Shown: positions 1 to 64,000 of the stretch, piece after piece
How the letters are laid out: every line of letters begins with the position of its first letter
How positions within the stretch are numbered: the first letter of the stretch is position 1
From: Thermobispora bispora DSM 43833
GTDB lineage: Bacteria; Actinomycetota; Actinomycetes; Streptosporangiales; Streptosporangiaceae
Direction: 5' to 3'
NCBI RefSeq assembly: GCF_000092645.1
Contig: NC_014165.1
Location: 186,001 to 250,000 of the forward strand
DNA length: 64,000 nucleotides
The notes under the pieces: generated by a model
What the model was told of the DNA's origin: nothing
Databases searched by the model: none
The model's input: the letters and a program-made list of their open reading frames with translations, nothing else
Program-made: the position numbers and the translations under genes

Positions 1-41
1 CCCGGCCGGATCGGCGCCGGGCCCGGGCGACCGGCGGGCGC

Positions 42-2126
42 TCAGATGAGCACGTGGCGCTCGGGGTTGCCGGCGAAGCAGAACTGGGCGTTCCGGGTGA
101 GCTTGTGGTCGGCGGCCTGCCAGGTGTGCGCCTTGGCGTCGGCGCCCCGGATGTAGATGAAGTTGAACCGGTCGGCGGAGTAGATCCGGATGCCCTCTTC
201 CTTGCACCGCCGGACGAGCCGGGTGTCCTCGCCGGCGTTGACCGGCTCGAACGGCATCGCCCGCAGCAGGTCGGCCTTGGCCAGGATCGTGGCGCCCTGG
301 ATGAGGTGGGCGTACCGGTGCTCCAGGCCGGGCAGCCGGAGCACGGTGATGTCCTGGTCGGGGAAGTAGGTGTAGTGCGCGCCCTTGCCGACCATCTCGG
401 CGTCGGTGTAGTCGAACGCCCGGATCAGGTCGGACAGGTAGTGCTCGCCGTAGATGTTGTCGTCGTCCATCTTGGCGATCAGCTCGCCCTCGGCGTGGGC
501 GATGCCGTGGTTGAGCACCTCGCCGAGCGTCCAGTCCGGGTCGGCGGTGAGCACCTTCACCTCGGGGATGCCGGCGGCGAGGGCCTTGTCCCGGACGACC
601 GACGGGTCCTCGCTCATGTTGTGCAGGACGAGCACCAGCTCCAGGTTGCGGTGGCGCTGCCGGGCCACCTGGCTGATCGCGTGCTCGATCTGGCCGGGCC
701 GGTTGGTGGGGAGGACGACCGAGACGGACCGCGACCGGGGGCGGACCGGCCAGCCGAGGTCGCGGAGGATCTGGTCCACCCGGTGGGAGAAGGTGTGCTT
801 GCTGAGCACCTCGCGCATGGCGAGGTGGCCCTGCCGGGCGCGCAGCTCCGGGCTGTTGAGGAAGTAGAGCGCGAGGTTGTAGGCCTCCTCCTGGGTGTGC
901 GCCACCGGGATGAGATCGCCGAAGGTCTCCTCGATCGCCCGGGACCAGCCGGAGAGCACGGTGGTGGAGCAGGCGGAGAGCTCGAAGACCCGCCGGGCGC
1001 ACATCGTCGGTGAGTCGATCACCGAGTTCACGTTGAGGAAGATCTTGTACATCTTGTACGCGGCGAGCATCTGCTCGTACGGCAGCTCGCCGACGATGTG
1101 CGGGCGGTACTCCTCCGGCCAGGCGTACTTGTCGGCGACGGTGGCGTTGCGGGCGAAGATGTGCAGGCCGAGCTCGCGCAGCGGGGCGAGCACGGTCTCC
1201 ATCTGCTCGCGCCGCTCCGGGTGCTTGTCCCGGAAGTACATGCCGGCGAAGACGATGTCGTACGGCCGGCCCAGGCGGGTCTGGATCGGGTTGTGGATGC
1301 GCGGCTGGGCGGCGAACTGGAGCACGCCGACCCGGTCGTGCCCCAGGATCTCCCGGTACTTCGGGATCATGTCGCCGTCGCAGGTGTAGACGTAGTCGAA
1401 GAGCTTGGCCGTCTCGATGAAGTGGTCGAAGTTGGGCGGGTCCTCCTTGTTCCAGAAGACCGTGGGGATGCCCTGCTCCTTGAACCAGGCGACCAGCTCG
1501 CGCAGCTCCTTCTTGGGAGCGTTGGTCCCGGTCATCTGATAGCGCCAGCGGCCCTGGTTGCCGTGCCAGGCCGACTCGCAGAACAGTAAGTCGGGCCGCT
1601 TCTCGGCGAAGATCTCCCGCCAGTCGTGGAGGCCGAACTCGATCTGGTCCCACTCGTAGCGGAAGGCGAGGCGGGAGAAGTCGTCGAGGATCACGGCGAC
1701 CCGCAGGTCGGGCCGGACCACCGGGCCGTCCGGCCACTGGAGGGTGGGGATGGTGACCTCGGGGCCCTTCGCCTCGGCGAGCTTGGCCGCCTCGGTCACC
1801 GGCAGCGGCGGCTTGGGGGCCTTGCGTACCTTGATCGCCTTGCTGAGATCGCGGGGCAGCCGGACGAACTTGCCCGGTTTGGTGGCGCCGGTGAGCGCCT
1901 GGGCGACCCGGTATGGGCGCTGGGCCTGCGTCGCCTTGAGCTTCCAGGTGGCGTACTCGGCGCGGGCCTCGGCGATGGCGAGCCGCTTCTCCAGGTCCCG
2001 GATGCGCTCCTCGTAGCGCTCGACGATCTTGCGTTCCTCGGGCAGCCAGTTCACCGGCCCGAGCCGGGTGAATCGCGGCGCGTCGGGTGTTTCGTCCGGA
2101 AGGCGAGTCTCATCCGTCTCAGCCAT
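42..2126 (-). CDS. Two-domain glycosyltransferase (CgeB/YkvP-like plus family 2)
   Basis: A predicted 694-residue cytoplasmic glycosyltransferase. An N-terminal coiled coil (about residues 30-75, rich in E, R and A) precedes a CgeB/YkvP-like glycosyltransferase region (about 140-460). A GT-A family 2 domain follows (about 467-680), starting SVSVVLPTNRPG and carrying the metal-binding run DDDN near residue 553. The ATG at 2126 is chosen because AGGGGGGAGAT lies directly upstream; the open frame continues further but without a ribosome site. It probably adds sugars to the surface glycan whose precursors come from the neighbouring wecB and wecC-like genes. Donor and acceptor cannot be read from the sequence. 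Confidence 0.85.
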   Translation of the reverse strand: MAETDETRLPDETPDAPRFTRLGPVNWLPEERKIVERYEERIRDLEKRLAIAEARAEYATWKLKATQAQRPYRVAQALTGATKPGKFVRLPRDLSKAIKVRKAPKPPLPVTEAAKLAEAKGPEVTIPTLQWPDGPVVRPDLRVAVILDDFSRLAFRYEWDQIEFGLHDWREIFAEKRPDLLFCESAWHGNQGRWRYQMTGTNAPKKELRELVAWFKEQGIPTVFWNKEDPPNFDHFIETAKLFDYVYTCDGDMIPKYREILGHDRVGVLQFAAQPRIHNPIQTRLGRPYDIVFAGMYFRDKHPERREQMETVLAPLRELGLHIFARNATVADKYAWPEEYRPHIVGELPYEQMLAAYKMYKIFLNVNSVIDSPTMCARRVFELSACSTTVLSGWSRAIEETFGDLIPVAHTQEEAYNLALYFLNSPELRARQGHLAMREVLSKHTFSHRVDQILRDLGWPVRPRSRSVSVVLPTNRPGQIEHAISQVARQRHRNLELVLVLHNMSEDPSVVRDKALAAGIPEVKVLTADPDWTLGEVLNHGIAHAEGELIAKMDDDNIYGEHYLSDLIRAFDYTDAEMVGKGAHYTYFPDQDITVLRLPGLEHRYAHLIQGATILAKADLLRAMPFEPVNAGEDTRLVRRCKEEGIRIYSADRFNFIYIRGADAKAHTWQAADHKLTRNAQFCFAGNPERHVLI

Positions 2127-2552
2127 ATCTCCCCCCTCGCGGAACGCCATCGTACGGTGTGCCACGCCCGACTCGCGTAGGTATCGGGCCAAGAGGCATG
2201 GCTCGCGAGGGTATCCGGCGAATCGTCCGCCCTGGTGGCCGCCGGGAAGCCGTCCGGCGTCCGGAGCCGTGGCGATGACCCGGCGATGACCGTGCACCCG
2301 GACCCGGTGGGGGAACCGGCGCGTCCGGGATGGCGATGAGAGTCCGGGAGCCCATCATCCGCCAGGCCAGGTGTGGCCAGGGTTCTCGCCGTGGCCGGGA
2401 TCGCGGTGAGCACCGCCCGGCACGCTCGGCCGGGGGATGACCCGGCCGACATGTTCGCCCGTGACGGCGCACCGCCCGGCACGCGGCGGCCGGGGTCGGC
2501 CCCACTGCGACGCCGCCGGGCGGGATCAGCCGACCGTGCCGCCGGGGTCGGT
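2127..2552. other. Intergenic stretch between wecB and the two-domain glycosyltransferase
   Basis: About 425 bases without a convincing gene. It must hold the promoter of the downstream minus-strand glycosyltransferase if that gene is not co-transcribed with wecB. Next to the wecB stop there is a hairpin (separate entry). I see no other structure. Confidence 0.5.
2530..2551 (-). terminator. Possible terminator hairpin after wecB
   Basis: CCGACC (2530-2535) and GGTCGG (2546-2551) form a six-base-pair stem directly beyond the wecB stop codon. There is no T-run, as is common in actinobacteria, so this is tentative. Confidence 0.35.
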
Positions 2553-3680
2553 TCAGCCCACCGTGCCGCGGCCGGCCGGCGAGAGGTTGTCGCCGCGCAG
2601 CCAGGCGGCGATCACCCGGGCGATCCGCGGGCCGGCCTTGCCGTCCCACAGCGGCGGGAGCTCCCCGGCCGGGGTGGCCGCGCCGTCGGCGAGGGCCTTG
2701 GCCGCGGCGGCCGGGAGCGAGGCCGGGGTGACGAGCCGGTTGGTCCCGTGGGTCACGGTGATCGGCCGCTCCGTGTTCGGCCGGACGGTGAGGCACGGGA
2801 TGCCGAGCATGGTGGTCTCCTCCTGCACCCCGCCGGAGTCGGTCACCACGAGCGCGGCCCCGCGCACCAGGGAGAGGAAGTCCACGTACCCGAGCGGCTC
2901 GATGATCTTGAGGTTCTCCCGGTCCACCAGCCCGGCCTCGGCGAGCCGCGTACGGCCCCGCGGGTGGAGCGGCACGATCACCCGGACGTGCTCGGCCACG
3001 CCGAGGACCGCCGACACCAGCTCACGGGCGGCCTCGGGGTCGTCCACGTTGGCCGGCCGGTGCAGGGTGGCGACGGCGTAGCGGCCGTCCACGCCGAGCC
3101 GCCGCTTGATCGGCTCCGGGTCGAGCTTGGGCAGCGCGGCGAAGAGGCTGTCGATCATGGGGTTGCCGACGAAGTGGACCTTGGCCGGGTCCACCCCCTC
3201 GTTCGCCAGGTGGGAGAGCGCATCGGGCGAGGTGCAGAAGAGCAGATCCGCGAGGGCGTCGGTGACGACGCGGTTGACCTCCTCCGGCATCTCGCGGTCG
3301 AACGAGCGCAGCCCCGCCTCCACGTGCGCGAACGGGATGTGGAGTTTGGCGCAGACGAGGGCCGCGGCGAGCGTGGAGTTGACGTCGCCGTAGACGACCA
3401 CGAGCGCGGGGGCGTGCTCCTGCAGCACGTCCTCCAGCCCCACCAGGAGCGCGGCCGTCTGGCGCGCGTGGGTGCCGGACCCGACCCCCAGGTTCGCGAT
3501 CGGCTCGGGAAGGTTGAGGTCGGCGAAGAACACGTCCGACATGAGCGCGTCGTAGTGCTGGCCCGTGTGCACGATGGCCTGCCGCACCCCCAGCTCGGCC
3601 AGCGCGTGGACCACGGGGGCCGCCTTGACGAAGTTGGGCCGTGCGCCCAGCACGTGCAGGACGAGGGGGTTGTCCCTCAT
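2553..3680 (-). CDS. wecB: UDP-N-acetylglucosamine 2-epimerase (non-hydrolysing)
   Basis: A 375-residue enzyme that interconverts UDP-GlcNAc and UDP-ManNAc. Family motifs are present in order: GARPNFVKAAPV at the N-terminus, HTGQHYD, VYGDVNST, HVEAGLRSFDREMPEEVNR and the C-terminal DSGGVQEET that holds the nucleotide. The ATG start at 3680 has GGCGAGG four bases upstream. It is divergent from the glycosyltransferase at 3737, with 56 bases between them. The nearby nucleotide-sugar dehydrogenase at 5578 suggests the product is oxidised to UDP-ManNAcA for a surface polysaccharide (inference). Confidence 0.95.
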   Translation of the reverse strand: MRDNPLVLHVLGARPNFVKAAPVVHALAELGVRQAIVHTGQHYDALMSDVFFADLNLPEPIANLGVGSGTHARQTAALLVGLEDVLQEHAPALVVVYGDVNSTLAAALVCAKLHIPFAHVEAGLRSFDREMPEEVNRVVTDALADLLFCTSPDALSHLANEGVDPAKVHFVGNPMIDSLFAALPKLDPEPIKRRLGVDGRYAVATLHRPANVDDPEAARELVSAVLGVAEHVRVIVPLHPRGRTRLAEAGLVDRENLKIIEPLGYVDFLSLVRGAALVVTDSGGVQEETTMLGIPCLTVRPNTERPITVTHGTNRLVTPASLPAAAAKALADGAATPAGELPPLWDGKAGPRIARVIAAWLRGDNLSPAGRGTVG

Positions 3681-3724
3681 TTACCTCGCCTTTCCTCCGG
3701 ACCTGGGGCAAACGCTGCCTATGG

Positions 3725-3736
3725 TACGGTCACGCC
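3725..3736 (+). promoter_or_regulatory. Leaderless-type promoter of glycosyltransferase
   Basis: TACGGT (3725-3730) lies six bases before the GTG at 3737, and no Shine-Dalgarno sequence is present. This supports GTG 3737 as the start, on a transcript beginning at or next to it. Confidence 0.5.
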
Positions 3737-5467
3737 GTGGAATCCGAGGCCAACAACCCCGCTCCGGCGGTGTCCACGTCCTCAGGCGATCCCATGCCGA
3801 CCGGTTCGCGCAGCACGTCCACATCGAAGATCGACGCCAAGAAGGCACGCGCCGACCTGGGCAGGTTCCTCCGTGGCTTCGTGAAGAACCCGGTCGTGGT
3901 CTCCCGGATCTTCGTGAGCAAGGTGAGATCCGACCCGATGCGGGTGGCCCAGGCGGCGGCGGAGGCCATGCCCGCGCCGCTGCGCCCGCTGGTGGGGCGC
4001 GTGGCCTGGCCGGTGGCCCGGTACGTGAAGGTCACCACGCGCAAGGTCGTCCGCAGGATGGCCGACGGCCCCCTGGAGAAGGCGAAGGACCTCTTCGACC
4101 AGGGCCGGATGTCAGAGGCGATCAAGGTGCTGCGGCCGCACCAGCGGTGGCCGTTCATCCGCCGCCGGATCGCCTACTACGAGGGTGAGATGGCCGCCCT
4201 CGGGCCGAACCCCATCCCGCCGCAGCCCAAGGTGACCGTGGCCGACCGGGTTCCCGGGCGGGTGCTCCACCTGGTCACGAACGCGCTGCCGTACACGCAG
4301 GCGGGGTACACGGTCCGCACCCACCGCATCGTCACCGCGCAGCGGGCGGCCGGGCTCGACCCCCACGTGGTGACGAGCTGGGGCTGGCCGATGCTCCAGG
4401 GCCACACCGACGCCGCGCCGTACGAGGATATCGACGGCATCCCGTACCACCGGCTGCTGCCGAAGGGTGAGGTGCCGTCCGAGAGCCGCGGCCGGATGAT
4501 CCTCGGGGCCGCCGAGGTGACCGAGCTGGTGAAGACCCTCCGGCCCCAGGTGCTCCACGCGGCGACCGACCACCGCAACGGCTCCGTGGCGCTCGCCGTG
4601 CGGGAGCGGACGAACACCCCGTTCGTCTACGAGGTGCGCGGGTTCCTCGAGGAGACCTGGGTCTCCCGCGACCCGCGACGGGTCGGCAGCGAGCGCCACC
4701 GCATGCAGCGCGAGCGCGAGGCGCAGATCATGCGGGAGGCCGACGCCGTGGTCACGCTCGCCGAGACCATGGCGGCGGAGATCGTCGAGCGGGGCGTGCC
4801 CCGGGAGCGCATCTACCTCGCGCCCAACGCGGTGGACGACTCCCTGCTCACCGCCGAGTTCGACGGCGCCGCGCTCCGCCGGCGGTACGGCATCGGCGAC
4901 GACGAGATCGTGGTCGGCTCGGTGTCGAGCATCGTCGCCTACGAGGGCTTCGCCACCCTGCTCGACGCGGCGGCGCTGCTCCGGGAGGCCGGAACCCCGG
5001 TGCGGGTGCTCCTCGTCGGCGACGGCGCCGAGCGGCCCGCGCTGCTCGAGCAGGTCGAGCGGCTCGGCCTGAAGGACCTCGCGATCCTCCCCGGGCGGGT
5101 CGCGCCCGACGAGGCGCTCCAGGCGCAGGCGGCGCTCGACATCTTCGTCTGCCCGCGCGAGGACCTGCGGGTCTGCCGGCTGGTCACCCCGCTGAAGCCG
5201 GTGGAGGCGATGGCGCTCGGCAAGCCGGTGGTGCTCAGCGACCTCCCCGCGCTCGCCGAGCTGGTGGGCTCGGGCGAGGCGGGCGTGCTCGTCCCGCCGG
5301 GCGACGCCTCGGCGCTCGCGCGGGCGATCGCCGAGCTCCGCGACGACCCGGCGCGCCGCCGCGAGATGGGCGAGGCCGGGAAGGCCGAGGTCGCGGCGAA
5401 GCGCACGTGGAGCAGCCTGGCGAAGACTTACCAGAACATCTACCGAACAGTTACGGACGGGAGATAA
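3737..5467 (+). CDS. Glycosyltransferase family 4 (GT-B fold)
   Basis: A 576-residue protein. A variable N-terminal region of about 170 residues precedes the GT-B domains. The acceptor half starts around VLHLVTNALPYTQAGYTVRT. The donor half contains GSVSSIVAYEGFATLLDAAALL, LLVGDGAERPAL and the final VEAMALGKPVVLSDLPALAELV, with PVEAMALGKPV in the usual EX7E region. The GTG at 3737 is chosen because TACGGT sits six bases upstream (leaderless pattern); an ATG at 3794 is an alternative. It lies in the surface-glycan cluster and is probably cytoplasmic or peripheral at the membrane. Sugar specificity is unknown. Confidence 0.88.
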   Translation: MESEANNPAPAVSTSSGDPMPTGSRSTSTSKIDAKKARADLGRFLRGFVKNPVVVSRIFVSKVRSDPMRVAQAAAEAMPAPLRPLVGRVAWPVARYVKVTTRKVVRRMADGPLEKAKDLFDQGRMSEAIKVLRPHQRWPFIRRRIAYYEGEMAALGPNPIPPQPKVTVADRVPGRVLHLVTNALPYTQAGYTVRTHRIVTAQRAAGLDPHVVTSWGWPMLQGHTDAAPYEDIDGIPYHRLLPKGEVPSESRGRMILGAAEVTELVKTLRPQVLHAATDHRNGSVALAVRERTNTPFVYEVRGFLEETWVSRDPRRVGSERHRMQREREAQIMREADAVVTLAETMAAEIVERGVPRERIYLAPNAVDDSLLTAEFDGAALRRRYGIGDDEIVVGSVSSIVAYEGFATLLDAAALLREAGTPVRVLLVGDGAERPALLEQVERLGLKDLAILPGRVAPDEALQAQAALDIFVCPREDLRVCRLVTPLKPVEAMALGKPVVLSDLPALAELVGSGEAGVLVPPGDASALARAIAELRDDPARRREMGEAGKAEVAAKRTWSSLAKTYQNIYRTVTDGR

Positions 5468-5495
5468 GCCACTAAACGAAGAGTCCGTGGCATCA

Positions 5496-5510
5496 AGCAC
5501 CATTGGTGCT
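5496..5510. promoter_or_regulatory. Perfect 15-bp palindrome upstream of the wecC-like operon
   Basis: AGCACC-ATT-GGTGCT lies 10 bases before the TAACCT hexamer (5520-5525), where an RNA polymerase -35 contact or an operator would be. It could instead be a weak terminator for the glycosyltransferase ending at 5467. Confidence 0.45.
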
Positions 5511-5519
5511 GAGTTGAGA

Positions 5520-5533
5520 TAACCTTTGCCACC
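5520..5533 (+). promoter_or_regulatory. Leaderless-type promoter of leader peptide and wecC-like gene
   Basis: TAACCT (5520-5525) lies eight bases before the ATG at 5534, consistent with transcription starting at that ATG. Confidence 0.5.
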
Positions 5534-5581
5534 ATGAAGCGTTGTTCCCACCCCCACGTCGCTCCCCAGGTCACAACGTGA
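5534..5581 (+). CDS. 15-codon leader peptide coupled to the dehydrogenase gene
   Basis: The frame reads MKRCSHPHVAPQVTT and stops at TGA 5579-5581. That stop overlaps the GTG (5578-5580) of the next gene in a GTGA junction. The start follows a TANNNT hexamer by eight bases and has no Shine-Dalgarno sequence, so it looks like a leaderless start. The downstream GTG also lacks a good ribosome site, which makes translational coupling likely. His, Pro and Thr codons are frequent. Whether the peptide or only its translation matters is unknown. Confidence 0.5.
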   Translation: MKRCSHPHVAPQVTT

Positions 5582-6840
5582 CCGGCTTCGACCTCACGAT
5601 CATCGGACTGGGATACGTGGGCATGCCGCTGGCCAAGGAGGCCACGGCGGCCGGTCTACGGGTGGCTGGTCTGGACGTCGATCCGCACAAGATCGAGGAG
5701 CTCAAGGCCGGTCGGTCGTACATCGACGACCTGACCGACGGAGACCTCGACGCCATGCTGTCCGCGGGCTTCACGCCCACGGTGGATCCCTCGGTGCTGG
5801 CCGGGTCGAGCACGATCGTGATCTGCGTGCCCACGCCGCTCGACGAGGACCGCCGCCCGGACCTGTCGGCGGTGGTGAACGCGAGCCGGACCGTGGCCGG
5901 TCAGCTGCGGCCCGGGACGCTCGTCGTGCTGGAGTCCACCACGTGGCCGGGCACCACGGACGAGGTCGTGCGCCCGATCCTGGAGGAGTCGGGGCTGCGC
6001 GCCGGCGTGGACTTCCATCTCGCCTTCTCGCCGGAGCGGATCGACCCCGGCAACCCCAAGTACGGCGTGCGGAACACCCCCAAGGTCGTCGGCGGTTACA
6101 CCGAGGCCTGCCGGGAGCGGGCATGCGCCTTCTACTCCCGGTTCATCGAGCGGGTGGTCCCGGTCAGCGGGACCCGCGAGGCCGAGATGGCCAAGCTGCT
6201 CGAGAACACCTACCGGCACGTCAACATCGCGCTCGTCAACGAGATGGCGATCTTCTGCGACGAGCTGGGCGTGAACCTATGGGAGGCGATCGAGGCCGCC
6301 GCGACCAAGCCGTTCGGCTTCCAGAAGTTCCTCCCGGGGCCGGGTGTCGGCGGTCACTGCATCCCGGTCGACCCGTCGTACCTGTCGTACACGGTGCGCA
6401 AGCTCGGCTACCCGTTCCGCTTCGTCGAGCTGGCGCAGGAGATCAACGAGCGGATGCCGTCCTACGTGGTGACCCGGGTGCAGCGCCTGCTGAACCGGGC
6501 GCGCAAGCCCGTGAACGGGTCCCACGTGGTGCTGCTCGGGGTCACCTACAAGCCGGACATCTCGGACACGCGGGAGACGCCGGCGGTGCCGGTGGCCGAG
6601 GCGCTCCTCGAGCTGGGGGCCGACCTGTCCTACTGCGACCCGTTCGTGAAGGAGTGGTCGGTCAAGGGCAGGGTGATCCCGCGCCGGGAGAGCCTCGAGG
6701 AAGCGGTCGAGGAGGCCGACGTCGCAGTGTTGCTCCAGCAGCATTCCGCGTTCGACCTGGATACTGTGGAGCGCAAGGCGCGGCTCGTGCTCGACACGCG
6801 CGGGGTGCTGACCGAGAGCGACCGCGTCGAGCGGTTGTAG
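5578..6840 (+). CDS. wecC: Nucleotide-sugar dehydrogenase, probably UDP-ManNAc dehydrogenase
   Basis: A 420-residue NAD-dependent UDP-sugar 6-dehydrogenase. It shows the Rossmann motif GLGYVGMPLA at the N-terminus, VPTPLDEDRRPDLSAV, the central helix with KLLENTYRHVNIALVNEM, the catalytic cysteine in GGHCIPVDP, and the C-terminal domain GVTYKPDISDTRETPA. Pairing with wecB makes UDP-ManNAc to UDP-ManNAcA the likely reaction; UDP-glucose cannot be excluded from motifs alone. The GTG start at 5578 overlaps the stop of a 15-codon leader peptide. A GT4 gene follows 13 bases downstream after a GGAGG site. Confidence 0.87.
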   Translation: MTGFDLTIIGLGYVGMPLAKEATAAGLRVAGLDVDPHKIEELKAGRSYIDDLTDGDLDAMLSAGFTPTVDPSVLAGSSTIVICVPTPLDEDRRPDLSAVVNASRTVAGQLRPGTLVVLESTTWPGTTDEVVRPILEESGLRAGVDFHLAFSPERIDPGNPKYGVRNTPKVVGGYTEACRERACAFYSRFIERVVPVSGTREAEMAKLLENTYRHVNIALVNEMAIFCDELGVNLWEAIEAAATKPFGFQKFLPGPGVGGHCIPVDPSYLSYTVRKLGYPFRFVELAQEINERMPSYVVTRVQRLLNRARKPVNGSHVVLLGVTYKPDISDTRETPAVPVAEALLELGADLSYCDPFVKEWSVKGRVIPRRESLEEAVEEADVAVLLQQHSAFDLDTVERKARLVLDTRGVLTESDRVERL

Positions 6841-6853
6841 GAGGGGTCCGCGC

Positions 6854-7942
6854 GTGCACGTGCTCGTCATGACGGTGGTCCACCACCCCGAGGACGCCCG
6901 GATCCTGCACCGGCAGATCCGCGCGCTCGTCGACGCCGGTCATGAGGTCACGTACGCAGCGCCGTTCACCGCCCGGGGCGTCACGCCCCGGCCATGGGTC
7001 ACCGGGGTGGACCTGCCGCGCGCCGCGGAGCGCCGCCGCATCGCCGCGATCTGGGCGGCGCGCAGGCTCTTCAAGCGCATGCGCGGCAAGGTGGACCTGG
7101 TCCTCATCCACGATGTGGAGCTGCTCCTCGCCGTGGTCGGGGTGCGCAACCGGCCACCGGTGGTCTGGGACGTGCACGAGGACACCCCGGCCACCCTCTC
7201 CCTCAAGCCGTGGCTGCCCGCGTTCCTCCGCCCGCCGGTGCGGTTCCTCGCCCGGCTGCTCGAGGGCACGGCCGAGCGGCACCTCCACCTGCTCCTCGCC
7301 GAGTCCGCCTACGCCCAGCGGTTCAAGCGGCAGCACCTGGTGGTGCCGAACGAGACCTGGGTGCCGGACCACGTCGTCCCGCCGGGCGACGACCGGGTCG
7401 TCTACCTCGGCTGGCTCTCCGAGGCCCGGGGCGTCCACGAGGCGGTCGAGGTGGCCCGCCTCCTGCGGCCCCACCGGGTCTCCGTCGAGCTCATCGGGTA
7501 CGCGGACCCGCAGAGCCGGCCGCTGCTCACCGCCGCGGTCAACGAGGGCCTGCTCGAGTGGCGGGACTTCATGCCGAACGACGAGGCGCTCAAGCGGCTC
7601 GACGGGGCCCTCGCCGGGCTCTCCCTCCTCCACGACGAGCCGAACTACCGCCACTCCATGCCCACCAAGATCGTTGAGTACATGGCCCACGGGATCCCCG
7701 TGATCACCACGCCCTCTCCCCGGGCCGTCGAGCTGGTGGAGCGCTACCGGTGCGGCACGGTCGTGCCCTGGCGGGACCCGGCCGCCGTGGTGCAGGCGAT
7801 CCTGCACTACCGGGACAACCAGGAGGAGCGGGTGCACACCGGTGGCCGCGGGTACGCCGCCGCCCGGGCCTACCACCACTGGCCGAACTCGGCGCGCCGG
7901 TTCGTCGCCCAGCTCGAGGCCTGGGCGGCCGGGCGGGAGTGA
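6854..7942 (+). CDS. Glycosyltransferase family 4
   Basis: A 362-residue GT-B glycosyltransferase. The N-terminus MHVLVMTVVHHPEDARILHRQIRAL is typical of surface-glycan glycosyltransferases. The C-terminal donor domain contains YLGWLSEARGVHEAVEVARLL, GYADPQ and the EYMAHGIPVITT segment that binds the nucleotide. GTAGGAGGGGT precedes the GTG start at a normal distance. Its stop TGA overlaps the GTG of the next gene (GTGA at 7939-7942), so these genes and the dehydrogenase form one operon. Confidence 0.88.
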   Translation: MHVLVMTVVHHPEDARILHRQIRALVDAGHEVTYAAPFTARGVTPRPWVTGVDLPRAAERRRIAAIWAARRLFKRMRGKVDLVLIHDVELLLAVVGVRNRPPVVWDVHEDTPATLSLKPWLPAFLRPPVRFLARLLEGTAERHLHLLLAESAYAQRFKRQHLVVPNETWVPDHVVPPGDDRVVYLGWLSEARGVHEAVEVARLLRPHRVSVELIGYADPQSRPLLTAAVNEGLLEWRDFMPNDEALKRLDGALAGLSLLHDEPNYRHSMPTKIVEYMAHGIPVITTPSPRAVELVERYRCGTVVPWRDPAAVVQAILHYRDNQEERVHTGGRGYAAARAYHHWPNSARRFVAQLEAWAAGRE

Positions 7943-9819
7943 ACCGGCGTGTGACCGTTCGACGTGCGAGGGGCGGTGGTGTCCTAGCCGTGCGGTGGCT
8001 CACGATCTTCCTCGGGCTGGTGATCCTGGCCGGGGTGGCCGCGACCGTGATCGTCCTGCGCGAGGGGTCACCGGATCCCGGCGCCACGGCGGCGCGGTCC
8101 GCCCCGCCGCAGGCGACCGCGAAGCCCTCTCCCACGGAGAGCAGCTTCACCGATCCCTGCGGCACGTTCGAGACCGTGCAGCGCACCCCCTACCCGGTCA
8201 GCGGGTACTGGCTGGTGCCCACCTCCGACCCGTGCACCTGGCGCCGGCAGCTCGAGGCCATCCACCGCCTCGGCGGCGACACCGTGATCCGGCTCGGCTT
8301 CGGGCTCGCGCCCCGGCCGGTGAACGACCAGGGCCAGGTGCTCGAGGCCCCGGACTTCAGCGGAGACAAGAAGCCCAAGCCCGACAAGCGGTACCTCGCC
8401 TGCGTGGAGGACGGGCTCCCCTGCGTCAAGGCGGCCGAGCGGGATCTGAAGGCGGCCCACCCCGATAACCGGATCAGCTGGACGTACGTCTACCGCACCG
8501 ATGAGCGCTTCGGGTCCGGGATCTTCCGGTGCCCCACCATGGAGCGCCAGATCGAGGTGGGCGGCGCGGTCTACTACCGGCTGATCGCGCCCGAGGACGG
8601 CTCGGACGACCCGTCGTGCGACTTCTCCTCCAAGGGGCGGGCCTACCACCTGATCCTCATCCGGGGTGAGACCAAGGACAGCCTCACCGAGCTGCTCGAC
8701 CTCGGCGACCGGTTCGGCATCCAGGTCTTCCCGGCGCTGCCGTCCGCCCCCCGCGACCCGGTCGCCTCGACCACCGCCAACCCGCGGCACATCGGCACGC
8801 TCACCACCCTGACCCGGCGGATCCTCCAGGACTACGGCGACCGGTTCAAGGACCGGGCCTCGCTCGGCGGCGTCTACCAGCCGTTCGAGCTGCAGCTCCG
8901 CGAGTGGCCCGACCCGTCGAAGGTGCAGACGCTCCAGGTCTACGAGGAGCAGCACCGCATCGTCGAACAGGAGCTCCCCGGCAAGCCCATCCTGGTGAGC
9001 CCGTACATCGACTCCCGCCGCGAGCGGGACTTCACCGCCACCCCCGCCCAGGTGGCGGAGGGGTTCAAGGCCGTGGCCCGGACCGGGGTGGAGATCATCG
9101 CCCCGCAGGACGGCCGCGGCACCGGCAAGGTCGGCCTGTACTGGCCGAACCTGAAGAACAAGCCGGTGGACGAGCGGCTCGAGCCGGTGGTCGGCAAGAG
9201 CACCTACGCCCAGGCGTACTACGGCTCCACCCGCGACTACTACCGGGCGATGGCCCGGGCCCGCGAGGAGCTCGCCGCCGAGGGGGTCGACGTCGAGCTG
9301 TGGGCGAACGTGGAGGCGTTCGAGCCGGCCGCCACGCCCGCGACCAAGTGCGCCGCCCAGACCCGCGGCCGCACCGACAAGGCCCGGCTCGACACCCAGG
9401 TGGCCCTTGCCACGCCGTACGTGTCGAAGCTGATCTCCTACATGTGGAGCGACTTCTTCACCTGCGGCTCGCCCTCGCTCTCCGAGGAGATCGCCCAGGA
9501 CTGGAACCGGCCGATCGCCGTGGAGGCGCGGCGGGTGCGGCGGGACATCCAGGACGGCCTGGAGATCCGCGGCTTCCACCTCCAGGGCGCCAAGGTCACC
9601 CTCACCTGGGCCGGCATCTCCACCCCGCGGGTGGTGGACTCCACCGCGGTGGGCTGGCACGACCCCACCCCGATCGAGGGCCTGCCGGCCGGGGTGGAGC
9701 GGGTCTGGATCCCGGTGGACTGGGGCAGCGTGCCCGGGGACGTGTGGGTGCGCGTGACCGTCACCGCGCCCGACGGGCGCAAGGCCGCCGAGTCGGTGTA
9801 CTACCACAACGCCGCCTGA
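7939..9819 (+). CDS. Membrane-anchored TIM-barrel glycosidase-like protein (DUF4434-like)
   Basis: A 626-residue protein. A basic N-terminus and one hydrophobic helix (about residues 18-38, WLTIFLGLVILAGVAATVIV) suggest a signal anchor with the rest outside the cell. A low-complexity linker precedes a long domain with a barrel-like pattern: IHRLGGDTVIRLGFG, LGGVYQPFELQLREW, KPILVSPYID, ARTGVEIIAPQDGRGTGKVG and VDVELWANVEAFEP. This resembles DUF4434-type putative glycoside hydrolases. The C-terminus looks like a beta-sandwich. It is translationally coupled to the preceding glycosyltransferase, so trimming or remodelling of the exported glycan is a reasonable inference. Substrate unknown. Confidence 0.72.
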   Translation: MNRRVTVRRARGGGVLAVRWLTIFLGLVILAGVAATVIVLREGSPDPGATAARSAPPQATAKPSPTESSFTDPCGTFETVQRTPYPVSGYWLVPTSDPCTWRRQLEAIHRLGGDTVIRLGFGLAPRPVNDQGQVLEAPDFSGDKKPKPDKRYLACVEDGLPCVKAAERDLKAAHPDNRISWTYVYRTDERFGSGIFRCPTMERQIEVGGAVYYRLIAPEDGSDDPSCDFSSKGRAYHLILIRGETKDSLTELLDLGDRFGIQVFPALPSAPRDPVASTTANPRHIGTLTTLTRRILQDYGDRFKDRASLGGVYQPFELQLREWPDPSKVQTLQVYEEQHRIVEQELPGKPILVSPYIDSRRERDFTATPAQVAEGFKAVARTGVEIIAPQDGRGTGKVGLYWPNLKNKPVDERLEPVVGKSTYAQAYYGSTRDYYRAMARAREELAAEGVDVELWANVEAFEPAATPATKCAAQTRGRTDKARLDTQVALATPYVSKLISYMWSDFFTCGSPSLSEEIAQDWNRPIAVEARRVRRDIQDGLEIRGFHLQGAKVTLTWAGISTPRVVDSTAVGWHDPTPIEGLPAGVERVWIPVDWGSVPGDVWVRVTVTAPDGRKAAESVYYHNAA

Positions 9820-9837
9820 CCACCCCCGGCGGTGCGG

Positions 9838-9851
9838 TAGCGTGCTTTAAC
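9838..9851 (+). promoter_or_regulatory. Leaderless-type promoter of NrtR-like gene
   Basis: TAGCGT (9838-9843) lies eight bases before the ATG at 9852, with no Shine-Dalgarno sequence between. Confidence 0.45.
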
Positions 9852-10511
9852 ATGATCCCGCGTATCGCGGTAAGCGTGGATCTGGTCGTGCTCACCGTCC
9901 GGAACCAGCAGCTCAGCGCGTTGGTCTGGCGGCGTGATCGACCCCCCTACGAGGGGAAGTGGGCCCTGTCGGGCGGGTTCATCAAACTCGACGAGGACCT
10001 GCCGGCCGCGGCGGCCCGCGTGCTCGCCGAGCGCGCCGGGCTCAAGGACGCGCCGGTCCACCTCGAGCAGCTTCAGACGTACGGGTACCCCGCCCGGGAT
10101 CCCCGGCGGCGGGTGCTGAGCGTGGCCTACCTCGGCCTCGCCCCCGACCTGCCGGCCTCCACCGAGGCGCACATGAGCTGGCAGCCGGTGTCCGAGCTCA
10201 CCGACATGGCGTTCGACCATCGCCGGATCATGCTCGACGGGGTGGAGCGGGCCCGCGCCAAGCTGGAGTACACCTCGCTCGGCGCCGCCTTCTGCCCGCC
10301 CGAGTTCACCGTGGCCGAGCTCCGCCGGGTCTACGAGATCGTGTGGGGCCGCCGGCTCGACCCCCGCAACTTCCACCGGAAGGTCACCAAGGCGAAGGGG
10401 TTCCTCGTGTCAACCGGCCGCACCACGACCCGGGACGGCGGCCGGCCGGCGATGCTCTACCGGCGGGGCCCCGCCGTCCTGCTCCACCCTCCGATGCTGC
10501 GGTCGTCGTGA
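9852..10511 (+). CDS. NrtR-type transcriptional regulator (NUDIX plus winged helix)
   Basis: A 219-residue protein with an N-terminal NUDIX-like fold (WALSGGFIKLDEDLPAAAARVLAERAGL) and a C-terminal winged helix ending in the characteristic FHRKVTKAKGFLVSTG region. The catalytic REXXEE of a true NUDIX hydrolase is degenerate (VLAERAGL), as expected of a sensor domain. NrtR proteins repress NAD-metabolism genes and respond to ADP-ribose; that function is inferred from the architecture, and no NAD gene lies next to it here. The start is set by a TAGCGT hexamer eight bases upstream. Confidence 0.8.
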   Translation: MIPRIAVSVDLVVLTVRNQQLSALVWRRDRPPYEGKWALSGGFIKLDEDLPAAAARVLAERAGLKDAPVHLEQLQTYGYPARDPRRRVLSVAYLGLAPDLPASTEAHMSWQPVSELTDMAFDHRRIMLDGVERARAKLEYTSLGAAFCPPEFTVAELRRVYEIVWGRRLDPRNFHRKVTKAKGFLVSTGRTTTRDGGRPAMLYRRGPAVLLHPPMLRSS

Positions 10512-10679
10512 CCGGCGTGCCGTGGCGGTCGTGATCGCCACGCCGGGACCACCGGGGCCGGCCCCCGCGCTCCGGCCCGCCGGCGCCCCGCGGCCGCCCA
10601 CCTCGTCCGGCGAGCGCCGGCCGGCCGCGGGCCGCGCCGCACCCGGTGGCAGGGGTCCCGCGGGCGCACACCCGTCTCC

Positions 10680-10691
10680 TAAGGTGGGGGC
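10680..10691 (+). promoter_or_regulatory. Leaderless-type promoter of hisC
   Basis: TAAGGT (10680-10685) lies six bases before the ATG at 10692. GGGGGC in between is poorly placed for a ribosome site. Confidence 0.5.
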
Positions 10692-11750
10692 ATGCCGCGT
10701 TTCCGCTCCATCCTCGAGACCATGCCCACCTACAAGCCCGGGAAGACCGTGGTGTCCCCGGAGGGCAAGTCGTACAAGCTGTCCTCGAACGAGAGCCCGT
10801 ACGGGCCCCTGCCGTCGGTGGTCGAGGCGATCGCCAAGGCGGCCACCGAGATCAACCGCTACCCCGACCCGGGCGCGACCCGGCTCACCGAGGCGATCGC
10901 CGAGCGGCTCGACGTGCCGCCCGGTCACGTGGCGCTCGGCGCCGGGTCGGTGGCCGTGGCGGCGCAGATCCTCGAGGCCGTCGCCGAGCCCGGGGTGGAG
11001 GTGCTCTACGCCTGGCGCTCCTTCGAGGCGTACCCGCTGCTCGCCGACCTCGCCGGGGCCACCTCGGTCACCGTCCCGCTGCGGGACGAGACCCATGATC
11101 TCGAGGCGATGGCCGACGCGGTCACGCCCCGCACCCGCCTGATCTTCGTGTGCAACCCGAACAACCCGACCGGGACGGTGTGCCGCAAGGCCGAGATCGA
11201 GCGCTTCCTCGACCGGGTCCCCGAGGACGTGCTCGTGGTGTTCGACGAGGCGTACCGGGAGTACGTCCGGGACGCGGACGTGCCCGACGCGCTCGTCTAC
11301 TACCGGGAGCGGCCGAACGTGGCGGTGCTGCGCACCTTCTCCAAGGCGTACGGCCTCGCCGGGCTGCGGGTCGGCTACCTGATCGGGCAGGAGCCGGTGG
11401 CGGCCGCGGTGCGCAAGACGCCCCCGCCGTTCTCGATCAACCACCTCGCTCAGGCGGCCGCGGTCGCCTCGCTCCAGGCCGAGGACGAGCTCATGGCCCG
11501 GGTGGAGAGCGTGATCAAGGAGCGGTCCCGGGTCCGCGAGGCGCTGATCGCCGACGGGTGGACGGTCCCGCCGACCGAGGCGAACTTCGTCTGGCTGCGC
11601 CTCGGCGAGCGGACCACGGCGTTCGCCGAGCACTGCGCCGGGTACGGCGTGGCGGTGCGGCCGTTCGCCGGGGAAGGGGTCCGGGTCTCGATCGGCGACC
11701 CGGAGGCGAACGACGCCTTCCTCGCGGCGGCGCGGTCCTTCCCCCGGTGA
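10692..11750 (+). CDS. hisC: Histidinol-phosphate aminotransferase
   Basis: A 352-residue class I/II PLP aminotransferase that makes histidinol phosphate from imidazole-acetol phosphate and glutamate. Visible signatures are [17 protein letters not shown] with the substrate-binding NE, NPNNPTG, the aspartate of [10 protein letters not shown], and the PLP lysine K218 in [16 protein letters not shown]. The length is normal. It stands alone rather than in a his operon. Aromatic amino-acid aminotransferases of the same subfamily are the alternative assignment. A non-coding repeat array follows directly. Confidence 0.87.
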
Positions 11751-11800
11751 CGTGCGCCCCGCCCGGGCCTTCCCCGGACCGTGGCGAATGCCCCAGACCG

Positions 11801-12170
11801 TGGCCGAGCCCGTCGCCGTTCGGGACGGGCGTCTGAACGCTCATGCACGGCCTGGGTGAGGCCTTCCTCCGTGTCTGACCCACGCGGCCGTCCGCCGGCC
11901 GCAGCGTGCGCCTGAGCGTTCGGCGATCCATGCCCCGTAGCCCTGCAGACCCTGGCCGAGCCGTCGCCGTTCGGGACGGGCGTCTGAACGCCCGTACACG
12001 GCCTTTTCCGGTGACCGGCACCCGCTCGGCCGTGACGCCCTACGCCGGCCCGTGGCGCACGCCTGAGCGCTCCTGCACGGCTCCTCACGGTTGAACGGCA
12101 CCCGCCTGGCGTGGCCTGACCCTTCGCCGGCCCGTGGCCTACGCCTGAGCGCTCGCCCACGGCCATGAGC
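11801..12170. repeat. Five-copy degenerate tandem repeat, period 72-82 bp
   Basis: A core of the type GYCTGARCGCTC-N5-ACGGC begins at 11831, 11910, 11982, 12061 and 12143, giving spacings of 79, 72, 79 and 82. Copies 1 and 3 share almost 40 bases including CGTCGCCGTTCGGGACGGGC. Copies 4 and 5 share CGCCGGCCCGTGGC before the core. Each core contains or approaches the palindrome GAGCGCTC. The array fills the gap between hisC and the convergent regulator and has no credible reading frame. Function unknown. Confidence 0.7.
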
Positions 12171-12177
12171 CGTACAC

Positions 12178-12207
12178 CCGCCTCTCGCCGCCCACGGCGA
12201 GAGGCGG
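12178..12207 (-). terminator. Perfect 13-bp hairpin terminator
   Basis: CCGCCTCTCGCCG (12178-12190), loop CCCA and CGGCGAGAGGCGG (12195-12207) pair perfectly. It begins four bases after the stop of the regulator gene on the minus strand. There is no T-tract. It could also stop transcription arriving from hisC. Confidence 0.65.
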
Positions 12208-12211
12208 CGTG

Positions 12212-13558
12212 TCACCGGCTCAGCTTCTCCACGATCAGCCGGTAGAGCTGCCGGGGCCGTCCCGGCTGCGGGCTCCGGTTCGGCGGCAGCGGCCAGGCGA
12301 GGCCCTCGTCGACCAGCGTGCGGAGCAGGCGCCGGGCCGTGCGCGGGGTGACGCCGAGGAGTTTCCCGGTGGTCTCCGCGTCCACGACCCAGTCCCGGCT
12401 GTCCAGCTTCGCGGCGAGCCGGCTGAGGATCTCCATGCCCTTCCGCTTCGTCATGCCGTTCTGGGCGGACGCCGACCGGGGCGGTGGCACCAGCGCGCGG
12501 CCCTCCCGGTCGATGGCGAAGCCGTGCGGCTGCTTGCCGCCCTGGCTCCGGGTGAGCGCGCCCTTGGCGTGCGCCTCCGCCTCGTGGATGGTCCGCCCCA
12601 GCCCGACGCCGATCTCGGCGATCAGCCCCAGCTCCTCCCTGATCCGGGCGGCGAACGGCATCACCCGGAATCCGTCGGTGACGGCCGCGATCGAGCCCAT
12701 GGTGGCCACCACGAGATAGCTGTGGCCGTCGATCGGCCACACCCCGGCGCTGATCCGGTTCGCCTCCTGGACCAGCAGCCGGTGGAGGGAGAGCCGTAAC
12801 TCCTCGCGCCAGTACCGCGGCGCGGACCGCCGTACCGGCTCCCGCAGGGTCGGAACCTCGACGAGGACCACGGCGAGCTGCGACTCCTCCAGCCGGTGCC
12901 GGGCGCCGAGCAGGGCGGCCGTCTGGAGCGCGTTGCGGATGGCCGCGGTCGTCGGGCGGATCGGCACGGCGGGGAACCCCGCCGCGGTGAGCCGCTCGGC
13001 GACGGCCCGGACGCACGTCAGCGCCGCCGTGGTCACCCCCTGCCGGAGCAGCCGCTCGTGGAAGGCGGTGATCGTGCTGACGGGCCCGGGTTCCTCGCGG
13101 GTGGTCACCTCGGTCGAGGGGAGATCGAGGTCGGCGTACGCCTCCTCGATCTCCGCGCGGCTCAGCCCGTCCACGCTCACCCGGCGGGGGTCGACCCGCT
13201 CGTCCAGAGCCGCCCTGGCGATCGCCGCGGTCAGCGACGGACCGCCGAACTGCACATGCGTGGCCGGCATCGTCAGCGCGCCGGCCCGCTGGGCGATCTC
13301 ATAGGGGACCGGGCTCGCGAAAAGGCACGCGTCCACGCTCGGGCCGAGCCTGAGCACCTTGTCGGCGGCCTCTCGCTCGTCCCGGTAGGCAACGGCGATC
13401 AGCCGGCAAGGTAGGGGAGCCGAGATGCTCCCCATGAGCATCACCCGCTCGACGAGATCATGCGACCCGACCACGCCGATGGTGAGCTCCGGCGTCACCG
13501 TGCCCAATCGCGACCCGCGCGGCCCCTCTTCCGTGCGCTCGACCAATGTTCGTCCCAT
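12212..13558 (-). CDS. Transcriptional regulator with C-terminal winged helix, family not recognised
   Basis: A 448-residue cytoplasmic protein. The first 190 or so residues look like a Rossmann-type ligand-binding region (ELTIGVVGSHDLVERVMLMG ... VTTAALTCVRAVAERLTAAG). The middle (about 210-330) resembles a degenerate GGDEF/cyclase fold (LAVVLVEV ... DGHSYLVVATMGS ... IGVGLGRTIHEAEAHAKGAL). The last 70 residues (GKLLGVTPRTARRLLRTLVDEGLAWPLPPNRS) form a winged helix that would bind DNA. The ATG at 13558 has GAGG eight bases upstream. It lies downstream of murA on the same strand, after 153 AT-rich bases that probably hold its own promoter. Ligand and targets are unknown. Confidence 0.65.
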   Translation of the reverse strand: MGRTLVERTEEGPRGSRLGTVTPELTIGVVGSHDLVERVMLMGSISAPLPCRLIAVAYRDEREAADKVLRLGPSVDACLFASPVPYEIAQRAGALTMPATHVQFGGPSLTAAIARAALDERVDPRRVSVDGLSRAEIEEAYADLDLPSTEVTTREEPGPVSTITAFHERLLRQGVTTAALTCVRAVAERLTAAGFPAVPIRPTTAAIRNALQTAALLGARHRLEESQLAVVLVEVPTLREPVRRSAPRYWREELRLSLHRLLVQEANRISAGVWPIDGHSYLVVATMGSIAAVTDGFRVMPFAARIREELGLIAEIGVGLGRTIHEAEAHAKGALTRSQGGKQPHGFAIDREGRALVPPPRSASAQNGMTKRKGMEILSRLAAKLDSRDWVVDAETTGKLLGVTPRTARRLLRTLVDEGLAWPLPPNRSPQPGRPRQLYRLIVEKLSR

Positions 13559-13711
13559 CCAGTTGCCTCGTTGTCATGGCTTCCCTTTGGAACGATCGCT
13601 TGAAACGGCCGAAATGTAACGCGAAGATTTGCCGCAATTGCATTTGCGGGTCGCATCTGCACTTGTATTTGTAAAGTTTGTGCAGGTCAGCGCGGAAATC
13701 CGGTTAGCGGC
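13559..13711 (-). promoter_or_regulatory. AT-rich promoter region of the regulator
   Basis: 13600-13690 is strikingly AT-rich for this chromosome (repeated ATTTG and TTTGTAAAGTTTG motifs). It lies between the murA stop and the regulator start, so it probably contains the regulator promoter. No exact hexamers are assigned. Confidence 0.4.
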
Positions 13712-14989
13712 TCACCGGTCGGCCGGAGTGGAAATTTCACGTTCCACATTCGCGCCCAGAGCCCGCATCCGTTCGGCGACCGCCGAGTGGCCCCGATCGA
13801 TCAGATAACCGGACTCGATCACGGTCTCGCCCTCGGCCACCAGACCGGCCAGCACCAGTGCGATTCCGGAGCGGAGATCGTGCGCCGTCACCTGGGTTCC
13901 GCGCAGCGGCGTGGGCCCGTGCACCACCGCCCGGCTGCCCTGGACCTCGATCTTGGCGCCCATCTTGTTGAGTTCGCCGGCGAGCGCGAAACGCCCGTCG
14001 AAGATGCGCTCGTGGATGTAGCTGGTGCCGTCCGCGAGGCAGGCCACCGCCATGATCGGCGACTGCAGGTCGGTGGCGAAGCCCGGATAGGTATCGGTGA
14101 TCACATTGATCGGCCGGAGCGGCTTCTCCCGGCGCACGTGGAGCACGGCGCCGTTGGTCTCGAACTCCACCCCCATCTGCTCGAGCTTCCACCGGACCAC
14201 GCCGAGGTGCTGGAGCTCGGCGCCGACGAGGGTCACCTCGCCACCGGTGATCGCCGCCGCCATGGCGAACACGCCCGCGTCGAGCCGGTCGGGCATGACG
14301 GTGTGCTCCACCGCCTTGAGGTTCTCCACGCCCTCCACGGTGATGAAACCGGTGCCGCCGCCGCGGATCTTCGCGCCCATCCGGGTGAGCATCGCGATCA
14401 CGTCGAGCACCTCCGGCTCGAGCGCGGCGTTCTCGATCACCGTGGTGCCCTTGGCCAGCGTGGCGGCCATGACGAGGTTCTCGGTGCCGGTGTGCGAGGG
14501 CGTGTCCAGGTAGAGCGGGGCGCCGACCAGCTTCCCCGCCTTGATGTGGATCACGCTCTCCTGCTCGTTCACCACGGCGCCGAGGCGCTTGTAGCCGTTG
14601 TAGTGGAAGTCGAGGTTCCGGCTGCCGAGGTTGCAGCCGCCGATGCCCTCGATGACCGCCTCGCCCAGCCGGTGGAGCAGGGCGGGGACGAACAGCACCG
14701 TGCCGCGGAACCGGTTGGCGATCGCCGCGGGCAGCACCGGGCTGGTGAGCCGGGAGGCGTCGATGACCAGGGTCCGCTCCGACTCGTGGAACTCCACGGT
14801 CGCGCCCACGGCCTGGGCGAGCTCCACCGCCCGGCGGACGTCTTCGATCACCGGAACATTGCGCAGCACCGTGCGACCCTCGGTCGCCAGCAGCGCCGCC
14901 CCGATCATGGGAAGTACGGCGTTCTTCGCGCCCTGAATGAAGGCGGTTCCACGCAGTACGTTGCCACCGCGCACGCGGTAACGAACCAT
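13712..14989 (-). CDS. murA: UDP-N-acetylglucosamine 1-carboxyvinyltransferase
   Basis: A 425-residue enolpyruvyl transferase catalysing the first committed step of peptidoglycan synthesis (PEP plus UDP-GlcNAc). It has the N-terminal QGAKNAVLPMIGAALL with the catalytic K-N pair, and Cys119 in EGIGGCNLGSRNLDFH, the residue alkylated by fosfomycin. It also has the DAGVFAMAAAITGGEV and TDLQSPIMAVACLADG motifs. The length is typical. The sequence differs enough from the usual single actinobacterial MurA that it could be a second paralogue; a genome-wide count would tell. The ATG start at 14989 is preceded by a weak AGGAG-like stretch. Confidence 0.85.
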   Translation of the reverse strand: MVRYRVRGGNVLRGTAFIQGAKNAVLPMIGAALLATEGRTVLRNVPVIEDVRRAVELAQAVGATVEFHESERTLVIDASRLTSPVLPAAIANRFRGTVLFVPALLHRLGEAVIEGIGGCNLGSRNLDFHYNGYKRLGAVVNEQESVIHIKAGKLVGAPLYLDTPSHTGTENLVMAATLAKGTTVIENAALEPEVLDVIAMLTRMGAKIRGGGTGFITVEGVENLKAVEHTVMPDRLDAGVFAMAAAITGGEVTLVGAELQHLGVVRWKLEQMGVEFETNGAVLHVRREKPLRPINVITDTYPGFATDLQSPIMAVACLADGTSYIHERIFDGRFALAGELNKMGAKIEVQGSRAVVHGPTPLRGTQVTAHDLRSGIALVLAGLVAEGETVIESGYLIDRGHSAVAERMRALGANVEREISTPADR

Positions 14990-15156
14990 GAATGGTCTCC
15001 TAGCTCGGGGGAAGGGGAAATTTCGGGACAGGCTGGGCTCACCGCACCGGCGGGCCGCATAACGGCTTTGGGCCGCTGGTCAGATTAGCCGCTCACCCGG
15101 GTCGATTTACCGCGATTGAGAAACGGATCACCGGGCCGAATCGCCCGGATTCCCGA

Positions 15157-16008
15157 TCACGGCTCGAAGCGGCGCCCGGTCAGCAGCTCATACGCCTGGA
15201 TGTAACGTTCCCGGGTACGCGCCACGACCTCGTCGGGGAGCGGCGGCGGGGCCGCCCCCGAGGCACGATCCCAGCCGGACTCCGGGGAGAGCAGCCAGTC
15301 CCGGACGAACTGCTTGTCGAACGAGGGCTGCGGACGGCCGGGCTTCCACTCGCCGAGCGGCCAGAACCGCGACGAGTCCGGGGTCAGCACCTCGTCGCCC
15401 AGCGTCAGCACGCCATTCTCGTCCCATCCCAATTCGATCTTGGTGTCGGCCAGGATTATGCCCCGCTCCGCCGCGATCCGCGCACCGCGCTCGTACACCG
15501 CGAGCGTGATCCGCCGCAGCTCCTCGGCGACCTCCTGCCCCACCTCGGCGACGACCTCGTCGAAGGTCATCGGCCGGTCGTGCTCGCCCTTGGGCGCCTT
15601 GGTCGACGGCGTGAAGATCGGTTCCGGCAGCCGTGACCCCTCGGTCAGCCCGGGCGGCAGCGGGACGCCGGAGATCGCGCCGTCCTTGCGGTAGTCGGTG
15701 AGCCCGGAGCCGGCGAGGTACCCCCGCGCCACGCACTCGACGGGCACCATCCGCAGCTTGCGGCAGAGCACCGCCCGGCCGGCGTACTCGGGCGGGACGT
15801 CCGTGGAGACGACGTGGTTGGGGACGATGTCCGCGAGCTGGTCGAACCACCAGAGCGACAACTGGGTGAGGATCTTCCCCTTGTCGGGGATCTCCGGCTG
15901 GAGCACGTGGTCGAACGCCGAGATCCGGTCGGACGCGACCATCAGCAGGAGGCCGTCCTCGGTCTCATAGAGATCGCGGACCTTGCCCGAATGCAGATGC
16001 TTCACCAT
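15157..16008 (-). CDS. purC: SAICAR synthase
   Basis: A 283-residue phosphoribosylaminoimidazole-succinocarboxamide synthase of purine biosynthesis, which joins aspartate to CAIR using ATP. The N-terminus HLHSGKVRDLYETEDGLLLMVASDRISAFDHVL is diagnostic, followed by VPVECVARGYLAGSG, FTPSTKAPKGEHD and LADTKIELG. The ATG at 16008 has GGAAG upstream and matches where family alignments begin; the open frame extends 47 codons further upstream without conserved content. purD lies 156 bases upstream on the same strand, so purD-purC is probably one operon. Confidence 0.93.
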   Translation of the reverse strand: MVKHLHSGKVRDLYETEDGLLLMVASDRISAFDHVLQPEIPDKGKILTQLSLWWFDQLADIVPNHVVSTDVPPEYAGRAVLCRKLRMVPVECVARGYLAGSGLTDYRKDGAISGVPLPPGLTEGSRLPEPIFTPSTKAPKGEHDRPMTFDEVVAEVGQEVAEELRRITLAVYERGARIAAERGIILADTKIELGWDENGVLTLGDEVLTPDSSRFWPLGEWKPGRPQPSFDKQFVRDWLLSPESGWDRASGAAPPPLPDEVVARTRERYIQAYELLTGRRFEP

Positions 16009-16164
16009 GTCATCTTCCCAGTCGTCCGGACCCGTTCGGCCGGCGGACCCGGCGTGTGCCGCCGCGGCCGCCGGAGGGGCGCCCCGGCCGGATGCCCGTG
16101 CCGGCCCGGCCGGAGGAGGCGCCCCGTCGCGGCGGCTTTCGCCTGTCACCCTTGAGTTGACGCT

Positions 16165-17406
16165 TCAGGAGGCCGCGGCGTTCAACGCGATGTCGGAGCG
16201 GTAGTGCGAGCCGCGGAGGGTGATCCGGCCGATCGCCTCATAGGCCCGGGAGCGTGCCTCGGCCAGGTCCGCGCCGGTGCCCACCACGTTGAGCACCCGG
16301 CCGCCGGCGGAGACCAGCCGGCCGCTCTCGTCGCGCGCGGTGCCCGCGTGGAGGACGTACGCCCCTTCGACGTCGCTCGGGAGCCCCAGGATCGGGTCGC
16401 CCTTGACCGGGTCGGCCGGGTAGTTCTCCGCGGCGAGGACCACCGTGACCGCGGCGCCGCCGTGCCAGCGGAGCGGCCCGTGCGCGGCGAGGTCCCCGGT
16501 CGCGCAGGCGTACAGCAGGCCCCCGAGCGGGGTGGCCAGCCGGTCGAGCACCACCTGGGTCTCCGGGTCGCCGAACCGCGCGTTGAACTCGACCACCTTC
16601 GGACCGGCCGAGGTGAGCGCGAGCCCGGCGTACAGGACCCCCGTGTACGGCGTGCCGCGCTCGGCGAGCTCGGTGATCGTGGGCGTCACGATCTCCGACA
16701 TCACCCGCTCGGTCAGGTCGCCGGGAATCCACGGCAGCGGGGTGTAGGCGCCCATGCCGCCGGTGTTCGGCCCCTTATTCCCATCGTAGGCACGCTTGAA
16801 ATCCTGGGCCGGCTGCAGCGGCACCGCCGTGGAGCCGTCGCAGAGGGCGAAGAGCGACAGCTCGGGACCGTCGAGGAACTCCTCGATCACCACCCGCTCG
16901 CACGCCCGGGCGTGCGCGAGCGCCCGGTCCCGGTCCTCGGTCACCACGACGCCCTTGCCCGCGGCGAGGCCGTCGTCCTTGACCACGTACGGCGGGCCGA
17001 AGGCGTCGAGCGCGGCGGCGGCCTCCTGCTCGGTCGTGCAGACGAAGGACCGGGCCGTCGGCACGCCCGCGGCCGCCATGACCTCCTTGGCGAAGGCCTT
17101 CGAGCCCTCGATCATGGCCGCCCGCTCGGACGGCCCGAAGCACGGGACGCCGGCCTGCCGTACCGCGTCGGCCACCCCGGCCACGAGGGGCGCCTCCGGG
17201 CCGATCACGACGAGGTCGGCGCCGATTCGCTTCGCCAGGTTGGCGACCGCCTCCCCGTCGGTGGGCCGTACGGAGTGGAGGACGGCGTCGTCGGCGATGC
17301 CCGCGTTGCCGGGGGCACAGTGGACTTCGGAGACGGCGGGGTCACGCCGCAGCGCGCGGCACAGCGCGTGCTCGCGGCCCCCGGATCCAATGACAAGAAC
17401 GCGCAC
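16165..17406 (-). CDS. purD: Phosphoribosylamine-glycine ligase
   Basis: A 413-residue ATP-grasp ligase making glycinamide ribonucleotide. It starts [16 protein letters not shown] and contains [21 protein letters not shown], the ATP-grasp segment [17 protein letters not shown], the [12 protein letters not shown] loop and [12 protein letters not shown]. The GTG at 17406 is chosen because family members begin exactly there. GACAAT (17413-17418 on the complement) sits six bases upstream, a leaderless-type arrangement. The frame stays open for another 86 codons upstream, but those lack conservation signals. Confidence 0.93.
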
Positions 17407-18030
17407 CCATTCATTGTCCCTGTTCACGACGCCCGCTCCGCCCGGCCGGGCGGGCCGCCCCGCCGGGCTCTCTCGCGCGGTTCCCATCCTGACCCGGTGC
17501 GCGATGGGAGTCCCGGGCCGTGGCCGGTGGCGACGTCCCGGGACATGGCCGGTGGCGAGGGCGCGGCGTCCCGCGGGCGGCGGGGGCGGCGGATGTGCGG
17601 GCCGCTCACCCCGTCCGCCGTGGCGCGCCGGGGCGGCCGGTGGAAGCTCACCGCCGATCCGCACGGCGGGGCCGTTCTCCCGGCCGGAATTCCGGTTGTG
17701 AGGTGTCGAATCGATCGGACTCCCGCGGCCGAGTGAGCGCGCCGGGCGGACCGGGATCGGTGCCGCGCGGAGGTCATGGTGCGCGGATCCGGCCCGGCCG
17801 GCGCGGAAACGCGCCGCGAGTACGGCGGATCCGGTGGCACGAAGCGGACGAAGAGGGGATGATATATATGTTCGGCCTAGCCGAAGTCTGATTACTTTGG
17901 GTCATTTGTCGGGTGGGCGCCAAATCGTCGATTGCGGCGTAGGTACCCTTTAGAAGGCGCTGATCCGTGCTGTGGTAGGTTGACGGGGCTTTCGTGCCCG
18001 CTCGTCTCGTGGTGATTGGAGGTGGTCGGG
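17407..18030. other. Long non-coding region between purD and corA
   Basis: More than 600 bases between divergent purD and corA. The first half is GC-rich without visible signals. An AT-rich part around 17859-17950 holds TATATAT and a perfect 15-bp palindrome TTCGGC-CTA-GCCGAA (17871-17885). Further on, GACGGGGC-TTTC-GTGCCC (about 17982-17999) can fold into a hairpin just before the corA leader peptide. This is probably a structured corA 5' leader, but it does not match a riboswitch class I can name. Confidence 0.45.
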
Positions 18031-18129
18031 ATGAGTTCTGGTGATCCTGCCAGTACGTGCAGCACCGTCGCCGTTCCTCACCCCTCCACTTCGACCATGA
18101 GCCCGAGGGGCACCTCTCGCCCAGCATGA
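18031..18129 (+). CDS. Probable 32-residue leader peptide of corA
   Basis: ATG 18031 is preceded by TTGGAGGTGGTCGGG, an excellent Shine-Dalgarno sequence at normal spacing. The frame runs 32 codons to TGA at 18127-18129, 56 bases before the corA ATG. The peptide is rich in Ser, Thr and Pro (includes VAVPHPSTSTM). A hairpin CGAGGGGCACCTCTCG overlaps its 3' end. In enterobacteria, corA and mgtA are controlled by translation of short leader frames; an analogous role here is inference. A coding shadow is possible, but the ribosome site argues against it. Confidence 0.5.
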   Translation: MSSGDPASTCSTVAVPHPSTSTMSPRGTSRPA

Positions 18130-18185
18130 CCGGTGATCTTTGATTTCGCGCGTGGAGCGTGCCGCTCGGGCGGAAAGGATCCGCC

Positions 18186-19283
18186 ATGCGCTCTTCGCTG
18201 CTTTTTCCACGCATCAGGCCACGCGTTCTCCCCGCCCGGCTGACCACGCCCGCTCCTGAGCCGAGCCCCGAGCCCGCGACCGGCCACTCGGTGGTGGAGT
18301 TCGGCGCCTACATCGGCGGTGAGAAGATCACCGTGCGCAGCGTGCCCGAGGCCGTGCGGCTGGTCCGGGAGCACAACGCCGAGGGCGCGCGGGACGACGC
18401 CTTCGTCTGGGTCGGCCTGCACGAGCCGGCCGCGCCCGAGGTCGAGTGGCTCGGCGAGGTCTTCGGCCTGCACCCCCTGGCCGTCGAGGACGCCATCAAG
18501 GCCCACCAGCGGCCCAAGGTGGAGCGGTACGGCGACTCGCTCTTCGTCGTGCTCAAGACCGTGTCCTTCCGCGAGCACGACCGGGCGAGCGGCGACATCA
18601 TCGACACCGGCGAGATCATGATCTTCGTCGGCCACGACTTCGTCGTGACCGTACGGCACGGCGACAACTGCCCGCTCGGCGGCGTCCGCCAGCGGCTCGA
18701 GGGCGACCCGAAGTGGCTGCGCCGCGGCCCGACCGGGGTGCTGCACGCGATCGCCGACCACGTGGTGGACAAGTACCTGCAGGTCGTCGACCTCATGCAG
18801 GCCGAGCTCGAAGAGGTCGAGGCCGCGGTGTTCGCCGAGGTCAGCTCCCGGGACATCAACCGGATCTACCAGCTCAAGCGGGAGATGCTCGAGCTGAAGC
18901 GGGCCGTGCAGCCGCTCCAGGCGCCGTTCGACTCGCTGCCGCAGCGGCGCATCATCCCCTCGGAGATGCGGGAGTACTTCCGCGACATCGGCGACCACCT
19001 GTCCCGGGTCTGCGAGCAGGTCCAGGCGTCCAACGAGCTGTCCGACTCGATCCTGCAGGCGGCCCTGGCCCGCTCCAACGCGCTCGCCAACGAGGACATG
19101 CGGAAGATCTCCTCGTGGGTGGCGATCATCTCCGTGCCCACGATGATCGCGGGCATCTACGGCATGAACTTCACCCACATGCCGGAGCTGGACACCAAGT
19201 TCGGCTATCCCGTGGTGCTCGGTGTGATGGTCATCGCCTGCACCCTGCTCCACCGGGCGTTCCGCCGCAACGGGTGGCTGTGA
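18186..19283 (+). CDS. corA: CorA-family magnesium/cobalt channel
   Basis: A 365-residue membrane channel subunit. A long cytoplasmic N-domain (WVGLHEPAAPEVEWLGEVFGLHPLAVEDA ... QRPKVERYGDSLFVVLKT) and a coiled helical stalk lead to two C-terminal membrane helices. The first ends in the signature GIYGMNF (about residues 331-337). The second is followed by the basic tail RAFRRNGWL. The family forms pentamers that conduct Mg2+ down the membrane potential. The ATG at 18186 is preceded by GGAAAGGAT. A leader frame with its own ribosome site lies upstream. The tetR gene is convergent downstream. Confidence 0.92.
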   Translation: MRSSLLFPRIRPRVLPARLTTPAPEPSPEPATGHSVVEFGAYIGGEKITVRSVPEAVRLVREHNAEGARDDAFVWVGLHEPAAPEVEWLGEVFGLHPLAVEDAIKAHQRPKVERYGDSLFVVLKTVSFREHDRASGDIIDTGEIMIFVGHDFVVTVRHGDNCPLGGVRQRLEGDPKWLRRGPTGVLHAIADHVVDKYLQVVDLMQAELEEVEAAVFAEVSSRDINRIYQLKREMLELKRAVQPLQAPFDSLPQRRIIPSEMREYFRDIGDHLSRVCEQVQASNELSDSILQAALARSNALANEDMRKISSWVAIISVPTMIAGIYGMNFTHMPELDTKFGYPVVLGVMVIACTLLHRAFRRNGWL

Positions 19284-19425
19284 CCGCCTCCGGCGATCAT
19301 CTCCGCGTCCCCCGTCGCATCCCGATCCCCCTTCAGGAAGCAGCGATGACCCGGCGTTCCCGGTCCGGCCGGCGGCGCGGGCCGGAGCGGACCACCGTGG
19401 TCACCACCGGTGCCGTGCCGTACGG

Positions 19426-19497
19426 CCGGCGTCACACCGCGCCGCGCAGCCGGTGTCGCACCGTGCCGCGCAGCCGGTGTCACACCGTGCCGCGCCC
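19426..19497. repeat. Three tandem 24-bp repeats
   Basis: Three near-identical units of the type CCGGTGTCACACCGTGCCGC plus GCAG lie at 19426-19449, 19450-19473 and 19474-19497. They differ at one to three positions. The third unit overlaps the last codons of the tetR gene on the opposite strand. Confidence 0.75.
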
Positions 19498-20106
19498 GAG
19501 CACGGCGAGGCCGCCCATCGCGATCTCGGCCGCCCTCCGCCCGGCCTCCCACGCCCGCTCGGGCGGCTCCCCGCGGTCCATGCTCACCTGGACCGCCAGG
19601 TTGGCGGCGCCGCTGAGCGCGCCGATCACGGCGGCCGCCTCGGTGCGATCGAGCTCCCCCGGATAGGTCTCGTGCAGCGCGGCGGCGAGCCGCCGTTCGG
19701 TCTCGAAGAGGAGCCGCAGCCCGCGCGCCCGTAACGCGGGGACCGACGAGACCAGGCGATACCGCACCGAGGAGAGCTCCGAGGCCATGTCGGCCGGGAG
19801 CAGCGACGCCCGGAGCCCGTGCTCGACCAGGCGGAGCAGCACGTCCCGGATGGGCTCGTCCGGCCGGCGATCGGCGAGCAGCTTGAGCGCCTCGTCCGTC
19901 CGCTCCTGGTGGTCGAAGAAGAGCACGTCCTCCTTGCTGCCGAAGTAGCTGAAGAAGGTCCGCGCGGACACGTCGGCCGCCGCGGTGATCTCCGCGATCG
20001 TCGTCTCCTGGTAGCCCTGCTCGCCGAAGAGGCGCAGCGCCGCCTCGACCAGGGCGCGCCTGGTGCGCAGCTTCTTGCGCTCGCGCAGTCCGAGCGGCTC
20101 GCTCAT
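19480..20106 (-). CDS. TetR-family transcriptional regulator
   Basis: A 208-residue repressor-type protein. The N-terminal TetR helix-turn-helix is clear: RRALVEAALRLFGEQGYQETTIAEITAAADVSARTFFSYFGSKEDVL (about residues 17-63). The C-terminal ligand domain is divergent. The ATG at 20106 is set by TAGGAT (20114-20119 on the complement) seven bases upstream. It is divergent from the P450 gene across 115 bases that include an AT-rich stretch, so the P450-ferredoxin pair is its likely target (inference). Its 3' end lies within the 24-bp repeat array. Confidence 0.87.
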   Translation of the reverse strand: MSEPLGLRERKKLRTRRALVEAALRLFGEQGYQETTIAEITAAADVSARTFFSYFGSKEDVLFFDHQERTDEALKLLADRRPDEPIRDVLLRLVEHGLRASLLPADMASELSSVRYRLVSSVPALRARGLRLLFETERRLAAALHETYPGELDRTEAAAVIGALSGAANLAVQVSMDRGEPPERAWEAGRRAAEIAMGGLAVLGRGTV

Positions 20107-20221
20107 GCTCGCCATCCTATGGGGGAACGCAGAAACTTTCATTCATTGCAAATCGACATTCAGTGCTGTTTTGTGGTGATAAGTGCTCTCGACACATCGG
20201 GCGTCCAGCTGGGGGTGGCCC
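20107..20221. promoter_or_regulatory. Divergent tetR / P450 promoter region
   Basis: 115 bases between divergent genes, with an AT-rich core (GAAACTTTCATTCATTGCAA and TGTTTTGTGGTGATAAG). TAGGAT at 20114-20119 fits a leaderless tetR promoter. A TetR operator would be expected here, but I see no perfect palindrome. Confidence 0.45.
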
Positions 20222-21409
20222 ATGACCGAGAGCCTGAACCACGTGGCCTGCTATCCCATCCACCGCGAGCACATCTTCGACCCCCCCGAAGCCCTGACCC
20301 GCTGGGCCGAGCAGGCCCCGATCCACCCGCTCACCTTCCCCGACGGCCACGAGGGGTGGCTGGTCACCGGGTACGCCGCCGTCCGGGAGATCCTCGCCGA
20401 CCGCAGGTTCAGCGCGCGGCCCGAGCTGGTGCACTCGCCGTTCTTCGACCGGATCGAGCGGGACCCGCAGCGCCAGGAGGGGTTCTTCATCCGGATGGAC
20501 CCCCCGGAGCACACCCGCTACCGGCGGCTGCTCGCCGGTGAGTTCACCGTCCGCCGGATGATGCGGCTCGAACCGCGGATCAAGGAGATCGTCACCGAGC
20601 ACCTCGACCGCATGGAGCTCGCCGGCCCGCCCGTGGACCTGGTGCAGGCCTTCGCGCTCCCCATCCCGTCCTTGGTCATCTGCGAGCTGCTCGGCGTGCC
20701 GTACGCGGACCGGGAGAAGTTCCAGCGCGACTCGGCGACCATGCTCGACCTGGAGTCCACGCCCGAGCAGGTCCAGGCGGCCGTGGACGACCTGCTCGCC
20801 TACCTCGGCGACCTGGTCACCCGCAAGCGGGAGCACCCGGAAGACGACCTGCTCAGCGTGATCGCCCCCAAGCTCACCCTCGAGGAGGCCGCCGGGGTCG
20901 GGCTGCTCCTCCTCGTCGCCGGGCACGAGACGACCGCGAACATGCTCGGGCTCGGCACGCTCGCCCTGCTCTCCAACCCCGATCAGCTCGCCGTGCTCCG
21001 CGGCGACGCCGAGCTGATCGGCAACGCGGTGGAGGAGCTGCTGCGCTACCTCACCATCGTCCAGATCGGGCTGGCCCGCGCCGCGCTCGAGGACGTCGAG
21101 ATCGCCGGCACCCGGATCCGGGCGGGGCAGACCGTGCTCCTCATGCTGCCCACCGCGAACCGCGACCCCGAACGGTTCCCCGGCGGGGACGCCCTCGACC
21201 TCACCCGGCCGGCCCACGGCCACCTCGCGTTCGGCCACGGGATCCACCAGTGCCTCGGCCAGCAGCTCGCCCGGCTGGAGATGCGCATCGCCTACCCGGC
21301 GCTCTTCGAACGGTTCCCCGGGCTGCGCCTCGCCGTGCCCGTGGCCGAGATCCCGCTGCGGACCAGCATGGTCGTCTACGGCGTGCACCGCCTGCCGGTC
21401 ACCTGGTAG
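20222..21409 (+). CDS. Cytochrome P450
   Basis: A 395-residue soluble bacterial P450 monooxygenase. It shows the I-helix oxygen-binding motif AGHETT (about residue 232), the K-helix EXXR in EELLRY, and the haem-binding loop FGHGIHQCLGQQLAR with Cys344 as axial ligand. N-terminal WLVTGYAAVREILADRRFSARP and DPPEHTRYRRLL are typical of CYP107/CYP105-like families. The ATG at 20222 follows GGGGGTGG. A [3Fe-4S] ferredoxin starts 20 bases after its stop and is its probable electron donor. Substrate unknown; no biosynthetic cluster surrounds it. Confidence 0.92.
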   Translation: MTESLNHVACYPIHREHIFDPPEALTRWAEQAPIHPLTFPDGHEGWLVTGYAAVREILADRRFSARPELVHSPFFDRIERDPQRQEGFFIRMDPPEHTRYRRLLAGEFTVRRMMRLEPRIKEIVTEHLDRMELAGPPVDLVQAFALPIPSLVICELLGVPYADREKFQRDSATMLDLESTPEQVQAAVDDLLAYLGDLVTRKREHPEDDLLSVIAPKLTLEEAAGVGLLLLVAGHETTANMLGLGTLALLSNPDQLAVLRGDAELIGNAVEELLRYLTIVQIGLARAALEDVEIAGTRIRAGQTVLLMLPTANRDPERFPGGDALDLTRPAHGHLAFGHGIHQCLGQQLARLEMRIAYPALFERFPGLRLAVPVAEIPLRTSMVVYGVHRLPVTW

Positions 21410-21429
21410 CCGTCACCGAGGAGGAGCCC

Positions 21430-21651
21430 GTGAAGATCAAAGCGGACACCGGCCGGTGCATCGGCGCCGGCATGTGCGTGATGACCCTGCCGGAGGTGTT
21501 CGACCAGAGCGAGGAGGACGGCACCGTGGTCGTCCTCGCCCCGGACCCGCCCGGGGAGCTGCACGCCCTGGTGCGCCGCGCGGTCACGCTCTGCCCGTCC
21601 GGCGCGCTCTCCCTGGAGGAGACGCCGGTCAGCAGCAACAGCACCGGCTGA
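21430..21651 (+). CDS. [3Fe-4S] ferredoxin
   Basis: A 73-residue ferredoxin with three cluster cysteines: C10 and C16 in CIGAGMC and C55 in LCPSGAL. This pattern is typical of the 3Fe-4S ferredoxins that accompany actinobacterial P450s. GAGGAGG sits five bases before the GTG at 21430. It follows the P450 closely and should be co-transcribed and deliver electrons to it. Its last 23 bases overlap the end of the convergent glycerophosphodiesterase gene. Confidence 0.9.
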   Translation: MKIKADTGRCIGAGMCVMTLPEVFDQSEEDGTVVVLAPDPPGELHALVRRAVTLCPSGALSLEETPVSSNSTG

Positions 21652-22540
21652 GCGGCGCCGGCAGCGGGAACCCGCGGGACCGCCACAGCGGCCGCATCCG
21701 GTCGGGGTAGTCGGTGACGATCCCCGACACGCCCAGGTCGATCAGCCGTCCCGCCTCCGCCACGTCGTTCACCGTCCAGGCGATCACCGGCATGCCGTGC
21801 CGCCGGGCGTGCTCCATCACCTCGTGGTCGATGAGCACCCACTCGGGGGAGAGCGCGGTGGCCCCGGCGGCACGGGCCGCCTCGACCAGGCTCCCGCCGA
21901 AGTCGTCGAGGTGGATCCCGTTCATCCACTCGGGCGACATGGTCGGCTTCTCCACCAGCGCGTACCGCGGGATGCCGAGCGGCCGCACGATCTCGAGGAT
22001 GCGCCAGTCGAAGGCGAGGATCGACGACCGCCGCAGCAGCCCGCGCCGGTCGAGCTCGGCCACGACGAGGTCGGTGAGCCGCCGCGGATCCGCGGAGAGG
22101 TCAGGCCGGGTCGGGTCGGTCTTCAGGTCGAGGTTGAGCCGCACGTGGCCGGCGCCGAGGGCCTCGATCAGGTCGAGCGCCGCCCCGAGCGTGGGCATCC
22201 GGAGGCCCGGCACCGGCACCTGAGTGGCGGCGAACGGATCCTCCGGGCACCGGGGCCGCCGCCGCCCCACCTCGAGCGTGTGCAGCTGGGGGAGGGTGAG
22301 CGAGATCACCGGTTTGCCGACGTAGGGGGCTCCCTCCGCCGCCGGGGCCGTGTCGGCGCTGGTCACGTCCGACACGATCAGGTCATGGCAGAGGACGAGC
22401 TCGCCGTCGGCCGACATGACGAGGTCGAACTCCAGCACGTCGACCCCGAGCTCGAGCGCGTGCATCAGCGCGGGAAGGGTGTTCTCGGGCCGCAGCCCGC
22501 GAGCCCCACGGTGGCCGTGCAGCTCCACATATCCGTACAC
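21629..22540 (-). CDS. Glycerophosphodiester phosphodiesterase
   Basis: A 303-residue TIM-barrel GDPD enzyme that hydrolyses glycerophosphodiesters to glycerol-3-phosphate and an alcohol. The N-terminus carries the catalytic motif HGHRGARGLRPENTLPAL. It also has VDVLEFDLVMSADGELVLCHD, with E-D metal ligands and the second catalytic His. No signal peptide is seen, so it should be cytoplasmic. The GTG at 22540 has TAGCAT (22550-22555 on the complement) nine bases upstream. The 3' end overlaps the ferredoxin gene tail-to-tail by 23 bases. Confidence 0.9.
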   Translation of the reverse strand: MYGYVELHGHRGARGLRPENTLPALMHALELGVDVLEFDLVMSADGELVLCHDLIVSDVTSADTAPAAEGAPYVGKPVISLTLPQLHTLEVGRRRPRCPEDPFAATQVPVPGLRMPTLGAALDLIEALGAGHVRLNLDLKTDPTRPDLSADPRRLTDLVVAELDRRGLLRRSSILAFDWRILEIVRPLGIPRYALVEKPTMSPEWMNGIHLDDFGGSLVEAARAAGATALSPEWVLIDHEVMEHARRHGMPVIAWTVNDVAEAGRLIDLGVSGIVTDYPDRMRPLWRSRGFPLPAPLSRCCCC

Positions 22541-22974
22541 AGAGCGTGCATGCTAGAGCCACCCGGGGAATCCGCCGTAACGTTCCAGAAAGTGCCCGGT
22601 GTCGGGCGGATGGCCGCCCGGTGAGATCCCCGCCGGCGGCGGGCCGTACCCTGCGGGACGCGCCCTGCGGACCGTCCGCGGGGGCCGTACGGCTCCGGAC
22701 GCGCCGATCCGCCGCCGAGCACACTGGGACCGTGGATGGCCGGGCGCTCGCACGCCGCCGCCCAGGCGACCGCGCTCGGCAAGGTCACCGCGGCCGGCGA
22801 TTACGGCGGACCGGCCGCACCTCCCCTCGGACGCGCCGAGCCCGGCCGCGGCCGAGCCGGCCGTACGTTCCGGGGCGGTATATCCGTGGCGGGCCGATCC
22901 CGCCACGGCGGGCCAGGGCGCCTCGGCGCGGCGGCCGCGCCGAGGCGAGGCGCGATCCCGGAGGCGCGCTGGTG
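22541..22974. other. Intergenic stretch between purA and the glycerophosphodiesterase
   Basis: About 430 very GC-rich bases. No frame has a ribosome site or recognisable product. It should contain the glycerophosphodiesterase promoter (TAGCAT at 22550-22555) and the purA 3' end. I see nothing else. Confidence 0.45.
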
Positions 22975-24258
22975 TCAGAGGAGCGGGCGCAGCACCAGGG
23001 TCTGGTCGCGGCCCGGGCCGACGCCGATCGCGGAGATCGGTGCGCCGGTCAGCTCCTCCAGCGTCCTGACGTACGCCTGAGCGTTCGGCGGCAGATCCTC
23101 GAACGACTTGGCGTCCGAGATGTCCTCCTGCCAGCCCGGCAGCTCCTCGTAGATCGGCTTGGCGTGGTGGAACTCGGTCTGCGTCATCGGGAACTCGTCA
23201 TGGCGGACGCCGTCGATGTCGTAGGCCACGCAGACCGGGATCCGCTCCAGGCCCGAGAGCACGTCGAGCTTGGTGAGGAAGAAGTCGGTGATGCCGTTGA
23301 TCCGCACCGCGTACCGGGCGATGACCGCGTCGAACCAGCCGCAGCGGCGGTTGCGCCCCGTGGTGGTGCCGTACTCGCCGCCGGTCTGGCGCAGCCACTC
23401 GCCCTGCTCGTCGAGGAGCTCGGTCGGGAACGGGCCGGAGCCGACGCGCGTGGTGTACGCCTTGAGGATGCCGATGATCTTGGTGAGCCGGTTCGGCGGG
23501 ATGCCGGCGCCGGTGCAGGCGCCGCCGGCCGTCGGCGAGCTCGAGGTGACGAACGGGTAGGTGCCGTGGTCGATGTCGAGCAGCGTCCCCTGGCCGCCCT
23601 CGAGCAGCACGACCTTGCCCTCGTCGAGCGCCTTGCTCAGCACCAGCGACGTGTCGGTGATGTACGGGCGCAGCCGCTCGGCGTAGCCCAGGTATTCCTC
23701 GAGGACCCTGGCGGGCTCCAGGCCGCGCCGGTTGTAGATCTTGGTGAGGACCTGGTTCTTCTCGTTGAGCGCGACCTCGATCTTCTGGCGGAGGATGCCG
23801 GGGTCGAGCAGGTCCTGGACCCGGATGCCCACCCGGGCGATCTTGTCGCTGTAGGCGGGGCCGATGCCCCGGCCCGTGGTGCCGATCCGCGCCTTGCCGA
23901 GGTAGCGCTCGGTCACCTTATCGATCGCCTTGTGGTGGGGCATGATCAGGTGGGCGTTGGCCGAGATCAGCAGACGGTCACAGCTGATGCCGCGCTCGGT
24001 CAGCGCGTCGATCTCGCTGAGCAGCACGCCCGGGTCGATGACGACGCCGTTGCCGATCACCGGAACGACGTGCGGCGACAACACCCCGGTGGGCAGCAGG
24101 TGCAGCGCGTACTTCTGGTCCTTGATGACCACCGTGTGGCCCGCGTTATTGCCGCCCTGGTAACGCACCACGTAGTCGACGTCGGCGCCGAGCAGGTCGG
24201 TGGCCTTTCCCTTGCCCTCGTCGCCCCATTGGGCGCCCACGAGAACGACAGCCGGCAT
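22975..24258 (-). CDS. purA: Adenylosuccinate synthetase
   Basis: A 427-residue GTP-dependent enzyme joining IMP and aspartate, the first step to AMP. It starts [18 protein letters not shown], the GDEGKGK phosphate loop of the family. It also has [40 protein letters not shown] and the C-terminal RPLL. The ATG at 24258 has GGGAG eight bases upstream. A promoter-like TAGTCT and a hairpin followed by TTTTC lie in the leader (separate entry), which suggests attenuation. Confidence 0.95.
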
Positions 24259-24280
24259 AGTCCAACTCCCAGGCACAAAC

Positions 24281-24327
24281 GAAAACCCCCGGCGCAAGCG
24301 CACAGGGGCTCTTGCAACCCGAGACTA
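24281..24327 (-). promoter_or_regulatory. purA promoter and possible attenuator hairpin
   Basis: Read on the minus strand, TAGTCT (24322-24327) is a good -10 element with TTGGTT 19 bases further upstream. About 13 bases after it, GCCCC-TGTGCGCTTGCGCC-GGGGG-TTTTC (24281-24309) forms a G/C stem followed by four T residues. This terminator-like structure lies inside the purA leader, before the ribosome site. Confidence 0.5.
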
Positions 24328-24768
24328 CCCGAGGGCACCGGCCGGGAACCAAGGGGAATACCTGACGAATCGCATCAGACCTGGCGAGATGTGATGCCGT
24401 ACGCGCCGGTCATTCAGGGTCATCGCCACACCGGTCACCGGCGCTCCAGCCCGCACGGCCCGCCGCCGGCCACGGGCATACCCGGCATCCGTGATGAAGG
24501 TGGCACAACGCGTCGATGGGCCGCCCGTGAGCTTCCGGACGGCGCGTCCAGGGACCGCCGTGAGCTTCCGGCTCGGCGCGCCGAGGAGCCCGTGCGGAAA
24601 GTGACTCTTGGGATGCCGGCGATGTCGTGCCGGCGCCCTGGCCGTACACGCGCGATCACGTCTTTCGGGCTCATCGGTGCAGCGGCGGCCGGCGATCAAG
24701 CGGCCGCCGCACGCGCCCGTCCCGGAGCGGCCGCGCGGACCGCCCGCCCGCGCGGCCCCGGTCGGTGG
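24328..24768. other. Intergenic stretch between the DUF3151 gene and purA
   Basis: About 440 bases with no convincing gene. It contains a 14-bp direct repeat CCGTGAGCTTCCGG at 24525-24538 and 24558-24571 (period 33) within a region of related sequence. I recognise no other structure. Confidence 0.45.
24525..24571. repeat. Two-copy direct repeat, 33-bp period
   Basis: CCGTGAGCTTCCGG occurs at 24525-24538 and again at 24558-24571. The flanking bases (GCGCG, GGACC) are also partly shared. Confidence 0.6.
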
Positions 24769-25209
24769 TCAGCCCTCCGCCTTCTCGCTCGCCTTGCCGT
24801 TGAGGATCTCGGCGGCCGTCGGGCTGCTGTCCCGCAGGAACTGGGCACAGCGCACGGCCTCGTCCATCTCCCCGATCGCCTGGGCGGCCCGCTGGAGGGC
24901 GTACAGGCAGCGCAGGAACCCCCGGTTCGGTTCGTGTTCCCACGGGATCGGGCCGTGTCCCTTCCATCCGGCCCGGCGGAGCTGGTCGAGCCCGCGGTGG
25001 TAGCCGGTGCGCGCGAACGCGTACGACGTCACCGCGTGACCGGCGGCGAAGTACTCGTCGGCGAGCCGGGCCCAGGCCGCCGAGTAGGCGGGGAACCGAG
25101 CCGCCACGTCAGCCGCCCGTGCGCCGGACTCGAGCATCTGGCGTGCCTCGGGGTTGTCGGGCAGCAGCGTGGGCGGCGGACCGGCAAGGAGGTTCTCATG
25201 CGTTTCCAT
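24769..25209 (-). CDS. DUF3151 family protein
   Basis: A 146-residue soluble protein matching the actinobacterial DUF3151 family. Typical segments are LLPDNPEARQMLESGA, FPAYSAAWARLADEYFAAG, SYAFARTGYHRGLDQLRRAGWKGHGPIPWEHEPNRGFLRCLYALQRAAQAIGE and DEAVRCAQFLRDSSP. It has a TPR-like helical appearance and no membrane segment. It is next to fba, a neighbourhood common in actinobacteria, so a link to central carbon metabolism is possible. No function is established. Confidence 0.85.
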   Translation of the reverse strand: METHENLLAGPPPTLLPDNPEARQMLESGARAADVAARFPAYSAAWARLADEYFAAGHAVTSYAFARTGYHRGLDQLRRAGWKGHGPIPWEHEPNRGFLRCLYALQRAAQAIGEMDEAVRCAQFLRDSSPTAAEILNGKASEKAEG

Positions 25210-25348
25210 GAACCCAGTGTTACCCGCGCGGTCACGGGCGCGACATAGGGGGTCGGGCGGAAACGACCCGGCCCCGACCGGCCCCCGTTTCCGCCCGGAG
25301 GTCCCCCGCCGAGCCGGCCCGGTGGCGCCGGCTCGGCGGCTCAGTCGC

Positions 25349-26371
25349 TCACTTGATCCGCTTGCCGGCGGACTTGAGCTGCTCGCAGGCCTCGACCACG
25401 CGCTTGGCCATGCCGGCCTCGGCCAGCTTGCCGTACGAGCGCGGGTCGTAGACCTTCTTGTTCCCGACCTCGCCGTCGACCTTGAGCACGCCGTCGTAGT
25501 TCTTGAACATGTGGTCGGCGATCGGCCGGGTGAAGGCGTACTGCGTGTCGGTGTCGATGTTCATCTTCACCACGCCGTAGGAGATCGCCTCGTGGATCTC
25601 CTCGAGCGCCGAGCCGGAGCCGCCGTGGAAGACCAGGTCGAACGGCTTCTCCTTGCCGTACTTGGCGCCCACGGCCTCCTGGATCTCCTTGAGCACCGAC
25701 GGGCGCAGCTTGACCTTGCCCGGCTTGTACACGCCGTGGACGTTGCCGAACGTGGCCGCGAGCAGGTAGCGGCCGCGCTCGCCGAGCCCGACCGCCTCGG
25801 CCGTGGCGAGGGCGTCGGCCGGCGTGGTGTACAGCTTCTCGTTGAACTCGCCGACGATGCCGTCCTCTTCACCGCCGACGACGCCGATCTCCATCTCCAT
25901 GATCACGCGGGCCTCGGCGCACTTCTCCAGGAGCTCCGCCGCGATCCGGAGGTTCTCCTCCAGGGGTACGGCCGAGCCGTCCCACATGTGGGACTGGAAC
26001 AGGGGGTCCTGGCCGCGCTTGACCCGCTCCCGGGAGATCTCGATCAGCGGGCGCATGAACCCGTCGAGCTTCTCCTTCGGGCAGTGGTCGGTGTGGAGGG
26101 CGATGTTGACCGGGTACTTCTCGGCGACGACGCGGGCGAACTCGGCCAGCGCCACCGCACCGGTCACCATGTCCTTCACCGCCGTGCCGGAGAAGTACTC
26201 GGCGCCGCCGGTGGACACCTGGATGATGCCGTCGCTCTCGGCCTCGGCGAAGCCCCGTAGGGCGGCGTTCAGCGTCTGCGAGGAGGTCACGTTGATCGCC
26301 GGGTAGGCGAAGCCGCCCGCCTTGGCCCGGTCGAGCATCTCGGCGTAGACCTCAGGGGTGGCGATGGGCAT
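25349..26371 (-). CDS. fba: Class II fructose-bisphosphate aldolase
   Basis: A 340-residue zinc aldolase of glycolysis and gluconeogenesis. Motifs are YPAINVTSSQTLNAALRGFAEAESDGIIQVS, the zinc-binding ALHTDHCPKEKLDGF, EMEIGVVGGEEDG, TFGNVHGVYKPGKVKL and FHGGSGSALEEI. AAGGAG lies about ten bases before the ATG at 26371, and a TACCGT hexamer sits about ten bases before that site. The DUF3151 gene follows on the same strand after 139 bases. Confidence 0.95.
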   Translation of the reverse strand: MPIATPEVYAEMLDRAKAGGFAYPAINVTSSQTLNAALRGFAEAESDGIIQVSTGGAEYFSGTAVKDMVTGAVALAEFARVVAEKYPVNIALHTDHCPKEKLDGFMRPLIEISRERVKRGQDPLFQSHMWDGSAVPLEENLRIAAELLEKCAEARVIMEMEIGVVGGEEDGIVGEFNEKLYTTPADALATAEAVGLGERGRYLLAATFGNVHGVYKPGKVKLRPSVLKEIQEAVGAKYGKEKPFDLVFHGGSGSALEEIHEAISYGVVKMNIDTDTQYAFTRPIADHMFKNYDGVLKVDGEVGNKKVYDPRSYGKLAEAGMAKRVVEACEQLKSAGKRIK

Positions 26372-26550
26372 CGGGATTCATCTCCTTCTGGACGGTAACC
26401 GGCGTTGACCAGTATTTCAGACAGCCATGCCCGCCACCGAAGCGTGACGAGGATCAAGCCGTCCGGGCGATCTGGGAAACTTGTGACCACCCGCGTCGTC
26501 GTGAATCCTCAGCGGGCTCTCGTGCTCAGTCTTGCCTCGAAAGTGAGGGG

Positions 26551-26562
26551 TAGAGTCATCCC
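26551..26562 (+). promoter_or_regulatory. Leaderless-type promoter of dedA
   Basis: TAGAGT (26551-26556) lies six bases before the GTG at 26563; no Shine-Dalgarno sequence. Confidence 0.5.
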
Positions 26563-27252
26563 GTGGACGTGCTCTTGAACCTTCTTGACCCCAAATGGTG
26601 GCTGAGCATGCTCGGCGCCTTCGCCACCATCGGGGTCATCGCCATGATCTTCGCGGAGACCGGGCTGCTCGTGGGCTTCTTCCTGCCCGGCGACTCGCTG
26701 CTGGTCTGCGCCGGGATCTTCTGCACGGCCTCCGCGGCGCAGGCCTTCGGGATCCCACCGCTGAACCTGACCGCGCTGCTCATCGGAACCCCGCTCGCCG
26801 CGATCTGCGGTGCCCAGCTCGGGCACTACCTCGGGGCGAAAGTGGGGCGCAAACTCTTCGAACGGCCGGATTCCCGGTTCTTCAAGCAGGAGCACGTCCG
26901 GAAGGCCGAGTACTACTTCAACAAGTTCGGCCCGGCCAAGGCGGTGATCATCGCCCGGTTCATGCCGATCGTCCGCACGTTCATGAACCCGGTCGCCGGC
27001 GTCCTGGAGATGGACGCGAGAAAGTTTTTCGTGTGGAACGTGGCCGGCGGCATTTTGTGGGTCGAATCGATGGTGCTGCTCGGATACTTCCTCGGCTCCA
27101 AGGTGGAGAACATCGATCGGTTCGTCCTCCCCGGCGCCATTGTGATCATCATTCTCTCGGTGCTGCCGATCGTTCGCGAGGTGCTCAAGGAGCGCCGGGC
27201 CGCCCGGATGGCCGCGCCGCGGGGCCGGCACGCCCGGCAGCGCATTCAGTAA
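26563..27252 (+). CDS. DedA-family membrane protein
   Basis: A 229-residue inner-membrane protein of the DedA/SNARE-associated family. It has hydrophobic helices around residues 12-35 and 50-75, and two near the C-terminus. Conserved motifs are FAETGLLVGFFLPGDSLLVCAG, FFKQEHVRKAEYYFNKFGPAKAVIIARFMPIVRTFMNPVAGVLEM and NVAGGILWVESMVLLGYFLGSKV, containing the essential FxRxxPxxR-type region. Such proteins are linked to lipid-carrier recycling and envelope homeostasis. The GTG at 26563 is positioned by TAGAGT six bases upstream. The basic C-terminal tail is unremarkable. Confidence 0.9.
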   Translation: MDVLLNLLDPKWWLSMLGAFATIGVIAMIFAETGLLVGFFLPGDSLLVCAGIFCTASAAQAFGIPPLNLTALLIGTPLAAICGAQLGHYLGAKVGRKLFERPDSRFFKQEHVRKAEYYFNKFGPAKAVIIARFMPIVRTFMNPVAGVLEMDARKFFVWNVAGGILWVESMVLLGYFLGSKVENIDRFVLPGAIVIIILSVLPIVREVLKERRAARMAAPRGRHARQRIQ

Positions 27253-27307
27253 GAAAACGGGGCAAAACCGTAGTGAGAATTTCACGCCCCCGCTAATCTC
27301 CCCGAGT

Positions 27308-27739
27308 GTGGGACGCCACAGGTCTGATCGAGCGGGCGCGGCCAAGCCGCTGACCATCGGCGCGGCCGTCGTGCTGGTGCTCGCCGTGCTCGTGGTCGCG
27401 GTCCGGACGCTGATGCCGGACGGCGGCTCCGACGCGTCCGCGGCGGCGACGCCGGCGGCCGAGGCGGCCGCGTCCGAGAACCCCGCCGAACGTGTACCCA
27501 CCGTGCGGCTCGTGTGCCAGGCGGAGCGCTGCCCGGTCTTCGTCCGGATCCCCGGCGGTGACGTGCTCATCGACCGGGACCTGAGCAAGGGCGAGGAGGC
27601 CTCCTACTACGAACCCGAGCTCGAGATCGTGCTCGACGACGCCGGCTCGGTACGGGTGTTCGAGAACGGGACCCCGCGCGAGGGCGGCCAGCCGGGCGAG
27701 CGCGAGGCGTTCAAGGTCAAGCGAGACCCAGATCGGTGA
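27308..27739 (+). CDS. Single-pass membrane protein with RodZ-C-like outer domain
   Basis: A 143-residue protein with a short basic N-terminus, one membrane helix (about residues 16-36, IGAAVVLVLAVLVVAV), an Ala-rich linker and an outer domain with two cysteines (CQAERC). The pattern VFVRIPGGDVLIDRDLSKGEEASYYEPELEIVLDDAGSVRVFENG resembles the DUF4115 fold found at the C-terminus of RodZ. The GTG at 27308 follows TAATCT (27294-27299) by eight bases. It lies 55 bases after dedA. Its end overlaps convergent pyrE by 23 bases. No specific function is assigned. Confidence 0.65.
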   Translation: MGRHRSDRAGAAKPLTIGAAVVLVLAVLVVAVRTLMPDGGSDASAAATPAAEAAASENPAERVPTVRLVCQAERCPVFVRIPGGDVLIDRDLSKGEEASYYEPELEIVLDDAGSVRVFENGTPREGGQPGEREAFKVKRDPDR

Positions 27740-28253
27740 GGGAGTAGGCCGACCGGTACGGCAGGCCGGTCGCGCGCAGCCTCTCCTCGCCGCCGCGGTG
27801 CACGATGCTCGCGATCCCCACCACCTCGGCGCCCGCCTCCCGCAGCGCCTCGACCGCGGTGAGCACCGAGCCGCCGGTGGTGATGGTGTCCTCCACGGCG
27901 AGCACGCGCCGGCCTGCCACATCCGGCCCCTCGATCCGGCGCTGCAGGCCGTGCGCCTTGCCCGACTTGCGCACCACGAACGCGTCGAGCCGGCGGCCCC
28001 GGGCCGCCGCCGCGTGCAGCATCGCGGTCGCCACCGGGTCGGCGCCGAGCGTGAGCCCGCCGACCGCCTCGTAGTCCAGGTCCGCCGTGAGGTCGAGCAT
28101 CACCCGCCCCACCAGGGGCGCGGCCTCGCCGTCGAGCGTGATGCGCCTCAGGTCGATGTACCAGTCGGCCTCCTGGCCCGAGGAGAGCACGACCCGGCCG
28201 TGCACGATCCCCTTGCTCTTGATCAGATCCAGCAGCTGCTCGCGGTCGCTCAT
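27717..28253 (-). CDS. pyrE: Orotate phosphoribosyltransferase
   Basis: A 178-residue enzyme converting orotate and PRPP to OMP in pyrimidine synthesis. It shows VVLSSGQEADWYIDLRRITLDGEAA at the N-terminus, GGLTLGADPVATAML and the PRPP-binding VLAVEDTITTGGSVLTAVEALREAG. The ATG at 28253 has TAGGCT (28260-28265 on the complement) six bases upstream and no Shine-Dalgarno sequence, so the transcript is probably leaderless. The 3' end overlaps the convergent membrane-protein gene by 23 bases. Confidence 0.94.
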   Translation of the reverse strand: MSDREQLLDLIKSKGIVHGRVVLSSGQEADWYIDLRRITLDGEAAPLVGRVMLDLTADLDYEAVGGLTLGADPVATAMLHAAAARGRRLDAFVVRKSGKAHGLQRRIEGPDVAGRRVLAVEDTITTGGSVLTAVEALREAGAEVVGIASIVHRGGEERLRATGLPYRSAYSLTDLGLA

Positions 28254-28259
28254 GAGGCC

Positions 28260-28265
28260 AGCCTA
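28260..28265 (-). promoter_or_regulatory. Leaderless-type promoter element of pyrE
   Basis: TAGGCT on the minus strand, six bases before the pyrE ATG. Confidence 0.5.
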
Positions 28266-28351
28266 GAGCCTGGTGCCCCCGGCTCCGCTACGTAAAGCCA
28301 GGTCAGCGGTTTAGCCATGAGGCCGGTTGCGGAATGTAGCTTGCGGCAACG

Positions 28352-30850
28352 GTGCGTAATCGCGAGGTCGCAATGCGGAGAAAGAACCGGCAATCCGACG
28401 AGGAGCTGCTCGACGCGGTCCGGAGGGGCGACACCTCCGCCTACGGCATGCTCTACCAGCGCCACGTCCTGCCCGCCCGGGCCCTCGCCCGGCGGCTGGT
28501 GCGGGGCGATGAAGAGGTGGAGGACGTCCTCGTCGAGACCTTCGCCGGGGTCCTGGAGATCATCCGACGCGGGGGCGGCCCCGGCTCCGCTTTCCGGCCC
28601 TTCCTGCTGGCGTCGCTCCGCCGCTACGCCGCCGCCGGTGAGGTCGATCTCACGGACCCGGACGCCTGCTACGTGGACCCGGAGCTGGCCGGGCTCGAAC
28701 AGGCCCCGCTCGCCCGGGCGTACCGGTCGCTGCCCGAGCGCTGGCGGGCCGTGCTCTGGCACATCGAGGTGGAGGGCGCCACGCCCGCGGAGACGGCCCC
28801 GCTGCTCGGCATGTCCGCCCGGCGCACCGCGCGGTTCGCCCGCGAGGCCCGCGGCGCCCTCCGGGAGGCGTACCTCGCGCTCCATGAGAGCGACGCGCAC
28901 GACGAGGCGTGCCGCCCGGTGCTCGCCCTGCTCCTGCGGCACGTCGAAGGGCTGCTGCCCAAGCGCGAGGCCCGCACGGTGGACCAGCACATCGCCGGGT
29001 GCATCGAGTGCCGGTCGGTCTTCCTCGAGCTCACCGACGTGACCCAAGGGCTCCGGATGATCGTCGGCCCGCTCTACGCCGGGCCGGCGGCGGAGGACTA
29101 CCTCAGCGATCTCCGCAGGGTGCGGCAGGAGGCGAGGCGCGGGCCGGTGCGCGGGGTGCTCCTCCCCTTAGCGCGCCTGCTCCCCGGGTTGTGGCGGCGG
29201 CTGCCCCCGGCCCAGCGGGCGGCCGCCGCCGGTGCCGCGCTGCTGCTCTCCGCGGTCACCGTCATCCTCTCCGCCGAGCCGGTCGGCGAACGGCGGGCGG
29301 TCGGCGGCCTCGCCCTCCCCACCCTGCCGTCCCCGGACTCCGCGGTGACCGGGCAGGCCGGTGACGGGCCCGGCCGGCCGGAGCGGGGCGAGCGCGCGCG
29401 GCCGCGCGACGGGCATCGGGCCGGTGGCCCCGGCGGTGCCCCGGACGGGCTTCCGGCGGGCGAGGCGGGCTCCGGGCCCCGGCGCGGCACGGGCGCGCCC
29501 GCGGGCTCACGGGCATCGGACGCTTCCGCCCGGCCGCAGCCCGGCGCCGGCGGCCTGCCGGTGCGGCGGCCGCTCGCCGCGCGGGATCCCGGCCCGGCGC
29601 CGTCCGCCGCGGGGGTTCCCGATCCGGCGCCGGCCGGCGCGGATCACCCGGTCCGCCTGACGCGGCGGCCCGACCTCGGCATCACCGTCCAGCCGCTCGG
29701 CGCGCTCGTGCGCGGCCGATCCGGCATCGTCGCGCTCGGCGCCCGCAACACCGGCACGGCCCGCACCGAGCGGGTGGTGGCGACCGTGCTGCTCCCGCCC
29801 GGGGTCCGGTTCCGCGGCCTGGTGGCCCCGGAGCGTCCGGGGGCGGGCCGGCCCTGGTCCTGCCGGGACGCGGCACGGGCCGTGCGGTGCACCCGCCCCG
29901 GGCTCGCCGCCGGGGCATCGGCCACCGCCTTTCTGCGGGTGAAGGTGGCCGAGGGCGCGCCCCTGGGCCGCCCGGTGCGGGCATGGGCGCGCTCGGGGGA
30001 GCGGATCGCGTTCGCGACCTCCTCGTCCGGGGTGCGCGCCATGGGGGTCCCGGCCCGCTTCGCCGCGGAGGGCCGGCTCCTCACCCAGGTGATCGGCGGC
30101 GTCCTGTTCGGCCCGCCCGGGGACGCGCCCACCGGCGTCCCGGCGACCGTTCCCGGCGGCCCGGAGGCCAACGCCGAGAGCGGCGCCCGGCTCACCCTCC
30201 CGGCCCGCGGCCGGGTGCTCTGGGCCGGCCTCTACTGGTCCGCCGCCGGCCACGGCCGGCTGCAGGCCGGTGAGGTCCTGGTGCGCGCGCCGGGCGCCCG
30301 GGGCCCGGTGACCGTGCGCCCGGCGTCGGTGATCCGCCGTGACCTGCCCGGACTGTCCGGCTACCAGGCGTTCGCCGAGGTCACCGGCCTGGTCCGGGCG
30401 CACGGGAGCGGCCAGTGGGCGGTGGCCGGCGCCTCCGCCGCCCTCCGGCCGGGCGGCCCCGGCGTGCTGCGGTGGGCGCGGTGGACCCTCGTGGTGGTCG
30501 CGGCCGATCCGCGCCAGCCGTTCGGCCGGGTGATGGTGCTCGACACCGCCGAGGTCGTCGACGACCGGGGACGGCTGAACGTCCCGCTCACCGGGCTCGC
30601 GCCCGCCGCGTCCCCGGTGCGGATCGACCTCGCCGTGTGGACCGGCGAGCGGGACGGCTCGGCCGCGCTGCGGGACCGGTCACGGCGGGGTGCATCGGCC
30701 CGGGGGGACGGCCAGGGTTCTGACGTCTCGCTCGCCACCGCCCGGCCGCTGCGCGGGCTGCTCGGGCAGCGGCCGGTGCTCACCCTGACCGGTGTGCGTG
30801 ACACGCTGCTGTTCGGGGTGGCCGCGGTCAGCGCGCACCACTGGTCATGA
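28352..30850 (+). CDS. Membrane-tethered ECF sigma factor with zinc anti-sigma-like and outer domains
   Basis: An 832-residue multidomain protein. Residues 15-85 resemble sigma region 2 (DEELLDAVRRGDTSAYGMLYQRH). Residues 118-178 resemble region 4 (LPERWRAVLWHIEVEGATPAETAPLLGMSARRTARFAREA). Next comes a zinc anti-sigma-like motif with C187 and H213-x3-C217-x2-C220. One membrane helix follows at about 290-310. A Pro/Gly-rich linker leads to a large outer part with a DUF11-like beta domain (about 445-560) and a further domain to the end. GTG 28352 has TAGCTT nine bases upstream; ATG 28373 with GAGG is an alternative start. The fusion implies a sigma factor held at the membrane, activated by an outside signal or by cleavage (inference). 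Confidence 0.8.
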   Translation: MRNREVAMRRKNRQSDEELLDAVRRGDTSAYGMLYQRHVLPARALARRLVRGDEEVEDVLVETFAGVLEIIRRGGGPGSAFRPFLLASLRRYAAAGEVDLTDPDACYVDPELAGLEQAPLARAYRSLPERWRAVLWHIEVEGATPAETAPLLGMSARRTARFAREARGALREAYLALHESDAHDEACRPVLALLLRHVEGLLPKREARTVDQHIAGCIECRSVFLELTDVTQGLRMIVGPLYAGPAAEDYLSDLRRVRQEARRGPVRGVLLPLARLLPGLWRRLPPAQRAAAAGAALLLSAVTVILSAEPVGERRAVGGLALPTLPSPDSAVTGQAGDGPGRPERGERARPRDGHRAGGPGGAPDGLPAGEAGSGPRRGTGAPAGSRASDASARPQPGAGGLPVRRPLAARDPGPAPSAAGVPDPAPAGADHPVRLTRRPDLGITVQPLGALVRGRSGIVALGARNTGTARTERVVATVLLPPGVRFRGLVAPERPGAGRPWSCRDAARAVRCTRPGLAAGASATAFLRVKVAEGAPLGRPVRAWARSGERIAFATSSSGVRAMGVPARFAAEGRLLTQVIGGVLFGPPGDAPTGVPATVPGGPEANAESGARLTLPARGRVLWAGLYWSAAGHGRLQAGEVLVRAPGARGPVTVRPASVIRRDLPGLSGYQAFAEVTGLVRAHGSGQWAVAGASAALRPGGPGVLRWARWTLVVVAADPRQPFGRVMVLDTAEVVDDRGRLNVPLTGLAPAASPVRIDLAVWTGERDGSAALRDRSRRGASARGDGQGSDVSLATARPLRGLLGQRPVLTLTGVRDTLLFGVAAVSAHHWS

Positions 30851-31039
30851 CCGGGCCGGACGGAAAAGATCACCAAATCACGGCAAAATGGAAAAATGGC
30901 GACGGGTTCTGGTCGTGGGGTGGCCGCGGCAAAGCCGATTCCGCATTCGCGTGAGCGGGAACTGAATCGCCGGGAATCGTCCTCGCACGATCACCTGGTT
31001 CATTACGCTGAGGGAGCCAGGTAGGAAGGGCGGTGTCAC
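30851..31039 (+). promoter_or_regulatory. Upstream region of the NYN-domain gene
   Basis: 189 bases with an AT-rich part (GGCAAAATGGAAAAATGGC). TACGCT near 31001 could be the -10 element, with GGAAGG just before the ATG at 31040. Confidence 0.35.
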
Positions 31040-32446
31040 ATGGACCGGTGCGCGCTTTTCGTGGACGCCGGCTATTTGCTGGCGGATGGCGCAAGGGCCG
31101 TTCATGGGACCCGCCAGCGCGAGGCCGTCTCCTGGGACTTACCGGGCCTGGTGCGGTTTCTCGGCAAGCTCTCCCGGGACCGGACCGGCCTGCCGTTGCT
31201 GCGGTGCTATTGGTACGAGGCGACCGTCGAGGGCCGGCGGACGCCCGAGCACGACGTGCTCGCCGACATCCCCGGCATCAAGCTCCGCCTCAGCCGGATC
31301 CGCCCCGGCCGGCGCGAGGGCATGGACGCCCAGGTGCACCGCGACCTGATGACGCTCGCCCGGAACAACGCGATCTGCGACGCCGTGGTGGTGAGCGGTG
31401 ACGAGGACCTCGTCCAGGTGATCTGCGACGCCCAGGACCTCGGCATCCGGGTGACGGTCGTGCAGATCGCCGGCGAGAGCGGCTGGTCGTCCGCCCGGGC
31501 GCTCCGGCAGGAGTGCGACGACCTCATCGAGGTCGGCGGCGGCCAGCTCCGGCCGTACGTCACCCTGGTGACCGCCACCGGCTCCCCGCCGAGCCCGGCG
31601 CAGGGCAACGGCCGGGCGCCCGGACCGGCCGGCAACGGCCAGGCGTACGACTCCGGGCCCGGCCAGTACCAGCCGAAGCACGGCGCGCCCAACGGGCGGT
31701 CCCCCGGGCTGCCCTCGGGGCCGCAGCCCACGCCGCCGCCTCCGGCGGGCGCCCACGCCCGGCAGCCGGACCAGCCGGCGCTCCCCGCGCCGCTCGACGG
31801 GCCGTCCTCGCCCCGGTACAGCCCCGAGCCCACCTCCGCCCCGCAGCTCGCCCAGCAGCAGCCCGCGGCCCAGCCGCAGGCCGGCCAGGGCCAGCCGCCG
31901 CAGGGGCAGCAGAACCGGCCCGCGGCCCAGCCACAGCCCCAGGCCCGGCCGCCGCAGCCCGCCCCGGGACCGGCCTCCCCGCTCAACGCGCCGATCCCGC
32001 CGCAGGCGCCGCCGTCCGCGCAGCCGGCCTCCGCGCCCGCCGCACCGTCCACCCCGCCGCCCGTCCCCGCGCCGGTCTCCGCCCGCCAGCCCGCACCGCA
32101 GACCGGGTACGACCCCGGAAACGGGTATGTGCCGACCCCGCTCGGGCCGTACACCGGGCCGCAGCCGGCCCCGGTGCAGACGCAGAGCGCCACCGGGACG
32201 ATGACGCTCGCGGAGGCGGTGAAGTCGGCGCACAAGGAAGGCCACGAGTTCGGCCAGTCGGTGGCGCGGGACGCGCCCCCGCTCTGGCTCGAGGCGGTCC
32301 TCGCCCGCAAGCCGCGGATGCCCTCCGACCTCGAGGCGCGGCTGCTCCAGGGGTCCTCGCTGCCGATCGACTTCCTCCTCCACGAGGAGGTCCGCCAGGC
32401 CCTGCGCCGCGGGTTCTGGGACGCGCTCGAACGGGCGCGCGGCTAG
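31040..32446 (+). CDS. NYN-domain (LabA/DUF88-like) putative ribonuclease
   Basis: A 468-residue protein. The N-terminal NYN domain (about residues 1-165) keeps the acidic residues expected of a PIN-like nuclease: CALFVDAGYLL, the VHRDLMTLARNNAICDAVVVSGDEDLVQV segment and GIRVTVVQI. A long Pro/Gln/Ala-rich linker (about 180-385) follows. A conserved C-terminal helical domain of about 80 residues ends the protein (TLAEAVKSAHKEGHEFGQSVARDAPPLWLEAVLARKPRMPSDLEARLL). The ATG has GGAAGG upstream. RNA cleavage is inferred from the fold; the C-terminal part may bind a partner. Confidence 0.82.
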   Translation: MDRCALFVDAGYLLADGARAVHGTRQREAVSWDLPGLVRFLGKLSRDRTGLPLLRCYWYEATVEGRRTPEHDVLADIPGIKLRLSRIRPGRREGMDAQVHRDLMTLARNNAICDAVVVSGDEDLVQVICDAQDLGIRVTVVQIAGESGWSSARALRQECDDLIEVGGGQLRPYVTLVTATGSPPSPAQGNGRAPGPAGNGQAYDSGPGQYQPKHGAPNGRSPGLPSGPQPTPPPPAGAHARQPDQPALPAPLDGPSSPRYSPEPTSAPQLAQQQPAAQPQAGQGQPPQGQQNRPAAQPQPQARPPQPAPGPASPLNAPIPPQAPPSAQPASAPAAPSTPPPVPAPVSARQPAPQTGYDPGNGYVPTPLGPYTGPQPAPVQTQSATGTMTLAEAVKSAHKEGHEFGQSVARDAPPLWLEAVLARKPRMPSDLEARLLQGSSLPIDFLLHEEVRQALRRGFWDALERARG

Positions 32447-32641
32447 CCGTCGCCCTGCTGCGGCGCCCCCGGCCGGCCGTACGCCGGGCCGTGGCGGCCT
32501 TGGACGGTCCGGCGCCGATGGACAGCGTCGCCGTGAGCGCCGTCCCAGCGGCGGCACGCGAACGGAGGGCTACCCGAGATCCGGCCCGCCCCGGCGGCAC
32601 CCGGCCGCGCCCGCCGCCGCATCGGCACCCCCGGGAGGAGG

Positions 32642-33266
32642 TCACCGGAGCGCGTCGAGGCCCGCCCGGAGCCGGGCCACGCTGCCGTCGAGCGCCTCGA
32701 GCGCCTCGGTGAGCGACCGGTCCGCGCGCGTGCCGGCGAGCTCCCGGACCTTGCCGAGCTCGGCCTCCACCGCGGTGAGCCGGTCGGACAGCTCGCCCAG
32801 CACCGAGCCCAGCTCCCGCTGCTCGCGCCCGGCCAGCTCGGCGGAGAGCCGCTCCCGGAGCATCTGGGCCTGCTCGGCGAGCCGCCGGTTCACGTTGTAG
32901 AGCTCGACGAACACCGAGACCTTCGCCCGGAGCATCCACGGGTCGAACGGCTTGGTCAGGTAGTCCACCGCGCCCGCGGCGTACCCGCGGAAGGTGAGGT
33001 CGGGGGCGCTGTCCAGCCCGGTCAGGAAGATGATCGGGATGTTGCGGGTGCGCTCCCGGCGTTTGATGTGCGCCGCGGTCTCGAAGCCGTCCATTCCGGG
33101 CATGCGCACGTCGAGCAGGATGAGGGCGAAGTCGTGGGTGAGCAGCGCCTTCAGCGCCTCCTCCCCCGACCGCACCGGGTACGGGTCCACGTCGAGCGAG
33201 CTGAGGCTCGCCTCGAGCGCGATGAGGTTCTCTTCCCGATCGTCGACCAAGAGGATCTTGGCGCGA

Positions 33267-33274
<8 letters not shown>
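32642..33274 (-). CDS. Response regulator with C-terminal coiled coil (OsaB-like)
   Basis: A 210-residue protein. A receiver domain (residues 4-122) has the acidic pair in ILLVDDREENL, the phosphoacceptor Asp in LILLDVRMPGMDGFE, the Thr in FLTGLDSA and the Lys in YLTKPFDPW. The rest is a predicted coiled coil (NVNRRLAEQAQMLRERLSAELAGREQRELGSVLGEL). There is no DNA-binding domain. The ATG at 33274 overlaps the stop of the upstream hybrid kinase by eight bases, so the two are translated together. The pairing resembles OsaA/OsaB, an osmotic-adaptation pair described in Streptomyces; equivalence is inference. Confidence 0.88.
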
Positions 33275-36911
<3,637 letters not shown>

Positions 36912-37051
36912 CTCAGCCTCCTTCCCCGAGGATTCGGCGCGGCGGGCGGACCTCTACGGCTCGGCTCCAGGAGGTACGGCGGGCGCGCGGAGACTCACCA
37001 CCTGGATTAACGCCAGTCTGTCATGTTCTGTGAGTTGTTGTGGACATGCCC

Positions 37052-37087
37052 TTGACGTACGGTCAACCTCGATGTGGTAGAGAGGGC
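37052..37087 (+). promoter_or_regulatory. Promoter/operator of the PP2C phosphatase gene
   Basis: TTGACG (37052-37057) is a consensus -35 hexamer. It is embedded in an inverted repeat TTGAC-GTACG-GTCAA (37052-37066) that could be an operator. TGGTAG about 17 bases downstream is a poor -10 element. It lies between the divergent kinase and phosphatase genes. Confidence 0.4.
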
Positions 37088-38626
37088 ATGGTGACCATTC
37101 CACAGGCCGTTCTCGCCGCCCCCATCGCGCCCGGCGAGACGGCGTTGCCCGAGGCGAAGCGGTTCACCCGCGAGGTGCTGACCGCGTGGGCGGTCATGTC
37201 CGTGAGCGCCCGGGCCGAGCGGCTGGTCGAGGAGCTGCTCGCCGACCGGACCGGTGAGCCGGTCGAGCTCGCCTGGATCCACTGCGGGCAGAGCATCCGG
37301 CTCGAGGTGCGGGAGAAGCCGAAGGAGAGAACGCCCGCCTCCCCGGCCGGGGCGAGCGAGTGGGGGGAGGCCTACGGACCGGGGGTCCGCGCCCGGTGGG
37401 CGACGATCGACCTCCCCGAGGAGGAGCGCGCACCGGAAGCGGGTGAGGAACGGGCCGCCGAGGCGCGGCACGGGGCCGGCTGGCTCGGTTTCCTCGCCGA
37501 CGCGAGCGACCTGCTCGCCGGGACGCTCGACCCGGACATGGTCCCCGCGATCATCGCCCAGGTGGTGGTCCCCCGCCTCGCCACCTGGTGCGCGGTGCAC
37601 ACCGCCGAGCACGCCGGTGGGCCGCTGCGGCTCGCCTACGTGTGGCACGCCGACGAGACCCAGCTCGATCGGCTCCGCCGGCGGCTCAGCGACCTCCCGG
37701 AGGCCGGTGCGGACGGCCCGGAACTCCAGCAGATCGGGGAGTGGCAGACGCTCGCCTTCCCGCTCACCGCCCGGGGGCGGCGGCTCGGCGTGATGCGCCT
37801 GGGCCGCCGGGACACCTTCCCCGAGGAGATCGTGCAGATCGCCGAGGACCTCAGCCGCCGCGCCGCGCTCTCCATGGACAACGCGCGCCTCTACGCCCGG
37901 CAGGCCGCGGCGAAGCTCGCCCTCCAGCGCAGCCTGCTGCCGCCGGAGCTCCCGGTCATCCCCGGCCTCGACTTCCACGTCATCTACGAGCCGGCCGGTG
38001 AGGACAACGAGGTCGGCGGGGACTTCTACGACCTGTTCCCGGTGGGCGACGGGGCCTGGCGGTTCGCCATCGGCGACGTGTGCGGCACCGGGCCGGAGGC
38101 GGCGGCCGTCACCGGTCTCGCCCGCCACACCCTCCGCCTGCTCGCCCGGGAGGGGTACGGCGTGGCCGCGGTGGTCGGCCGGCTCAACCAGGCGATCCTC
38201 GAGGAGGGGGAGCGGGCCCGGTTCCTCACCCTGCTCCACGGGGAGATCGCGTCCGGCGAGAACGGCGTCGACCTCACGCTGCTCTCCGCCGGGCACCCCG
38301 AGCCGCTCCGGTTACGGCCCGACGGCACCGTGGAGCCGGTCGCCACGCCCCAGACCCTGCTCGGCATCTTCCCCGAGGCCGACTACGCCGCGGAGCGGGT
38401 CCACCTCGACCCCGGCGACGTGCTGCTCGCCGTGACCGACGGGGTGACCGAGCGCCGGTCGGGCTCACGGCTGCTCGACGACGACGGCGGCCTGGCCCGG
38501 CTGCTGGCGGACTGCGCCGGCCTGTCCGCGCGGGCGGTGGCCGAGCGGATCCGCCGTGCCGTACAGGAGTTCGCGGCCGAGCCGAGCACCGACGACGTGG
38601 CGATCCTCGCGCTGCGCGTGCCCTGA
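37088..38626 (+). CDS. SpoIIE-type PP2C serine phosphatase with GAF domain
   Basis: A 512-residue protein. The N-terminal 80 residues resemble an RsbW-type ATPase remnant (TREVLTAWAVMSVSARAERLVEELLADRTGEPVELAWI). A GAF domain (about 125-280) precedes the phosphatase domain (about 285-510). Metal-binding motifs are NEVGGDFYDLFPV, FAIGDVCGTGPEAAAVTGLARHTLR, LSAGHPEPLRL and LLAVTDGVTERR, ending in STDDVAILALRVP. Such enzymes dephosphorylate anti-sigma antagonists. It is divergent from the poly-HAMP kinase across about 176 bases, suggesting a joint pathway. The ATG at 37088 is preferred; an ATG at 37040 is also in frame. Confidence 0.9.
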   Translation: MVTIPQAVLAAPIAPGETALPEAKRFTREVLTAWAVMSVSARAERLVEELLADRTGEPVELAWIHCGQSIRLEVREKPKERTPASPAGASEWGEAYGPGVRARWATIDLPEEERAPEAGEERAAEARHGAGWLGFLADASDLLAGTLDPDMVPAIIAQVVVPRLATWCAVHTAEHAGGPLRLAYVWHADETQLDRLRRRLSDLPEAGADGPELQQIGEWQTLAFPLTARGRRLGVMRLGRRDTFPEEIVQIAEDLSRRAALSMDNARLYARQAAAKLALQRSLLPPELPVIPGLDFHVIYEPAGEDNEVGGDFYDLFPVGDGAWRFAIGDVCGTGPEAAAVTGLARHTLRLLAREGYGVAAVVGRLNQAILEEGERARFLTLLHGEIASGENGVDLTLLSAGHPEPLRLRPDGTVEPVATPQTLLGIFPEADYAAERVHLDPGDVLLAVTDGVTERRSGSRLLDDDGGLARLLADCAGLSARAVAERIRRAVQEFAAEPSTDDVAILALRVP

Positions 38627-38643
38627 CGGGCACCGGCCCGTCA
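38624..38643 (+). terminator. Hairpin overlapping the phosphatase stop codon
   Basis: TGACGGGC-ACCG-GCCCGTCA is a perfect eight-bp stem whose first three bases are the stop codon. No T-tract follows. Confidence 0.55.
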
Positions 38644-38853
38644 AGGCACGCGGACCCGGTGTTCCCAGCACCAGGCCCATCTTCCAGAGCTTCCGGCCCG
38701 CCCGCGCCCCGCGGACACGGCCTGCCCCGGAGCCGATCCGGCGCCGTGCGGCCGGTGGCGCGGACGCCCGGTGGACCACGACGCCCGGCGCAGGAACCCC
38801 GGCGATCGAATGGCCGCCCCGGCGGTGAATCAGGCGGCGCACACGTCACACGG

Positions 38854-39684
38854 TCACGGCGTCAGCTCGGTCACCCGCCAGGTGGTCACCCGGAACGACG
38901 CGGCGACGCGCACCGTGCCGGGGAGCCCGCGGATCCGGCCGGCGAGCGTCTCCGGGTCGGTGTGCCACGCGCTCGGCCCCATGGCCACCACGGCCTCGAC
39001 CGCGTCGTGGCCGAGCGCCAGGTCCAGCTCGATGATCTCGTGCCCGGTGCGGGTGAACCGGCCGCCGAGGGCGGCCTCGAGCCGGCGCTCCTTCTCCTCG
39101 TCCACGGAGAGGAGCCCCAGCCGCTCCACCAACGGCCGCAGGTGCCCGTCCGTCGGCGTGACCACGATCAGCGTGCCGCCCGGCCGGAGGACGCGGGCGA
39201 ACTCCGCGGCGTTGCGCGGGGCGAAGACGTTGAGCAGCACGTCCACGCACCGGTCGCGGACGGGCAGCCGCCGCCACACGTCGGCCACCACGGCGCCGAT
39301 GCGGGGGTGCGCCCGCGCGGCCCGCTTGAGCGCGTGCTTGGAGACGTCGAGCGCGATGCCCACCGCCCGGTCGTCCAGCGCCCGCGCCAGGTAGTGGCCG
39401 GTGCCGGCGCCCGCGTCGGCCACCACGGCCGCGCCACGGCACAGCTCGGCGAGGCGGCCGGCGAGCGGCGCGTAGTGGCCGGCCCCGAGGAACGCGGCCC
39501 GGGCCGCGACCATCGCGGGTGTGTCGGCCGTGCCGGGCGGCTTCGACCCGGTGAGCATGTTGACGTACCCCTGCCGGGCCACGTCGAACGAGTGCCCCCG
39601 CTCGCACCGGACCGCGCCACCGGTCAGCGCCACCGCCGAACCGCAGACCGGGCAGATGAGGTAGCCGATGACGTCCGCGAGCAC
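38854..39684 (-). CDS. rlmA: 23S rRNA (guanine-N1)-methyltransferase, RlmA family
   Basis: A 276-residue SAM-dependent methyltransferase. The N-terminal zinc site is visible as CPVC (residues 11-14) and C-ERGH (about 27-31), followed by FDVARQGYVNMLTG, the hallmark of RlmA. The SAM motif is VVADAGAGTGHYLARAL. Family members methylate G745 or G748 of 23S rRNA; the actinobacterial RlmA(II) type can lower susceptibility to tylosin-like macrolides. The GTG at 39684 has CAAGAT (39691-39696 on the complement) six bases upstream, a leaderless pattern. Confidence 0.87.
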   Translation of the reverse strand: MLADVIGYLICPVCGSAVALTGGAVRCERGHSFDVARQGYVNMLTGSKPPGTADTPAMVAARAAFLGAGHYAPLAGRLAELCRGAAVVADAGAGTGHYLARALDDRAVGIALDVSKHALKRAARAHPRIGAVVADVWRRLPVRDRCVDVLLNVFAPRNAAEFARVLRPGGTLIVVTPTDGHLRPLVERLGLLSVDEEKERRLEAALGGRFTRTGHEIIELDLALGHDAVEAVVAMGPSAWHTDPETLAGRIRGLPGTVRVAASFRVTTWRVTELTP

Positions 39685-39796
39685 CCAACCATCTTGACGC
39701 GCCGGCCGCGGACCGCATGCGGCGGCTCCGGCGGCACCGCAGCCGGGCGGGCCGTACGCCGGGGCCGTGGTACGGGCGGGCGCGAGGGCTTACCCT

Positions 39797-39932
39797 CCCC
39801 GGCGCGCGCGCCACGGGGCGTCCCTCCCTGGTCAACGCACTGGCGGGGGCGGAGCCCTGGCCCGGCGCGCCACGGGGACCACGGGCCCCGGCGTGCGCCA
39901 CGGGGAACCAGGCCCCGGCGTGCGCCACGGGG
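39797..39932. repeat. Four copies of a CCCCGGCG-GCGCCACGGGG repeat
   Basis: Related units lie at 39797-39818, 39861-39877, 39886-39905 and 39913-39932. The last two are identical 20-mers, CCCCGGCGTGCGCCACGGGG, spaced 27 bases apart. Each unit is itself nearly palindromic (CCCCG ... CGGGG). Confidence 0.65.
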
Positions 39933-39959
39933 CCTCGGGCGCCGGCCGTGCGACGGCAG

Positions 39960-39992
39960 ACGCACGGCTCCCAGGGAGCGGGAGCCGTGCGT
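39960..39992 (-). terminator. Perfect 13-bp hairpin terminator of the MmpL gene
   Basis: ACGCACGGCTCCC (39960-39972) pairs perfectly with GGGAGCCGTGCGT (39980-39992) around a seven-base loop. It starts ten bases beyond the MmpL stop codon on the minus strand. Confidence 0.65.
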
Positions 39993-40001
39993 GGAGCCGG
40001 G

Positions 40002-42233
40002 TCAGCCGACGAGGGCGGGCGTCCGCTCCTTCTCCTGCTCGTCCCCGTGCGAGAGCGTGGGCAGCCAGCCGAGCCAGCGCGGCAGGTACCAGTTCCGGTC
40101 GCCGAGCAGCCGCATGGCCGCGGGGAGCAGCACGGCGCGGACGATCGTCGCGTCGATCAGGACCGCCACGGCGAGCCCGAAGCCGAGCTCCTTGAACTGG
40201 AGCAGGGAGAGCGTGGCGAAGGTCGCGAACACCGCCACCATGATGATCGCCGCGCTCGTGACCACGGCGGCCGTGCTCGTGATCCCGGTGACCACCGCGT
40301 CCTCGGTGCGCATGCCACTGTCGTACGCCTCCCGGATCCGGCTGAGGATGAACACGTGGTAGTCCATGGAGAGGCCGAAGAGGATCACGAACAGGAAGAG
40401 CGGCACCCAGTCGGTGATCTCCCCGGTGGAGCGGAAGCCCAGCAGGCTCTCGCCGTACCCCTTCTGGAAGACCAGCACGAGCACGCCGTAGGCCGCGCCG
40501 ACGGAGAGCAGGTTGAGCGCGATCGACGTGATCGCGATCACCACCGAGCGGAACGAGACCAGCAGCAGGAGGAACGCGAAGAGCAGCACGAACCCGAACA
40601 CCAGCGGCAGGCTGCGGCGGAGCTGCTCGCCGAAGTCCATCCCGTTGGCCGTCATCCCGGTGACGTGCGCGCCGGGGAGGGTCTCGGGGATGACCTGCTC
40701 GCGGAGCGTGCGGATCGCCTGCTCGGAGACGGCGTCGGTGCCGGTGCCCTTGATGCCGATCGTGATCATCGCGACGGTCTTGTCGGGGTTGACCACGACG
40801 TTGATCGGCTCGTTGGTCTGGCCGGTGGCGAGCGCGCGCCGCTTGAACTCCTCGATCCGGGCGGTGAACTCGGGTGCGGTCACGTCGGCGGCCTTGACCA
40901 CGACCACGGCCGGGTCGGTGCCGCTGGGGAAGGCGCTGTTGATCCGCTTGAAGGTCTCGGCGATCGAGTAGTCGCCCTGAAGGTCGTCGATGCTCTCGGG
41001 GCCGGTCTTGAGGCCGAGGGCCGGGACCGCGAGCGCGGCGAGCAGGCCGCCGGCGACGACCACCGAGAGGCCGGGGCGGCGGAGCACCGGCTTGAGGATC
41101 GCGCTCCACAGGCGGCTCTCGCCGCCGCGCACCCCGAGCACCCGGCGCCAGGTGATCCGGCCGCCGGTGGCCGCCCGGACCGTGCCGTGGATGAGCCGGG
41201 AGTCGATCTTGTCCCCGATCAGCGAGAGCAGTGCGGGGAGGACGGTGAGCGAGCCGAGGACGGCGGTGAACACCACGAGGATGGTGCCCTCGGCGAAGCC
41301 CATGAAGATCCCGCTGCCGGTGAGGAACATCCCGGCCATGGCCACCATGACCGTGATGCCGGAGATCAGCACCGCGCGGCCTGAGGTGGCCGCCGCGATC
41401 TCGATGGCCCGCCGCGGGTCGCGGCCCTTCGCCCGCTCCTCGCGCTGCCGCATGATGTAGAAGAGCGAGTAGTCGACGCCCACCGCCAGCCCGATGCAGA
41501 GCATGAGGTTGGCGGTCAGCGAGTGGACGTGCAGGAGCTGGCTGGTGAAGGCGAGCAGGCCCGTGGCCGCGAAGATCGCCGTCATCGCCAGGGCGACCGG
41601 GACCAGCGCGGCGAGCAGCGCGCCGAACGCGGCGAGCAGGATGCCGACGGTGATGGGGATCGAGAGCTGCTCGGCGCGCATGAAGTCCCGGTCGATCGCC
41701 TCGTTGATCAGCAGGTCGCTGCTCGCATCCCCGGCCTGCTCGATCCGCAGCTCCGGATGGGCCCGCTGCACGCCGGCCACCGCGTCGAGCACCGGCCGGA
41801 CCCGGTCCTTCGCCGTGGCGGCGTCACCCTTCATCTCGAACCGGATCAGCGCGGTGCGCCGGTCCTGGGTGACCGGGGACGGCTCCGGGTCGTACGGCGT
41901 GCGCACGTTCTGGACCTCGCCGGTCGCCTCGACCGCGCTCTTGACGTCGAGCACCGCCTGGCGGAACCGGGGGTCGTCGGCCGTGAGCGACCCCTGCCGG
42001 GCCTGCACCAGGACGAACTCGCCGGCGACCCTCGGGAAGCCCGCCTCGTCGAGGATCCGGAGGGCTTCGCGGGAGTCGCCGTTCAACGCCTCCCACCGCT
42101 CCATCTCCGCGGTGCCGACGGCGTTGCCCGCCACTGTCGCCACGGCCACGAACACGACCCAGATCAGCAGCGCCCACCAGCGGTGCCGGGCGCTCCACCC
42201 CCCGATCGCGGCCGCGAAGTTCCTTTGACGCAT
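40002..42233 (-). CDS. MmpL-family RND transporter
   Basis: A 743-residue inner-membrane exporter with the two-fold MMPL layout: one N-terminal helix (HRWWALLIWVVFVAVATVAG), a first outer loop, a six-helix block, a second outer loop and a final helix block. Typical motifs are LMLCIGLAVGVDYSLFYIMRQREERAKG and its repeat VILFGLSMDYHVFILSRIREAYDSG; the acidic/Tyr pairs there carry the proton relay. MmpL proteins export lipids or hydrophobic molecules. The ATG at 42233 is preceded by GGAGGGGTG, which also forms a three-codon upstream frame. The NUDIX gene is divergent. The substrate is unknown. Confidence 0.9.
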   Translation of the reverse strand: MRQRNFAAAIGGWSARHRWWALLIWVVFVAVATVAGNAVGTAEMERWEALNGDSREALRILDEAGFPRVAGEFVLVQARQGSLTADDPRFRQAVLDVKSAVEATGEVQNVRTPYDPEPSPVTQDRRTALIRFEMKGDAATAKDRVRPVLDAVAGVQRAHPELRIEQAGDASSDLLINEAIDRDFMRAEQLSIPITVGILLAAFGALLAALVPVALAMTAIFAATGLLAFTSQLLHVHSLTANLMLCIGLAVGVDYSLFYIMRQREERAKGRDPRRAIEIAAATSGRAVLISGITVMVAMAGMFLTGSGIFMGFAEGTILVVFTAVLGSLTVLPALLSLIGDKIDSRLIHGTVRAATGGRITWRRVLGVRGGESRLWSAILKPVLRRPGLSVVVAGGLLAALAVPALGLKTGPESIDDLQGDYSIAETFKRINSAFPSGTDPAVVVVKAADVTAPEFTARIEEFKRRALATGQTNEPINVVVNPDKTVAMITIGIKGTGTDAVSEQAIRTLREQVIPETLPGAHVTGMTANGMDFGEQLRRSLPLVFGFVLLFAFLLLLVSFRSVVIAITSIALNLLSVGAAYGVLVLVFQKGYGESLLGFRSTGEITDWVPLFLFVILFGLSMDYHVFILSRIREAYDSGMRTEDAVVTGITSTAAVVTSAAIIMVAVFATFATLSLLQFKELGFGLAVAVLIDATIVRAVLLPAAMRLLGDRNWYLPRWLGWLPTLSHGDEQEKERTPALVG

Positions 42234-42238
42234 GATGA

Positions 42239-42262
42239 TCACCCCTCCACCCGGCAACGGTA
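42239..42262 (-). promoter_or_regulatory. Leaderless-type promoter and three-codon upstream frame of the MmpL gene
   Basis: On the minus strand TACCGT (42257-42262) lies six bases before GTG-GAG-GGG-TGA (42239-42250). Five bases separate that TGA from the MmpL ATG. The mini-frame contains the Shine-Dalgarno sequence, so it may be accidental. Confidence 0.35.
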
Positions 42263-42382
42263 GAAATCGATCAAGGGGTGCACATCGGACGCTTGGACCG
42301 TTTCGGGGGTACTGCCGCCGGGGCAGGGCCATCGTCCACCGGAGCGAGATCCGGGGGGTCATTCCCTCCTCAAGGGGTAGGG

Positions 42383-42413
42383 GATCTCCCTGAGGCCTCG
42401 GGGATAGGAGATC
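42383..42413. promoter_or_regulatory. Inverted repeat between divergent MmpL and NUDIX genes
   Basis: GATCTCC (42383-42389) and GGAGATC (42407-42413) are perfect 7-bp arms around 17 bases that contain the palindrome GAGGCCTC. It lies 33 bases before the TAGGCT element of the NUDIX transcript, where an operator or activator site would be expected. Confidence 0.45.
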
Positions 42414-42445
42414 TTTCCTCCGGGCCGCGCGGCCGCGATCTCCGT

Positions 42446-42458
42446 TAGGCTGACAGAT
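42446..42458 (+). promoter_or_regulatory. Leaderless-type promoter of leader peptide and NUDIX gene
   Basis: TAGGCT (42446-42451) lies seven bases before the ATG at 42459, without a Shine-Dalgarno sequence. Confidence 0.5.
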
Positions 42459-42491
42459 ATGCGTCGTTTCTCCGGTGTGGCACGGTCGTGA
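42459..42491 (+). CDS. 10-codon leader peptide coupled to the NUDIX gene
   Basis: The frame reads MRRFSGVARS and ends at TGA 42489-42491, overlapping the GTG start (42488-42490) of the NUDIX gene as GTGA. The ATG follows TAGGCT by seven bases (leaderless pattern). The NUDIX GTG has no good ribosome site of its own, so ribosomes finishing the leader probably reinitiate there. This is the same arrangement as at 5534-5581. Confidence 0.5.
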   Translation: MRRFSGVARS

Positions 42492-42973
42492 TCCCACCCG
42501 AAGCCTTCTACGCCGGCCTGAACAAGGTGCTCGCGGCCGCGGCGGGGTTCATCACCGACGCGGCGGGCCGGGTATTGCTGGTGAAGCCCAACTACCGGGA
42601 CCACTGGGGCCTGCCGGGCGGGCACATCGACGAAGATGAGCACCCCGAGATCGCCTGCGCCAGAGAGCTCCAGGAGGAGCTGGGGCTCACCCTCCCCGTG
42701 GGCCGGCTGCTCGTCGTCCAGTGGGTGCCGCCGTTCGACGGCCGGCCGTACCCGCTGATCCACTTCCTCTTCGACTGCGGCACCGTGCCCGACGGCGCGG
42801 AGGTGGTCCTGCAGGAGGAGGAGCTCGAAGAGTACGGCTACTTCACCGCCGAAGAGATCAAGGACCGGGAGCTGGTGCCGGGCTTCCTGCTGGCCCGGAT
42901 CACCGCCGGGGCGCGGGCACGCGCCACCGGCGGGACCTTCTACCTCGGGCCGTCGGCGGGCGCGCCGGCCTGA
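42488..42973 (+). CDS. NUDIX hydrolase
   Basis: A 161-residue pyrophosphohydrolase. The NUDIX box is complete: GGHIDEDEHPEIACARELQEELGL (about residues 39-62), with the RELXEE-type metal ligands. Flanking DAAGRVLLVKPNYRDHWGLPG is typical of MutT-like enzymes acting on nucleotide derivatives. The start GTG overlaps the stop of a 10-codon leader peptide. It is divergent from the MmpL gene and convergent with the membrane-tethered HTH gene. The substrate cannot be inferred. Confidence 0.85.
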   Translation: MIPPEAFYAGLNKVLAAAAGFITDAAGRVLLVKPNYRDHWGLPGGHIDEDEHPEIACARELQEELGLTLPVGRLLVVQWVPPFDGRPYPLIHFLFDCGTVPDGAEVVLQEEELEEYGYFTAEEIKDRELVPGFLLARITAGARARATGGTFYLGPSAGAPA

Positions 42974-42983
42974 CCCAGGGTTT

Positions 42984-43022
42984 CCCCGGATCCGGGGCCG
43001 GGGGACGGGCCCGCCGGCGGGC
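42984..43022. terminator. Convergent terminator region with two palindromes
   Basis: CCCCGGATCCGGGG (42984-42997) and GCCCGCCGGCGGGC (43009-43022) are perfect 14-bp palindromes in the gap between the convergent NUDIX and HTH genes. Either could fold into a hairpin. Confidence 0.5.
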
Positions 43023-43039
43023 GGACGGCCCGCCCTCGC

Positions 43040-44314
43040 TCACGGCGCCGGGGACCGCTCGTCTTCCGCCCCCGGAGCCGCCGGGGCATCCGCGTCCGGG
43101 GACGCAGAGGCGGTCTGCGCCGGGGTCACCTTGGGGTGCACCACGATGGGCACGCTCGAACGCAGCACCCCCGAGCCGTGGATCGCGTTACCGTCGTGAT
43201 CCTTCCACGTCTCCAGGTGGTAGGTGCCCGCGGGAACGCCGATCCACTTGTGGTACTGCCAGGAGTTGCAGGCGAATTGCACCGGCTCACCATTCGGGCG
43301 GAGTGCGACCCAATAATGCGCGGTCCCCTGCGGGCACTGATTGTTCGACCATAATTCGATGTCGCCCGGGGCCGTCATCGTCCACTCGCGGGAGAATAGC
43401 CGGAACGCCATTCGCTCGATTCTCATGGTGAATCCGTGTCCCGCCGGCGGCTCGGACGGAGCGGAGGTCGGCGACGCGGTCAACGTCCGCGGAGGCTCCT
43501 CATCGTCCGGCGTGAAGGTGAAATACAGGGCCAGCCCGATGGAGACGACCGCCACCGCCGCGATCGTGACCGGGAAACCGATCCTCCTCCGCCCGGATCC
43601 CGGCGGCGTGGGCGAGCCGGCCGCGCCGTCCGGCCCGGACGGCGCCTGCCCGGCGGCGTGCTCCGCGGGTACGGCGGCGTATGGAGGCCGTTCCGGGGAA
43701 TTCGGTGCGTTCCCTGCGGCGTACGGCCGGGTCGCGGGCTCGGCGGCTCCGGCGGCGTCCGGACGGCCTTCGGCCGGGCGCTGCGCGGCTTCGCCGGAGA
43801 CCGGCCGGTCGCCGGTGGCGTGCCCGGCGGCCTTCTGATCGTCTCCGGTGGTCCGCCCCACGGCTTCGCCCGGGCCGCGCTGGTCGTGCTCGGTGCTCTC
43901 GCCGGTGCTCCGGTGGTCCTGCCCGGGGGCCGTGCCGGTGCTCGCCTGGCTCCCGGTGGCCTGTTCCGCGGCTCCGGCGACGTGCCGCGCCTGCTCGGCC
44001 GGCGGTTCGCCGGCGGCGTCCCGCCGCTCCGCGGGAGCCGGCCGGGCGGTATCGGCCTCCTGGATATCGCGCCAGCGGGCGCGCCACGGCCCGGGATCCG
44101 CTCCGCACGCCTTCACGTAGCGCTCGACGAAGTCCCACGGCGGCAGCTCCTTGGGATTGAGCCGCCGGGAGATCGTGCTGGGGTGGTACCCCATGCGGCT
44201 CCCGATCGCCTCCAGCGACCGGTCGCCCCGCAGCCGGCGTAGGTCGTCGACGAACTCGGCGATCGGCCCCAGTCGCCGGTCGATCGGCTGATCCCTACGC
44301 CCACTCCGTGCCAT
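43040..44314 (-). CDS. Membrane-tethered XRE-type HTH protein with outer domain
   Basis: A 424-residue protein. A helix-turn-helix of the XRE type occupies about residues 15-75 (FVDDLRRLRGDRSLEAIGSRMGYHPSTISRRLNPKELPPWDFVERYVKACG). A 165-residue low-complexity linker rich in A, E, G, Q and P follows. One membrane helix lies at about 245-266 (FPVTIAAVAVVSIGLALYFTF). The outer domain of about 130 residues has two cysteines and WSNNQCPQGTAHYWVALRPNG and YHLETWKDHDGNAIHGSG. GGAGGTCAC precedes the ATG. The architecture suggests a one-component sensor whose DNA-binding part faces the cytoplasm (inference). Ligand and targets are unknown. Confidence 0.75.
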   Translation of the reverse strand: MARSGRRDQPIDRRLGPIAEFVDDLRRLRGDRSLEAIGSRMGYHPSTISRRLNPKELPPWDFVERYVKACGADPGPWRARWRDIQEADTARPAPAERRDAAGEPPAEQARHVAGAAEQATGSQASTGTAPGQDHRSTGESTEHDQRGPGEAVGRTTGDDQKAAGHATGDRPVSGEAAQRPAEGRPDAAGAAEPATRPYAAGNAPNSPERPPYAAVPAEHAAGQAPSGPDGAAGSPTPPGSGRRRIGFPVTIAAVAVVSIGLALYFTFTPDDEEPPRTLTASPTSAPSEPPAGHGFTMRIERMAFRLFSREWTMTAPGDIELWSNNQCPQGTAHYWVALRPNGEPVQFACNSWQYHKWIGVPAGTYHLETWKDHDGNAIHGSGVLRSSVPIVVHPKVTPAQTASASPDADAPAAPGAEDERSPAP

Positions 44315-44883
44315 GTGACCTCCGCCAGATACCGGCTCGTTCCCGGCCCGTTGCTCGGCGTTTTCCCCGCAGCCGATTCACGGGGTCAAAGGGTGCGAGG
44401 AACTGAACACATGCGCTGTTCGTGGACCGCCGGGCCCGCGACGTCATGATCTCATGTTTCGCGGAGAGAAGGACGTCCTCTGTGCAAGTCCGGGCCCTAT
44501 TCGCCCGGAAACCCGGCGGTATTCGCACAGGCCCGGACTTCCATGCCTGCCTCGTCCCCGGCCGCCGTTCCGCGGCCACGTGGAAAAGCGGTCTTTGCGA
44601 GAACCCGTCATGCCGCTTTCCGGAAATCCGGAAGCCCGGGGCGGGCCGCCCGCCGGAGAACCTTGATCTCGATCGAGGTGGCCGGCCGTACGTGGGACGA
44701 CGCCGCGGCGATCGCCGGAGCGGTGCGGAGCATGGGCCGCCCCTGGCCTGCCCGTTGATTCGCCCTTCGGAGCAAGCCGAAATTTTTGCTAAAGAGCACC
44801 AATCTTGGGGAGATAGCACGGTAGCGCGGTTTTTGGGGGTAGCGTAGGCCGGTCCGAACATCCGCGACGGGGGGCGGAAGGCC
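44315..44883. other. Divergent intergenic region between HTH and LuxR-type genes
   Basis: About 570 bases with no supported gene. It contains an imperfect hairpin GCTTTCCGGA-A-ATCCGGAAGC near 44612-44632. An AT-rich stretch (GAAATTTTTGCTAAAGAGC, about 44778-44800) and TAGCGT at about 44838 lie before the LuxR-type gene and probably include its promoter. Confidence 0.45.
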
Positions 44884-47211
44884 ATGGCCGTGGTTCCGCT
44901 GAGAGCGGGCGCAGAGCACCGGCTACCGGCCGAGGTGACGAGCTTCATCGGGCGGCGGCGGGAGACCACCGAGGCCCGGCGTCTGCTCTCGGTCGCCCGG
45001 CTGGTCACCATCACCGGCGTGGGAGGGGTGGGGAAGTCCCGCCTCGCCCTCCGGGTCGCCCTCGACGTACGGCGGGCCTTCCCCGGCGGGGTGTGCTTCG
45101 TCGAGCTCGCCGATGTGGACGAGCCCGCGCTGATCGGTCAGGCGCTCGCCGACACCCACAGCATCCGGATCCCCCCGTCCCAGTCGCCGGTCGATGTGCT
45201 CATCGAGCACCTGGCGGATCGGCGGATGCTCATCGTGCTCGACAACTGCGAGCACCTCCTCGAGGACTGCGCCGTGCTCGCAGACGGGCTGCTGCGCGCC
45301 CTTCCCGACCTGCGGATCCTCGCCACCAGCCGGCAGCCGCTCGGCATCGCGAGCGAGCAGACCCTGGAGCTCGCCCCGTTGCCGGTCTCCGGGGCCGGGC
45401 CGCTGACGTGCTCCGCGGAGTCGGACGCGGTCCGGCTCTTCGCCGAGCGGGTCGCCGCCGTACGCCCGGATTTCGCGGTGACCGAGGCGAACCTGCCGGT
45501 CGTGCTGGAGATCTGCCGCCGCCTCGACGGGCTGCCCCTCGCGATCGAGCTCGCCGCCGTCCGGCTGCGCGCCCTCTCCGTTGAGCAGCTGCTGCAGCGG
45601 CTGGACGACCGCTTCCGGCTGCTCACCACGGGATCGCGCGCCGCGCCGCCCCGCCAGCGGACGCTGCGCGCGCTGATCGACTGGAGCCACGACCTGTGCA
45701 CCGCGAAGGAGCGGCTGCTCTGGCAGCGCGCCTGCGTGTTCAGCGACGGCTTCACCCTGGAGACGGCCGAGGAGGTCTGCTCCGGCGACGGCATCGGCAA
45801 GGCCGAGGTCATCGACCTGATCACCGGGCTGGTGGAGAAGTCCGTGCTGATCAGGGAGGAGGGGTATCACGAGGCACGGTACCGGCTGCTCGACACGATC
45901 CGGCAGTACGGCAGGGAGCGGCTCGCCGAGTCCGGGGAGGAGGCGATCTGGCGGAGGCGGCACCGGGACCACTATCGCGACCTCGCGCGGAAGGCGTGGG
46001 AGCGGCACTTCGGGCCGGCCCAGCTCGACTGGCACGTACGGCTGCACGCCGAGGACGGCAACCTGCACAAGGCGCTGGAGTGGTCCTTCGCGGAGCCGGG
46101 CGAGGCCGAGACCGGCCTGGCCATGGCCACCCACCTCCTGCACCACTGGATCAGGTACCACCCGCGCGAGGGCCGGGGCTGGCTCGCCCAGGGTCTGGCG
46201 CTCTGCACGGCGCCGACCGTGCTCCGGGCCCGGGCCCTGTGGGGGTGCGCCTGGATGTCCCTCATGCAGGGGGACGAGGCGCCGGCCGCCGCGATGCTCG
46301 CGGAGTGCCGGGAGATCGCCGCCCGGACCGGCTCCGATTACGACCTCGCCTACGCCGACCTCTGCTCGGGCATGCTCGCCATGAGCCGGGGCGAGGCGGC
46401 CACGGCCGCCGTGCTCTACCGGAAGGCGGCGGACCGGTGCCGGCGGCTCGGCGATCACGTTGGGGTGGCGCTCGCGCTCATCCGGCTCTGCCTGGCGCGT
46501 TCGGTGCAGGGCCGCGGGGAGGAGGCCCAGGCCCTCGGCGAGGAGGCCGTGGCGGTCTGCGAGGCGCACGGGGACGTCCGGTACCGGGCGTACGCGCTGA
46601 TGGTGCTCGGCATCGAGGCCTGGCGGCGGGGGGAGCTCCAGCGCGCCGCGGCGCTCCAGAAGCAGAGCCTGGAGAGCAACCGGGTCATGGACGACTACAC
46701 CGGCTGCGGCATGAACCTGGAGGTCCTCACGTGGATCGCCGGGAGCGAGGAGCGGTACGCACGGGTCGCCCGCCTCCTCGGCATCCTGAAGAGCCCGCCG
46801 TGGTCGGACGACGTGTCGATGGTCGAGTTCCGGTGGCTCCGCCGGCACAGCAGGGTGTGCGAGGCCGAGGCGGTGAAGGCCCTGGGCACCAAGGCGTTCT
46901 CGGCCGAGGTCACGCGCGGCGCCCGGCTCGCCCCGGACGAGGCGGCCGGTTTCGTCCTCGAGCTGGAGGCCCCCGAGGAGCCGGTGCCCGCGGCGTCGAA
47001 CGGGCAGGTGCCGCCGCTCACCCGCAGGGAGACGGAGATCGCCCGGCTCGTGTCGCGCGGCCTGAGCAACAAGGAGATCGCGTCGACGCTGGTCATCTCC
47101 CCGCGCACCGCGGAAGGGCACGTCGAGCACATCCTCGACAAGCTGGGCTTCAGCTCCCGAACCCAGATCGCCACATGGCTGAACGAGCAGACGAGGAACG
47201 GCAAGGCGTGA
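44884..47211 (+). CDS. LuxR-family regulator with N-terminal NB-ARC-type ATPase
   Basis: A 775-residue regulator. The Walker A motif GVGGVGKS lies at residues 45-52 and Walker B LIVLDNCEHLL near 120. LATSRQPLGIASE (sensor 1) and GLPLAIELAAVRL follow, then TPR-like helices (about 330-680). The C-terminal LuxR helix-turn-helix is LTRRETEIARLVSRGLSNKEIASTLVISPRTAEGHVEHILDKLGF (about 709-755). Such ATPases act as signal-driven activators. It ends three bases before the convergent RsbW-like gene. Target genes are not evident. Confidence 0.88.
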   Translation: MAVVPLRAGAEHRLPAEVTSFIGRRRETTEARRLLSVARLVTITGVGGVGKSRLALRVALDVRRAFPGGVCFVELADVDEPALIGQALADTHSIRIPPSQSPVDVLIEHLADRRMLIVLDNCEHLLEDCAVLADGLLRALPDLRILATSRQPLGIASEQTLELAPLPVSGAGPLTCSAESDAVRLFAERVAAVRPDFAVTEANLPVVLEICRRLDGLPLAIELAAVRLRALSVEQLLQRLDDRFRLLTTGSRAAPPRQRTLRALIDWSHDLCTAKERLLWQRACVFSDGFTLETAEEVCSGDGIGKAEVIDLITGLVEKSVLIREEGYHEARYRLLDTIRQYGRERLAESGEEAIWRRRHRDHYRDLARKAWERHFGPAQLDWHVRLHAEDGNLHKALEWSFAEPGEAETGLAMATHLLHHWIRYHPREGRGWLAQGLALCTAPTVLRARALWGCAWMSLMQGDEAPAAAMLAECREIAARTGSDYDLAYADLCSGMLAMSRGEAATAAVLYRKAADRCRRLGDHVGVALALIRLCLARSVQGRGEEAQALGEEAVAVCEAHGDVRYRAYALMVLGIEAWRRGELQRAAALQKQSLESNRVMDDYTGCGMNLEVLTWIAGSEERYARVARLLGILKSPPWSDDVSMVEFRWLRRHSRVCEAEAVKALGTKAFSAEVTRGARLAPDEAAGFVLELEAPEEPVPAASNGQVPPLTRRETEIARLVSRGLSNKEIASTLVISPRTAEGHVEHILDKLGFSSRTQIATWLNEQTRNGKA

Positions 47212-47214
47212 CGG

Positions 47215-47748
47215 TCACCGCAGCCGGTCCGCCCTCAGCTCGAACCACATGACCTTGCCCGCGGCGGTCGTCCTGCCGCCCCACCGGCTGGAGAGGATGT
47301 CGATGAGCATCAGCCCACGGCCCCCCTCCTCCTCGAGGGTGAGGTTCTCGCTCGTGTCACAGCGGGGGATCTCGCCGCCGCTGTCCGCCACCTCGCAGCG
47401 CACGACCCCGTCCATGCGGGTGATCGTGAGCGAGATCGGGCCGGGCGTGTACCGCAGCGCGTTGGTGACGAGTTCGCTGACGAGCAGCATCGCCGTGTCC
47501 GAGAGGTGGCCCAGGCCCCAGGCGATGAGCTGGTCCCGGGTGAGCCGCCGGGCTCGGGCGGCCGCGTGCAGGTCGGCGGAGAGCCGCCACGACTCGGTCT
47601 GCACCCTGGAGCCGCCCATGATGCGGAGGACGAAGCGGCTGAACCGCCGGTAGAGCTCTGTCATGCCGAGCCACGCGGACCTGGGTTCACCGGCCGTGGT
47701 GAAGTGCTCGGCCATCTCCAGCCTGGGTGTGGTGGCGATGTGGCTCAT
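47215..47748 (-). CDS. RsbW-like ATP-binding protein (anti-sigma-type kinase fold)
   Basis: A 177-residue protein with a GHKL ATPase domain over its second half. The N-box is LLVSELVTNALRYTPGPI, the G1-type box CEVADSGGEIPR and the glycine-rich lid EEGGRGLMLIDILSSRWGGR. This is the compact anti-sigma factor kinase-like form abundant in actinobacteria. The ATG at 47748 is chosen because GAGGTG lies seven bases upstream; a GTG three codons earlier falls inside that ribosome site. It is convergent with the LuxR-type gene. The partner is unknown; PP2C phosphatases often oppose such proteins. Confidence 0.85.
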   Translation of the reverse strand: MSHIATTPRLEMAEHFTTAGEPRSAWLGMTELYRRFSRFVLRIMGGSRVQTESWRLSADLHAAARARRLTRDQLIAWGLGHLSDTAMLLVSELVTNALRYTPGPISLTITRMDGVVRCEVADSGGEIPRCDTSENLTLEEEGGRGLMLIDILSSRWGGRTTAAGKVMWFELRADRLR

Positions 47749-48261
47749 ATGGCACACCTCGCGATCCCCGGGCGGCGCGGCGCGTTCCGCGGGCCCGGCG
47801 GCCGGCCGTCACCGGCGCGCCCGGCCGCGTCGTGGGGTCTCCGCCCATGCCGTGACCGGAGTGCGAGCGAGAAGGCGGCTTCCCGGGCCTTCGTGGACGG
47901 TGGCTCATGGGACATGGGCGTCCCCTCTCTGCCATGACTCGATGACTCTTCCAGAGTGCCTGTGCGCCCACCGGAAGGGGGACCGGGAAATCCCCTAGAT
48001 GTGTACCTATTCGTTCGCCTGCGTATGGGTAGTGCACGGGTCAACCGCGACGGGACACGGGTAGATCCGGCAAACGAGAGCACCGCTCTTGCCGTACGGC
48101 CCGCCGTCCCGGCGCGGAATCGATGGGCGAGGCCGGCGGGCGGCCGTCGCCCGGGGACCGGACCCGGCGAGCCGGGCCGGCCGGAGGAAAACCCGTAGGT
48201 GCCGGACCGGGCCCGCCCCGCGCCGGGGCCGGCGCGTACGGTTCCGTCCGCGACCACGACG
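47749..48261. other. Intergenic region upstream of the RsbW-like gene
   Basis: About 510 bases with no convincing coding frame. Moderately AT-rich patches around 47935-48030 may hold the promoter of the RsbW-like gene. I see no repeat or RNA gene in it until the hairpin at 48262. Confidence 0.45.
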
Positions 48262-48292
48262 AAGGCCCTGCCCGCGGTGCGGGCAGGGCCTT
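48262..48292 (-). terminator. Perfect 14-bp hairpin after tRNA-Pro
   Basis: AAGGCCCTGCCCGC (48262-48275), loop GGT and GCGGGCAGGGCCTT (48279-48292) pair perfectly. It lies five bases beyond the tRNA 3' end on the minus strand and should terminate the tRNA transcript. Confidence 0.8.
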
Positions 48293-48297
48293 CGAGC

Positions 48298-48374
48298 TGG
48301 TCGGGGTGGCCGGATTTGAACCGACGACCTCTTCGTCCCGAACGAAGCGCGCTGCCAAGCTGCGCTACACCCCG
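48298..48374 (-). tRNA. tRNA-Pro (anticodon CGG)
   Basis: On the minus strand the sequence folds as a complete cloverleaf. The acceptor stem is CGGGGTG/CACCCCG with A73, and CCA is encoded (48298-48300). The D arm is GCGC-AGCTTGGCA-GCGC. The anticodon arm is CTTCG-TTCGGGA-CGAAG, giving anticodon CGG that reads CCG. The T arm is GTCGG-TTCAAAT-CCGGC. C1 and A73 are bacterial tRNA-Pro identity features. Confidence 0.96.
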
Positions 48375-48404
48375 GTGGGCGCGTCGCCCTGTGCCACGGC
48401 AAGT

Positions 48405-49352
48405 CTAGCGAACTTTGGCGGTACTTGTGCCACGCGCGCGGCCGACCGGCCGCCGGGGCACCAGAGTGAGCAGAGATGCCTCGGGCGGGCAGGCGAACCG
48501 GACCGGCGCGTACGGCGAGGTGCCGAGGCCGGCCGAGACGTGCAGCCACGCGCGGCCGTGCCGGCTGAGGCCCTTCACCCGCGCGGTGTCGAGCCCGCAG
48601 TTCGTCACCAGCGCGCCGTAGAACGGGATGCAGATCTGGCCGCCGTGGGTGTGCCCGGCGAGCAGCAGGTCGTACCCGTCGTCGGCGAAGCGCGTCAGGT
48701 TCCGCGGCTCGGGCGAGTGCATGACGCCGATCCGGAGGTCGGCGTCGGCCGGGGCCTGCCCGGCGATCTCGTCGTACCGGTCCCGGTCGATGTGGGAGTC
48801 GTGGATGCCGCCTACGTGCACGTCGAGGTCGCCGACCTTGAGCCGGGCGGTCTTGTTGTTCAGGTCCAGCCAGCCGGCGGCGGTCATCGCCGCGCCGAGC
48901 TCCTCCCAGGGCAGGTCCGGGGTGTTCCGCCGCACGTCCCCCTTGGAGGTGCGCCACAGGTAGCGGGCCGGGTTCTTGAAGTGGGGCGCGTACAGGTCGT
49001 TGGACCCGTACACGAACACGCCCGGCCGCTCCAGCAGCGGCTCCACCGCCCGCAGGTACGCCTCGACCGCGTCGGGGTGCGCGATGGTGTCGCCGGTGTT
49101 GACGATGAGATCCGGGTTGAGCAGGTCCAGGGAGCGCACCCACTTGATCAGCCTGGTGCGGCGGGGCGTGAGGTGCAGGTCGGAGATGTGCAGGATCCGG
49201 ATCGGGCGCTGGCCCGGTTCGAGGACCGGCACGTCGAACCGGCGAAGGCGGAACCAGTTCCGCTCGAACACGGCGGCATAGCCGAGCCCGGCGGCGCCGA
49301 GCCCGAGCAGCGAGAGCGAAGCCGCGGCAGCTCTTCTCACACTGCACATCAT
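48405..49352 (-). CDS. Membrane-anchored metallophosphoesterase
   Basis: A 315-residue calcineurin-like phosphoesterase. An N-terminal hydrophobic helix ([21 protein letters not shown]) suggests a signal anchor. The metal motifs are [36 protein letters not shown] and [15 protein letters not shown]. The usual GNHD/E motif is GSND here, so one metal-site His is replaced. Position and orientation match M. tuberculosis Rv3683. Start choice is uncertain: ATG 49352, ATG 49349 or a GTG a few codons later with CATGAT seven bases upstream. The substrate is unknown. Confidence 0.85.
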
Positions 49353-49410
49353 GCCCGACACGGGAGAGGCCTCCCGCCAATCGCCTGTGAAGATCGGGTT
49401 GCGCTGGCGG

Positions 49411-49422
49411 CAAGATGGACGC
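49411..49422 (+). promoter_or_regulatory. Leaderless-type promoter of the YqeY-like gene
   Basis: CAAGAT (49411-49416) lies six bases before the ATG at 49423. The same hexamer at the same spacing precedes rlmA. Confidence 0.4.
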
Positions 49423-49878
49423 ATGAGTGCGTTGAAAGACAGGCTCCAGGCCGATCTGACGGCGGCGATGAAGGCGCGGGACGAGGTGCGGATGCGGACC
49501 ATCCGCATGGCCCTCGCCGCCATAAACGTCGCCGAGGTCGCGGGCGAGAAGGCGCGCGAGCTCTCCGACGACGAGGTCATCAAGGTGCTGACGAAGGAGG
49601 CGAAGAAGCGGCGCGAGGCCGCCACCGCGTTCTCCGACGCCGGCCGTGCCGACCGGGCCCAGGCCGAGCTCGACGAGCTCGCCGTCCTGGAGGAGTACCT
49701 GCCCGCCCAGCTCTCCGACGAGGAGCTGAACAAGCTGATCGACGAGGCGATCGCCGAGACCGGGGCGCAGGGGCCCAAGGCCATGGGCCAGGTGATGAAG
49801 GTGCTCACCCCGCGGATCGCCGGCAGGGCCGAGGGGGCGCGGGTGGCCCAGGCGGTCCGGGCTCGCCTCTCCGGCTGA
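49423..49878 (+). CDS. GatB/YqeY domain protein
   Basis: A 151-residue soluble protein of the YqeY family, related to the tail domain of the GatB amidotransferase subunit. It has LKDRLQADLTAAMKARDEVRMRTIRMALAAINVAEV, then SDDEVIKVLTKEAKKRREAATAF and the end domain MGQVMKVLTPRIAGRAEGARVAQAVRARL. It may bind tRNA, but no function is proven for the stand-alone family. The ATG at 49423 has CAAGAT six bases upstream. It is divergent from the metallophosphoesterase gene. Confidence 0.9.
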   Translation: MSALKDRLQADLTAAMKARDEVRMRTIRMALAAINVAEVAGEKARELSDDEVIKVLTKEAKKRREAATAFSDAGRADRAQAELDELAVLEEYLPAQLSDEELNKLIDEAIAETGAQGPKAMGQVMKVLTPRIAGRAEGARVAQAVRARLSG

Positions 49879-49968
49879 CCGGCCCGCTGACGGATGAGCC
49901 GGTCCGGGCGGGACCGCGCTCATCCGCCGCGGCGGCCTCGCGGCCGCGGGCGCCGCGGCGGGCCGGCG

Positions 49969-52188
49969 TCACTCGAACGGGTTGTCGCCGCCGAAGAGGT
50001 CGAGCCTGTCCCCGGGGCCGCGGCCCCGCTCCCGGTCGCCTCCGCGGCCGCCGCGCTCATCCCCGCGGCCGTCCTTGTCCCGCTTCTTCGGCGGAGGCGC
50101 GCACTGCTTGCTGCACCCGCCGAACCGCGACATGTCCGGCGGCACGAACGACGACGGGGGAACGCCCTTGAGGGCCTCGAGGAAGGTCTCCTTCCAGATC
50201 GGGCCGGGGATGGTCGCCCCGTACACGGAGCCGTACCGGCGGCCGCCCATGACCTGCCCGCTCAGCGGGTAGCGCACCGGGCCGCGCGGGTCACCGAGGC
50301 TGACCGCACCGGCGAGGTCGGGGGTGTACCCCGCGAACCACGCGGTCCGCGACACGTCACCGGTGCCCGTCTTCCCGGCCGCGTCCCGGCCGATGCCGCC
50401 GACCCCGGCCATGGTGCCCTTGGTGAACACGCCCTGGAGGATGTAGGTCGTCGCGTCCGCGACCTCCGGCTCCACCACCTGCTTGCACTGCGGCTTGAAC
50501 TTCGTCGACCGGCCGTACCGGTCGATGATCTCGGTGATGGCCATGGGCTTGCAGTACTTGCCCCGCGCCCCGAGCGTGGCGTAGGCGGCGGCCACGGTCA
50601 CCGGGTCCATCTCGTTGAAGCCGAGGGTGAACGGCTCGAACTCCTGGAGCTTCTGCCCGTCGGCGCGCTTGATGCCGAAGTCCTTGGCGGTCTTCACCAC
50701 GTCGCAGAGGCCGACCTTCTGCTCCAGGGTGAGGAAGAACGTGTTCACCGACTTCCAGGTGCCGGTCTGCAGGGTGAGGAAGCCGCCGCGGCCGCCCTCC
50801 GAGTTGTGCAGCGGGGTCCGGGTGTCGCCGACCGAGTTGCCCTGGCAGTCCTTGAAGTCGTGCGGGCTCCGCGCCACATAGGTCGGGCCGACGTTGAAGC
50901 CGTCGTTGAACTTGTAGCCCTTCTTCAGGGCGGTGACGAGCGTGAACATCTTGAAGGTCGAGCCGGCCTGGAAGCCCGTGCCGCCGCCGTGCTCGGCATC
51001 GGCGACGACGTTGATGGACATCTCCTTCTTTTTCCGGTTCGTCCCGAACTTCCGGCTGGCCGCCATCGCCTTGATGGCGCCGGTGCCCGGCTCGACGAGC
51101 GCCTCCGCGGCGACCGGGTTGTCGGTCGGGTGGACGTACTTGCGGATCGCCTTCTCGGCGGCGCGCTGCATCTTCCGGTCGAGCGTGGTCTTGATGGTGA
51201 GCCCGCCCCGGGCGAGGAAGTCCGAGCGCGCCTTCTGGGTCTTGCCGAACTGCGGGTTGTTGAGGATCTCGTTCCGTACGTAGAGGCAGAAGTACGGGAA
51301 CTCGCTCTGCTCGCAGCCGCCGGGGATCGGCACGTCCTTGTAGCCGAGCTTCTGCGCCTTGGCCTTCTCGGCCTCCTCCGGCGTGATGATCTTCAGCTCG
51401 GCCATCCGGTCGAGCACCACGTTGCGCCGGGCCAGCAGGCGGTCGCGGAAGCGCTTGCCGCGGTTGGGGTCGGTCGCGTTCGGGTTCTGCACGGCTCCCG
51501 CGAGCGTGGCCGCCTCGGCGAGGTTGAGCTGGGAGGCGTGCTTGCCGAAGAACCGCTTCGCCGCCGCCTCGATGCCGTACGCGCCGGCGCCGAAGTACGC
51601 GATGTTGAGGTACCGCTCGAGGATCTCGTCCTTGGTGTACTTCTGCTCGATCGCCATCGCGTACCGGATCTCGGTGAGCTTGCGCGAGAGCGTCGGCGCG
51701 ACGGCGGCGGCCTTCTCTTCCTCGGTCTCGGCCTTGTTGTAGAGAACCTGCTTGACGTACTGCTGGGTGATCGACGACCCGCCCTGGGTGACACCGCCGG
51801 AGACGATGTTCTTGATGAGCGCGCGGGCGGTGCCCTCCAGGTCCAGGGGCCCGTGTTCGTAGAACCGGTAGTCCTCGATCGCGACGATCGCCTTGCGCAT
51901 GATCGGCGCGATCTTGTCGAGGGTCACCGACTCCCGGTTCTGGTAGTAGAACTGTGCGAATGGCTTGCCGTCGGCGTCCAGGAGGACGGTCTTCTCGGGC
52001 AGCGGTGGCTCGTCGAGCTCCTCGGGCGCGAGGTGGAGGGCCTCCGTGGCGGACTTGGCGGTCATGCCGACCGTGCCGACCGCGGGCAGCGCGATGCCGG
52101 CGGTCAGCACCCCCGCCACACCGGCGGCGCCGAGGAGCCGCAGTACTCCGCCTCGAACGGACGCTTTGGGTTTGCCGTTGGTTTGCAC
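49969..52188 (-). CDS. ponA2: Bifunctional class A penicillin-binding protein (PonA2-like)
   Basis: A 739-residue peptidoglycan synthase. The N-terminal membrane helix (about residues 16-40) precedes the GT51 glycosyltransferase domain with catalytic Glu in IVAIEDYRFYEH, GGSSITQQYVKQVLY and RKLTEIRYAMAIEQKYTKDEILERYLN. The transpeptidase domain has the active Ser in GSTFK, SVN in WKSVNTFF and KTGTGD. The C-terminal tail is Gly/Arg/Asp-rich, and I see no PASTA domain, unlike M. tuberculosis PonA2. The GTG at 52188 has TAACCT (52196-52201 on the complement) seven bases upstream. It is divergent from whiB, as in mycobacteria. Confidence 0.93.
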   Translation of the reverse strand: MQTNGKPKASVRGGVLRLLGAAGVAGVLTAGIALPAVGTVGMTAKSATEALHLAPEELDEPPLPEKTVLLDADGKPFAQFYYQNRESVTLDKIAPIMRKAIVAIEDYRFYEHGPLDLEGTARALIKNIVSGGVTQGGSSITQQYVKQVLYNKAETEEEKAAAVAPTLSRKLTEIRYAMAIEQKYTKDEILERYLNIAYFGAGAYGIEAAAKRFFGKHASQLNLAEAATLAGAVQNPNATDPNRGKRFRDRLLARRNVVLDRMAELKIITPEEAEKAKAQKLGYKDVPIPGGCEQSEFPYFCLYVRNEILNNPQFGKTQKARSDFLARGGLTIKTTLDRKMQRAAEKAIRKYVHPTDNPVAAEALVEPGTGAIKAMAASRKFGTNRKKKEMSINVVADAEHGGGTGFQAGSTFKMFTLVTALKKGYKFNDGFNVGPTYVARSPHDFKDCQGNSVGDTRTPLHNSEGGRGGFLTLQTGTWKSVNTFFLTLEQKVGLCDVVKTAKDFGIKRADGQKLQEFEPFTLGFNEMDPVTVAAAYATLGARGKYCKPMAITEIIDRYGRSTKFKPQCKQVVEPEVADATTYILQGVFTKGTMAGVGGIGRDAAGKTGTGDVSRTAWFAGYTPDLAGAVSLGDPRGPVRYPLSGQVMGGRRYGSVYGATIPGPIWKETFLEALKGVPPSSFVPPDMSRFGGCSKQCAPPPKKRDKDGRGDERGGRGGDRERGRGPGDRLDLFGGDNPFE

Positions 52189-52201
52189 GTTTTCCAGGTT
52201 A

Positions 52202-52445
52202 CGCCGGGTTCGTGACCGTATTCGAACTCACTGGACGACCGCAGATTACCCGGACGCGGGGGTAACTAGTCCATCCCGGCCATGTGGCCTGACATGACCA
52301 TGTAAGAATTTGGTCCCCGTGGGGCCTGTCGCCTCAATCGGGTCCTTGCGTACGTTCTTCAGTGCGGCAACTGCAAAGGAGGCTCGACGCCCGCGCCCGT
52401 CGGCCGACACAACGACTGACCACCGAAGGGGAGTGGGGTCGAAAC
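52202..52445. promoter_or_regulatory. Divergent ponA2 / whiB region
   Basis: About 240 bases. The ponA2 promoter sits at its left edge. The whiB transcript probably has a long leader, since no TANNNT element lies close to its ATG; GGGGAG near 52430 may be the ribosome site. TAAGAATTTGGT near 52303 is the most AT-rich part. Confidence 0.4.
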
Positions 52446-52754
52446 ATGTGGATTACGGATTGGACCTCCCGTGCGGCCTGCCGAAATGCGGACCCCGATG
52501 CGCTGTTCGTGCAGGGAGCGGCCCAGAACCGGGCGAAGTTGATCTGCCGGGGATGCCCTGTCCGTACCGAGTGCCTTGCCGACGCCCTCGATAACCGGAT
52601 CGAGTTCGGGGTCTGGGGCGGCATGACCGAACGGGAGCGCCGCGCACTGCTCCGGCGTCGGCCCGACGTCACTTCCTGGCGTGACCTGCTCGCGGCGGCC
52701 AAGGAAGAGTACGAGCGCAACCTCGAGCGTTCCAAGGAGCTCATCGCCGGCTGA
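52446..52754 (+). CDS. whiB4: WhiB-family iron-sulfur regulator (WhiB4-like)
   Basis: A 102-residue protein with the four [4Fe-4S] cysteines C12, C34, C37 and C43 (C-x21-C-x2-C-x5-C), the FGVWGGMTERERR turn and a basic stretch RRALLRRR. WhiB4 in M. tuberculosis is a redox-responsive regulator. The assignment here rests on identical gene order (ponA2-whiB4-ArsA pair) and length. The ATG at 52446 is set by family alignment (MWITDWTSRAAC). Confidence 0.9.
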   Translation: MWITDWTSRAACRNADPDALFVQGAAQNRAKLICRGCPVRTECLADALDNRIEFGVWGGMTERERRALLRRRPDVTSWRDLLAAAKEEYERNLERSKELIAG

Positions 52755-52827
52755 GCGCCACAGCGTCGTGGCCTGCCGGCCCGGCCGATGAGATGGGAGG
52801 CTGACGGCGTGCTCAGCCTCCTCGTCC

Positions 52828-52878
52828 TGACCGCGAGCTCGCCATGACCACGAGCTCCTCGCCATGGCCGCGAGCGGT
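52828..52878. repeat. Short degenerate tandem repeat downstream of whiB
   Basis: Units of the type TGACCRCGAGCTC(CTC)GCCA start at about 52828, 52845 and 52865. They lie between whiB and the convergent ArsA-like gene. Confidence 0.4.
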
Positions 52879-52936
52879 TGTCCGGTGAACCGGAGCGCCC
52901 GCCCGGAACGCGGGCGAGGGGGCGCGGGCATGCGCG

Positions 52937-54064
52937 TCACATCGCGAGCAGTTGCCCGATCTGACGCAGCCCATCCAGATCGTGCACGTCCTCGGGCATC
53001 GCCGGAACCCTGGCGACCGGGACGGTCGGGTGGGCGGCGGTGAAGTGCTCCTGCTCCCGCTGCTCACGCGCGGCGAGCTGCATCCGCTCGGCGTGCAGCC
53101 GGAGCACGGCGGCGGTGAGCTCGTGCTCGCCCCGCGCCTCCAGCTCCTCGGCGGCGGCAATGCTCCGCTCGGCGGAGAGCGCGGCCGCCGGGGACGCATG
53201 GACCCGGTTCACCACCAGCCCGGCGAGCGGCATCCGGTCTTCGGCGAGCCGTTCCACGAAGTAGGACGCCTCCCGCATCGCGTCGCGCTCCGGTGCGGCG
53301 ACCACGAGGAACGCGGTGCCGGGCGCCTGCAGGAGCCGGTAGGTCTGCTCGGCGCGCTGCCGGAAACCGCCGAACACCGCGTCGAGGGCGGAGACGAACA
53401 ACTGGATGTCCCGGAGCACCTGGGCGCCGATCACCTTGGTGAGGATCCCGGTCATCACGTTCAGCCCCAGGTTGAAGAGCTTGAACGCGCTCCGGCCTCC
53501 CGCCTTCGCCGGGGCGGTGAGGATCCGGATGAGCCGTCCGTCGAGGAAGCGGCCGAGCCGCTCCGGCGCGTCGAGGAAGTCGAGCGCCGACCGTGACGGC
53601 GGGGTGTCCACCACGATCAGATCCCAGTCGCCGGTACGGCTGAGCTGGCCGAGCTTCTCCATGGCCATGTACTCCTGCGTGCCGGAGAAGCTCGAGGAAA
53701 GCGACTGGTAGAAGGGGTTCGTCAGGATCTGGTGCGCCCGCTCCGGGTCCGCGTGGGCCTCGATGATCTCATCGAAGGTCCGCTTCATGTCGAGCATCAT
53801 CGCGTACAGCTCGCCGCCCTTGGCGGTGTTGCCCAGCACCAGGCGCGGGGTGTTGTCCAGCTCGGTGAGGCCCATGGCCTGGGCGAGCCGCTTGGCCGGG
53901 TCCACCGTGAGCACCACCACCGACCGGCCGCGCTCGGCGGCCCGCAGGCCGAGGGCCGCCGCCGTGGTGGTCTTGCCGACTCCGCCGGCCCCGCAGCACA
54001 CGATGATCCGCGTGCCGCGGTCGTCGAGGATCGCGTCGATGTCCAAGGTGGGCGCGGTCTTCAC
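52937..54064 (-). CDS. ArsA/GET3-family ATPase (Rv3680-like)
   Basis: A 375-residue P-loop ATPase. It has IIVCCGAGGVGKTTTAAALGLRAAERG (deviant Walker A), TVDPAKRLAQAMGL (switch I), LIVVDTPPSRSALDFLDAPERLGRFLDGR (switch II) and LVVNRVHASP. The C-terminal helical part is charged. The cysteines used for arsenite by ArsA are not evident, so arsenic export is unlikely. It follows a second ArsA-like gene by 51 bases on the same strand, as Rv3679-Rv3680 do in M. tuberculosis, where the two form a complex. The physiological role here is unknown. Confidence 0.9.
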   Translation of the reverse strand: MKTAPTLDIDAILDDRGTRIIVCCGAGGVGKTTTAAALGLRAAERGRSVVVLTVDPAKRLAQAMGLTELDNTPRLVLGNTAKGGELYAMMLDMKRTFDEIIEAHADPERAHQILTNPFYQSLSSSFSGTQEYMAMEKLGQLSRTGDWDLIVVDTPPSRSALDFLDAPERLGRFLDGRLIRILTAPAKAGGRSAFKLFNLGLNVMTGILTKVIGAQVLRDIQLFVSALDAVFGGFRQRAEQTYRLLQAPGTAFLVVAAPERDAMREASYFVERLAEDRMPLAGLVVNRVHASPAAALSAERSIAAAEELEARGEHELTAAVLRLHAERMQLAAREQREQEHFTAAHPTVPVARVPAMPEDVHDLDGLRQIGQLLAM

Positions 54065-54115
54065 AGCTCACCCTCTCACTGCCGGAACCTGCTGAACGCC
54101 CTCACCCGGCCTCGG

Positions 54116-55144
54116 TCACGCGGCGCCCTGCGCGCGCAGCGCCTCGGCCAGCTCGTAGAGCCCGGCGCGGTCCACGCCGTCGGCGAGCAGCGGCAGCTCG
54201 TAGCAGGGGACGCCGGCCGACGCGAGCATCTCGCGCTCCCGCCGCTCCAGTTCGACCCGCTTCGCGTGCTCGATCACCTCTTGGGTGAGAGCCTCGGCGA
54301 TCAGTGAGGCGTCGCCGCTCTCGTCGACGATCCCGGCGGCCTTGAGCCCCAGGGCCAGCTCACCGCTGTCGAACCGGTTCTCCCGGGCCGCGGCGAGCAC
54401 CGGCTCGGACAGGAAGACCGGCCGGACCATGTTGATGACGATGCCGCCCACCGGCAGGCCCGCCGCCCGCAGCTCGGCGATGCCGTCGAGCGTCTCCTGG
54501 ACCGGCATCTCCTCCAGCAACGCGACGAAGTGGACCGCGGTCTCGGGCGAGGCGATGACCCCGCGGACCATCTCGGCGTGGTTCTTGATCGGCCCCACCC
54601 GGGCCAGCCCGGCGACCTCGTGGGTCACGTTGAGGAACCGCACGATCCGCCCGGTGGGCGGGGCGTCCATCACCACGGCGTCGTACGCCCGCTTGCCGGA
54701 CCTGTCGCGCCGCCGCACCGCCTCGCTGGTCTTGCCGGTCACCAGCACGTCCCGCAGGCCGGGGGCGATGGTGGTGGCGAAGTCGATCATGCCGATCCGG
54801 TCGAGCGCCTTGCCCATGCGCTTGAGGCCGTAGAACATCTCGAGGTACTCGAGCAGGGCCTCCTCCGGATCGATCGCCAGGGCGTACACCTCTCCCCCGC
54901 CCGGCGCGACGGCGATCTTCCGTTCCGCGTAGGGAAGCTGCGGGAGATCGAAGACCTGGGCGATGCCCTGGCGCCCCTCGACCTCGACCAGCAGGACCTT
55001 CCTCCCGCCCGCGGCGAGGGCGAGCGCGAACGCCGCGGCCACCGTCGTCTTCCCGGTGCCGCCCTTACCGGTGATGACGTGCAGCCGCACGCCCTCCCAG
55101 TCGGTGTCCCGGGCGCTGCCCGCCGCCGTCGGGTCGTTCACCAT
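54116..55144 (-). CDS. ArsA/GET3-family ATPase (Rv3679-like)
   Basis: A 342-residue ATPase. It has LHVITGKGGTGKTTVAAAFALALAAGGRKVLLVEVEGRQGIAQVF, then FYGLKRMGKALDRIGMIDFATTIAPGLRDVLVTGK, VVMDAPPTGRIVRFLNVT and GGIVINMVRP. It is clearly orthologous in context to Rv3679. Start choice is open: ATG 55144, the GTG three bases after it with GGAGG at good spacing, or a GTG at 55159. It is the first gene of the two-gene ATPase operon and divergent from the DUF4177 gene. Confidence 0.9.
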   Translation of the reverse strand: MVNDPTAAGSARDTDWEGVRLHVITGKGGTGKTTVAAAFALALAAGGRKVLLVEVEGRQGIAQVFDLPQLPYAERKIAVAPGGGEVYALAIDPEEALLEYLEMFYGLKRMGKALDRIGMIDFATTIAPGLRDVLVTGKTSEAVRRRDRSGKRAYDAVVMDAPPTGRIVRFLNVTHEVAGLARVGPIKNHAEMVRGVIASPETAVHFVALLEEMPVQETLDGIAELRAAGLPVGGIVINMVRPVFLSEPVLAAARENRFDSGELALGLKAAGIVDESGDASLIAEALTQEVIEHAKRVELERREREMLASAGVPCYELPLLADGVDRAGLYELAEALRAQGAA

Positions 55145-55305
55145 TCCTCCACGTCTCACCCGCCCTAGGGAAGGCTACCCAACGGTCAGCTCGCGATTCG
55201 CCCGCGGTTCCCCGGTCCCCGGGGGCCGGGCCGCCCGTGCCGGCCGTACCCCGCGGCGCGCCGGTCAGGCGGCGGTCAGGCGGCGGCCGGGACGGGGCGA
55301 GTCGC

Positions 55306-55319
55306 TACCCTGTGTACCC
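55306..55319 (+). promoter_or_regulatory. Leaderless-type promoter of the DUF4177-ridA operon
   Basis: TACCCT (55306-55311) lies eight bases before the ATG at 55320. Confidence 0.5.
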
Positions 55320-55475
55320 ATGACGAAGTGGGAGTACGTCACGGTGCCATTGCTCACGCATGCCACCAAGCAGATCCTCGATAACTGGGGAGACGAGGGC
55401 TGGGAGCTCGTCGCGGTCGTTCCCGGCCCGAACCCGGAGCAGCTCGTCGCCTACATGAAGAGGCCGAAGCAATGA
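55320..55475 (+). CDS. DUF4177 family small protein
   Basis: A 51-residue protein: MTKWEYVTVPLLTHATKQIL begins it, and DNWGDEGWELVAVVPG is the family core. Such proteins are short, with a conserved W-E-Y start and G-W-E-L motif; no function is established. The stop TGA overlaps the ridA ATG (ATGA at 55472-55475), so both are translated together. It corresponds in position to Rv3678A. The start is supported by TACCCT eight bases upstream. Confidence 0.88.
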   Translation: MTKWEYVTVPLLTHATKQILDNWGDEGWELVAVVPGPNPEQLVAYMKRPKQ

Positions 55476-55933
55476 GCGCCCCGGAGCAGCGGCTCGCCGA
55501 GCTCGGCCTGGCCCTCCCCGAGGTCGCGGCCCCGCTCGCCGCGTACGTGCCGGCCGTCCGGTCGGACGCCTACGTCTACACCTCCGGCCAGCTCCCGCTG
55601 GTGGAGGGCAAGCTCCCCGTCACCGGCAAGGTGGGCGCCGAGGTGCCGGTGGAGGAGGCCCAGCGGCTCGCCCGCATCTGCGCCCTCAACGCCCTGGCCG
55701 CGGTCAAGTCCGTGGTCGGCGACCTGTCGTCGGTCGTGCGGATCGTCAAGGTCGTCGGCTTCGTCGCGAGCGCGCCGGGCTTCACCGGCCAGCCGCAGGT
55801 GGTCAACGGGGCGAGCGAGCTGCTCGTCGACGTGTTCGGCGAGGCGGGCAAGCACGCCCGGAGCGCGGTCGGCGTGGCGGTGCTCCCGCTGGACGCGCCC
55901 GTCGAGGTCGAGCTCATCGCCGAGGTCAGGTGA
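55472..55933 (+). CDS. ridA: RidA family protein (enamine/imine deaminase)
   Basis: A 153-residue protein of the YjgF/YER057c/UK114 family, which hydrolyses reactive 2-aminoacrylate-type enamines. It contains SDAYVYTSGQLPLVEGKLPVTGKVG, ARICALNALAAVKSVVGDLSSVVRIVKVVGFVAS and KHARSAVGVAVLPLDAPVEVELIAEV with the conserved Arg. It is the longer actinobacterial form. The ATG overlaps the DUF4177 stop. The position matches Rv3678c. Confidence 0.92.
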   Translation: MSAPEQRLAELGLALPEVAAPLAAYVPAVRSDAYVYTSGQLPLVEGKLPVTGKVGAEVPVEEAQRLARICALNALAAVKSVVGDLSSVVRIVKVVGFVASAPGFTGQPQVVNGASELLVDVFGEAGKHARSAVGVAVLPLDAPVEVELIAEVR

Positions 55934-56037
55934 CCGTCCCCGCCCGGACCGGGCCCCCGCGGCGCCTCACCGGGCGCCGCGGGTGGGGATCATGAAGGTG
56001 TCGTCCAGGGGAATGCCGCGCCACCCGCCGTCCGCTT

Positions 56038-56049
56038 TACCGTGGGCCC
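56038..56049 (+). promoter_or_regulatory. Leaderless-type promoter of the second DUF4177 gene
   Basis: TACCGT (56038-56043) lies six bases before the ATG at 56050. Confidence 0.5.
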
Positions 56050-56223
56050 ATGGCGAGGTGGGAGTACGCCGTGGTGGGCTTCGACTTGGGCACTTACCGT
56101 GGGGCCCAGCAGGTCCTCGATGACTGGGGGAGCGCCGGCTGGGAACTCGTCACAGTCATTCACCTCTACAACACGGAGTACAACTCCTCGTTTGTCGCGT
56201 TCCTGAAGCGGCGGACGGGGTGA
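56050..56223 (+). CDS. Second DUF4177 family small protein
   Basis: A 57-residue protein starting MARWEYAVVGFDLGTY, with core DDWGSAGWELVTVI and a tail FVAFLKRRTG. It is a diverged paralogue of the DUF4177 gene at 55320, separated from it by ridA. It keeps the W-E-Y start, the D-x-W-G turn, G-W-E-L-V and a basic end. It has its own TACCGT six bases before the ATG, so it is probably transcribed separately. The function is unknown. Confidence 0.8.
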   Translation: MARWEYAVVGFDLGTYRGAQQVLDDWGSAGWELVTVIHLYNTEYNSSFVAFLKRRTG

Positions 56224-56413
56224 GGGCCTCGGAGCGGCGCCTCGTGGGTCCTGCCTGATCCTCCCCAGGGTCTCTTCCGCCGGACGAGCCCGCCGAGGCC
56301 GGGCCCATCGCGGACGCCCGGCGGCCGGCCCCCGCCCAGGGCCATCCCGGCGTACGAGCAGTCCACGGGCAGGAGTAAGCTCCCCGGGACGGCTGGGATC
56401 AGAGGAGGCTGGA

Positions 56414-57301
56414 GTGCGTCTTCCCCTGCGGGGCGCGGCGGGGGAGCGGGCCAGGGACGTCCTGGCCGGGCGGGCGCCGGTGGTGCCCGCGCGGGACGCC
56501 GCGACCGTGGTGCTGCTCCGCGACGACCCCTTGGAGACCTTCCTGCTCCGGCGGAAGCAGACCCTTGCGTTCGCCGCGGGCGCGTACGTCTTCCCCGGAG
56601 GCGCGGTCGATCCCCGGGACGCCGACCACGCGATCGCCTGGGCGGGTCCGTCCCCCGCCGAGTGGGCGGAGGTGCTGCGGACCGATGAGCGGACCGCCCG
56701 TGGCCTGGTGTGCGCGGCGGTCCGGGAGACCTTCGAGGAGTCGGGCGTGCTCCTCGCCGGGCCGGACACCGGCTCGGTGGTCGCGGACACGAGCGGGGAC
56801 GACTGGGAGGCCGACCGCCGCGCGCTCGTGGACCGCACGCTCTCGTTCGCGGAGTTCCTGGAGCGCCGCCGGCTCGTGCTCCGGTCCGACCTGCTTAAGG
56901 CGTGGGCGCACTGGATCACCCCGGAGGTCGAGCCGCGGCGGTACGACACCCGGTTCTTCGTGGCCGCCCTGCCGGCCGGGCAGCGGACCCGGGACGTGGG
57001 CGGGGAGTCCGACGGGGTGGTCTGGATGGAGCCGAAGACCGCCCTGGCCCGGGCCGCGGCGGGCGAGATGCACCTGATGCCGCCGACATTACGGACATTG
57101 ACGGAGATCGCGGCCTTCGAGACGATCAGTGAGGTGCTCGCGCACGAGCGCGAGATCGTGACCATCATGCCTCCGGCCGTCGAGATCGACGGGGAGGTGG
57201 TCCTGCTCATCCCCGGCCCGGAACCCGGCTCGGAGACCGGCCCGGAGGCCGGCGGGGAGCCGGGCCCGGCGGAGGGCCGGCCTGCGGCGGAGCGGCCCTG
57301 A
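56414..57301 (+). CDS. NUDIX hydrolase, NUDT19-like
   Basis: A 295-residue protein. AATVVLLRDDPLETFLLRRKQTLAFAAGAYVFPGGAVDPRD starts the fold. The NUDIX box is interrupted: the GG element is separated from AAVRETFEESGVLL by a long insert, as in NUDT19-like proteins and relatives acting on CoA derivatives. ALAFAAG resembles the CoA-type signature. The C-terminus is Pro/Gly/Glu-rich and disordered. GGAGG precedes the GTG at 56414. It lies between ridA/DUF4177 and the MBL hydrolase gene. The substrate is unproven. Confidence 0.83.
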   Translation: MRLPLRGAAGERARDVLAGRAPVVPARDAATVVLLRDDPLETFLLRRKQTLAFAAGAYVFPGGAVDPRDADHAIAWAGPSPAEWAEVLRTDERTARGLVCAAVRETFEESGVLLAGPDTGSVVADTSGDDWEADRRALVDRTLSFAEFLERRRLVLRSDLLKAWAHWITPEVEPRRYDTRFFVAALPAGQRTRDVGGESDGVVWMEPKTALARAAAGEMHLMPPTLRTLTEIAAFETISEVLAHEREIVTIMPPAVEIDGEVVLLIPGPEPGSETGPEAGGEPGPAEGRPAAERP

Positions 57302-57376
57302 CCGGGGCCGATCCCGGCCGGAGCGGCGCGCCGTGCCCCCTACCGGTGCGCCCCGCACCCACAGCGAGGAGACCAC

Positions 57377-58168
57377 ATGAGCGGCTTGCGGATACCGCTG
57401 GACGGCCCCGACGGGGCGGGCACGGAGCACGTGACCAACCTGCTGGCCCCCAACCCCTCGCCCTGGACGCTCGACGGCACGAACACGTGGGTGATCGGCG
57501 GCGGGGAGACGGTGCTGGTCGTCGACCCGGGCCCGGACGACGAGCAGCACCTGAAGCGGGTCGTCGAGCACCTCGGCGACCGCAGGGTGGCCGCGATCCT
57601 GCTCACCCACGGTCACCGCGATCACAGCGCGGGCGCCCCGGCGCTCGCCGAGATGGTACGGGCCCCGGTGCGGGCCCTCGACCCGAAGCACCGGCTGGGC
57701 GAGGAGGGCCTGCAGGACGGGGACGTGCTCACCGTGGACGGGCTGGAGGTCAGGGTGGTCGGCACCCCGGGGCACTCGTTCGACTCGCTCTGCTTCTGGG
57801 TGCCGGAGGACCGGGCGATGCTCACCGGGGACACGATCCTGGGCCGGGGCACCACCGTGATCGCCTCGGACGGGCACCTCGGGGACTACCTGCGCAGCCT
57901 CGACCGGCTCCGGGCGCTCGCCGAGACCGTGGAGGCGAGCGCGCTGCTCCCCGGCCACGGGCCCGTGCTGCCCGATCCGATCGCCGCGCTCGACGGGTAC
58001 ATCGCGCACCGGCGGAAGCGGCTGGATCAGATCCGCGAGGCGATCCGCCGGGGCGCCAAGGACGTCGCCGAGATCGTCGACATCGTGTACGCGGACGTGG
58101 ACCCCTCGCTCCGGCGCGCGGCCGAGTGGTCCGTGCGCGCTCAGCTCGATTACCTCGAGGGCCGCTGA
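57377..58168 (+). CDS. MBL-fold metallo-hydrolase (LACTB2/Rv3677-like)
   Basis: A 263-residue metallo-beta-lactamase fold enzyme. The zinc motifs are LLTHGHRDHSAG, VVGTPGHSFDS, LTGDTILGRG and LLPGHGPVL. A C-terminal helical domain (HRRKRLDQIREAIRRGAKDVAEIVDIVYADVD) resembles the winged part of LACTB2-like ribonucleases or glyoxalase-type hydrolases. CGAGGAG precedes the ATG. The position matches Rv3677c. A strong bidirectional hairpin begins right after the stop codon. Confidence 0.9.
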   Translation: MSGLRIPLDGPDGAGTEHVTNLLAPNPSPWTLDGTNTWVIGGGETVLVVDPGPDDEQHLKRVVEHLGDRRVAAILLTHGHRDHSAGAPALAEMVRAPVRALDPKHRLGEEGLQDGDVLTVDGLEVRVVGTPGHSFDSLCFWVPEDRAMLTGDTILGRGTTVIASDGHLGDYLRSLDRLRALAETVEASALLPGHGPVLPDPIAALDGYIAHRRKRLDQIREAIRRGAKDVAEIVDIVYADVDPSLRRAAEWSVRAQLDYLEGR

Positions 58169-58203
58169 CCCGGGGCGGGCCGCGGCGGTGACCCCGCCCC
58201 GGG
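58169..58203. terminator. Bidirectional hairpin terminator between MBL and crp genes
   Basis: CCCGGGGCGGG (58169-58179) pairs perfectly with CCCGCCCCGGG (58193-58203). It starts immediately after the stop of the plus-strand gene and lies downstream of convergent crp. Confidence 0.7.
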
Positions 58204-58255
58204 CGTACCGGGCGACCGCTCCGCGCACCGGAGCCGGCGCGCGTCCGGGCGCCGG

Positions 58256-58936
58256 TCAGCGCGAGCGGTGGTGGAGCCGATCCCGGTCGAGGATGACCAC
58301 GGCCTTGGCCTCGATGCGGAGCCAGCCGCGCTGCGCGAAGTCGGCGAGGGCCTTGTTCACCGTCTCCCGGGAGGCGCCGACGAGCTGCGCGAGCTCCTCC
58401 TGGGTGAGGTCGTGGTGCACCCGGACGCCGTCCTCGGTCTTCGTCCCGAACCGGTCGGCGAGGTCGAGGAGCTGCTTGGCCACCCGGCCGGGCACGTCGC
58501 TGAAGACCAGGTCGGCGATCACGTCGTTGGTACGGCGGAGCCGCTGGGCGAGGGCGCGCAGCAGGTGGACGGCGACCTCGGGCCGCCCGGTCAGCCAGGG
58601 CCGCAGATCGTCGTGGCCGAGGCCGGCGAGGCGGACGTGGGTGAGCGCGATGGCGGAGGCGGTACGCGGCCGCGGGTCGAAGAGGGACAGCTCGCCGAAC
58701 ATCTCCCCCGGCCCGAGCACGCTGAGCAGGTTCTCCCGGCCGTCCGACGAGGTGCGGGCGAGCTTGATCTTCCCCTCGAGGACCACGTAGAGCCGGTCGC
58801 CCTCTTCGCCTTCACTGAAGACCGTTTGCCCCTTGGACAGCTCGATCTCGGTGATGCTGGCGCGCAGTGCGGCGGCGCTCTCGGGATCGAGCGCGGAGAA
58901 CAGGGGCGCCTTCATCAGGATTTCGTCGGTGCTCAC
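58256..58936 (-). CDS. crp: Crp/Fnr-family cAMP receptor-type regulator
   Basis: A 226-residue regulator orthologous by context to M. tuberculosis Rv3676. The cyclic-nucleotide-binding domain has GDRLYVVLEGKIKL and the phosphate-binding cassette GEMFGELSLFDPRPRTASAIAL. A dimer helix follows. The C-terminal winged HTH has LTQEELAQLVGASRETVNKALADFAQRGWL. The R-T-A-S pattern of the cassette fits cAMP binding. The GTG at 58936 has GGGAG six bases upstream. It is divergent from nth. Confidence 0.92.
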   Translation of the reverse strand: MSTDEILMKAPLFSALDPESAAALRASITEIELSKGQTVFSEGEEGDRLYVVLEGKIKLARTSSDGRENLLSVLGPGEMFGELSLFDPRPRTASAIALTHVRLAGLGHDDLRPWLTGRPEVAVHLLRALAQRLRRTNDVIADLVFSDVPGRVAKQLLDLADRFGTKTEDGVRVHHDLTQEELAQLVGASRETVNKALADFAQRGWLRIEAKAVVILDRDRLHHRSR

Positions 58937-59005
58937 GGTGTCTCCCTACCTCGCTTGCGCTCGTCACCGCCTCGGGCGCCAGCCAGAGTGACCCGTCTCC
59001 TCGCT

Positions 59006-59017
59006 TAGGCTTACGGC
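59006..59017 (+). promoter_or_regulatory. Leaderless-type promoter of nth
   Basis: TAGGCT (59006-59011) lies six bases before the GTG at 59018. Confidence 0.5.
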
Positions 59018-59737
59018 GTGTCCCGTAACCGCTCTGCGGCAGGAGAGTCCCGGCTCGCGCTCGTGCGCCGTGCCCGCAGGATCGACAGAATCCTGGCCGA
59101 AACCTACCCCGACGCCCATTGCGAGCTGGACTACAGCAGTCCTCTGGAGTTGCTGGTCGCCACGATCCTTTCAGCGCAGTGTACGGATAAAAGAGTAAAT
59201 ACGGTTACTCCGGTATTGTTCGCCAAGTACCGGACGGCGGCCGACTACGCCGCGGCCGACCAGGCCGAACTCGAGGAGATCATCCGGCCGACGGGCTTCT
59301 ACCGCGCCAAGGCGTCCAACATCATCGCCATGGCCCAGGCGCTCTGCGAGCGCCATCATGGCGAGGTGCCCGATCGGCTGGAGGATCTGGTCCGCCTGCC
59401 CGGCGTGGGCCGGAAGACCGCCAACGTCGTGCTGGGTAACGCCTTCGGCATCCCCGGCATCACGGTGGACACGCATTTCCAGCGACTCGCGAGGAGGTTC
59501 GGCTGGACCAAGGAGACCGACCCCGTCAAGATCGAGCACGAGGTCGGTGAGCTGTTCCCCAAGTCGAGCTGGACCATGCTCTCCCACCGGCTCATCTGGC
59601 ATGGACGACGCATCTGCCACGCCCGCAGGCCAGCCTGCGGAGCGTGTCCCATCGCCACGCTCTGCCCATCGTACGGTACGGGTCCGACGGACCCGGAGGA
59701 GGCTCGGAAACTGGTCAAGGCGGGCCCCTTTTCCTGA
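59018..59737 (+). CDS. nth: Endonuclease III
   Basis: A 239-residue DNA glycosylase/AP lyase removing oxidised pyrimidines. It shows [17 protein letters not shown], the helix-hairpin-helix [13 protein letters not shown] with the catalytic Lys, [13 protein letters not shown] with the catalytic Asp, and the [4Fe-4S] motif C-x6-C-x2-C-x5-C near the end ([17 protein letters not shown]). The GTG start is placed by TAGGCT six bases upstream. A locally AT-rich stretch (about 59180-59220) is still coding. Confidence 0.95.
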
Positions 59738-59840
59738 GCGTCACAAAGCTCGGCTACAACGATGGGAACAAGGCGTTCGAGCCTCGACGTTGTCCACGGC
59801 GCGATGATCGCGCCGCTGGAGGCGCACTGGAGGTGATGGC

Positions 59841-60488
59841 GTGGCTCCCGGGTGGTTGACGGATCTCGCGATCAAGGCCCGGCGGCAGCCGGTACCGCCG
59901 GCCCTGCGGCCACCCGCGGACGGAGCCGGCCGGTCCGCCGCGGTCCTCCTGCTCTTCGGCGAGAGCCCGGTGGGCCCGGACATCCTGCTCATCCAGCGCA
60001 GCACCAAGGATCGGGTGCACGGCGGCCAGCCCGCGTTCCCCGGTGGCGGCGTGGACCCCCAGGACGACGGCCCGGTCGCCGCCGCCCTGCGCGAGGCCGC
60101 CGAGGAGACCGGGGTCGACCCCAGCGGCGTCGAGGTCGTGGGCACCATGCCCGAGGTGTACGTCTGGCGCAGCCGGTACCGGGTCACCCCGGTGCTCGCC
60201 TGGTGGCACACCCCGAGCGCGGTGCACCCGGCCTCACCGGACGAGGTCGACGCGGTGGAGCGCGTCCCCATCGCCGAGCTCACCGACCCGGCCAACCGGT
60301 TCCTCCTCCGGTACCCCGGCGGGCTCCCCCCATCGGTCGCGTTCCGGGTGCGCGGGCTGCTCGTGTGGGGGTTCACCGCGCGGGTGCTCGACTCGGTGCT
60401 CAGCATCGGCGGGTTCGAACGGCCCTGGGATCGGACCCGGATCGAGGACATGCCGCCGGACGTGCTGATGCAGGTGACCCGGGCCTGA
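59841..60488 (+). CDS. NUDIX hydrolase, CoA pyrophosphatase-like (Rv3672-like)
   Basis: A 215-residue enzyme. The pattern is SAAVLLLFGESPVGPDILLIQRSTKDRVHGGQPAFPGGGVDPQDDGPVAAALREAAEETG. The GGQPAFPGG and ALREAAEETG parts match CoA-type NUDIX enzymes (NUDT7/8, UPF0035), which cut CoA to 3',5'-ADP and phosphopantetheine. GGAGGTGATGGC precedes the GTG at 59841. It sits between nth and marP as in mycobacteria, but the thioredoxin-like gene found there (Rv3673c) is absent. Confidence 0.88.
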   Translation: MAPGWLTDLAIKARRQPVPPALRPPADGAGRSAAVLLLFGESPVGPDILLIQRSTKDRVHGGQPAFPGGGVDPQDDGPVAAALREAAEETGVDPSGVEVVGTMPEVYVWRSRYRVTPVLAWWHTPSAVHPASPDEVDAVERVPIAELTDPANRFLLRYPGGLPPSVAFRVRGLLVWGFTARVLDSVLSIGGFERPWDRTRIEDMPPDVLMQVTRA

Positions 60489-60666
60489 TCACCGCCCGGA
60501 GCCCGGCCGTACAATCCGCGCGGTCCCCGGCGGCCGTCCCGATGCCCACCGGAACGCCCGCGCCGCCCGGCCCCGGGCCCTGCCGTACGCCATGGCCGAG
60601 CGGGCCGGGCGTCCCCGCGCCCGGGCCGAGTCGGCGTACCGGCCCGCATCCCCAGGGGCGGCTGGT

Positions 60667-60678
60667 TACCGTTGAACC
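60667..60678 (+). promoter_or_regulatory. Leaderless-type promoter of marP
   Basis: TACCGT (60667-60672) lies six bases before the GTG at 60679. Confidence 0.5.
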
Positions 60679-61863
60679 GTGCGCGGTGATCTCCTGGACC
60701 TCATCTTGATCGGGCTGGTCGTGGCCTTCGCCGTGTCCGGGTACCGGCAGGGCTTCATCATCGGGGCGTTCAGCTTCATCGGGTTCGTCGGCGGAGCCCT
60801 GCTCGGGATGTTCATCGCGCCACCGCTCGCCGGGGCGATCGTGAACGGGGACATGGAGCGGGCGCTCCTCGCCATCGTGATCGTCTTCCTCACCGCCACC
60901 CTTGGGCAGTTCATCTGCTCCACGATCGGGGCGGTGGTCCGCAGCCACGTCACCTGGGAGCCGGCTCGGGTGGTCGACGCGTTCGGCGGCTCGGTGGCGA
61001 GCGGCCTGTCGGTCCTGCTCATCGCCTGGCTGTTCGGGTCGCTGATCGTCTCGATGAGCTCGCCCGTGCTCAAGGAGCAGGTGGTCGGCTCGATCGTCTG
61101 GCAGGCGGTCGACGAGGCGATCCCGGACAGCGTCCGGGCGCTGCAGAAGCCGTTCAAGGACTTCGTCGAGACCTCGGAATGGCCCCAGGTGATCACCTCG
61201 ATCGGCGGGCAGAACGTGCCGCCGCCGGACGAGGGGGTGCTGCAGGGGAGCCCCGCCCTCGCCAGGGCCCGCAAGGCGATCGTCAAGATCGAGGGAACGG
61301 CGCCGAGCTGCCGCAAGCACATCGAGGGGACGGGCTTCGTCTACGCGCGGCACCGGGTGATGACCAACGCCCACGTCGTCGCCGGGGTCACCGAGGACCT
61401 CAAGGTCATCGACTCGACCGGGAAGCGGCACGCCGCCACGGTCGTGCACTACAACCCGGACAAGGACGTGGCCGTGCTGTTCGTGCCCGAGCTCCAGGTC
61501 CCCGCGCTCCGGTTCGACTTCACCGCGGAGCGGGGAGAGGACGCCATCATCGCCGGTTACCCCAAGGGCCGCGGGTTCACCCCGCTCGCCGCGCGGATCC
61601 GGACCAAGCTCCGGGCCGAGTCGGACGACATCTACAACCGGCGCAAGGTGGAGCGGGACGTCTACGTGATCCGCGGCAAGGTGCAGCCGGGCAACTCCGG
61701 TGGCCCGCTGCTCAGCACCGAGGGCCGGGTGTACGGAATGATCTTCGCGGCCGCGACCGACCAGGAGGAGACCGGGTACGCGCTCACCGCGCGGGAGATC
61801 CTGCCCGATGCCAAGAAGGCGAGCGCCGCGGTCGCCCGGGTCGGCACCCAGGAGTGCGACTAG
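60679..61863 (+). CDS. marP: MarP-type membrane serine protease
   Basis: A 394-residue protein. The N-terminal CvpA-like part has four membrane helices (about residues 5-22, 28-50, 60-80 and 105-125). A trypsin-like protease domain follows on the outer face with H232 (TNAHVV), D263 (DKDVAVLF) and S340 (GNSGGPL). MarP (Rv3671c) in M. tuberculosis protects against acid and oxidative stress by cleaving envelope enzymes. The GTG at 60679 is set by TACCGT six bases upstream. All three catalytic residues are intact. Confidence 0.93.
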   Translation: MRGDLLDLILIGLVVAFAVSGYRQGFIIGAFSFIGFVGGALLGMFIAPPLAGAIVNGDMERALLAIVIVFLTATLGQFICSTIGAVVRSHVTWEPARVVDAFGGSVASGLSVLLIAWLFGSLIVSMSSPVLKEQVVGSIVWQAVDEAIPDSVRALQKPFKDFVETSEWPQVITSIGGQNVPPPDEGVLQGSPALARARKAIVKIEGTAPSCRKHIEGTGFVYARHRVMTNAHVVAGVTEDLKVIDSTGKRHAATVVHYNPDKDVAVLFVPELQVPALRFDFTAERGEDAIIAGYPKGRGFTPLAARIRTKLRAESDDIYNRRKVERDVYVIRGKVQPGNSGGPLLSTEGRVYGMIFAAATDQEETGYALTAREILPDAKKASAAVARVGTQECD

Positions 61864-61981
61864 CCGTACCCGCGGAACCCCGCGGGCGTGCCGAGGCGCG
61901 GCGAACCTTCGCGGACGGCAGGCCCGGCCGTGGGTGAATCCGGCCGTGCCGCCGGAACGTCACGATCGGAAGCCCTGATGC

Positions 61982-62515
61982 TCACCCGTTCGAGCCGTCC
62001 GCGGACGCCTCCGCCGTCGTGGCACGTTCCGGCTCCCCCGCCTGACGCAGGTGCTCCAGGATGACGCCGATCGCGGTCGCCGCGTCCACCTGGCCGGAGT
62101 CGATCTCGCCGGTGAGCCGGTCGCTCGCGATGGCGAGCGCCCGGAGGTCGAGGCCGTAAGGGCGGCGGGAGCCGTACGCGCTGAGCCGTGCCGAGCCGCG
62201 GGTGAGCAGGGTCGCGGCCCCCGGGAGGTTGCCCCGCTGCACATGGGTCAGCCCCACGCAGATCTGGGCGAGCCCTTGCCAGAGCTCCCGCTCCTCGGCC
62301 GGGCCGGTCTTCCAGCGCGCCTCGAACACCTCGTGGGCGTGGAACGGCCGTCCGGCCTCGAGCAACCGCTTCGCGTCCTCGATCGCCTGCAGCGGTCCCG
62401 GTGCGTAGTCATCGGGGATGCGGGGCACACCCTCGGCGCCATGAGGGAGCGGCCTGCCGTACTCGTCGCGAGGACGGAGATTACGGGGTCGGCCCGCTTC
62501 GTCACGGTCACGCAT
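61982..62515 (-). CDS. DUF309 family protein
   Basis: A 177-residue protein. The DUF309 helical domain carries the family motif FHAHEVFEARWKTGPAEERELWQGLAQICVGLTHVQRGNLPGAATLLTRGSARL (about residues 56-110), with conserved H-E-V-x-E-x-x-W. The Arg/Asp-rich N-terminus (MRDRDEAGRPRNLRPRDEYGRPLP) is unstructured. GGAGAGACC precedes the ATG at 62515. No function is known. It is an insertion relative to the mycobacterial marP-ephE order. Confidence 0.85.
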   Translation of the reverse strand: MRDRDEAGRPRNLRPRDEYGRPLPHGAEGVPRIPDDYAPGPLQAIEDAKRLLEAGRPFHAHEVFEARWKTGPAEERELWQGLAQICVGLTHVQRGNLPGAATLLTRGSARLSAYGSRRPYGLDLRALAIASDRLTGEIDSGQVDAATAIGVILEHLRQAGEPERATTAEASADGSNG

Positions 62516-62844
62516 GGTCTCTCCGCAGGTCACGATGCGGCGCTGGGGCCGGCTGACTACGATCAGACGGGAGCCTCCGCATGATCACAAAATCGGCTGC
62601 CCAAGTGAAGCCGGGCCGCGGAGTGTCGGGCGATCACTCCGCGAAGTTGAGCATCTCAAAGCACATATTTACCGGAAGCCAGAAGATCACGCGAAAGCTT
62701 CCCCCAGGTAACGGTACTGGTCCCAAAGGGTGAGAGCGGGCGCGGGCCCGTGCGAGGCGGGCCTTGGGGCACGCGCGGGACGGCCCGGGCGGGCGTCCGT
62801 AACCGGGGGAGGCACGCGAGCGGGTCCGGGCTCGGGCGCCCGGG
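62516..62844. other. Intergenic region between the DUF309 and epoxide-hydrolase genes
   Basis: About 330 bases. The middle (62580-62715) is clearly less GC-rich than the surroundings and holds one possible small gene (separate entry). The rest shows nothing recognisable. Confidence 0.5.
62581..62733 (+). CDS. Possible 50-residue small protein
   Basis: ATG 62581 has CGGGAG eight bases upstream, and TACGAT lies about 20 bases further up. The frame runs 50 codons and begins MITKSAAQVKPGRGVSG. The start vaguely recalls short actinobacterial HTH-like proteins with a KPGRGVSG stretch, but the remainder (ISKHIFTGSQKITRKL) does not fit. It may therefore be a novel small protein, a frameshifted remnant or no gene. 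Confidence 0.3.
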   Translation: MITKSAAQVKPGRGVSGDHSAKLSISKHIFTGSQKITRKLPPGNGTGPKG

Positions 62845-63750
62845 TCACAGGTCGGTGAGCCAGGAGATCAGCTCGGCGTTGAACGGCTCGGGGCGCTCCT
62901 CGTGCGGGAAGTGACCGGCGCCCTCGATCAGCCGCCAGCGGTACGGCGCGGCGACGTACCGGCTCGACCCCATGGCCGTCCGCGGCAGCAGGCAGGGGTC
63001 GAGCGCGCCGTGCACCTGCAGCGTCGGCGCCTCGATCCGGGCGCGCATCTGCTTGGCGTAGTGGAAGCCGTCCGGGCGGACCTGCGACCGGGCGAACCAG
63101 CGGTAGTACTCCAGCGCGCAGTTGGCCGCCGAAGGGATGAGCAGGGCCTTCCGGTAGACGTCGGCCACGTCCGCCGGCGGCCAGCCCGGCCCGGACCAGC
63201 TCTTCAGCAGCCGCGCCACGAGCGCACCGCCGTCGGCGGTCAGCCGCCGTTCGGGGAGGATCGGCAGCTGGAAGGCGAGGGCGTGCCGTACCGCCTTGAG
63301 CTGGCCGAGCGTGGTCCACAGGGCGGCCCGGAGGCGGAGCGGGTGCGGGGCGGAGACCACCACCAGGCGGCGCACCACCTTGGGGTCCATCACGCTCATC
63401 GTCCACGCGATCAGGCCGCCCCAGTCGTGCCCCACCACGACCGCCCCGGCCTCGCCCAGCGCGCGGATCAGCCCGGCGGCGTCGACGGCGAGGGTCGGCA
63501 GGTCATAGCCGCGGGGTGGCTTGTCGCTGGCGCCGTACCCCCGCAGATCGACGGCGACCGCGCGATAGCCCGCCTCCGCCAGCGCCACGAGCTGGTGGCG
63601 CCAGGTCCACCAGAACTGGGGGAACCCGTGCAGCAGCAGGACCAGCGGCCCCGTCCCCGCCTCGACCACGTGGAACCGGGTGCCGCCCGCGTGGACCGTG
63701 CGGTGGTGCCACGGACCTTCGATCTCGATGACGGCCTTCTCGGTTGACAT
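62845..63750 (-). CDS. ephE: Alpha/beta hydrolase, epoxide hydrolase type (EphE-like)
   Basis: A 301-residue enzyme. The oxyanion motif LLHGFPQFWWTWRHQL, the nucleophile Asp in VVGHDWGGLIAW and the catalytic His in GAGHFPHEERPE are those of soluble epoxide hydrolases; an Asp rather than Ser nucleophile supports this over an esterase. The ATG at 63750 is four bases after the stop of the upstream holin-like gene. A GTG at 63768 is an alternative. The position matches M. tuberculosis ephE (Rv3670). Confidence 0.87.
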   Translation of the reverse strand: MSTEKAVIEIEGPWHHRTVHAGGTRFHVVEAGTGPLVLLLHGFPQFWWTWRHQLVALAEAGYRAVAVDLRGYGASDKPPRGYDLPTLAVDAAGLIRALGEAGAVVVGHDWGGLIAWTMSVMDPKVVRRLVVVSAPHPLRLRAALWTTLGQLKAVRHALAFQLPILPERRLTADGGALVARLLKSWSGPGWPPADVADVYRKALLIPSAANCALEYYRWFARSQVRPDGFHYAKQMRARIEAPTLQVHGALDPCLLPRTAMGSSRYVAAPYRWRLIEGAGHFPHEERPEPFNAELISWLTDL

Positions 63751-63754
63751 CGGG

Positions 63755-64000
63755 TCACGGATTGTCACTGAGCACCGAAGCGGACGGTTCCGAGCGTTCC
63801 TGGCCCCGCTGGGAGGCCGAGGCGGTGCCGGCGGCGGGTTCCAGCGGAGAGGTCTCCCGGCCGGAGCCGCGGAGCCCGCGCAGCGTGCGGGTCGTGCGCT
63901 TCATCCCGGACAGGCCCTTGAGCCGCCGGTAGCCGACGAACACCAAGATCACCGCCACGACCAGATAGAAGGCGGTGACGATGACGAACGCCAGCCATGT
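63755..64000 (-). CDS. Phage-holin-like membrane protein, partial (Rv3669-like)
   Basis: Only the last 81 codons are in the window; the gene continues beyond base 64000. The visible part starts inside a membrane helix (TWLAFVIVTAFYLVVAVILVFVG), followed by YRRLKGLSGMKRTTRTLRGLRG and a Ser/Glu-rich tail. The helix-then-basic pattern and the place next to ephE fit the Rv3669-type holin-family membrane proteins. Its stop lies four bases before the ephE ATG, so the two are probably co-transcribed. Confidence 0.7.
   Translation of the reverse strand, partial: TWLAFVIVTAFYLVVAVILVFVGYRRLKGLSGMKRTTRTLRGLRGSGRETSPLEPAAGTASASQRGQERSEPSASVLSDNP

What the first reader, a model, noticed from the sequence alone, without database searches (positions are those of the whole stretch)
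28352..30850. Sigma factor, zinc anti-sigma domain, membrane helix and large outer domain in one chain
Sigma regions 2 and 4, a C187/H213-C217-C220 zinc motif, one membrane helix and about 520 outer residues are joined in a single frame without interruption. A transcription factor fixed in the membrane with its own anti-sigma-like lock implies activation by an outside cue or proteolysis. ECF groups with C-terminal extensions are known in actinobacteria; the DUF11-like plus C-terminal outer part here looks adhesin-like rather than enzymatic.
Basis: partly seen in the sequence, partly recalled or inferred. Interest (0 to 1): 0.72.

Follow-up and report, generated by a model that had tools for sequence, protein, structure and literature searches.

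The report
Membrane-anchored sigma factor with adhesin-like ectodomain
This gene makes one protein that joins a transcription-starting factor, its own inhibitor, a membrane anchor and a large outside domain, apparently so that something sensed outside the cell can switch genes on; the general design is known from Streptomyces, but this outside domain has not been described on such a protein in the papers I could search.

Summary
One intact gene, 28373-30850 (+), 825 codons, encodes an ECF sigma factor (regions 2 and 4), a zf-HC2 anti-sigma zinc domain, one membrane helix and about 520 outer residues. The genome (4,189,976 bp, one contig) matches the finished Thermobispora bispora R51 genome. 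It is not a sequencing artefact: I read the same fused frame in 20 other genomes, all four zinc ligands are invariant in 22 of 22 sequences, and the gene sits between pyrE and an NYN-domain gene across the family.

The architecture is a known kind: actinobacterial ECF48/52/53 sigma factors with a fused anti-sigma domain and membrane helix (SCO4117 type). What differs is the ectodomain: a DUF11-like beta-sandwich (adhesin-stalk fold) plus a DUF3344-like domain, where SCO4117 relatives carry NPCBM and other Streptomyces paralogues carry DUF642 or ricin-B domains.

New here: eight orthologues, including this one, lost 11 residues at the end of sigma region 2.4 (-10 recognition) and lie on a long branch, yet remain under purifying selection.

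Proteolytic release of an active sigma is likely but untested. New variant of a known kind.

The parts
28373..30850 (+). whole gene: sigma2-sigma4-ZAS-TM-linker-DUF11-like-DUF3344-like, 825 aa
   Evidence: same frame fused in 20 other genomes
28364..28368 (+). Shine-Dalgarno GAGGT, sets the start at ATG 28373
   Evidence: conserved in close orthologues, GAGGC in one of them
28292..28335 (+). conserved upstream element GTAAAG-N9-CGGTTTAGCC-N11-TGCGGAAT, a candidate promoter or regulator site
   Evidence: stays next to this gene, not pyrE, when the gap widens (L004); the only near-exact copy in the genome
28451..28627 (+). sigma region 2 (residues 27-85)
   Evidence: Pfam Sigma70_r2; E55 and F57 invariant in 22/22
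28622..28657 (+). site of the 11-residue deletion: end of region 2.4 and start of the sigma2-sigma4 linker (residues 84-95)
   Evidence: 10 residues here in 8 members, 19-23 in the other 14; 8-member clade 100/100
28697..28882 (+). sigma region 4 (residues about 109-170)
   Evidence: predicted fold matches sigL region 4 of the RslA complex, Z 9.2, rmsd 3.8, 72 aligned
28910..29014 (+). zinc anti-sigma domain zf-HC2 (residues 180-214; C180, H206, C210, C213)
   Evidence: ligands invariant 22/22; profile matches RslA at E 0.045
29219..29275 (+). single membrane helix (residues 283-301), N-terminus inside
   Evidence: hydropathy 2.09 and K/R bias 4 before / 2 after
29276..29650 (+). Pro/Ala/Gly-rich linker, fast-evolving, length varies between genomes
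   Evidence: alignment; highest dN/dS of the regions in most pairs
29651..30046 (+). DUF11-like beta-sandwich (residues 427-558)
   Evidence: weak DUF11 hits; model matches integrin alpha and the CLIPPER adhesin domain, Z about 12
30047..30847 (+). DUF3344-like domain (residues 559-825)
   Evidence: homologous over its length to L048, which passes Pfam DUF3344 (31.0 vs 27.2 bits)

Best explanation
A one-piece transmembrane signalling sigma factor. Shown here: in one chain, an ECF sigma (regions 2 and 4) is followed by a zinc anti-sigma domain, one membrane helix, a long flexible linker, a DUF11-like spacer sandwich and a DUF3344-like end domain. Inferred: the zinc domain folds back on sigma region 4 and holds the sigma silent at the membrane. 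The DUF11/DUF3344 part spans or touches the cell wall and senses a ligand or wall state. Binding or strain exposes the chain to an outer protease, then a site-2 (M50) protease cuts in the membrane. The soluble sigma-ZAS fragment must still be opened, by zinc loss, oxidation, trimming or core RNA polymerase, before it drives its genes. In the Thermobispora/Microbispora/Planotetraspora branch, an 11-residue loss at the end of region 2.4 probably changed promoter recognition.
For: Intact fused frame in 21 genomes. Same locus between pyrE and the NYN gene across the family. Zinc ligands invariant 22/22; E55 and F57 of region 2 invariant. Sigma, ZAS and outer domains each under purifying selection, linker less so. 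Profile matches solved ECF sigmas and weakly RslA; predicted region 4 best matches sigL region 4 from the sigL-RslA complex. DUF11-like part has an adhesin/integrin-type sandwich. Same plan with other outer domains in Streptomyces. A truncated SCO4117 keeping the sigma domain is partly functional (PMC5826349). Processing of fused IutY by Prc and RseP is demonstrated (PMC8999054). The genome encodes Peptidase_M50 proteins.
Against: No experiment on this protein. No ligand, outer protease or target gene identified. The genes next door are conserved housekeeping and two-component genes with no evident link. The AlphaFold models are only moderate (mean pLDDT 65.8 and 56.0) and do not show how ZAS packs on sigma. 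M50 proteases occur in all 14 control genomes, so their presence is weak support. The 11-residue loss could mean weakened, not changed, DNA recognition.
Confidence: 0.62

Rival explanations
1. Sensing without cutting: the protein stays whole. Outer binding or internal oxidation of the zinc site opens the ZAS, and RNA polymerase uses the sigma while it is tethered to the membrane.
For: HxxxCxxC-type zinc sites are redox-sensitive in several anti-sigmas (PMC8999054); the long cytoplasmic stretch between ZAS and helix in some members (TM starts at residue 319-410 in L003, L037-L040) would give reach; a fused ZAS cannot be removed by simple release.
Against: A large conserved ectodomain under purifying selection argues for an outside signal; fused IutY is activated by proteolysis (PMC8999054).
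Confidence: 0.22
2. In this branch the sigma module no longer acts as a normal sigma factor. The region 2.4 loss damaged promoter recognition, and the protein now serves mainly as a surface protein or as a sink for RNA polymerase.
For: 11-residue deletion at region 2.4 in 8 members on a long stem (0.45); sigma region 4 scores poorly for the window protein (E 0.02).
Against: dN/dS of the sigma part is 0.30-0.42 within the deletion clade, similar to one pair without the deletion (0.45) though above another (0.15); E55, F57, W124 and W129 invariant.
Confidence: 0.13
3. The fusion is an artefact: neighbouring sigma and surface-protein genes joined by a sequencing error.
For: One relative, G233 (L050), has the two halves in different frames in the linker.
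Against: Intact fusion in 20 other genomes from several families, and in a finished genome; in G233 the breaks lie in the low-complexity linker.
Confidence: 0.01

Closest known systems
ECF52 sigma factors, SCO4117 of Streptomyces coelicolor (PMC5826349; reviewed in PMC8999054)
   Same: sigma2-sigma4, zinc finger, membrane helix, Pro-rich linker and outer C-terminal domain in one chain; all four zinc ligands shared; neighbouring branch of the sigma tree
   Different: outer domain is NPCBM in SCO4117-type proteins, DUF11-like plus DUF3344-like here; located next to a TetR/atrA-type gene there, next to pyrE here
ECF48 and ECF53 sigma factors (PMC8999054)
   Same: C-terminal zinc finger and one or two membrane helices fused to an actinobacterial ECF sigma
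   Different: the review gives extensions of up to 400 residues; here about 650 from the start of the ZAS, over 1000 in some relatives. Group HMMs were not available to test assignment
Streptomyces sigma-ZAS-TM-DUF642 protein (L083)
   Same: the closest Streptomyces match to the sigma-ZAS profile (E 4e-74) and the same overall layout; branch 99/94 joins it to the present family
   Different: DUF642 outer domain, not DUF11/DUF3344; single example on a long branch
IutY (ECF243, Pseudomonas putida; PMC8999054)
   Same: sigma fused to a membrane-bound anti-sigma; shown to be activated by stepwise proteolysis
   Different: Gram-negative iron-starvation cell-surface signalling system; no DUF11/DUF3344 reported
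Stand-alone secreted DUF3344 proteins of Streptomyces (L055, L056) and large DUF11 surface proteins
   Same: homologous C-terminal outer domain
   Different: no sigma, no anti-sigma domain in the same chain

Membership tests
ECF sigma factor (sigma70 family group 4) | sigma regions 2 and 4 only, with no region 1 or 3 domains | tested here: met
   Sigma70_r2 above cut-off; region 4 by orthologue profile and fold
ECF sigma factor (sigma70 family group 4) | directs transcription with core RNA polymerase | not testable with these tools
   needs in vitro transcription; region 2 residues E55 and F57 conserved
Zinc anti-sigma domain (zf-HC2 / ZAS) | Hx3Cx2C plus an upstream Cys ligand | tested here: met
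   C180, H206, C210, C213 invariant in 22/22; zf-HC2 above cut-off in most relatives, just below in the window protein
ECF52 (SCO4117 group) | zinc finger, membrane helix and Pro-rich extension fused after sigma4 | tested here: met
ECF52 (SCO4117 group) | C-terminal carbohydrate-binding (NPCBM) module | tested here: not met
   no NPCBM hit; DUF11-like plus DUF3344-like instead (compare)
ECF52 (SCO4117 group) | groups with NPCBM-type sigma factors in phylogeny | tested here: not met
   NPCBM types form their own branch (100/99); the window lies outside it
ECF48 / ECF52 / ECF53 group assignment | score against the published ECF-group HMMs | not testable with these tools
   the HMMs and the 2021 classification paper are not held
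DUF3344 (PF11824) | Pfam match above gathering score | tested here: inconclusive
   no direct hit for the window protein; the homologue L048, aligned over the same region, passes at 31.0 bits against 27.2
DUF11 (PF01345) | Pfam match above gathering score | tested here: not met
   12.4 bits against 24.6, 15.0 in L053; the fold resembles the DUF11/integrin-type sandwich, so 'DUF11-like' only
Proteolytically released (RIP) sigma system | regulated cleavage frees the cytoplasmic sigma | not testable with these tools
   M50 proteases present but universal in the controls

The most novel reading that the evidence does not exclude
A family of one-piece sigma receptors in which a conserved sigma-ZAS-TM core is combined with interchangeable wall-facing sensors (DUF11/DUF3344, NPCBM, DUF642, ricin-B). 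In one branch the sigma has dropped the end of its -10 recognition helix and taken on altered promoter specificity.
Probability: 0.4. Interest if true: 0.6.

Novelty: new variant of a known kind. Interest (0 to 1): 0.42.

Why it matters
It extends membrane-tethered, self-inhibited sigma factors from the single characterised Streptomyces case to an actinobacterial series with swappable outer sensors. Because receptor, lock and output are one polypeptide, a test is simple: swap the ectodomain, or mutate the zinc ligands, and read a reporter in a laboratory strain. The natural region 2.4 deletion offers a direct way to ask how much of the -10 recognition helix an ECF sigma can lose.

Tried and rejected
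Sequencing-error fusion: rejected by conserved intact frames. GTG 28352 as start: replaced by ATG 28373 on SD and conservation. Upstream element as a genome-wide regulon motif: no second near-exact copy in the genome, so no regulon could be predicted, and it fits no standard ECF promoter spacing by eye. Upstream element as part of the pyrE promoter: unlikely, because it stays next to the sigma gene where the gap to pyrE is about 650 bp (L004). Direct PDB sequence match for the outer part: none credible. Structure of the DUF3344-like part: model too poor (pLDDT mostly under 50); the structural aligner covered mainly residues 1-132 of that model, so its fold was barely tested. Neighbouring genes as pathway partners: they are conserved syntenic genes, no specific link found. 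The ECF classification paper was not held. The first attempts at whole-genome search failed and were repeated successfully later.

Full report
Observation. The frame at 28352-30850 (+) is open throughout. The true start is ATG 28373: it is preceded by GAGGT at 28364-28368, and this Shine-Dalgarno/ATG context is conserved in the close orthologues, with GAGGC in one of them. The protein is 825 aa. Pfam finds sigma region 2 above its cut-off, zf-HC2 just below, and region 4 and DUF11 only weakly. Relatives score much better: zf-HC2 to E 2.5e-8 and Sigma70_r2 to 1.7e-9 within the six-member alignment. A profile of six orthologues matches M. tuberculosis SigE, E. coli sigmaE (1or7) and CnrH in the PDB, and weakly the zinc anti-sigma RslA (3hug). 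The predicted region 4 is closest to sigL region 4 from the sigL-RslA complex (Z 9.2, rmsd 3.8, 72 aligned), though Z near 9 for a small helical domain is modest evidence.

Genome and neighbours. The window lies in a 4,189,976-base single-contig genome, the size reported for Thermobispora bispora R51 (PMC3035289). The gene stands divergent from pyrE and upstream of an NYN-domain gene, a response regulator and a HAMP/GAF hybrid kinase, with fba, a VTT/DedA-type gene and purA beyond pyrE. The same order holds in Planotetraspora, Microbispora and Spongiactinospora and largely in Microtetraspora, and in most further family genomes. Flanking core-metabolism proteins (purA, fba, pyrE) are 80-90% identical where the sigma protein is about 45-60%, so it evolves fast.

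Not an artefact. Six related loci came from named genomes, five holding the whole gene. In a class-wide sample the outer-domain profile matched 28 of 41 sampled genomes of the same family and scattered members of other families. Where the locus held the whole gene, the sigma-ZAS part was almost always in the same frame. I read 22 sequences: 21 fused frames, counting the window, and one relative (G233, L050) in which the two halves sit in different frames within the linker. The authors of PMC5826349 saw a similar break in S. clavuligerus and suspected sequence error.

Anatomy. The zinc ligands C180, H206, C210 and C213 are invariant in 22/22 and in six Streptomyces relatives; E55, F57, W124 and W129 are invariant in 22/22. 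A single hydrophobic helix at 283-301 has four K/R before and two after, so the N-terminus is inside; the outer part is 523 residues. The linker evolves fastest. In five pairs dN/dS is 0.15-0.45 for sigma, 0-0.30 for ZAS, 0.40-0.65 for the linker, 0.25-0.60 for the DUF11-like part and 0.28-0.58 for the DUF3344-like part. These are Nei-Gojobori estimates on short, GC-rich stretches and should be read as 'constrained', not as precise numbers.

Outer domains. Residues 427-558 are predicted as a beta-sandwich matching integrin alpha domains and the CLIPPER domain of a fibrillar adhesin (Z about 12, rmsd 3-4). PMC9210967 found a DUF11 cluster to resemble the stalk-like part of integrin alpha-X, so 'DUF11-like' is fair although Pfam's cut-off is not met. 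The C-terminal 270 residues align over their whole length with L048, which passes Pfam DUF3344, and with stand-alone secreted DUF3344 proteins in Streptomyces. DUF3344 function is unknown; PMC9210967 lists it as ambiguous with a P-proprotein-domain match. No enzyme signature was found. So 'adhesin-like rather than enzymatic' is supported for the first domain and open for the second.

Place among known systems. Streptomyces genomes searched with the sigma-ZAS profile gave several fused sigma-TM proteins. Pfam shows NPCBM outer domains (SCO4117 type; one beside a TetR regulator and an NDH2-like gene, another beside a TetR regulator), DUF642, and ricin-B lectin domains; in some ricin-B types the sigma and zinc parts are too diverged for Pfam. 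In a maximum-likelihood tree of the sigma-ZAS part, NPCBM types form one branch (100/99) and the DUF3344 types one group with moderate support (79/62), with DUF642 next to them. The outer domain thus follows sigma lineage, consistent with a few domain replacements. SCO4117 is the characterised ECF52 member; the review groups ECF48, 52 and 53 as probably activated by proteolysis (PMC8999054). No paper in the searched library describes DUF3344 on a sigma factor; the ECF reclassification paper was not held, so prior mention there cannot be excluded.

Region 2.4. Eight orthologues (window, L001, L002, L003, L037-L040) have 10 residues between the equivalents of R84 and D95 where the other fourteen have 19-23. 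The missing residues align with the C-terminal half of the region 2.4 helix and following linker of E. coli sigmaE. The clade is supported 100/100 on a stem of 0.45. It is still constrained (dN/dS 0.30-0.42), so loss of function is less likely than changed recognition. This is inference.

Upstream element. GTAAAG-N9-CGGTTTAGCC-N11-TGCGGAAT lies 81-38 bases before the ATG and is conserved in nearly all close orthologues, but not in the three more distant g3/g13-type genomes tested. It stays beside this gene when the gap to pyrE widens (L004). It has no second near-exact copy in the genome. It may be a promoter or regulator site; it did not reveal a regulon.

Mechanism. The best-supported model is a one-piece receptor: outer cue, cleavage, release of a sigma-ZAS fragment, then opening of the ZAS. 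Steps shown by sequence: domain order, topology, conservation. Inferred: inhibition, sensing, cleavage. Because ZAS lies between sigma4 and the membrane helix, cutting in the membrane alone leaves the lock attached, so a further step is required; this separates the system from canonical two-gene sigma/anti-sigma pairs.

Verdict. The finding is real and correctly read. It is a new variant of a known kind, with two points of added value: the DUF11/DUF3344 sensor and the region 2.4 deletion.

Noticed in passing
L050 (G233), linker region: Sigma-ZAS-TM part and outer part lie in different frames; the break is in the low-complexity linker. It could be sequence error, a pseudogene or a true split.
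   Followed up: partly
L055, L056: Streptomyces genomes carry stand-alone secreted-looking DUF3344 proteins of about 400 aa.
   Followed up: partly
L087 (G253 C27), 1983-4972: Two adjacent fused sigma genes on one strand: one with a ricin-B outer domain, the next a 462-residue frame with no outer domain seen.
   Followed up: no
L091, L092, L093, L095, L096, L097: Streptomyces sigma-like proteins with ricin-B outer domains whose sigma and zinc parts are too diverged for Pfam; possibly a separate fast-evolving family.
   Followed up: no
28292-28335: Strongly conserved upstream element of unknown role in Streptosporangiaceae orthologues.
   Followed up: partly
27308-27739: Small protein with an N-terminal hydrophobic helix and no Pfam match, conserved beside pyrE in most family genomes.
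   Followed up: no
L003, L037, L038: Microbispora-type members have about 90-130 extra residues between the ZAS and the membrane helix and repetitive charged linkers outside.
   Followed up: no
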